IMG/VR virus record: IMGVR_UViG_3300012954_002084
Coordinates: 1 to 28,728 of that record
Strand: one strand, 5' to 3'
Length of the DNA stretch: 28,728 nt
Source of the DNA: a virus
The position numbers and the translations under genes were made by a program. Shown here piece after piece: positions 1-28,728 of the stretch. Under the pieces are notes generated by a model that worked only from the letters and a program-made list of their open reading frames with translations, ran no database searches and had not been told where the DNA came from. The number at the start of each line of letters is the position of its first letter. The first letter of the stretch is position 1.

Positions 1-127
1 AATCAATACATTCATCAGGACTTATTACCAGCATATCTGGGCCTTCGTAGAAACAGTCTACAGGACATACCTCTACGCATTTTGTGTCTTTACAGCCAAC
101 ACAAGGACTACCTACTACAAAAGCCAT
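1..127 (-). CDS. fdxA: 7Fe (3Fe-4S/4Fe-4S) ferredoxin, 3' end cut by window edge
   Basis: Low-potential electron carrier of the bacterial 7Fe ferredoxin family (Azotobacter FdI type). The 42 visible residues run from ATG at 127 and contain Cys9, Cys12, Cys17, Cys21, Cys25 and Cys40 in the family spacing, with the block [14 protein letters not shown] that is nearly invariant in these proteins. The rest of the second cluster and the C-terminus lie outside the window. A Shine-Dalgarno AGGAA sits 4-9 nt before ATG, and a consensus sigma70 promoter lies just upstream (149-176). It is the last visible gene of a minus-strand redox/membrane gene series. Cyanophage ferredoxins are 2Fe-2S plant type, so this one is different and looks proteobacterial. 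Family assignment is firm; electron partners are unknown. Confidence 0.93.
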
Positions 128-148
128 AATCTTCCTAAATTAATATTT

Positions 149-176
149 ATTATACTTATAAAATAATACTTGTCAA
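149..176 (-). promoter_or_regulatory. sigma70-type promoter for the ferredoxin gene
   Basis: On the minus strand TTGACA (176-171) is followed by a 16-nt spacer and TATAAT (154-149). Both hexamers match the bacterial consensus perfectly. The predicted start is about 15 nt before the ferredoxin ATG, leaving room only for its ribosome site. The -35 box lies inside the last codons of the 52-residue membrane protein gene. A 7/8 late-type box AATAAATA (151-144) overlaps the -10. Confidence 0.7.
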
Positions 177-314
177 TAGTAACATTAAAGATACGAATCC
201 TAAAAATACTGATGCTACTAAAAATGCAAATAGAATTATTCGCAAAGGAGAAATTTTAAATTGACCGCTACGTTTACCTACACCAATAACGGCCTTTACT
301 GCTTCTTTAATCAA
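156..314 (-). CDS. small single-pass membrane protein (52 aa)
   Basis: I do not recognise the family. The frame opens with TTG at 314-312, directly after an in-frame TGA, and overlaps the end of the upstream 94-residue gene by 8 nt. The product is basic at the N-terminus (KEAVKAVIGVGKRSGQFK), then has one hydrophobic helix of about 27 residues reaching the C-terminus. This gives a cytoplasmic basic head and one membrane span. No clear Shine-Dalgarno site is present; translation would rely on coupling to the gene before it. It fills the gap between two good genes, which supports it being real. The TTG start and short length keep confidence moderate. Confidence 0.5.
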   Translation of the reverse strand: MIKEAVKAVIGVGKRSGQFKISPLRIILFAFLVASVFLGFVSLMLLLTSIIL

Positions 315-591
315 AGATCAACATGTTAAAACCCATTACAGCCAACATCATAAAAAATACCACAATCTGTATAACTGCTGGAACTACAACAAACAATTTC
401 ATAGCATCAAATTTGCCTGTCATAAAAAAGTCGCCACCGTTTTGCCATTCTTTTACATCTTCTGGTGTTGCTTCAACATAATTGTTTACATGTGGTTTAG
501 GTTCTGGTTTTGGTGACGGTGCCGCTATGACTTCTACATCTTCGTCCTTATATATAGGTCTTTTCCAGGAATCATATCCCACAAATTTCAT
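307..591 (-). CDS. small membrane protein with Pro-rich N-terminal region (94 aa)
   Basis: Unknown family. Residues 1-60 are polar, with a Pro/Lys stretch (PSPKPEPKP) near residue 26. Residues about 65-92 form a single strongly hydrophobic helix ending at the C-terminus, so the protein is probably tail-anchored or single-pass. ATG at 591 follows GGAG with good spacing, and the gene starts right after the stop of the pseudoazurin gene. Its place between an exported copper protein and another membrane peptide suggests a role at the inner membrane, possibly a docking or anchoring subunit. A holin-like role is a weaker alternative. Confidence 0.8.
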   Translation of the reverse strand: MKFVGYDSWKRPIYKDEDVEVIAAPSPKPEPKPHVNNYVEATPEDVKEWQNGGDFFMTGKFDAMKLFVVVPAVIQIVVFFMMLAVMGFNMLIFD

Positions 592-1032
592 TTATAACTC
601 CAATAGATATTTCTTCAATCTATCATGATTCATTACAAATTTACTTTTATACTGATTTGCAAATTTATTTGTTGCGTCATCAACTTTAACATCGCCAACT
701 TTAATTACGCCTACCATTGCCATCATTACATGTGGCGTACATTCATATACATATACACCTTCTGTATCAAATGTTACTGATATGTCTTGGCTCATTTTAC
801 CCATCCAAGGTTTTGCTCCTGCAGGAGTTAATACTGATTTAGAATTATGTGCCATATCAGTTGCTTCAAACTTTACAGTATCGCCTACATTTACCGATAA
901 GACTGCTGGTTCAAATACCATCATTCCATCATTGCCCTTGTTTAGCATCTTAACTACATGCTCAGCCGCAAAGGTTGGGGCAGATAATACTAACATTAAG
1001 AATGCAGTTGCTATTTTGTGTGTGTTTTTCAT
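592..1032 (-). CDS. pseudoazurin-like type I blue copper protein, exported
   Basis: Periplasmic one-electron carrier of the cupredoxin fold. A Sec signal peptide (residues 1-22, ending PTFA) precedes a mature domain of about 90 residues with typical pseudoazurin blocks (VVKMLNKG, MVFEPA, VGDTVKF). All four type I copper ligands are present: His62, Cys98, His101 and Met106, with the Cys-x2-His-x4-Met spacing of pseudoazurin. A tail of about 30 residues (115-146) extends past the domain and is rich in Lys/Asn. ATG at 1032 has GGAG upstream and overlaps the pyrD stop as ATGA. In proteobacteria pseudoazurin donates electrons to nitrite or N2O reductases or to cytochrome peroxidase; the phage-era partner is unknown. 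Confidence 0.9.
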   Translation of the reverse strand: MKNTHKIATAFLMLVLSAPTFAAEHVVKMLNKGNDGMMVFEPAVLSVNVGDTVKFEATDMAHNSKSVLTPAGAKPWMGKMSQDISVTFDTEGVYVYECTPHVMMAMVGVIKVGDVKVDDATNKFANQYKSKFVMNHDRLKKYLLEL

Positions 1033-2195
1033 TTTATCTCCGGTAATGGATTACGACAACCTACTGCTTGTTCAATAGAATCGAATCCGTCTTTTTTAAG
1101 TAATTTAACTAATCCTCTATTAATTTCATTAATGTTTTGTGGGCCGTCAAATATCATAGTTGTAATCATGTGTAATAAACTTGCACCTGAAGTAATTTTT
1201 TCATAAGCATCTTTGGCACTAAATATACCACCAACACCTATAATAGTAAGTTTACCTCTGGTCCTTCTATATACATGTCTTATAACATTAGTTGAAATAC
1301 GTTGTAGTGGTAAACCACTCATTGCACCTTTACCCTTTGGAAGTCTTCCATCTACTGTGGGATATTCCTCAGGTCTGTGTTCGCTGTTGTATTGTGGCTT
1401 GGCTAAGTTTGTGCAAACTACACCGTCCATACCATGTTCAACACAACCATCAACAATAATATTTATTTCATCTAATGACATATCAGCCGCTAATTTAACA
1501 TAAATTGGCTTATCACTAATAGGCCTTATCTCTTTATTTATTGCTGTTAAAAGAGCATCTAAGTTTTTCTTGTCCACAAACGGTTCGCCGTCTTGTGTAT
1601 TAGGACAACTAATATTTACATCGTAGTAGTCGCCTATATCTTTAAAAAGTTTCATTGTTTTTAAGTAATCATTAATAGACATTTCTAAGTCAAATTCAGG
1701 CGTAAGGTTAGAGTTTGCCGCATTTATACCAACTCTTAATCTACCAAAGTCTTCATTTGCTAATCTTTTGGATATTACTTCTGATCCTTCGTTGTTAAGT
1801 CCATACCATACAACGATTGCTTTTGATTTTATCATTCTAAATAATCTTTTACCAGGATTACCAGGACATATTTCACCTGTAAATGATCCTAGTTCAGCAA
1901 GTCCAAATCCTAAAGAAGGATAAATTTTTGTTAATTCTCCGTCTTTATCGAACCCAGCCGATAGGCCTACTGGGTTTCTGTAGTCTATACCATCTACTGT
2001 GATTGCTAAACTTTTGTGATTGTAATCCATTAACAAGCCTGTTAGCCATTTGGTTACTGGATTACTTCCTAATAGCACACCTATACGTTTTAATGAATAG
2101 TGAGCTTGTTCAGGCTCCATTAAGAATATTAAAGGTCTTAATGCTTGGTAGCCTAACCATAAAATTTTGTTTCTCAAACCTATTACAAAACTCAT
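1029..2195 (-). CDS. pyrD: dihydroorotate dehydrogenase, class 2-like, with class 1-type catalytic Cys
   Basis: Oxidises dihydroorotate to orotate in pyrimidine synthesis, using FMN and, in class 2, quinone. The start is taken at ATG 2195 (388 aa) because AGGAG lies 5 nt upstream; a longer frame to 2255 lacks this. Residues 1-45 form the class 2 hydrophobic N-terminal helix pair that binds membrane and quinone. FMN/substrate blocks follow: NPVGLSAGFDKDGE (74-87), GNPGKRLFRM, YGLNNEGS (131-138), NISCPNT (194-200), GVGGIFSA and GASLLHM near the end. Position 197 is Cys where class 2 enzymes carry the catalytic Ser (E. coli Ser175). It is followed with ATGA overlap by the pseudoazurin gene. Confidence 0.93.
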   Translation of the reverse strand: MSFVIGLRNKILWLGYQALRPLIFLMEPEQAHYSLKRIGVLLGSNPVTKWLTGLLMDYNHKSLAITVDGIDYRNPVGLSAGFDKDGELTKIYPSLGFGLAELGSFTGEICPGNPGKRLFRMIKSKAIVVWYGLNNEGSEVISKRLANEDFGRLRVGINAANSNLTPEFDLEMSINDYLKTMKLFKDIGDYYDVNISCPNTQDGEPFVDKKNLDALLTAINKEIRPISDKPIYVKLAADMSLDEINIIVDGCVEHGMDGVVCTNLAKPQYNSEHRPEEYPTVDGRLPKGKGAMSGLPLQRISTNVIRHVYRRTRGKLTIIGVGGIFSAKDAYEKITSGASLLHMITTMIFDGPQNINEINRGLVKLLKKDGFDSIEQAVGCRNPLPEIK

Positions 2196-2203
2196 TGTTA
2201 CTC

Positions 2204-2296
2204 CTAAAATAATGTTAAAATAGTTGACAATAATAATACCGCAGGTATTTCCCACGGCACTATTAATAATCCTAATATAATTAATCTTTTGGACAT
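2204..2296 (-). CDS. tiny membrane peptide (30 aa)
   Basis: Reading from ATG 2296, the frame encodes a basic start (MSKRL) then a nearly continuous hydrophobic helix with one Pro-Trp-Glu-Ile-Pro kink and stops at TAG 2204, just inside the pyrD ribosome-site region. It overlaps the last 16 nt of the EF-hand gene in another frame and fills the space before pyrD. Homology is unknown. Similar tiny spans occur upstream and downstream in the same series, which is the main reason to believe it. The ribosome site is weak. Confidence 0.4.
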   Translation of the reverse strand: MSKRLIILGLLIVPWEIPAVLLLSTILTLF

Positions 2297-2532
2297 CTGT
2301 TTCTAATCATATACTCAGTTGATCGTCTTAGTTCTACTTTACTGAGTTTTCCGTCTTTGTTTTTGTCTGCGTGTTTAAAAAGTCCTGGTCTTACTGTACA
2401 ACCTTGTGCTTTTAGTTCACTTGCAACTACAAAACCGTCTTGGTTAGCATCAAACTTTCTCATTCTCCAATCGTCAGCAAAAGCATCTGTTACAAAGAAA
2501 GAAAGAGTAATCATTGCAAATAATTTTTTCAT
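2281..2532 (-). CDS. exported EF-hand calcium-binding protein (83 aa)
   Basis: Small secreted or periplasmic calcium-binding protein. Residues 1-19 form a Sec signal peptide (ends DAFA). Two canonical 12-residue EF-hand loops follow: residues 28-39 (D-A-N-Q-D-G-F-V-V-A-S-E) and 56-67 (D-K-N-K-D-G-K-L-S-K-V-E). Each has acid or Asn at positions 1, 3 and 5, Gly at 6 and Glu at 12. Cys45 and Cys80 could form a disulfide. ATG at 2532 has AGGAG with good spacing. It lies in the membrane/redox series next to pyrD and pseudoazurin. EF-hand pairs are common in proteobacterial exported proteins but unusual as a phage gene; target and role are unknown. Confidence 0.85.
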   Translation of the reverse strand: MKKLFAMITLSFFVTDAFADDWRMRKFDANQDGFVVASELKAQGCTVRPGLFKHADKNKDGKLSKVELRRSTEYMIRNRCPKD

Positions 2533-2547
2533 CTTATCTCCTGGTTA

Positions 2548-2676
2548 TTATATTGTACTTGCGTACATTATAAAAAATGGTACTGCAAAAGGTAAAAGCA
2601 TAAAAAATAGCATTTCTATGAAGTCTACAAATTCGCATACTGTTTTGTTTAAAATTTTATGTACTAATTCTGTCAT
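2548..2676 (-). CDS. tiny membrane peptide (42 aa)
   Basis: ATG 2676 to TAA 2548. The first 20 residues are mixed polar (MTELVHKILNKTVCEF), and the second half is a hydrophobic, Phe/Met-rich helix of about 20 residues (MLFFMLLPFAVPFFIMYA). It fills the gap between its neighbours with short spacing on both sides. Unknown family; it could be a small membrane subunit or a holin-like peptide. Confidence 0.5.
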   Translation of the reverse strand: MTELVHKILNKTVCEFVDFIEMLFFMLLPFAVPFFIMYASTI

Positions 2677-2685
2677 CTCATTCCG

Positions 2686-2787
2686 TTAGGCTTGGGGAGT
2701 AAGTGCAATAACTGACACTAGAAAAATTGATACAAGTGTGAATAATTCAAGGTTGTCTCTTAGTTTGTCTATCTGTCTCTGGCTCAT
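2686..2787 (-). CDS. tiny membrane peptide (33 aa), first gene of the redox/membrane series
   Basis: ATG 2787 is preceded by GTGGAG at 6-7 nt spacing, the best ribosome site among the tiny genes here. Residues 1-15 are charged (MSQRQIDKLRDNLEL) and residues 16-30 form one short hydrophobic helix. An in-frame ATG 30 nt upstream (2817) could extend it by 10 residues but lacks a ribosome site. It is the first gene after the perfect late-promoter box at 2904-2911. Function unknown. Confidence 0.55.
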   Translation of the reverse strand: MSQRQIDKLRDNLELFTLVSIFLVSVIALTPQA

Positions 2788-2903
2788 TACATACTCCACG
2801 ATTAACCATAAGTTCATCAGTAAAGCATGTGCCGGATGGGGCAACTTTATTAACAAAAATATGGAGGTTAATATTTAAAAATATAATAATATTTTATAAT
2901 TTC

Positions 2904-2911
2904 TATTTATA
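2904..2911 (-). promoter_or_regulatory. T4-type late promoter (TATAAATA)
   Basis: The minus strand reads TATAAATA, an exact match to the T4 late-promoter consensus, in the only sizeable gene-free stretch of this region (2788-2957). It points at the minus-strand series running from the 33-residue peptide through pyrD, pseudoazurin and ferredoxin. The leader of about 110 nt contains no gene that I can support. Confidence 0.7.
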
Positions 2912-2957
2912 ACAGGATATAAATTTAATGTATATTATAGGGTAATTTTGAGCCGTT

Positions 2958-4022
2958 TTAAAAATCGAATTTGTATTGAGATACATCTTGTAAATTATTT
3001 TGTTCTACATAATCTATATATTCTGAATATATGGATTTTAACAATGGATCATACTTTACATTTCTCATTCTGTTCAATATAGAACTTAATTGCTCTTTAT
3101 TTTTATTAACTACAACTCTTTGAGGTATTGTCTTGGGGACTAAATCCATTTGTGGGAATCTATATAATATATCAAACTGATTATATGTTCCTGACTCCAT
3201 TGCAAGGATTTTTTTAAGATTCTCAAATCCTGTAGTACTAACCACCTGAGGTTTTATATTTGGAAAAACATTTTTGTAGTATTCAAATTTATAAACATAT
3301 GGATTATCTTTATAGTGTTTATCATTTGTAATAAAAATCTTTTTATTTTTTACTATGTCAAGATTGTTTTTAAAACTTGCATAAACACCTTGTGGGCTAT
3401 GATATGTTATGTCTCTTAAACATTCTATTCCTATACTATCACAAAAAAGATAATATGGCGCCATATGATCTTGATAAAACCCCTCTCCAGATAGTCTAAA
3501 ATTTTTACTTGTTATTGGAGCATACTTAAATAGTGTTGGGTCACCACCTAACATAATATGATCTATGTCAAACTCCTGTTTTAGTCTGTCTATAAAGTGA
3601 AAATGCACAGATAGTTGAGGTGAGCTATTGAAAAAATTAGTGCTGTATTTAAAATGCGTTAGTTTATCGTAAAAATCTTTTAAATCTATATCTATTATGT
3701 TATGAGTTAAATTATATTCTTTACATAATTGTTCAGCAATATAAACATCTTCAGAATTTAGAATTGTTTCCTGCCAAAATGATCTATAGGTATATACTGT
3801 GATTTCTTTGTTTAAATGTAAGCAACATTGTAAAGAAAATTGGCTATCTATACCGCCACTTAGTCCTAAATTTATTTTAGATCTGTGTTCTAAATTTTCT
3901 GACACACAATCAAATAATCCTTTATCAGTTTGTTTAGCATTTACTAGCACATAGGGATTATCAGACAAACTAACTTGTATGCCTGGCGGATCTCCTAATT
4001 GTATGTCTGTTTTAAGGCTCAT
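2958..4022 (-). CDS. PP-loop ATPase, asparagine-synthase-like (no glutaminase domain)
   Basis: Member of the N-type ATP pyrophosphatase superfamily, which activates a carboxyl or carbonyl by adenylation before amidation or a related transfer. The PP-loop motif LGLSGGIDS occupies residues 52-60 and is followed by a Rossmann-like pattern (EITVYTYRSFW, HNIIDIDL) and a later IMLGGDPTLF segment. The start is taken at ATG 4022 (354 aa); a TTG two codons earlier is possible. There is no N-terminal Ntn glutaminase domain, so ammonia or another nucleophile must come from elsewhere. It is transcribed divergently from the subtilisin-like gene. The substrate cannot be read from sequence; QueC-like base modification is less likely given the Asn-synthase-type loop. 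Confidence 0.75.
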   Translation of the reverse strand: MSLKTDIQLGDPPGIQVSLSDNPYVLVNAKQTDKGLFDCVSENLEHRSKINLGLSGGIDSQFSLQCCLHLNKEITVYTYRSFWQETILNSEDVYIAEQLCKEYNLTHNIIDIDLKDFYDKLTHFKYSTNFFNSSPQLSVHFHFIDRLKQEFDIDHIMLGGDPTLFKYAPITSKNFRLSGEGFYQDHMAPYYLFCDSIGIECLRDITYHSPQGVYASFKNNLDIVKNKKIFITNDKHYKDNPYVYKFEYYKNVFPNIKPQVVSTTGFENLKKILAMESGTYNQFDILYRFPQMDLVPKTIPQRVVVNKNKEQLSSILNRMRNVKYDPLLKSIYSEYIDYVEQNNLQDVSQYKFDF

Positions 4023-4023
4023 A

Positions 4024-4035
4024 ATCAATATTGAT
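4024..4035. repeat. 12-bp perfect palindrome at the divergent gene start
   Basis: ATCAATATTGAT reads the same on both strands and lies just before the PP-loop gene start, inside the 81-nt divergent region shared with the protease gene. It could be an operator, but AT-rich palindromes of this size can occur by chance. Confidence 0.3.
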
Positions 4036-4048
4036 ATTTACGAATAAT

Positions 4049-4056
4049 GATAAATA
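4049..4056 (+). promoter_or_regulatory. late-type promoter box (GATAAATA) for the protease gene
   Basis: GATAAATA matches the T4 late box at 7 of 8 positions and sits 48 nt before the plus-strand protease ATG. It shares the extended form AATGATAAATA with the boxes at 14233 and 17012. It heads the only plus-strand transcription unit in the window. Confidence 0.6.
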
Positions 4057-4103
4057 CATTGTATATATTAGTTATCAGACAAATTTAATCAGGAGTTTAC
4101 AAA

Positions 4104-5666
4104 ATGGCACAGTATATAATTGAAATGGATTCGTCAGTTCATGCAGATACAACTGCGGCCCAATCAGCAATTACATCTGCTGGTGGTACGATTACTAAAA
4201 CTTATAGTTTTCCATTTACATATAAAGTAGAATGTGAAACTAGTGAGTATGATGCAATATCTGGAAAAAAATACGGCGAATTAATAGATACTGCCAAAAC
4301 ATATACGCCTTCATTTAATACAAATCATTTAAAAATGATGTGTAACGATTTAGGTACGTCAAGTGCTCCATATGATGCACAAAGCACAGGCACTGGTGAG
4401 CACATTTACTTAGTTGATACTGGTGTAAACACAACTCATGCTGAGTTTAGTGGAAGAACAATTAATAACCTATACACAGGATTTGGTTCAGATTTTGGCG
4501 ATGCCGATGGACATGGAACTGTTATGGCCAGTTTAATTGTTGGAACAAATATTGGCTCGGCTAAAAATGCCACTTTACATAATGTAAAACTAATGAATGC
4601 TAATCCTTACACAGGAACTGTTGCAGACGTTATAGAGGCATTGGAGGCTGTATTAGTTCATCATAATGCAAATACGCCTAGTCAAACTAAAACAGTTGTT
4701 GCATGTTGGACTTCAGATAAAAATAGTCTTATAGATTCAAAATTTACACAATTAGAAGATAATAACATGATTGTTGTTGCCGCCGCAGGTAACCATGGTG
4801 GTGACAGTGATGATTACTCACCAGGTGGATTAGATACTGTAATCACAGTTGGTGGTATGGACTCTACAGGTTTTGTAGGATATAACGGGGCAGGAGCAAG
4901 TAACCTAGGTGAAGAAAATGACATATATGCTTTGGGTGAAGAAGTTTCTGTAATTAACTTTTCAGATAATAGTACTTATACAACTGCAGATGGTACTTCA
5001 GTTGCCGCCGCTCAGGTAGGTGGATTAGTTGCACAATACACAGATTTATATCCTAGTGCTGGTGCATTTAAAATTAAATCATATGTAATTAATGAAGGAA
5101 TGGTAGATGGTAGAGGAAGACAAATGTCTTTTGATAATAATTTAGTTACAGCATCTGGCGTAGATTCTGATAAGTTAAAAAAATCTATTGCAGTTAGTCC
5201 GCAAACAGCAGACGTTACAATATCTGATTTACCTTCAGGTATTATATTAACAGTTGCTAATGGCCAGACTGCTAATGCTAATTTACAAATTAAAGACAAC
5301 GTAACAGAATTAAGTATGTTAGACTTTAGTCCTGTACCACCATGGTGTAGTTTTTCAAATGTAAGTGGTAATTACTTTATTAATGCTGACACTTCAAATG
5401 TAAGCAATATGGCAAATGTTACAGTTCCAGGAATATATCATTTCTCATTACATGGTAACGTTTCTGGATCATATTCTATTGAAGAGTATTCAATTGGAAT
5501 TTATGAAACAGACGAAAAAGAGTTAATATCTGCACCAGAGTATTACTACGACGATGATAATACAGATTACGATCAGGTTGTAAACTTTAATGCCGCAAAA
5601 TTAGAAACTGGCGGTGGATTTAACTTTGGTGTAAATAAAGGATTATTTAACCCCGGTGGTCTATAA
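4104..5666 (+). CDS. subtilisin-like serine protease (S8 family), probably virion-associated
   Basis: Serine endopeptidase of the subtilase fold, 520 aa. Residues about 1-75 resemble an I9 propeptide. The catalytic Asp lies in IYLVDTGVN (about residue 110), His in DGHGT (about 145), the oxyanion Asn in AAAGNHG (about 228) and the nucleophile Ser in DGTSVAAAQVGG (about 299). A C-terminal region of about 170 residues is beta-rich, like a sandwich domain, and ends in a Gly/Asn/Phe-rich tail. There is no signal peptide, so it is not exported by Sec; a virion component or intracellular processing enzyme fits better. AGGAG precedes ATG. The following gene starts inside its last codons (11-nt overlap), suggesting coupled translation. 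Confidence 0.9.
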   Translation: MAQYIIEMDSSVHADTTAAQSAITSAGGTITKTYSFPFTYKVECETSEYDAISGKKYGELIDTAKTYTPSFNTNHLKMMCNDLGTSSAPYDAQSTGTGEHIYLVDTGVNTTHAEFSGRTINNLYTGFGSDFGDADGHGTVMASLIVGTNIGSAKNATLHNVKLMNANPYTGTVADVIEALEAVLVHHNANTPSQTKTVVACWTSDKNSLIDSKFTQLEDNNMIVVAAAGNHGGDSDDYSPGGLDTVITVGGMDSTGFVGYNGAGASNLGEENDIYALGEEVSVINFSDNSTYTTADGTSVAAAQVGGLVAQYTDLYPSAGAFKIKSYVINEGMVDGRGRQMSFDNNLVTASGVDSDKLKKSIAVSPQTADVTISDLPSGIILTVANGQTANANLQIKDNVTELSMLDFSPVPPWCSFSNVSGNYFINADTSNVSNMANVTVPGIYHFSLHGNVSGSYSIEEYSIGIYETDEKELISAPEYYYDDDNTDYDQVVNFNAAKLETGGGFNFGVNKGLFNPGGL

Positions 5667-6612
5667 TACACCTGATTACAGTAGATTACATATAGATTTA
5701 ACTTCTAAAAATAATCTCTTTGTATGTGTAGATAGTCAAGGTTCCTTTATTCATCATAGATTTGGCAAAAGACAGATTCCTGTTGAACATCTAAGCATTA
5801 AAAAATTAAAAAAATTTTTAACAAAACACAATACTAAGCAAGTAATACTGGATTCTGTGTTTGGGGATCCTGCAGAGTATAAAAATTTATGCGAACTGTT
5901 AGATTTTTTAAAAGAAAATAATATTGAAATAGTTTGTGTAACTAATGGTGTATCTGATAATATAAAGATTTTAAACGATTATAATGCATATTTATTGTTT
6001 AAATTATATGGCTTTACAAATACATATAATATTGTTACGCCTGATTTAGATTTTCAAAAAATATATAATAATTTAAAATATTGTGACAAAATTCAATATC
6101 ATGTTTATCAAGAAAATCTTGCAGATGTAAAGGATGTTTACAATAATGAATTTGGTATTGATGTAGAGTTTGTAGAGGGGCCTAATGTTGGATACAATAT
6201 AAATCATATTTTTACAGATGATGGTAAATGGCTACATGATGTACATACCTGTAAAACTAACGATTACTCATATGAAAATTTAATTACCATGCAACCTAAA
6301 AATGATGTAAATAAAACAATGGAAGGGTATCATTTATTAAAACATTATTTGATGAGAAAAGATACAAATGATGTATTTACTACAGTTTTTCCAGAGACAG
6401 ACGAAGTAGCATTTAAAAAATTTATGTCAGATAAACGAAAAGAGTTTTCAGTGTCATACAAAGGTCATTTTTTTGAAACTGTTGTACAAAGAAATTATGT
6501 TACAAATGGATATATAAAAGATTGGAATTACAAAGAATTATTTATAGATACAGATCATAGCCCAGCATTACATCTGATGTCTAAATTTTATCATAATACT
6601 GTATCAATTTAA
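5656..6612 (+). CDS. radical-SAM-like protein lacking the iron-sulfur cysteines
   Basis: 318 aa, starting at GTG 5656 inside the end of the protease gene. Residues 63-98 have the beta-alpha-beta pattern and key words of radical SAM barrels: VILDSVFGDPAEY, where GEP usually sits, then a helix, then IVCVTNG, the usual TNG strand. The CX3CX2C cluster motif is absent; the N-terminus has no suitable cysteine triplet. I infer a degenerate, non-catalytic or repurposed radical-SAM-like fold, perhaps a substrate-binding partner of the real radical SAM enzyme encoded convergently next door (9-nt overlap of the gene ends). This reading is based on pattern only; a glycosyltransferase-like or unrelated fold is possible. 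Confidence 0.65.
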   Translation: MVYNTPDYSRLHIDLTSKNNLFVCVDSQGSFIHHRFGKRQIPVEHLSIKKLKKFLTKHNTKQVILDSVFGDPAEYKNLCELLDFLKENNIEIVCVTNGVSDNIKILNDYNAYLLFKLYGFTNTYNIVTPDLDFQKIYNNLKYCDKIQYHVYQENLADVKDVYNNEFGIDVEFVEGPNVGYNINHIFTDDGKWLHDVHTCKTNDYSYENLITMQPKNDVNKTMEGYHLLKHYLMRKDTNDVFTTVFPETDEVAFKKFMSDKRKEFSVSYKGHFFETVVQRNYVTNGYIKDWNYKELFIDTDHSPALHLMSKFYHNTVSI

Positions 6613-7605
6613 AGTTTTAGTAATAGATATATCGCTTATATTATTACAAAAAGTATAAGGGCATAAAGTTTTTGATTCTGGAAGACTCCATATTTTGTCA
6701 GACACATTACCAAAATTAACAGCACCACACCAACTACTATACATATCACCACTTGCGTCTATATTTAGGCTTTCGAAACCCAAATGACATAGCATACCCT
6801 GAAAAGTATTCAATCTTTTGTCTGCAATTTGATGACTTTGGACATATTCAGTAGAGCCGTCATCATATAAAAATTCTGTCATCCAGGCTGTAGGATCTGG
6901 TGTTGAGGTATTTGGTTGTGCTAATTCCTGTTGCTTTATGCCAGGTCTTTGTAATACTTCTTCCTCTTCTGTAGTGTATTGCCAATATGTTTCCTGCTTG
7001 TTCTGGCGTCCTAAGAGCTTCTTATACATGGTTTTAACACATATACTTACATTATTATAATTATTATGATTACAGTCTTTAAATAAATCACGTATTTCCT
7101 CTGCGAATTCGCCCAATCTGAGCACGTCTCCGCCTATTCCTGCAATATTAATGTCAATGTGTACATAATCCTTTATTTCATTTATTACATCTATAAAATG
7201 CTGTTTTTCCTGTGTTTGAGGGTGATGTGTTAGTATAACACTATTCATATAATGTTTTGCTTTACTCCACCAATTTACTGTTCTACTAGCATTAGTGTAC
7301 ACAATACTTGTTGAATTATGCTCATTGATACACTTAATTATATCTTCAAAGCCAGGTATTACAGTAACTTCTCCTCCTATTAATTCATACTCTGTCTGTT
7401 TGCCTAATGCGTGGTAGTGGTTAGATAGTCTTGATATAGCATTTATGTACTGTTCTTTGCTTAACCAAGGCTTTGATCCGTTATGTAATACTGGTGGGCA
7501 ATACTCACAATCATAGTTGCAAGAATTTCCCATATTCCATTGTATTCTTATTTTGTTTGAATTGTTTCTGGCGTGGGGACCACGAACAGAAACCAGTTGA
7601 GGCAT
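6604..7605 (-). CDS. radical SAM enzyme with C-terminal cysteine region
   Basis: 333 aa. The radical SAM cluster motif is C29-NYD-C33-EY-C36, preceded by IQWNMGNSC, a typical entry to the barrel. ELIGGEVTVIPGFEDII (about residues 74-90) is the GGE motif region, and SIVYTNASR is the TNG strand. A C-terminal region carries several cysteines (MLCHLGFESLN, SSWCGAVNFGN, LCPYTFCN), similar to SPASM or twitch domains that hold auxiliary clusters and act on peptides. The start at ATG 7605 follows the PAAR stop by 1 nt. Reaction and substrate are unknown; peptide modification is the family-based guess. Confidence 0.88.
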   Translation of the reverse strand: MPQLVSVRGPHARNNSNKIRIQWNMGNSCNYDCEYCPPVLHNGSKPWLSKEQYINAISRLSNHYHALGKQTEYELIGGEVTVIPGFEDIIKCINEHNSTSIVYTNASRTVNWWSKAKHYMNSVILTHHPQTQEKQHFIDVINEIKDYVHIDINIAGIGGDVLRLGEFAEEIRDLFKDCNHNNYNNVSICVKTMYKKLLGRQNKQETYWQYTTEEEEVLQRPGIKQQELAQPNTSTPDPTAWMTEFLYDDGSTEYVQSHQIADKRLNTFQGMLCHLGFESLNIDASGDMYSSWCGAVNFGNVSDKIWSLPESKTLCPYTFCNNISDISITKTLN

Positions 7606-7606
7606 T

Positions 7607-7879
7607 TTACAATCCTGCGACTACAGTAGGTGATCCAAATGTTATAGGATGTCCACATGACGTTGTACTTGATACTACTGTGATTGGTTTTCCTGCCGCT
7701 AAAATATTAGGTACACCAGATATTACAACTGAACTTGTATGAGGTGGTGCTCCGTGTGGTGCTACTTTATCGCCTACTACACTTATAGGAGAGCCTTCTA
7801 CTAAAATATTAGGAATACCTGGCCCTACAACTACAGCACAGGCTACACCACTCTTAAAAATTGATCCTACTGGTAACAT
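7607..7879 (-). CDS. PAAR-repeat tail-tip protein
   Basis: 90 aa, the full length of a stand-alone phage PAAR protein. These form the zinc-stabilised conical tip on the gpV/VgrG spike and help puncture the host envelope. Typical blocks are ILVEGSPISVVGD, KVAPHG, SGVPNILAAGKPI and SSTTSCGHPITFGSPTV, with His42, His47, Cys75 and His77 as likely zinc ligands. No Shine-Dalgarno site precedes ATG. Instead a late box GATAAATA ends exactly 5 nt before it, which would give a leaderless message. It ends the nrdA-nrdB-LSm series and is followed closely by the radical SAM gene. Confidence 0.88.
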   Translation of the reverse strand: MLPVGSIFKSGVACAVVVGPGIPNILVEGSPISVVGDKVAPHGAPPHTSSVVISGVPNILAAGKPITVVSSTTSCGHPITFGSPTVVAGL

Positions 7880-7884
7880 ACATT

Positions 7885-7892
7885 TATTTATC
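7885..7892 (-). promoter_or_regulatory. late-type box (GATAAATA) 5 nt before the PAAR start codon
   Basis: The minus strand reads GATAAATA, then 5 nt, then the PAAR ATG. T4 late boxes cover about -13 to -6, so transcription would begin at the A of the start codon. The same spacing recurs at 17929 and 19046. Confidence 0.5.
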
Positions 7893-7893
7893 T

Positions 7894-8187
7894 TTATTGA
7901 TTAGCAGTTTGCTCACTAACCAATCTGTCATAGTCACTTGAACTATTTTCTAAAGATAAATCTATTGAAAAGAATTGCTCTCTTAATAAATGTAATTGCT
8001 CTGATTTGCTTGTAAATGTGTATGGTACAACAGCAACTTCTTCCTCTGCTAATACTACAAGCCTAGGATTTGCTAGACTTATGTTAAAACTTTCTTCATC
8101 ATATGCAACTAATTTTGCAATGATTTCTATTCCTGAAATTGTTTTTACTGTTACTGTTTTTCCAACTAATTCTTTAAATTCATACAT
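7894..8187 (-). CDS. LSm-like small protein (97 aa)
   Basis: Residues 1-55 read like an Sm fold: LVGKTVTVKTISGIEIIAKL, a bent strand pair with the Gly turn, then VAYDEESFNISLANPRLVV, the D-x-x-x-x-N pattern of the Sm1 motif, and a closing strand (EEVAVVPY). The remaining 40 residues are polar and helical. Its ATG shares one base with the nrdB stop (TAATG), so it is translationally coupled to nrdB and lies between nucleotide-metabolism and tail genes. If the Sm fold is right it may bind RNA like Hfq; a virion or assembly role is an alternative suggested by the adjacent PAAR gene. Confidence 0.6.
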   Translation of the reverse strand: MYEFKELVGKTVTVKTISGIEIIAKLVAYDEESFNISLANPRLVVLAEEEVAVVPYTFTSKSEQLHLLREQFFSIDLSLENSSSDYDRLVSEQTANQ

Positions 8188-9284
8188 TATAAACTAAAAC
8201 CTTTAAATGTTTTATCATCTACGTCTTGTTTAGTACCGCCTATAACATAAGATGATATTTCTGTTTCTTGCGGAGCCACTTGTACTGAGCCTCCTGTAAT
8301 CCATGCTTGAGTCCAAGGTAATGGATTGGTACCACTATTATATATCTTTTCCTGTCCCACGGCATGCATTCGTTTGGCCGCAATAAACTCTACATATTGT
8401 TTAAGTAATTCTGCATTTAATCCTATAATACTGCCATCTTTAAACAAATATTCTGCCCATGCTTTTTCTTGCTCTACTGCATCTACAAACATTTGAGTAC
8501 ATTCTTCATATGTTTCTTTTTTAATCTTAGCAAAGTCTGGATCGTCTTTAGGTAAAAATTTTAGCATTTGTTGTGTACTTGCCAAGTGAACGTTTTCATC
8601 TCTAGCAATTAGTTTTATAATTTTAGCATTTCCTTCCATTCTTTTAAGTTCTGCAAATGCCCAACTACAAGCAAAACTAACATAAAAACGTACACCTTCT
8701 AATATGTTTACACTCATTAAACACATCCATATTCTTTTCTTGTGTTCATATTCGTCATATGACTTGTATCCTTTTTCCCTCAAAAGATTATACTCTATCA
8801 ACTTATCATAATTTTCTGTAATACTATCTGCACAATCACATATTTCTTGTATATCTAATAGTTCATCAAATACTTTACTTGGATCTGGATACACGTTTCT
8901 AATTATATGTGTATAACTTCTGCTATGTATAGTTTCACTAAATGCCCAAGTCTCTATCCAGGTTTCTAGTTCAGGCAGACTCACTATAGGCAGAAAAGCC
9001 AAGTTAGGTGAGCGACCTTGTACACTATCAAGTAATATTTGTCTTTTAAGATTACTTGTAAAAATGTGTTGCTCATGGTCTGATAAGTTTTTAAAATCAG
9101 TAGCATCTTTAAGAATATCTACTTCCTCAGGTCTCCAAAAGAATCCTAACTGTTTATCTGTAAACTTATCAAACTGCTTGTATTTTAAAGTATCATATCT
9201 TTGCACAACTGGTCCGCCAGTAGGATCTAAAAACATAGTGGCTTTAGTATGATGTTTTTTATTTTTTGTATTTAGTACTGTCAT
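8187..9284 (-). CDS. nrdB: ribonucleotide reductase class Ia beta subunit
   Basis: Radical-generating diiron-tyrosyl subunit that lets NrdA reduce ribonucleotides for phage DNA synthesis. 365 aa, full length. The segments LLDSVQGRSPN (first Asp ligand), WAFSETIHSRSYTH (Glu, His and radical Tyr in the E. coli E115/H118/Y122 arrangement), LEGVRFYVSFACSWAF (Glu ligand) and ARDENVHLASTQ (Glu and His ligands) show an intact centre. The C-terminal tail ends in FKGFSL, the kind of end that docks in NrdA. ATG overlaps the nrdA stop as ATGA. Confidence 0.97.
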   Translation of the reverse strand: MTVLNTKNKKHHTKATMFLDPTGGPVVQRYDTLKYKQFDKFTDKQLGFFWRPEEVDILKDATDFKNLSDHEQHIFTSNLKRQILLDSVQGRSPNLAFLPIVSLPELETWIETWAFSETIHSRSYTHIIRNVYPDPSKVFDELLDIQEICDCADSITENYDKLIEYNLLREKGYKSYDEYEHKKRIWMCLMSVNILEGVRFYVSFACSWAFAELKRMEGNAKIIKLIARDENVHLASTQQMLKFLPKDDPDFAKIKKETYEECTQMFVDAVEQEKAWAEYLFKDGSIIGLNAELLKQYVEFIAAKRMHAVGQEKIYNSGTNPLPWTQAWITGGSVQVAPQETEISSYVIGGTKQDVDDKTFKGFSL

Positions 9285-11569
9285 ATTTTACAACTCTCAC
9301 AATCTTCATCATCTATTTCAGTGATGGCGAGGTCATCCTGAGCGTCATCTTTGTTTATATCGATTTCGCCCTGACCATCGTAGGTGTTATTATAGTATAA
9401 TTGTTTGCCACCGTATTTATAAAAAGTCAGTATATCTTGTATTAAAACACTCATTGGAACCTTTTCATCCTCATAATGCTCAGGATTATAACTAGTGTTT
9501 ACACTAATACCCTGATCTATATACTTTTGTAAAACTGCCATTATTTTTAAGTAACCTTGTGGAGATTTCTGATCCCATAATAAGTCATATTTGTTTTTGT
9601 AGTATGGATATCCTGGAACAACTTGTTTTAATACACCATGTTTGCTTTGCTTAATACTAACATAACTTCTTGGCGGCTCAATACCATTTGTGCTGTTACT
9701 AATCTGTGCTGATGTTTCTGCCGGCATCAATGCCATTAATGTACTATTTCTAATGCCTGTGTCTGCTAATTGTTTTCTTAATTCTTTCCAATCCAGTCTC
9801 TCTTTATGCTTGACTAGTTCATCAATATCTTCTTTGTAAGTTTTATTAGGTGTTACACCCTGTCCATATTTAGTTTCATTATTTTTAGGACATGCACCTT
9901 TCTCTACTGCCAATTCGGCACTGGCTTTTATTAAGCCAAAACTCCATGCTTCAGCCCATTCATCTACTAATTCTAAATTAGGATCTTGATAGTTTGTATC
10001 ATTTTTTGCCAACCAATACGCAAAATTAATTATGCCTACGCCTAGTGGACGTCTATTTTTTGTGCTAATTTCTGCCGCCTTTACTGGATATTCTTGATAG
10101 TCTAGCAACTCATCTAATCCTCTTACTGCTAAATTACAAATTTTTTGTAGTTCATTTGTGTCTTTCATTACACCCCAATTTATTGCACTTAATGTACACA
10201 GACTTATCTCTCCCTCTGGATCGTTTATATCTGTTAAAGGTTTTGTAGGCAAATCTATTTCGCAACATAAATTACTTTGTTTTATAGGAGCAATATCCTC
10301 TAAAAAAGCACCATGTGTATTAGCATGATCCACGTTCATTAAATATATTCTACCTGTATCTTTTCTTTCTGTGACAAAATTACTAAACAATTCTAATGCA
10401 GGTATAGATTTTTTTCTAATGCTGTGAGCTCTTTCTGCCTTTTCATATAATTCTTTAAACTTATCTTGATCATTAAAAAAGGAATCGTATAATCCTGGCA
10501 CGTCTTGTGGACTAAACAAAGTGATATTTCCACCACTTATAAGTCTTTCGTACATTAGTTTATTAAACTGTACTCCATAGTCCATATGACGTACTCTGTT
10601 GTCCTCTGTGCCTTTGTTGTTCTTTAATACAAGTAAGTCCTCAACTTCTAAATGCCAAATAGGATAATAAAGTGTAGCCGCTCCGCCTCTTACACCACCC
10701 TGTGAACAACTTTTAACAGCAGACTGAAACATTTTGTAAAAAGGAATAACTCCTGTATGGGTTGCATCTCCACTTCTTATCTTGGAGCCTACTGCCCTAA
10801 TACTTCCTGCACCAATGCCAATACCTGCTTTTTGACTTACATACTTAACAATACTGCTACTTGTTGCATTTATGCTATCCAAACTATCGTCTGTTTCTAT
10901 AAGTACGCAACTACTAAACTGCCTTTGCGGTGTTCTTACACCTGCCATTACAGGAGTAGGCAAACTAATTTTAAATTGACTTATAGCATCATAGTAATCT
11001 TTAATGTAAGACATTCTTTTATCTGCTGGATAGTTTGCAAATAAAGTTGCCGCAATCATCATGTATGCTACCTGCGGTGTTTCAAATATTTTTCCTGTCG
11101 CTCTATTTTGTACTAGATATTTTCCACGGAATTGTTCCATAGCCGCATAAGTGAGTACTTCGTCTCTATTATGATCTATATAATTTTGTAACTGATTAAT
11201 TTCGTCTTTAGTAAATAGTTTTACAAATTCAGGATCGTAAAATCCAGCATCTATATTATCTTGTATTATATCACATAAACAAGGAGGCTCAAACTGCCCA
11301 TACACCATCTTACGCAAGTGATAGTTAATTAACCTACCTGCTACATACTGATAGTTTGGAGTTTCTTCCGAGATAAGATCTGCGGCACTCTTAATTAAAG
11401 TTTCCTGGATATCTTCTGTTGCTATTTTTTCAAAGAACTGAATTTTAGAATTTATTTCTACTTCTGATGCACTAACACCAGATATATCTTCACATGCATA
11501 CATAACAACTTTGTGTAGTTTTTCTATGTTTAAGTCTTCTAGTGTGCCGTCTCTTTTCTGTACTTGCAT
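9281..11569 (-). CDS. nrdA: ribonucleotide reductase class Ia alpha subunit
   Basis: Catalytic subunit that reduces NDPs to dNDPs. The start is taken at ATG 11569 (762 aa); a TTG four codons earlier at 11581 is less likely. Residues 1-90 form an ATP-cone (VQKRDGTLEDLNIEKL...), so activity control by ATP/dATP is retained. Catalytic residues are visible: FSSCVLIET (first redox Cys), SNLCCEID (Asn, radical Cys, Glu), ISLCTLSAIN (second redox Cys), KQLYYNNTYDG (paired Tyr of the radical path) and a C-terminal CESCKI for thioredoxin/glutaredoxin exchange, with two rather than four residues between the cysteines. A late-type box lies 29 nt upstream. Confidence 0.97.
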   Translation of the reverse strand: MQVQKRDGTLEDLNIEKLHKVVMYACEDISGVSASEVEINSKIQFFEKIATEDIQETLIKSAADLISEETPNYQYVAGRLINYHLRKMVYGQFEPPCLCDIIQDNIDAGFYDPEFVKLFTKDEINQLQNYIDHNRDEVLTYAAMEQFRGKYLVQNRATGKIFETPQVAYMMIAATLFANYPADKRMSYIKDYYDAISQFKISLPTPVMAGVRTPQRQFSSCVLIETDDSLDSINATSSSIVKYVSQKAGIGIGAGSIRAVGSKIRSGDATHTGVIPFYKMFQSAVKSCSQGGVRGGAATLYYPIWHLEVEDLLVLKNNKGTEDNRVRHMDYGVQFNKLMYERLISGGNITLFSPQDVPGLYDSFFNDQDKFKELYEKAERAHSIRKKSIPALELFSNFVTERKDTGRIYLMNVDHANTHGAFLEDIAPIKQSNLCCEIDLPTKPLTDINDPEGEISLCTLSAINWGVMKDTNELQKICNLAVRGLDELLDYQEYPVKAAEISTKNRRPLGVGIINFAYWLAKNDTNYQDPNLELVDEWAEAWSFGLIKASAELAVEKGACPKNNETKYGQGVTPNKTYKEDIDELVKHKERLDWKELRKQLADTGIRNSTLMALMPAETSAQISNSTNGIEPPRSYVSIKQSKHGVLKQVVPGYPYYKNKYDLLWDQKSPQGYLKIMAVLQKYIDQGISVNTSYNPEHYEDEKVPMSVLIQDILTFYKYGGKQLYYNNTYDGQGEIDINKDDAQDDLAITEIDDEDCESCKI

Positions 11570-11597
11570 GTGTGTTCCCAATATGTTTGTAATATAA

Positions 11598-11605
11598 TAT
11601 TTATC
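11598..11605 (-). promoter_or_regulatory. late-type promoter box (GATAAATA) before nrdA
   Basis: GATAAATA on the minus strand lies in the 57-nt gap between nrdA and the gene of unknown function upstream, 28 nt before the nrdA ATG. It would drive nrdA, nrdB and the LSm-like gene late in infection. No sigma70-like hexamer pair was seen in the gap. Confidence 0.5.
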
Positions 11606-11638
11606 GCAGAATTATTTTACTATATAACTGTATAAAAG

Positions 11639-12070
11639 TCAATAAGATAGTTTATCTATATTTAAAATATGTGTTTGGAATATTGTTGCATTTTCCTTTA
11701 CATAGTCCCATGTAACTATTTTACCTGGAGTAAAATTAAATACTTTATCATTATCAAGAAGAACTAATCCTGAATCTCCTGATATGTTATTACTTATCAC
11801 AGGAAGTGTCAACTGCTCACTAGTTATGAAACCTTTATTAATTAGCGATGCTGTAATAAGAATTGTTATCCCACTTTGGCAAAAATAACCTTCACTTACT
11901 ATTTCAAAAGGGTTAGGCCAACTGTTAGGCGTGTAATAATCTAAATACCTGGATAATATTTTTATATCGCTGTACTGGTTTACTAATTGCTCTGGAGTAG
12001 AGTATTCTTGTTGTCTCGACTCTCTCCAAATTTTTAAGCGATCTGTTGAGCTATGAGTTTTTAAAAACAT
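11639..12070 (-). CDS. hypothetical protein (143 aa)
   Basis: I do not recognise this protein. ATG 12070 is preferred over the TTG at 12073 just before it. The N-terminal half is polar and helical (RLKIWRESRQQEYSTPEQLVNQY), with a Trp/Pro segment (YYTPNSWPNPF). The second half has a possible beta pattern with ITILITASLI and NFTPGKIVTWDYV. No membrane span or signal peptide is present. It follows the tail-fibre-like gene by a few bases, so it may be a small tail or chaperone protein expressed with it. Confidence 0.75.
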   Translation of the reverse strand: MFLKTHSSTDRLKIWRESRQQEYSTPEQLVNQYSDIKILSRYLDYYTPNSWPNPFEIVSEGYFCQSGITILITASLINKGFITSEQLTLPVISNNISGDSGLVLLDNDKVFNFTPGKIVTWDYVKENATIFQTHILNIDKLSY

Positions 12071-12076
12071 CAATCA

Positions 12077-14209
12077 TTATGTTGAAGGTGCATTCCATTT
12101 TCTTACAAGATATTTCATACTGCAAGATTGGTTTACACTACTGATTGCTGTTAATGTTAATACACTACTAGATACGTTTGCAGTAAATTGAACATTTCCT
12201 GTAACTGTCCCTACTGCTTTATCAGTACCATAGTCCTGTATTACTACATCTGCTGGATTTCCTGACCCATAATCATAACTTGATAATTGTAGTAGTCCAA
12301 CTTTTCTATATAAGTTTGCTCCATTCCTAAAGTCTATACTGTAGTCAATTACAAAAGTATCATATGCTGTTATGTCAAATGTTTTAATATTTGTATTTGA
12401 TGTTGCTGGAACACTTGCTGTTTCAGTTGTATCATATGCAACATCAGGAAGCCCACTTGCGGCACCTTCTGCAGTTTGCAACTGAATATTATTTTTAATA
12501 TTAGTTAAGCCACGTGAGTTTACACTTAAACTACCTAATCCTCCTGAACCTGGTGTGTTGTAAATACTGTATTCAAAATATAATTTATTAACTAGTGTGC
12601 TAAAGTTTCTGGCTTCTTCATTACTGTTAAATGTAATTTCTGTTCCTTCTGTATTAGTGTTTAAACTGTAAGAACCTATTGTTGCTTTAACTGTACTATT
12701 GCTTGTATATTCCTGATTAGTATCAACAGATTCGAATAAGTTTAATGCTGGATCAATCATTGCATCATATAAAAAGACTTCTAATTTTGCTTTTACAGAA
12801 TCATCTTTGGTATAAGATTTTGCTGTAAGGTTTAACCTAGATAATGTTGTACCATCTTCATGTAATGTAAAATCTAGTGGAGTACTGCTTTGTGCAGATC
12901 TATGTGTAAAGAAAACTTTAGATGATGACACCTGTGTTCCTGTTGCTGGATCAAACTGAGGTAATAGTTGTAAACTATGCCAAGCAGGTGTTATAATTTC
13001 TACATTTGAACCTGATGTAATTGAAATATTACCGGTATTGTTTACTATTCCTGAAACAGTATTTAATGATGTTGTTACATTACCACTACTAGGTGCACCT
13101 GAAATATCAAAGTTCATTATTCTTGTATGTTCCAATGTACCACTAGTTGCTGGTGTACCACTTACAGTAAATGTAAAGTGTGTACTATTAGCACCAGTGA
13201 TCTTGGCTACGCCATCAACATCTGAATCTGAACCGCCTGTTACATATACATGATTAAAATTATTTGCGTTTGTAGTATAGTTTTGGTCTGCATTTGTATA
13301 AGCAACTGTTATATCACCGCCTGATGCAGTATATGATGCATTTGTAACCTTTTCACTAGTTCTACTAACAAGTAAATTACTAAAACCTAATGTTGTAATA
13401 TCTGCACTACTTGTTGCTATTACGGCTGTGTGCTTATGTTGTAATCCTAAATATCCTGTTCCTGTTGTGGCATTTACAACAATTAGATCTTGTGGTATTT
13501 GTAAAAATGTAGGAATACTATCTCTGTCATAAAAGTTTGTTAAACCTGAGTAACTTGGCTTGATGTTTGCATCACTACTACTTGCACCATCTAATGCTCT
13601 TACTACTGCAGAATTACTATAATATGTAATACCTATATCATCGCTGGATAATGGTGTTGTTTTAAATGTAATTGTGTGATCGTTTCCTAAACTTGTACCT
13701 GAGGTAAAAATGTAGTCTTCTGTTGTTAGGTTTCCTATAGAAGCAGTATTATTACCTTTTAGTGTAGTGCCATTTTTTACAACTGTCAAATCATCAGCAT
13801 CAAAGGCCGCACCAGATTCAATACTTACAACATTACCAGCACCTACAGTATTTCTAAATACGTCTCTTGAACTATTAGTAATACTTACATCACTAGATCC
13901 AGTATATGTAAAACTTTTTGCTATGCCGTCTAATCCATTAAGACTAGTATTAAATCTTCTATGGGGAACTGTAAAACTTATTATTTGATTATCAGCAATA
14001 CTATCTACTATCTGCCTAGCATTGTCAGTATTTTCAAATATTAATACTTTGTTAAGTGTAGAATCTAATTGGTCTCCACCTATAAATACCTGTCTGCTAT
14101 CTGTAGCCAGTCCTAATTCACCAGCACGAAGCGGTTGAGGAAGATCTTGTTTTAGTCCTCTACGATTTTGTATTCTTGATACTACTACTGTATTATTACT
14201 TGTTGCCAT
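12077..14209 (-). CDS. tail-fibre/baseplate-associated structural protein (710 aa)
   Basis: Residues 8-45 (SRIQNRRGLKQDLPQPLRAG, then ELGLATDSRQVFIGG) match the short N-terminal domain seen in many phage fibre proteins, with the RRG...LP..L..GELG...D...IG pattern. The rest is low in charge, rich in Ser, Thr, Asn, Gly and Ala and predicted beta, with repeats of the type TSGSNVEI and SGTPATSGTL, like a receptor-binding or decoration fibre. No cysteine-rich or enzymatic site was seen apart from isolated residues. A late box and GGAG ribosome site lie directly upstream. The structural role is firm; the exact particle location is inferred. Confidence 0.8.
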   Translation of the reverse strand: MATSNNTVVVSRIQNRRGLKQDLPQPLRAGELGLATDSRQVFIGGDQLDSTLNKVLIFENTDNARQIVDSIADNQIISFTVPHRRFNTSLNGLDGIAKSFTYTGSSDVSITNSSRDVFRNTVGAGNVVSIESGAAFDADDLTVVKNGTTLKGNNTASIGNLTTEDYIFTSGTSLGNDHTITFKTTPLSSDDIGITYYSNSAVVRALDGASSSDANIKPSYSGLTNFYDRDSIPTFLQIPQDLIVVNATTGTGYLGLQHKHTAVIATSSADITTLGFSNLLVSRTSEKVTNASYTASGGDITVAYTNADQNYTTNANNFNHVYVTGGSDSDVDGVAKITGANSTHFTFTVSGTPATSGTLEHTRIMNFDISGAPSSGNVTTSLNTVSGIVNNTGNISITSGSNVEIITPAWHSLQLLPQFDPATGTQVSSSKVFFTHRSAQSSTPLDFTLHEDGTTLSRLNLTAKSYTKDDSVKAKLEVFLYDAMIDPALNLFESVDTNQEYTSNSTVKATIGSYSLNTNTEGTEITFNSNEEARNFSTLVNKLYFEYSIYNTPGSGGLGSLSVNSRGLTNIKNNIQLQTAEGAASGLPDVAYDTTETASVPATSNTNIKTFDITAYDTFVIDYSIDFRNGANLYRKVGLLQLSSYDYGSGNPADVVIQDYGTDKAVGTVTGNVQFTANVSSSVLTLTAISSVNQSCSMKYLVRKWNAPST

Positions 14210-14232
14210 TAAATAAGTCTCCTATTACCTAG

Positions 14233-14240
14233 TATTTATC
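14233..14240 (-). promoter_or_regulatory. late-type promoter box (GATAAATA) before the tail-fibre-like gene
   Basis: The minus strand reads AATGATAAATACTAGG. It lies 23 nt before the gene's ATG, with GGAG between as ribosome site. It shares the extended AATGATAAATA form with the boxes at 4049 and 17012. Confidence 0.65.
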
Positions 14241-14252
14241 ATTTTCTGGCCT

Positions 14253-14927
14253 TTAGGAATTTTTGGAATAATAATCTGCTAGTCTATCTGACCATTTATC
14301 ACAATATTTTTCGAATTCTTGTCCCTCTATAACAAAATCTTTAAAATTTGAATCTCTATCTACCATTAATATTGCAACTTTTTTAATATCTGTACCAAAC
14401 ATTTCATTATGTGCTAATGCGTATGCACAACCTTGCATAAAATAATCGTCTATCCATTCACGTTTTTTCATCTTTTTTGCAGTTTTAAAGTCAATTATGG
14501 CTTCATCTCCCTCGTACATACCTATACCATCTGCTGTACCGGCATATAGTCCTTCTGCAATAAGACCTACTTCAACACCATATAGTTCATTTACTTTTAC
14601 TAATCCTTTATCTATCATTTCAGTAACCATATTTTTAGCCATTACACTAATATGATTATTGCCTTTTATTTCGTAGTCTTCTTGAAGTATAAACTTTTCT
14701 AATGCATTGTGTACTTTGGTACCAAGCCCTGCAGACTCTGTGCTTATACGAGTTGCTTCTGCTTCTCCTACTCGTTTACGCCAGGCTATAAGAGCAGTCT
14801 TATCTCCTGTGTCAGAAAGTACAGTTGTAACACTAGGCACAGGCTTCTCGTCTTTACCTACATATTGTCTTCCTTTTTTAGTTTGTACTCGTCGTAGAGC
14901 GGGGTAATCGTATTTAGATACTAGCAT
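14253..14927 (-). CDS. PD-(D/E)XK exonuclease, RecB/Cas4-like
   Basis: 224 aa. The fold motifs of RecB-type nucleases are visible: PSVTTVLSDTGDK near the start, LGTKVHNALEKF (His of motif I, about residue 77), LYAGTADGIG (Asp of motif II, about 128), AIIDFKTAKKMKK (Asp-x-Lys of motif III) and MQGCAYALAHNE (Gln-x3-Tyr motif, about 166-170). Enzymes of this type trim DNA ends in replication or recombination; they are widespread in marine T4-like phages. It sits between two structural genes, so the late virion-region position is notable. No clear ribosome site was found upstream. Confidence 0.88.
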   Translation of the reverse strand: MLVSKYDYPALRRVQTKKGRQYVGKDEKPVPSVTTVLSDTGDKTALIAWRKRVGEAEATRISTESAGLGTKVHNALEKFILQEDYEIKGNNHISVMAKNMVTEMIDKGLVKVNELYGVEVGLIAEGLYAGTADGIGMYEGDEAIIDFKTAKKMKKREWIDDYFMQGCAYALAHNEMFGTDIKKVAILMVDRDSNFKDFVIEGQEFEKYCDKWSDRLADYYSKNS

Positions 14928-14956
14928 ATAATTTTAAGTTTTTTTGTTAATACTAT

Positions 14957-15301
14957 TTACCAGGAAATGTTCCAGGATATAGTATTATTTGAACTAGTAT
15001 TTGTGGTTATGTTGACACCATAACCTAAGTCAGTGAAGTATTTTTTGACATAATTAATTTGATCTAGTTTTGTGGGGTCAGTAACTGATCCGTTCCAAAC
15101 AAAATAGTAAACATTACTGTTTGTCATAGTAGTACTTGATACAACATTTGCAAATAGTACACCTGAGTCTATATTAGAAAAGACTTCAGATTCAATAGAC
15201 CTTATTTCACCATGAACTACAACATTGTTTCTGCTATCTGTTCTTGCCTGTGTGGCATTTACAAATATGTTTTTACTTCCTGTATTGTAACTACTTGGCA
15301 T
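14957..15301 (-). CDS. small virion-type protein (114 aa)
   Basis: Not recognised with certainty. The sequence is Ser/Thr/Asn-rich and beta-like (NIFVNATQARTDSRNNVVV; NVYYFVWNGSVTDP), without membrane spans or enzymatic motifs. ATG shares its A with the preceding stop (TAATG), so it is coupled to the 115-residue gene. Composition and place within the structural block suggest a virion component such as a neck or decoration protein. Confidence 0.75.
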   Translation of the reverse strand: MPSSYNTGSKNIFVNATQARTDSRNNVVVHGEIRSIESEVFSNIDSGVLFANVVSSTTMTNSNVYYFVWNGSVTDPTKLDQINYVKKYFTDLGYGVNITTNTSSNNTISWNISW

Positions 15302-15648
15302 TATAACTCCGATTTAATATCTTGCATAGCCTGATTGCCAGCCATATCGCCTACATCAACAGTTGGCTCAACTTCAGTATCTATGTCTGCACCTAACTCA
15401 TCTTTAGGTACAATTACATTGTCATCAATACTATTAGCAAATCCACTTTTGTTTACTGCTAATTTTAATTGGTCTAAACTTAAATTACTGTATCCATTTG
15501 CACTTAGTATTTTAAGAAATTTTTCTGTTGAAACTTTTTTAATATCTCTGGACATAGCAACAGTCAAGACATCTTGGATTTTTGCTAACAAACCTGCTTC
15601 AAAATCTTCGTCTTTTTCTGGTAATGCTATGACTTCGTTTATGAGCAT
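15301..15648 (-). CDS. small helical protein of the virion block (115 aa)
   Basis: Not recognised. Begins MLINEVIALPEKDEDF and is helical through residue 75, with a small winged or helical domain (RDIKKVSTEKFLKILSANG; LDQLKLAVNKSGF). The C-terminal 35 residues are acidic and Pro/Asp-rich (DIDTEVEPTVDVGD). It begins 1 nt after the end of the 442-residue gene, and both share an acidic Val/Asp/Pro tail, suggesting related assembly or core functions. Confidence 0.75.
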   Translation of the reverse strand: MLINEVIALPEKDEDFEAGLLAKIQDVLTVAMSRDIKKVSTEKFLKILSANGYSNLSLDQLKLAVNKSGFANSIDDNVIVPKDELGADIDTEVEPTVDVGDMAGNQAMQDIKSEL

Positions 15649-15649
15649 T

Positions 15650-16978
15650 TTACACCTCTACAGGTGCTCTACCTAGTGGCTCTTCTTCTGGTCCTGCCGC
15701 CGCTGGTTCATTTACATCTACTGCTGGCTCTTCTACGTCTACTGGTGCATCCATATCATCTATTGGGCTATCTGCACCAAGTGGATCTTCTATATTACCC
15801 ATATCGTCTGAACCGGACATAATTCCCATGTCTTCACCTGTAATACTACCCACTAGTTCGTTTACACCGTCTTTGGCCTGTTTTGCACTTTCTAATGCTG
15901 AACTTAAAGTTTGCTCTGCTGATTCCTTAAACTGAGAGGCCTTGTCAGCACCAAACTCATGTATCATTTGGTCTGCAATAGCAGGAATATCTTCGTTTAC
16001 CATTCGGCCTAATCTTTCAACATGGTCTTGAATGTCGTCTGCTAATGCTCTAACAGCCATTACAACCTCTGCTTCTTCAACTGATGTACCTTCTATTTCC
16101 TCTGATAACATTTCGTCTATAATGTCATCAAACATGCTTTCTTTATTAATTTTGTCAGCATTTTTCTTTTTAATTGTTACAGGGTGCATTTTGCCTGAAC
16201 CTTCAGGATATTCAAATTCTTTATCGCCTCGTTCTTCAGCATCTGCGGCCGCAACTGCAAAGTTTTCTTTTGCAATTTTGGCACCAAAGAATTTAATACC
16301 ATCTGCAACTGCTTCTTCTTCAAGACCATTTAGGAAGCCAACTACTGATTCTTTTGTTTTACCACTTGCTGTTGCAAATGCATTTAGTTTTTCTTCAATA
16401 GCATCCATGCTATTTGCATCTGTAAGTTCTATTCCGATTTCTTTAGCAAGTTCGCTTAGTAGGTATTCGTTTAGTTCTGTATTTGCTCCTTCTGTTGCAA
16501 TCTCTTCTAGTGATTCACTATGTGAACTACAACTTGCTTCATACTGTTTAGCCGCCATCATTACTATAGGAAGTGCCCACTCTTCACTGTGAGCTGTTGG
16601 ACCTTTTTTAAAGTCTATCATGCATTGTGTTACTGCTTCATTAGAAGTACAGCCACTATTCATAAGGCGTTCTACTTCTGCATACAGTTTCTCTTTCATT
16701 TTGATATTTGCTGGTGATTCAGCATACATGCCTTCTGCAATCATAGTTTTAGCAATATCTTTTATGCCAAGATACTTTGCGTACTCTGGTGCTAACTGAA
16801 ATTGTTTGCTAGTGTCTTTAATTTTAATAATTGCCTGCTCAGATAACCTAACTAAATTTTGTAAATCACCTTTCTTAGGATTATTATTTTTTAAAGTCAT
16901 ACCAAATTCTTCACTTAGTAACTTATTAATTCTGTCAATTTTTGTTTGACCCTGTTGATTTAAATCTCTAATAAACAT
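15650..16978 (-). CDS. virion structural/core-type protein with acidic tail (442 aa)
   Basis: A largely helical protein in the late structural block. Residues 1-150 contain alternating helices (IDRINKLLSEEFGM; LVRLSEQAIIKIKDTSKQF). The middle is Glu/Ala-rich, with coiled-coil-like stretches around 190-260 and 320-370. The last 60 residues are very acidic and rich in Asp, Pro and Val (DDMDAPVDVEEPAVDV). Such acidic helical proteins in T4-like phages often belong to the prohead core or are virion structural proteins of unknown role; I cannot assign a T4 gene number. It has a late box and an AGGAAG ribosome site upstream. Confidence 0.75.
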   Translation of the reverse strand: MFIRDLNQQGQTKIDRINKLLSEEFGMTLKNNNPKKGDLQNLVRLSEQAIIKIKDTSKQFQLAPEYAKYLGIKDIAKTMIAEGMYAESPANIKMKEKLYAEVERLMNSGCTSNEAVTQCMIDFKKGPTAHSEEWALPIVMMAAKQYEASCSSHSESLEEIATEGANTELNEYLLSELAKEIGIELTDANSMDAIEEKLNAFATASGKTKESVVGFLNGLEEEAVADGIKFFGAKIAKENFAVAAADAEERGDKEFEYPEGSGKMHPVTIKKKNADKINKESMFDDIIDEMLSEEIEGTSVEEAEVVMAVRALADDIQDHVERLGRMVNEDIPAIADQMIHEFGADKASQFKESAEQTLSSALESAKQAKDGVNELVGSITGEDMGIMSGSDDMGNIEDPLGADSPIDDMDAPVDVEEPAVDVNEPAAAGPEEEPLGRAPVEV

Positions 16979-17011
16979 AGTTTCTTCCTAAAGTATATTC
17001 TATATACTCCT

Positions 17012-17019
17012 TATTTATC
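17012..17019 (-). promoter_or_regulatory. late-type promoter box (GATAAATA) before the 442-aa structural gene
   Basis: The minus strand reads AATGATAAATAAGGAG in the 61-nt gap. The leader of about 30 nt includes AGGAAG just before the ATG at 16978. Confidence 0.65.
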
Positions 17020-17039
17020 ATTTCGAAACAATTTATGGA

Positions 17040-17462
17040 TTAAAAATATGACAAGTGTAGTTTGGCTTCTTTAATAAAATGTAGGCTTTCTTGCATTCTT
17101 ACTCCAGCACTAAACACTTTTACTTTATCATTACTTGTTCTTACTGTATGTTTATAAAATTGTAGATCATTATAATGTTTATAGTATGTGTCAATATGCC
17201 TTTGAGCACCTCTGATTGTTGCATATTCTTGTGTTTTATTTAAAATTTTACACATGCTGTTTGCAGACTTAAGAAAGGGAATATTTTCTAGCAATACTTC
17301 TTTAGTTACATAGTTAATAAGATTATAGCCTGGATCTGCTCTTTCAACCACAAAAACATTTTTCTTAGCAACTTTTTTTGCAAGATTATTTAATTTTTTA
17401 GCAAGATGTTTCTTATTAGATTTTATGCTTTTGTTTGTACGTTTTGTAGCCAACTTTTTCAC
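17040..17462 (-). CDS. basic hypothetical protein (140 aa)
   Basis: Starts at GTG 17462, overlapping the end of the 73-residue gene by 47 nt. Residues 1-35 are extremely Lys/Asn-rich (SIKSNKKHLAKKLNNLAKKV), like a nucleic-acid-binding tail. Residues 36-140 form an ordered, mostly helical domain with YNLINYVTKEVLLENIPFL and AQRHIDTYYKHYNDLQFYKH. No enzyme motif was recognised. The neighbours are also small basic proteins, and I infer a virion or DNA-associated role. The GTG start is supported only by the AAAGG just before it. Confidence 0.65.
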   Translation of the reverse strand: MKKLATKRTNKSIKSNKKHLAKKLNNLAKKVAKKNVFVVERADPGYNLINYVTKEVLLENIPFLKSANSMCKILNKTQEYATIRGAQRHIDTYYKHYNDLQFYKHTVRTSNDKVKVFSAGVRMQESLHFIKEAKLHLSYF

Positions 17463-17637
17463 CTTTAGATACTTTTTCTAAAATATCCTTTTTATATAAC
17501 TCCTCTGCTATATATTGTTCTCTTTCGTCTAAACTATTTACATTAACGAAGCCTGATAAATCAATTTTATTGAAAACTCTTGCTTCAGTACTAGTAATTA
17601 AATTAAGATATTGATTTTTGTCTTTGACTGCTTTCAT
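17416..17637 (-). CDS. small hypothetical protein (73 aa)
   Basis: A longer frame to 17742 would overlap the upstream CWKGY-motif gene by about 100 nt, so the start is taken at ATG 17637, directly after that gene's stop at 17639. Residues contain a charged helix pair (SLDEREQYIAEELYKKDILE) and a basic C-terminus (YKTYKQKHKI). Unknown family. Confidence 0.6.
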   Translation of the reverse strand: MKAVKDKNQYLNLITSTEARVFNKIDLSGFVNVNSLDEREQYIAEELYKKDILEKVSKGEKVGYKTYKQKHKI

Positions 17638-17638
17638 A

Positions 17639-17923
17639 CTATCCGGCGTGCATGGCCGCCATGTGTTTTTTGTATTTTTTTGTACCTTTTTTATGAGGGG
17701 ATTTGCCTTCTTTTTTGACACAATTTGGTACTGTTTTACCAAACATTTTCTTTGTACCTTTCTTTTCGTATCCTTTCCAACATCGTGTGCCTTCTTTCGC
17801 TTTCTTCTTTTTCTTTTTAACTACAGGTCCAGGACGTTTAATTATGTTGCTGTTCATAGGCTGAGCAACTGTGGCTATCCCACCTGACGATGTTGTTTCA
17901 TTAATGATATCTCTGATCAGCAT
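17639..17923 (-). CDS. small basic protein with CWKGY motif (94 aa)
   Basis: Begins MLIRDIINE, an N-terminus common to several small virion-block proteins here. Residues about 48-72 carry RCWKGYEKKGTKKMFG followed by VPNC, a Lys-rich module with two cysteines that I recall from marine T4-like phage proteins. The product is strongly basic, so DNA contact inside the head is a fair inference. ATG has no Shine-Dalgarno site; a late box GATAAATA ends 5 nt before it, overlapping the stop of the SGNH gene. Confidence 0.75.
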   Translation of the reverse strand: MLIRDIINETTSSGGIATVAQPMNSNIIKRPGPVVKKKKKKAKEGTRCWKGYEKKGTKKMFGKTVPNCVKKEGKSPHKKGTKKYKKHMAAMHAG

Positions 17924-17927
17924 AATA

Positions 17928-19040
17928 CTATTTATCTAAATATATTTCTAATTTGCTAATAATTTCATGTGCAATAGATTGATGTGTTTGCTTTCCGTGA
18001 TGCGATAAGTCCCTTGCTAAATCATTTTCAGATGCATTTATTTCACCTTGTTTTTGAATAATTAATGGTAAATTATATGTTTTACAGAATAAATCTATAC
18101 TATTAATTGCAAAAATATCTCTCATAAATATATTTTCTTTCAGTAAACAATGATGTAGCATACTTGTTGATCTATGGTCATCTACAACATTTCTATATCC
18201 TGCCTTTAATCTGTCGTCAATCTGAAATGCTGACATTCCATATTTTATATCGAAATATTCATTTGCTCTAGATATTTTTTCAAAATCAAGTTCTTGTAAA
18301 GGCTCTCTTACAAATTTTTCTGACATAACTTCCCCATCATCTGCCATATTTCTAATATTTAATTCAGTTCTGTCATAATGAAAACTCATTGACCTTCCAG
18401 CAGGAGGCAAATACACTACAACTGCTTTTACTAAACTTGGATCTATTTCTTTGTCTAAAAAAAGTGATAAGTACAATGCACTAGGTTCTAAATTTTGTCC
18501 TGGCATTCCATAATTTAAATTTTCCATATCAAAATAATCAGATACAATTTGGGAAAATGTTGTTTCTATATTCATGCCTACGCCAAATGTTTGGCTACAA
18601 CCTAAAAATAGTATAGAACTTTTATCTATTAGTTCTAAATTTTTTGCTCTAAAACCTTGTTTGTTTAATTTATATTCTATGTTTGCAGGTTTGCCTTTTT
18701 TATCACACCATCCTAATTTATGTAATAGCGACTTTGTTGTTTCATCTTGTATATTATTATTAAATAGTTCTTGAGAATCACTTGGATACCATCTAGAGAT
18801 AATTTTATATTCATCGTCATCAGAATATACAACAGGTTCAACTTGTTCTATAGATGCTGGCTCTAGTATTTGGTTTGATATTGCAGACCTAATTTTTTTA
18901 AGTCCTAGGTTGTATTTAATTTTTGAACCTGGTTCTAGTCCACGTATTACTAAATCATTTTCATCTGCATTTTTAAAAATGTTTTTATATAATTGTGGTA
19001 AACTAAAATCTATATCTGTTTTTTTAGAGTATTTGGACAT
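17928..19040 (-). CDS. SGNH/GDSL-type hydrolase (370 aa)
   Basis: Esterase/lipase-like fold, C-terminal in a 370-residue protein. Block I is ILFLGCSQTFGVG (about residues 142-154) with the nucleophile Ser; block II is LNYGMPGQN with the oxyanion Gly; block V is ARDLSHHG (about 341-348) with Asp-x2-His. The N-terminal 140 residues have no recognised domain. SGNH hydrolases in phages may deacetylate or deesterify surface polysaccharide or lipid; a particle location is inferred from the surrounding structural genes. No ribosome site is visible; AATAAATA ends exactly 5 nt before the ATG. Confidence 0.8.
   Translation of the reverse strand: MSKYSKKTDIDFSLPQLYKNIFKNADENDLVIRGLEPGSKIKYNLGLKKIRSAISNQILEPASIEQVEPVVYSDDDEYKIISRWYPSDSQELFNNNIQDETTKSLLHKLGWCDKKGKPANIEYKLNKQGFRAKNLELIDKSSILFLGCSQTFGVGMNIETTFSQIVSDYFDMENLNYGMPGQNLEPSALYLSLFLDKEIDPSLVKAVVVYLPPAGRSMSFHYDRTELNIRNMADDGEVMSEKFVREPLQELDFEKISRANEYFDIKYGMSAFQIDDRLKAGYRNVVDDHRSTSMLHHCLLKENIFMRDIFAINSIDLFCKTYNLPLIIQKQGEINASENDLARDLSHHGKQTHQSIAHEIISKLEIYLDK
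17929..17936 (-). promoter_or_regulatory. late-type box (GATAAATA) 5 nt before the CWKGY gene start
   Basis: GATAAATA-GTATT-ATG on the minus strand. It coincides with the last codons of the SGNH gene (Leu-Asp-Lys-stop), so coding constraint is an alternative explanation. The spacing predicts transcription starting at ATG. Confidence 0.45.
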
Positions 19041-19045
19041 ACTAC

Positions 19046-19053
19046 TATTTATT
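19046..19053 (-). promoter_or_regulatory. late-type box (AATAAATA) 5 nt before the SGNH gene start
   Basis: AATAAATA-GTAGT-ATG, nearly the same string as before the CWKGY gene (GATAAATA-GTATT-ATG). It lies in the 12-nt gap after the ParB-like gene and overlaps its stop by one base. Confidence 0.45.
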
Positions 19054-21410
19054 TAGGATTTTTTGCGACCGCTCTTCATGTTGGCACACCAGTGATACAT
19101 TTTTGCCTTTTCTCCACTGCTGTTTTTTGCTTTTTTGCGTAAACTGGTTACTGAACCTTTGCAACTTGCACCTGCTCGTTTTACTCTGCCTGGACGACTC
19201 TTACCTTTCTTTTTGCCGTCTTTAAAATTTTCGCCTACAAAGGCTTGTATTGTTTTAGCACCTTGTTTCTTTAATGCTTGATGTCTATGGTTGCCATCAA
19301 TAATGGCGCCATTTTTATGAACTACAATAATAGGAGAATCACTTAAATTACTCTTAAACAATTTATCTATATTATTTTGATCTCCTTGCCAACCATCTGC
19401 TGGTGATACAGAGTCTATAGGAATGGTTTTTAATTTAAAAACTTTATTTTTACCTACCCAATCAAGCCAATCACTGTGAAAATTGTTTCCTGTACCAGTT
19501 TTATCCATATCCTTTTTTAACTTTGATAACATTTGATCTAATGTTAAAGTTGGAGTAAATGCTGGATCATTAAAATTTTCATCTATACTCTCTGGTACAA
19601 ATGCTGGTAATACTTTTTTGCCAACACGTTTTGCTTGATAAACTCTGTGAAAGCCATCAAGTATTGTTCTGCCATCAGCATGTACATATATTGGTTCATC
19701 TAAATCTACACCTACACTAGGATCAGTATCTATTACTCTACCAAATTGGTCATCTATTGCTTGATCGTCCAAATCTGCTACATTTACTGTAGACAATTTC
19801 CAATTTTTGCTATCAATATATTTTCTTACTGCTGGGCTAAAGTTCTTTTTCTTCCTCCTAGCAAAAATTTTATTAAATTTATCTTGATCAAACCAATCAT
19901 TAACGTTTTCGTCTATTTCATCTGGATCTTTAGGATAATGTCCTGTAGCACTATGATAGTATAACAGTTCTGCGGCATCAGGATAACCTTCTGGGTCTAT
20001 ATATTTGGGGTCTGTTAATCCGTCTAAATAAACTTCTCCATCTTCAAAATGTTGATTACCATAACTGGTCATTATGCGATACTGTTTACCGTCTGTGCCT
20101 TTTACTATAACACCATCTTCTTGATCTACCTGTGCCTGGTTCACCCATTCATCGTTGGCTCTGTCTGCCTCATCTGGTGAGAAGAAAGGTTTCACAGCAT
20201 GTGGATTCATTCCCACTACATCTTCTATAATGTCTTCTGTAATTCCAAACTCAGGCATATTGATATAAATACCATTTATTTGTACTTTAATGTGTTCTGG
20301 TTTAATACCATTTGATAAAGTTTTTTCTATTTCCCTACTAAGTTGATATTGATCCTTAATAAATCCTGCTTTACTGGGTATCCAGTCAGGTTTAACTCCT
20401 GGTGCAGGAGATATAAACACATGTACTACAATATTATCTTTAGGTGTTTTATTATTAGGGAAGTTTCCTTGTATAAGATCTCCTTCTTGTACAGACCCTG
20501 GTAATAATTTTGCTCTAGTGTGCAGGTTACCATCATATATACTATCGAATGGTATCTCTTTTTTGGCAACTGTATCATAACCTATTACTCTGTTTGGTAT
20601 TTTTTTAGCAAGATTTTGCCAAATTTTGTGCCCTGCAGGTGTTTGACTAGTAAAACTATATAGTGGTTGTTTGTATGTGTTGCTTACTGCTATGTAAACA
20701 GGTACAGCAAGGCCTTTACCTCTAAACTGAGAATGTGTTACTACATTTGTTGTTATCCAGCCATCTAAACCATTTTTAAGTGTAAGCAAAAAGATAGGTT
20801 GCTCCTGATTTATAAGAAAAATATGTCTAGAAGTACCATTATCATAAACTTCATTTTTACTTAATCCTGGTATAGGTGCTTTCTTTATATATGCATTTTC
20901 CCCAAATTTTTGACTGCCTGATGCATCATTATATATAGATGTTATATAACTATTATCATCTTCATTGTTGTCGTATGGTTTATCCTTGCCTATTTCCTTT
21001 AATTTTTGCTGTAGTTTTGCTTTTAATTGTTCTTCTATTGTGGGCTCATCACTGGCAGTATCACTATAATAATCTATAAGTTCTTCCACAGTGGCATTTA
21101 CTTTAAGGACTTTTACTTTGTCCATGTCAAGACTTCTTGCAACATCATATCTGTGATGTCCGTTCACAATATAATTGTTTTTGTCTACTATTATAGGACG
21201 TATGCTACCGTCTTGAAAACCTCGCATAGCCTTATCGTGCATACCATGTACTCTTTGACTTTGTACTGGTTTTAATTTGCTAAGTTTAATTTTTTTCTTT
21301 TGGAACTCAAATCCACCATCTTCCAGATTGTTTTTTCTGATTTGAGGCATGATATTTCTATCAAACTCTTTGTCTAGTTGAGGCCTGTCTTTAAGCTCGA
21401 ATAATCGCAT
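19053..21410 (-). CDS. triple ParB/sulfiredoxin-like protein with inserted GNAT-like domain (785 aa)
   Basis: Start at ATG 21410, sharing a base with the SOD gene stop (TAATG). Three ParB/Srx-type units are visible by the pattern P-I-hydrophobic-V...I-x-(N/D)-G-x-H-R: NGHHRYDVA near residue 84, DGFHRVYQA near 587 and DGNHRHQAL near 706. Residues about 170-290 resemble a GNAT acetyltransferase: ITTNVVTHSQFRGKGLAVPV with the acetyl-CoA loop RGKG (230-233), then SQTPAGHKIWQNL. The C-terminal 50 residues are Lys/Arg-rich with a Cys pair (GASCKGS, YHWCANM), a basic module. ParB-type domains bind CTP or act as nucleases in phages. Function is unknown; a packaged DNA-associated enzyme is inferred. 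Confidence 0.8.
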   Translation of the reverse strand: MRLFELKDRPQLDKEFDRNIMPQIRKNNLEDGGFEFQKKKIKLSKLKPVQSQRVHGMHDKAMRGFQDGSIRPIIVDKNNYIVNGHHRYDVARSLDMDKVKVLKVNATVEELIDYYSDTASDEPTIEEQLKAKLQQKLKEIGKDKPYDNNEDDNSYITSIYNDASGSQKFGENAYIKKAPIPGLSKNEVYDNGTSRHIFLINQEQPIFLLTLKNGLDGWITTNVVTHSQFRGKGLAVPVYIAVSNTYKQPLYSFTSQTPAGHKIWQNLAKKIPNRVIGYDTVAKKEIPFDSIYDGNLHTRAKLLPGSVQEGDLIQGNFPNNKTPKDNIVVHVFISPAPGVKPDWIPSKAGFIKDQYQLSREIEKTLSNGIKPEHIKVQINGIYINMPEFGITEDIIEDVVGMNPHAVKPFFSPDEADRANDEWVNQAQVDQEDGVIVKGTDGKQYRIMTSYGNQHFEDGEVYLDGLTDPKYIDPEGYPDAAELLYYHSATGHYPKDPDEIDENVNDWFDQDKFNKIFARRKKKNFSPAVRKYIDSKNWKLSTVNVADLDDQAIDDQFGRVIDTDPSVGVDLDEPIYVHADGRTILDGFHRVYQAKRVGKKVLPAFVPESIDENFNDPAFTPTLTLDQMLSKLKKDMDKTGTGNNFHSDWLDWVGKNKVFKLKTIPIDSVSPADGWQGDQNNIDKLFKSNLSDSPIIVVHKNGAIIDGNHRHQALKKQGAKTIQAFVGENFKDGKKKGKSRPGRVKRAGASCKGSVTSLRKKAKNSSGEKAKMYHWCANMKSGRKKS

Positions 21411-22519
21411 TAGCCAACTTCTCTTAAACGTATTACGCCACAACCAACTCTGTCACCAGCATTACCTGTTTTGAGACTTTCCTCATCTCCACCTTTGCCT
21501 AAGTCATCTTCATCTGCATGTACAACTATTGCTCTACCTACTACGTCTAATAAATTTACTCTTTCTGCCTTTATTTGAAATTTAGAAACACCTGAATCAT
21601 CTGCAGTAATATTTCCTAAATCTCCAACATGGCCTTCCTGTAGTCCACCATGATCAACATCATCTGGATTATAATGACCACCTGCACTATCACATCCGTC
21701 ACTTAAATCTCCATATTCATGTATATGTAAACCATGTTTGCCAGGTGTTAAGCCTTTAACTATCCCTTGTATAATTGTTGCACTACCAGGCTTCTGAATA
21801 AATTTAAACATGGCTTTTACATTATCTTCAGCATGTTCTAGTGTTGCTATTGCTTCAACTGTTTCCTCTGCTTCTGATAAACGATTTACACGTTCACATT
21901 GGCAACCTTTGGACTTTGTTTTAGGACATGGAGTAATTTCTTGTATTGCTTCATATATTCCCTTTCCAAATTTATATTGCTGTTTATTTTTTTTCTTTTT
22001 CTTTTTTTTCTTTTTGGATTTTTTATAGGGTGCCATTGTGCCTATGCCATAAAATCCTCTGCTTACAGGAGCATCACTACTAGGTGTGGAATCGGAGGAT
22101 GGGGCAGAACTATCTCCTGAACTACCACCGTCTGCAGACCCTCCGTCTCCACCTGAACTTGTTGCACCGCCTGTACCACCTGTACCGCCAGATCCGGCTC
22201 CTCCAGAGCCTCCAGCACCAGCACCGCCTCCAGCACCAGCACCGCCTCCGGCACCGCCGCCTCCACCTCCGGCACCACCGCCACCGCCTCCGCCTCCGCC
22301 TCCTGCGGATGCTCTAAGGTTTACTGGTACGCCAAAATGTTGTAATAATGCGATTGCGTCTTCTTTATACTGGACTAATCCTGCTAGTCTAAGTCCTGCG
22401 ATATATTTTTTAATTTCTTGTGGTGTTTTTAATTTTTTCTTATCTATTTCAGATTGCACAAGATCTCTCATCATTTCTGTATTTCTATCCATTTTTCCTA
22501 GTACTTCATTTATATTCAT
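21410..22519 (-). CDS. sodC: Cu/Zn superoxide dismutase fused to Gly-rich and Lys-rich N-terminal region (369 aa)
   Basis: The C-terminal 145 residues are a complete Cu/Zn SOD, which dismutates superoxide. Copper ligands His265, His267, His282 and His334, zinc ligands His282, His290, His297 and Asp300, disulfide Cys276-Cys360 and guiding Arg357 are all present. Before it come a helical N-terminal domain (1-65), a Gly/Ala/Ser linker (about 73-150), a Lys run (166-178) and a short Cys segment (CPKTKSKGCQC). Two sites fit the T4 prohead-protease rule (I/L)-x-E before Ala: IYE190-A191 and LSE216-A217. Cleavage there would release the SOD inside the head. There is no signal peptide. ATG overlaps the giant gene's stop as ATGA. 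Confidence 0.92.
   Translation of the reverse strand: MNINEVLGKMDRNTEMMRDLVQSEIDKKKLKTPQEIKKYIAGLRLAGLVQYKEDAIALLQHFGVPVNLRASAGGGGGGGGGGAGGGGGGAGGGAGAGGGAGAGGSGGAGSGGTGGTGGATSSGGDGGSADGGSSGDSSAPSSDSTPSSDAPVSRGFYGIGTMAPYKKSKKKKKKKKKNKQQYKFGKGIYEAIQEITPCPKTKSKGCQCERVNRLSEAEETVEAIATLEHAEDNVKAMFKFIQKPGSATIIQGIVKGLTPGKHGLHIHEYGDLSDGCDSAGGHYNPDDVDHGGLQEGHVGDLGNITADDSGVSKFQIKAERVNLLDVVGRAIVVHADEDDLGKGGDEESLKTGNAGDRVGCGVIRLREVG
21986..22024 (-). repeat. poly-Lys codon tract
   Basis: A run of AAA/AAG codons (Lys residues 166-178 of the SOD fusion) seen as a T/C-only stretch on the plus strand. A slippery tract of this kind could cause frameshifts or sequencing errors. Confidence 0.8.
22166..22303 (-). 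repeat. GC-rich poly-Gly/Ala codon tract with 18-bp tandem copy
   Basis: Encodes residues about 73-118 of the SOD fusion, almost only Gly, Ala and Ser. It is far more GC-rich than the rest of the window. A perfect 18-bp direct repeat lies at 22209-22226 and 22227-22244, followed by degenerate copies, so it probably grows and shrinks by slippage. Confidence 0.85.
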
Positions 22520-25500
22520 GATCTTACTCCTATTTGTGGGTAAGGATATATATTATTTGTGCTAACAAGATAAATTGTGTTTACATTTAAGTTTAAATCT
22601 TGTATTTCTTGTTCTGTTCTTACATAGTTAATAGTTTTTGTTTGTTTATCCATGAATATTATACCTTCAAGATCCCCTTCACTTCTCTTGATATTTAGAT
22701 AGTTTAAAATATTATACTTACCATATACTTGTCTAAATTCTGCATCATCTCCTGCATTTAATAATTTAAGTAGGGTTTCAATTTGGGTTTTATCTAATCC
22801 TGTATTAGTTGCTTGTAATATACCTGCTGTACTGCGTAATGCTTTTTTCTTTCTTTCTGGATCACTTGTTAGTTTAGGATTTTGCAATAGGCTAATATGC
22901 ATAGCACTATTTAATCCTGTTGCAGGCATATTAGCAACTTCTTCCAAATCAGCAAAGTCTAATTTAAATCCTTCTACTTTACCTGACCAAGTAGAATCTG
23001 GTTGTACATGATAGTCTTTAAATCTGGCATCTTTTGCAGTTTTAGTTTTTAATTCTACATGGTTACCATCAATAAGTAAATCTCCTTTACCTTTACCTGA
23101 TCCAATGCCTTCTATTTTAGCACTCAATATTGAAAGTAAAAACTCACCAGCACCAATACCCTGACCTATAACATTAGATAAATCTTCTATAAATTCTGTA
23201 ATATAATCCTCTTTGCCATATCCTCTAAACACTTCTGAGAAATCATACTTACCACCAGATAATAATTTTTTAGTGTCTACAAGTTGATCTTTTTTCCATT
23301 TTGCAAGTAGTTGAGCACGTTCTAAATTTGTCATTTCTAAACTAGCAATCATTTTTGCAATCTTCAATTGATTCCTTTTTACTTCACTATCATCTATATC
23401 GTCTAACTGGGTAGTTATGCTTTTTAATCTGCCGCCTACACCCATATCATCTAATAAAGAATCTATGTACTGAACAATTCTATCTGTTTGCGAGTCGTCA
23501 TCAGGTAAATCTTCAATTTTTTTAATTACTTCATCTTTGCTTTCTTTTAATTTTACATGTTTTTTAACTTCAGGATGTAATTGACTATCTATATAAGTCT
23601 TTAAAACATTTCTTAAATCTGCTTGATCTCCACCCTCTCCTCTTACTAATCTAAAGTCTGACAGCATTTGTGGAACAGGTAATGCCCAATATGCCTCCAT
23701 TTGTTTCTTAAGATCGCCTGCCGGCATAGGCTCAGCAAGTAATTTGTTTAATAAGTAGGGTATGCTATTATCTGGTAGTGCATTACTGGCTGGCCCTTGA
23801 CTAACTTTACTTAAACTTTCGTTCATTTTTTTAGTTTTCTTTTTCATTTGGTTAATGTACTTTCTGTACACAGCCGCCGCTGATTTTTTTCCTGCCGCCT
23901 TAGCCCGTTGTTCCATAGCAATCGCGGCCTGTATTTTATGTGCATGTTTTTTACCTGAACCTCTGATTTTACTAACACTTGCTTTCGCATCTTTTACAGT
24001 GGCAAATTTTAGTCCTTTAATTGTGCCTTTGGGATTTTCGTCTGTGTACAAGTCGCTATGCTTTTTACTACCTGCTGGTTGTCCTTTTTTGCGTGGTATC
24101 CTCTTTGCTTCTGTTTTCTTTTTCTTTCCTGCACAATGAGCCTTCTGGCTAAACCCTTTTGGATTATTACAGTCTATACTTGACTTATATTTCTTACTCC
24201 ATTTTTCTAATACTGCTGAACTTTCTAAAATTACTAGTTGTTCTTCTAAGGGTAATTTTTCAAACTTATTGTAAACACTTTCTCTAGGATCTGAATTAAG
24301 TTCTCTCATTCTATTTTGAAGATACATTCTGCCTCTTGCTAAGTGGCCCTGGAAGTCATTTGGTTCTTCTCCTGCTTCTCTTTCTCTCATCATACTGACT
24401 AAAACAGCACGTTTAAATGTTTCATCATTTTGTTCATTTTTGAGAAATCCTACCAGTCTGTTTACGTCTGGTTGCACAATATAATTTTGCATACCATTCA
24501 TCATCATAGTATTAAAATCAAAATATTTGCTACGCATGTCTTGATAATCTTGTGTTGTTACATCGAATCCTGATTGATCATCTGCTGTAGGTTCAGACCC
24601 ACCATACATTTGACTTACATTATCACCGTCTCTAAAATAGTTTCCGGCACTTACAGTATAATTCTTTTGTATATATTCGTATGCGGCCTTAACTGCGGCG
24701 GCCCATCTTTCTATACCTATTGCTTCTGGATTTTCTGGGCGCCAGTTGTGATCACTATCATATTGATCATAAACTTTTTTTAGTAAATTAGGACCTTGGT
24801 CGTTTACACCTCTTTCAATTTTTAAGTAATCTGATAAGTTAGTCCAATTTGTTTTATTTGCTACTTGGTTGGATGAGGAATTATAGGAATCCATGTCTTC
24901 AACACCAGCCGCTTTTATCATACCATCTACATTATCCTGATAATTAAGTGGTAAATCAATGTCACCATCTACTATTCTTTTTAGTATATTTTCTAATGCC
25001 ACTTTAAAACTGTAATAGCCTTCACGGTCTTTCATGCCTTTTAGTTCTTTAGCAACAAGTGGTTTCATTTTAGGTGGATATAGATCCCAATCAAATGCAT
25101 TAAATATTTTATCTTCTGTTTCATCGCCATCTAAAGGATCCCACATCATGGCACTACCTCTATCAATAGGCTCACCACTCTTTGGATTTTTAAGCTCATC
25201 TTTATCAACAAGGTCCTTCTGTCCAGGCGCTCCTGATCTGCTATCACCTTTTTTAGTAATTTCTATACCTAATTTTTTTAGTTCTGTATAATTTTCTCCA
25301 CTTGCTCTTTCAAACTTATTGTTACCCAAGTAACCAAGATCTTGGAAAGGTATATCATATAGTTGCCTAAATCTTTTAAGTATTTCCTTGTAACCTTTTT
25401 TCCTCCAGGTGTGATAATAATTATTTGCTGACTCGAATTTCTGTATTAAATCTAATCCAGTATAGGCATCATCGGCCTGTGTATAGTGTGCGGCAGGTAT

Positions 25501-28500
25501 CACAAATATTTTTCCGCCTATGTTTACTTTATCATTAAAATGATCTAAATGATTATCTAAATAAGCGGCCCTGTCTTCATAATCTTCATCTGTAATTGTG
25601 TCATAAAAATCTTTGTTGATATATACATAACTGTGACTAGGAATATTAAATGTTGCTCTGGCTTTATCTCTAATATTTTTCTCAAAATCTTTGCTTTTCT
25701 TGTCTGCTACATTTTTGCCTGAAATTTCTTGCTTGAGATCTGTGAAACCTTCTGATTGAAATATTTTATCAAAATCTGTTAAAAACTTTTTATATGCTTG
25801 GAATCTTTTCTTTAATAGTGCCCTTACCTCATTTAGTTTGTAAAGATTATCATAACCTTGATCATTTCTAGCTCTATAATATCTGTCTAAATTTATAGCA
25901 CCTAGTACATAATCATCGTATGCACTTGCAAAATTATAGTCTTCTTCATTATCTATTTTAACAACTCTGTCTGAAATATTATTCCATCTTTCCAGATTAC
26001 CAACTGATAAAAACATTGGTCCATCTTCGTCAACAGTAGTATCACTTAGATTTTGAAACAATTCATCATCTGGCTTTAATTCTTTAATAAATTTATTGCC
26101 TATTTTCATTAATTGTTTTTGAAGGTTTTTGTATTTTTCCTCATCTGTATTTTTAATTTCCTTTAGATGAGTTAATCTGGTTCTCATTTTTTGTATGAGA
26201 TTCATTTGTACCACAGTTTCATATGGATCATCGCTTTTTATATTTGGATGATGATCCTTACTAGTAGGATGTTCATAATCATTATATGGCTCTAAAAATT
26301 TTAATAACTTTTTAATTGCACCTTTATTGGATACCATATTTGGTGTTATTAGTGCAGGATCATTATATCCACCTCTTTGTATCAATCTGTAAAAATCATT
26401 TTTCTGTCTGGATCTTCTTAAATCCTTTAATACCCTTTCTATTTCATTGTTCTCAAGTTTAGGATTTACAGTAATAATTATTTTTTGTAGTTTGTCCAGT
26501 TTTCCGTTATCCATGGCATCTTCGTGCTGGAAGAATTGCCACATGCCGTCCACAACGGGATCAAGATCTTGCATATCGAAAAACTCAGGACTATCTACAA
26601 CTTCTTTTTTAAATAATTGTAATGCACCTTTTTGTAACCTAATAATGTTTTCTTTATCATTTCTTGCAGTATCATTGCTAATACTTTTTATTAATACGTT
26701 ACTTAATTGCTCACCATCTAATTTTAATTCATTTGCATACTTTCTAAATGCACCAATATGTCTGGTTTTAGGTGTTTGCCTTGCATTGTTGTCTATAATA
26801 TTTTGTGCTAACAAATTAACTGCTCTAGCAAATCTATCTTGTGCTTTTTGTAATACTGCTGGTGCTCGTTTGCTTGGTGCTAAACTATCAGGCTCTATGT
26901 AACCTGTAATGCCTTCATCTTCGTTTATGCTTTCGCCCATCCAACTAGGATCTCTGCCTGTGCCATCTCTGTAATCGTCAATGCTTTTTTCCCATTTTTT
27001 ATCTGCATCTGGTTTACTGAGCTCTAAATATTCTTTATAATAATTTAAACTTGCTTCAAGTACATCTAGTATATCAAAATAATCTTTTTTACTAACAATT
27101 TCTTTTGCCGCATCAATTACAGGATGGTCTATTTCGTCATATCTTTTTGCACGTTCAGTATCTACTTCCTGACTTTTACGCATTACTCTGCTTAAGGCCG
27201 CAATATAATCTTTTCTAAATGCTTTTTCGTCATATCCTGCTTTCATTACAGTTGCATATCTTACAACTGCTTTAACTAATTTTTCATATGCCTGTACATA
27301 ATCATTACCTGCGATCCTAAATTCAATAAGTTCGTTTCCAGAAGATTTATCTTTTCCATAACCAGTTTTAAAATGGATACTGCTGAATTTTTCTTTGCTT
27401 ATACCTTTTGTTAGCTCTTTTTCTAATTCTAAGAAACTTTTATGGTCCCCTCGCCTCATACCTTCAGCATGTTTTAAAATATTTAGGTATTGGCTTCTAG
27501 CATATGAATTTTTTAGCCTATCAAATGTTTTCAGCAAATACTCATCGCCTAATAATAATGCCATTTTTAATCTATTTGGTTCTTCTTGAGAACTTCCTTG
27601 CCAACTCATAGTAACATGAAATCCTGTACTACGGTTAGATCCAAAGGCGGCATTGTCTTCTCCCCAATCTAGAAAACTTTTTACTTCTTGTAACATTTCT
27701 CTAGGACTACTGAATACTGGAGATATAATTTCTGCAGGTGCACCTTCATCAGGATCTATTGAACTATCTCTTTCCACAGCCCATTCATTTTCATCACCAC
27801 TAGTATCGCCGTAATCTCCTGATTCTGGATACGTTTTAAATTTGCTGTTTTCTTTTTGCCATATATGAAATTCATCTGCAACACCTTCTACATCGCCAGT
27901 TTGTCTGCCATAATCAAAACCAAAGTCATCTAGGAATTCGCTCATGCTGTAATATTGGTCACTTATATAACCGTCCATATCATAATCGCCTTCACATTCT
28001 ACTATAGCATCATCTAATAATTGATCTTCTTCGTTTGCTATTTCTCTAAGAAAGTCTTCATAATCTGCTTCATATTCTTCATTAATTAAGTCTCTGGCCC
28101 AGTTATCCATGTCCCAGCCATCTTCCTCACGATTTTCATATTCGACAGGATCTTCTTCTGCAAATTCTTCTTTGTATTCTTCAACAGCATCTTCTGTAGG
28201 CCCGACATCAGAATCTATAAAATCTCGAATAAATTCATCGTCATCTCTGTTGTCTTCTATCCAGGCGTCTATAATGTCTGGTAAATATTCGTCCATGGCT
28301 TTTTCACGAATCCAATCATTATAATAATCATATGCACTATCAGGTAAATCTCCAAATTCGTATTCCACATCTGAAACACTCATATCATCTACATATTCTG
28401 AATTACTACTACCTTCAACATTATACCAAAATGTTTCTGCCTCAAATCCGCATTTGACAGGAGCGTCTAAGGCCTCTCTGGCTACAGATTGCCTATTAAA

Positions 28501-28728
28501 ATTAATCTCAAATAATTTTGGATTTGCTTCTTTAAGTCTTTTTCTGGATAATTTTTTTATTTTTGCTTTAAGATCTTTTATTTGTAATTTTTTGCCTTTG
28601 CGACTTGCAATTTTACTTAACTTGCCTTCGTTCTTTTTAGAATTAACAAGCATGTTTCCTATCTCAGCACCTTTTTTAAATTTTTGTGTGTAATTTTGTA
28701 TAGTAGAAGATTTTTTGTCCGGTATTTC
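22516..28728 (-). CDS. giant virion-type protein: amidoligase-like domain, DUF5872-like basic module, PD-(D/E)XK-like C-terminal domain
   Basis: At least 2045 residues from ATG 28653, and the frame stays open for 25 further codons to the window edge, so the true start may lie outside. Numbering is from 28653. The N-terminal domain fits amidoligase_2 (glutamate-cysteine-ligase-like COOH-NH2 ligase): CGFEAETF (68-75), W291...D..S.D...APAEIISP (to about 310), STGFHVTMSW (about 340) and LIEFRIAGND (about 440); a very acidic Tyr/Asp-rich insert lies at about 90-260. The middle is helical and unrecognised. Residues about 1490-1610 hold DCNNPKGFSQKAHCAGKKK plus a DUF5872-like segment (SKKHSDLYTDENPKG). 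Near 1855-1870, GKGDLLIDGNHVELKTK matches the D-xn-ExK nuclease core. A particle role is inferred. Confidence 0.8.
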   Translation of the reverse strand, partial: EIPDKKSSTIQNYTQKFKKGAEIGNMLVNSKKNEGKLSKIASRKGKKLQIKDLKAKIKKLSRKRLKEANPKLFEINFNRQSVAREALDAPVKCGFEAETFWYNVEGSSNSEYVDDMSVSDVEYEFGDLPDSAYDYYNDWIREKAMDEYLPDIIDAWIEDNRDDDEFIRDFIDSDVGPTEDAVEEYKEEFAEEDPVEYENREEDGWDMDNWARDLINEEYEADYEDFLREIANEEDQLLDDAIVECEGDYDMDGYISDQYYSMSEFLDDFGFDYGRQTGDVEGVADEFHIWQKENSKFKTYPESGDYGDTSGDENEWAVERDSSIDPDEGAPAEIISPVFSSPREMLQEVKSFLDWGEDNAAFGSNRSTGFHVTMSWQGSSQEEPNRLKMALLLGDEYLLKTFDRLKNSYARSQYLNILKHAEGMRRGDHKSFLELEKELTKGISKEKFSSIHFKTGYGKDKSSGNELIEFRIAGNDYVQAYEKLVKAVVRYATVMKAGYDEKAFRKDYIAALSRVMRKSQEVDTERAKRYDEIDHPVIDAAKEIVSKKDYFDILDVLEASLNYYKEYLELSKPDADKKWEKSIDDYRDGTGRDPSWMGESINEDEGITGYIEPDSLAPSKRAPAVLQKAQDRFARAVNLLAQNIIDNNARQTPKTRHIGAFRKYANELKLDGEQLSNVLIKSISNDTARNDKENIIRLQKGALQLFKKEVVDSPEFFDMQDLDPVVDGMWQFFQHEDAMDNGKLDKLQKIIITVNPKLENNEIERVLKDLRRSRQKNDFYRLIQRGGYNDPALITPNMVSNKGAIKKLLKFLEPYNDYEHPTSKDHHPNIKSDDPYETVVQMNLIQKMRTRLTHLKEIKNTDEEKYKNLQKQLMKIGNKFIKELKPDDELFQNLSDTTVDEDGPMFLSVGNLERWNNISDRVVKIDNEEDYNFASAYDDYVLGAINLDRYYRARNDQGYDNLYKLNEVRALLKKRFQAYKKFLTDFDKIFQSEGFTDLKQEISGKNVADKKSKDFEKNIRDKARATFNIPSHSYVYINKDFYDTITDEDYEDRAAYLDNHLDHFNDKVNIGGKIFVIPAAHYTQADDAYTGLDLIQKFESANNYYHTWRKKGYKEILKRFRQLYDIPFQDLGYLGNNKFERASGENYTELKKLGIEITKKGDSRSGAPGQKDLVDKDELKNPKSGEPIDRGSAMMWDPLDGDETEDKIFNAFDWDLYPPKMKPLVAKELKGMKDREGYYSFKVALENILKRIVDGDIDLPLNYQDNVDGMIKAAGVEDMDSYNSSSNQVANKTNWTNLSDYLKIERGVNDQGPNLLKKVYDQYDSDHNWRPENPEAIGIERWAAAVKAAYEYIQKNYTVSAGNYFRDGDNVSQMYGGSEPTADDQSGFDVTTQDYQDMRSKYFDFNTMMMNGMQNYIVQPDVNRLVGFLKNEQNDETFKRAVLVSMMREREAGEEPNDFQGHLARGRMYLQNRMRELNSDPRESVYNKFEKLPLEEQLVILESSAVLEKWSKKYKSSIDCNNPKGFSQKAHCAGKKKKTEAKRIPRKKGQPAGSKKHSDLYTDENPKGTIKGLKFATVKDAKASVSKIRGSGKKHAHKIQAAIAMEQRAKAAGKKSAAAVYRKYINQMKKKTKKMNESLSKVSQGPASNALPDNSIPYLLNKLLAEPMPAGDLKKQMEAYWALPVPQMLSDFRLVRGEGGDQADLRNVLKTYIDSQLHPEVKKHVKLKESKDEVIKKIEDLPDDDSQTDRIVQYIDSLLDDMGVGGRLKSITTQLDDIDDSEVKRNQLKIAKMIASLEMTNLERAQLLAKWKKDQLVDTKKLLSGGKYDFSEVFRGYGKEDYITEFIEDLSNVIGQGIGAGEFLLSILSAKIEGIGSGKGKGDLLIDGNHVELKTKTAKDARFKDYHVQPDSTWSGKVEGFKLDFADLEEVANMPATGLNSAMHISLLQNPKLTSDPERKKKALRSTAGILQATNTGLDKTQIETLLKLLNAGDDAEFRQVYGKYNILNYLNIKRSEGDLEGIIFMDKQTKTINYVRTEQEIQDLNLNVNTIYLVSTNNIYPYPQIGVRS

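Follow-up and report, generated by a model that had tools for sequence, protein, structure and literature searches.

A phage Cu/Zn superoxide dismutase as candidate capsid cargo released by a prohead protease in marine T4-like phages

The window analysed here is the entire IMG/VR record IMGVR_UViG_3300012954_002084, a fragment of 28,728 bases. It carries a superoxide dismutase (SOD) gene which runs on the minus strand from 22519 to 21410 and encodes 369 amino acids. The initial annotation had placed a frame of this length between these positions and the frame is real, but it lies on the minus strand, as the plus strand has many stops across 21410..22519. The translation contains the helical N-terminus described earlier for this protein, and likewise its runs of Gly and of Lys. 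The features of the gene and its neighbours are as follows, where a slash marks the position after a glutamate of interest.

21410..22519 (stop included), minus strand: SOD reading frame of 369 residues, with a targeting-like start followed by helical, Gly/Ser-rich, Lys-rich, Cys-peptide and Cu/Zn SOD parts
22493..22519, minus strand: residues 1-9, MNINEVLGK, capsid-targeting-like start of the form M-x-[ILF]-x-[DE]-[ILVF], judged from the starts of relatives and from enrichment at gene starts
22310..22492, minus strand: residues 10-70, helical domain, which in relative L005 is separate from SOD together with the Gly/Lys part
22058..22309, minus strand: residues 71-154, Gly/Ser-rich stretch, also found in L005, L006 and L002
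21983..22024, minus strand: residues 166-179, Lys-rich stretch
21950..21958, minus strand: IYE (188-190) before A191, the first site of the initial annotation, read here as a fusion junction and not conserved
21896..21928, minus strand: residues 198-208, Cys peptide CPKTKSKGCQC, which accompanies this SOD only
21872..21880, minus strand: LSE (214-216) before A217, candidate prohead-protease site ([ILV]xE in 57/57 units, A or S next in 52/57)
21413..21871, minus strand: residues 217-369, Cu/Zn SOD domain with complete ligands (Pfam, alignment and model)
19053..21410, minus strand: ParB-like-domain protein starting MRLFELKDRPQL, whose ATG overlaps the stop of the SOD gene by a single base
22516..28653, minus strand: protein of at least 2045 residues with a weak amidoligase-like segment, whose stop overlaps the SOD start
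17639..17923, minus strand: 94-residue protein MLIRDIINE/TTSSGG with a basic module CWKGYEKKG, a neighbouring candidate cargo
15650..16978, minus strand: 442-residue protein MFIRDLNQQG of the head/virion-structural family phrog_14154
15301..15648, minus strand: 115-residue protein MLINEVIALPE/K with a targeting-like start

The SOD gene shares one to four bases with each of its neighbours, the protein of at least 2045 residues upstream and the ParB-like protein downstream, and because it overlaps both of them the three genes are probably translated jointly. The upstream protein carries a KWSKKYKSSIDCNNPKGFSQ module after VLE, and its counterpart in L053 forms one protein with SOD. The ParB-like protein is likewise fused to SOD in several relatives, and a tblastn search for it in cultured phages found nothing.

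The C-terminal 150 residues of the reading frame form a complete Cu/Zn SOD of the SOD1 type. Pfam Sod_Cu (PF00080) matches residues 237-363 with an E-value of 9e-41 and 139.8 bits against a cut-off of 28.9. The metal ligands H265, H267, H282, H290, H297, D300 and H334 do not vary among the five sequences compared first, nor do the cysteines C276 and C360 and the arginine R357, and all of these residues correspond to those of human SOD1 in a profile alignment. The earlier claim that the ligands, the disulfide and the guiding Arg are intact is therefore borne out, and from its sequence the phage enzyme is apparently an intact Cu/Zn SOD. A model of residues 188-369 (pLDDT 88) superposes on mammalian SOD1 at 1.1-1.2 Å (Foldseek E 2e-17, rmsd 1.1), which indicates the SOD1 beta-barrel fold for this domain.

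In its sequence as in its fold the phage SOD comes nearest to cytosolic SOD1, and no signal peptide or hydrophobic leader was observed in the phage SODs, which start with MNINEVL, MRAxEF and similar sequences. Over the best segment, identity to cellular relatives does not exceed 54%, whereas the phage units share 57-78% identity with each other. This type of SOD is absent from the cultured phages of the collection, where only distant SodC matches were found. These include the SodC of the Salmonella prophages Gifsy-2 and Fels-1, which is also a phage-borne Cu/Zn SOD but is of the precursor type and about 32-37% identical to the phage SOD. The Gifsy-2 and Fels-1 SodC is exported, unlike what is expected of a SOD with no signal peptide. 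A secreted SOD of lysogenic conversion, as in those two prophages, is thus a highly improbable reading of our gene: stand-alone relatives begin directly with the short start motif, and a simple pattern finds signal- or lipobox-like starts in 68 of the 77 cellular SOD genes, none of which has the Cys peptide. Three SOD matches from Pelagibacter and Rickettsiales genome bins lie on contigs which are phage-like and carry the same cassette, and we therefore infer no host origin from them.

Comparison of the relatives shows SOD to be a module which moves between genes. L005 has the helical/Gly/Lys part as a separate gene, followed by the ParB-like gene, and lacks SOD. In the window a Gly/Lys-SOD gene precedes the ParB-like gene; in L001 a Gly/Lys gene precedes a SOD-ParB fusion; in L006 all three parts are joined as Gly/Lys-SOD-ParB; and in L002 a SOD gene precedes a Gly/Lys-ParB fusion. 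SOD forms its own gene in L002, L003 and L004, and it is joined to both the Gly/Lys part and the ParB-like protein in L006, L007, L017, L019 and L020. Other partners are an HD domain (L058), a 5'-nucleotidase with a GH19-like domain (L079), DUF5824 (L046), DUF6267 (L082) and a very large protein of the amidoligase-like type (L053, 2404 residues in all). The Gly/Lys region had been taken as the targeting region of the SOD, which does not hold, since it is a separate module that stands alone without SOD in L005.

The initial annotation also pointed to two (I/L)-x-E sites before alanine, and both exist, as IYE/A191 and LSE/A217. The SOD protein of the window contains seven [ILVFM]xE tripeptides, therefore the mere presence of two such sites is near chance, and it is conservation rather than the motif which gives LSE/A217 a signal above chance. 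Conservation was counted over 57 distinct viral SOD units, the window included, which come from the best 80 of 235 relatives (251 pattern matches in viral contigs, of which 235 encode a relative). In these units the residue at 214 is I, L or V throughout, position 215 is free and E216 is invariant, so that [ILV]xE is found in 57/57, and the next residue is A or S in 52/57. The alignment to mature SOD1 starts two to three residues past this site and therefore cutting here would yield an ordinary SOD; the predicted mature N-terminus follows an (L/I)-x-E motif, and the semi-tryptic peptide which begins at A217 is AEETVEAIATLEHAEDNVK. We consider LSE/A217 to be strongly supported by sequence conservation as a putative prohead-protease site. 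The first site fares differently: relatives read IYD, IYK or IYE, and the Gly/Lys gene of L005 ends with FGKGVY and a stop where the window reads FGKGIYEAIQE, which marks IYE/A191 as the scar of a fusion between a Gly/Lys gene and a SOD gene.

Just before the LSE site lies a conserved C-x7-C-x-C peptide which had been overlooked. C198, T201, C206 and C208 are invariant in all 57 distinct units, and the peptide has no gene-like occurrence outside SOD in 1.9 Mb and is found in none of the 77 cellular SODs. Its use as a general linker was rejected, as it occurs with SOD only. As a guess, it may load copper or form a disulfide and later be removed. The conservation of E216 may also be structural, because the linker around it holds three Cys, one Thr and one Ala which are equally invariant. 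This would suit an ordinary auxiliary SOD which is made in the infected cell, with a structural linker and with starts that are a mere habit of late genes in this lineage. SOD is a known accessory gene, and in contig G006 it sits among non-cargo genes such as that of an IscA-like protein. Such an enzyme would not account for the same starts and junction sites on unrelated modules, and its fusions to Gly/Lys, to ParB-like and to a 2000-residue protein are hard to explain unless they are cut. We therefore regard it as rather unlikely.

The junctions of other recurrent modules were examined for [ILVFM]xE within six residues upstream, with random positions in the same proteins as the control. The motif was found in 19 of 26 contexts of the WSxKYKKSI module, 25 of 29 of NFxDGK, 16 of 18 of CWKGY and 6 of 6 of EGLRDWFGKS, that is, in 73-100% against roughly 9-13% in the control. 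In sets that are smaller or give a weaker signal, the counts are 7/10 for KKDACY (control 18%), 5/7 for GRIVKG and 1/3 for RIPRK. For the ParB-like module the count within six residues is 0/18 because the nearest VEE or IEE sits several residues further upstream. This enrichment supports cutting at junctions but is not proof of it, since the glutamate may partly belong to the modules. A module of the WSxKYKKSI type also follows a T4-type start directly in the cultured cyanophage SynMITS9220M01 (MKTFKQFQE/GWSNKYKKSI) and a short start in the SOD phage L077 (MKATELTE/KWSKKYKDSI).

Basic modules, KGKSRPGR and WSKKYKKSI, accompany SOD in relatives, and a tblastn search for the former in cultured phages found nothing. 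A DNA role for the Lys-rich module is a guess. Together with the Lys-rich stretch, these modules would fit an uncut, DNA-binding internal virion protein whose SOD shields the DNA in the head from superoxide formed photochemically in surface water, and the internal proteins of T4 are basic as well (PMC9026906). The conserved [ILV]xE boundary and the interchangeable fused and split states favour cutting instead, and we consider an uncut protein to be quite unlikely.

The starts of the proteins resemble capsid-targeting sequences. Relative L005 begins with MHIREVFDN and fused relatives begin with MKINDLITE, MKIDDLITE and MRIKDFVNE, compared with MNINEVLGK in the window. The pattern M[KRL]h-x-[EDQS]-h was observed at 25 of 29 distinct stand-alone SOD N-termini, which are related sequences and not 29 independent events. 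It occurs at 53 of 1024 gene starts (5%) in six long contigs and at 20 of 5330 internal methionines (0.4%). In contig G040 such starts are found in 9 of the 29 genes within 12 kb of SOD and in none of the 183 genes farther away. No cluster of them includes the SOD gene of G006. In T4, ipII and ipIII begin with MKTYQEFIAE, where targeting depends mainly on residues 4 and 7 and processing on residues 8 and 10, and gp21 cleaves after L/I-X-E (PMC9026906). The window start MNINEVL is targeting-like but shorter than that of T4. Compared with the form found in T4 and cyanophage S-CREM2, the SOD phages have short starts which show a relationship but no identity.

Virion proteomics gives a parallel for the T4-type form. 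Table 3 of the S-CREM2 virion proteome contains 28 detected proteins without structural assignment (PMC10665884), and a T4-type start is present in 5 of these 28 against 1 of 167 undetected proteins (P=2e-4, a value which is descriptive only because the pattern was defined after these starts had been seen). In the same table the five are a SAM hydrolase (MKDFDSFLEE), gp13 (MKDLHSFLTE), a kinase (MKRFDAFLTE), an NMNAT-like protein (MKNFSSFLTE) and gp136 (MQTFSMFFSE); none of the virion proteins there has the short form. The tabulated NMNAT-like protein is homologous (29%, 5e-20) to an NMNAT-like protein of G040, which starts with MLLKELFLRE and is encoded about 2 kb from SOD. NMNAT-like proteins have been reported from other cyanophage virions too (PMC9602691). 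The occurrence in virions of related proteins with T4-type starts also argues against an ordinary auxiliary SOD. We found no published virion proteomics for any SOD-bearing phage.

The predicted machinery for such processing is present in larger SOD-bearing contigs. Both of the near-genome-length ones found (221 and 197 kb) encode gp21 and gp23: G006, of 221 kb, has gp21 (3e-27) and gp23 (1e-98), and G040, of 197 kb, has a gp20-gp21-gp22-gp23 locus. The N-terminus of the G040 gp23 contains LSE/Q, where the maturation cut would be expected. Thirteen gp21-bearing contigs of at least 21 kb were screened for SOD, and the sole one above 70 kb (G040) has it. Contigs nearer to the window are fragments; G007, for example, has T4-type tail sheath, tube and head-closure genes, and neither gp21 nor gp23 was found in these contigs. 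Likewise, no gp21 was found in the 28.7-kb record of the window, itself a fragment of a genome, or in the fragments which represent the closest relatives and 14 contigs with the 442-residue neighbour, and no gp23 was found in the fragmentary contigs of the closest relatives tested.

Taken as a variant of the T4 internal-protein scheme, the SOD is probably a capsid cargo which is freed by the prohead protease, and we put the probability of this reading at about 0.72. A short N-terminal targeting sequence would bring the protein into a T4-type prohead scaffold, with SOD in the window joined to a Gly/Lys module which looks DNA-binding. Cutting after LSE216 by a prohead protease of the gp21 type would then leave a SOD1-like enzyme of normal length starting at A217. 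The freed SOD would stay in the head beside the DNA and enter the host at infection. The most likely benefit would be that superoxide is cleared while infection is in its first minutes, or that photochemically formed superoxide is cleared from the surroundings of the DNA in the head. What the comparison shows is the sequence features, their conservation and the co-occurrence of genes; from these we infer targeting, cutting, packaging and injection as well as the benefit. The earlier proposal of a scaffold-targeted SOD which is cut free is thus supported in part, by the 25/29 starts, the conserved [ILV]xE boundary and the gp21/gp23 relatives, but not in its A191 site or in its use of Gly/Lys for targeting.

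Some internal proteins of T4 travel into the host together with the phage DNA. The SOD protein resembles IPI-III and Alt of T4 in its short targeting-like N-terminal start, its (L/I)-x-E motif and its non-structural cargo, and gp21 and gp23 are present in its near-genome-length relatives as in the T4 system. Unlike the T4 internal proteins, the cargo is a metalloenzyme, the start tends to be shorter (M[KR]hx[ED]h) and the main candidate site lies within the protein, where polyprotein modules meet. Among T4-like marine myoviruses, the parts of the S-CREM2 and S-SCSM1 reports consulted give non-structural enzymes detected in virions (SAM hydrolase, kinase and NMNAT-like protein in the former, NMNAT in the latter), and G040 has an NMNAT-like relative near its SOD. 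In contrast to the SOD phages, these parts of the cyanomyovirus virion lists contain no SOD and assign no targeting sequence. The Cu/Zn SOD A245R of chlorovirus PBCV-1 is late, packaged in the virion and linked to less superoxide after infection (PMC7019647). Both are viral Cu/Zn SODs, but PBCV-1 infects algae, its particle and its packaging are unrelated to those of the phages, and no cut module is described for its SOD (PMC7019647). T4 already offers a precedent for capsid targeting combined with gp21 cleavage, and PBCV-1 one for a SOD packed into virions (PMC7019647), while their combination as a modular polyprotein in marine T4-like phages is apparently new: no earlier paper describing it, this SOD or marine-phage targeting sequences was found, subscription papers aside.

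We lean slightly towards a broader reading in which marine T4-like phages have a general cargo-polyprotein system, with swappable modules after a targeting start and prohead-protease sites between them. The modules would include SOD, NMNAT-like, nucleotidase, FMN reductase and ParB-like proteins and basic DNA-binding peptides. A tentative and rather unlikely extension adds that the Cys peptide of the SOD may load copper or form the disulfide while still in the cytosol, to be cut off once it is in the head. If such a system exists, fused and split genes would yield the same set of injected proteins, and the enzymes of the first minutes of infection in abundant ocean bacteria could be read from sequence. 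The start and junction rules would give a simple method for listing candidate virion cargo in uncultured phages. By our own estimate, 100 copies of SOD in a cell of 0.04 fL would amount to about 4 µM, a useful dose, and with SOD arriving ready-made in the host, what superoxide does early in phage infection could be tested directly.

Phage contigs carrying the SOD cassette, the gene neighbourhood of the Cu/Zn superoxide dismutase domain, were found inside bacterial genome bins named Pelagibacter and Rickettsiales (L165, L166 and L167), where they risk being misread as host SOD genes. The cassette of the 197-kb contig G040 holds a second redox enzyme, which ends in a basic tail, KMYHWCANMKSGKKKK:

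L339:3031-3786 (G040), (-) strand, FMN reductase-like enzyme (PF03358, 6e-14)

A second copper protein, in addition to the SOD, was observed in the window record, which also encodes both a dihydroorotate dehydrogenase and a secreted EF-hand protein:

592-1032, (-) strand, secreted plastocyanin/azurin-family copper protein (PF00127, 1e-15)
1029-2255, (-) strand, dihydroorotate dehydrogenase (PF01180, 5e-58)
2281-2532, (-) strand, secreted EF-hand protein

A segment that looks like a targeting start (LRFASFMAE/AAVDQ, slash marking the putative cut) lies about 17 residues from the annotated N-terminus of a virion protein of cyanophage S-CREM2:

L342:7704-10313, (-) strand, gp12, Cas9-like virion protein

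The gene may therefore begin further downstream than annotated, or else the tag may be internal.

The C-terminal part of the SOD ORF at locus L036 contains a helical segment, NLDDLKRYIVELRLSRIIDHAEDARALW, similar to the N-terminal helical domain of the window protein, TPQEIKKYIAGLRLAGLVQYKEDAIALL. This likeness suggests that the helical domain could be another of the modules that move between proteins. A multi-module basic protein is encoded directly after the major head protein in P-TIM68:

L121:3464-4585, gp111

Its junctions include MNE/GWSDKYKKSIDC. As P-TIM68 is a cultured phage, it is a possible test bed for the idea of a polyprotein with swappable cargo modules.
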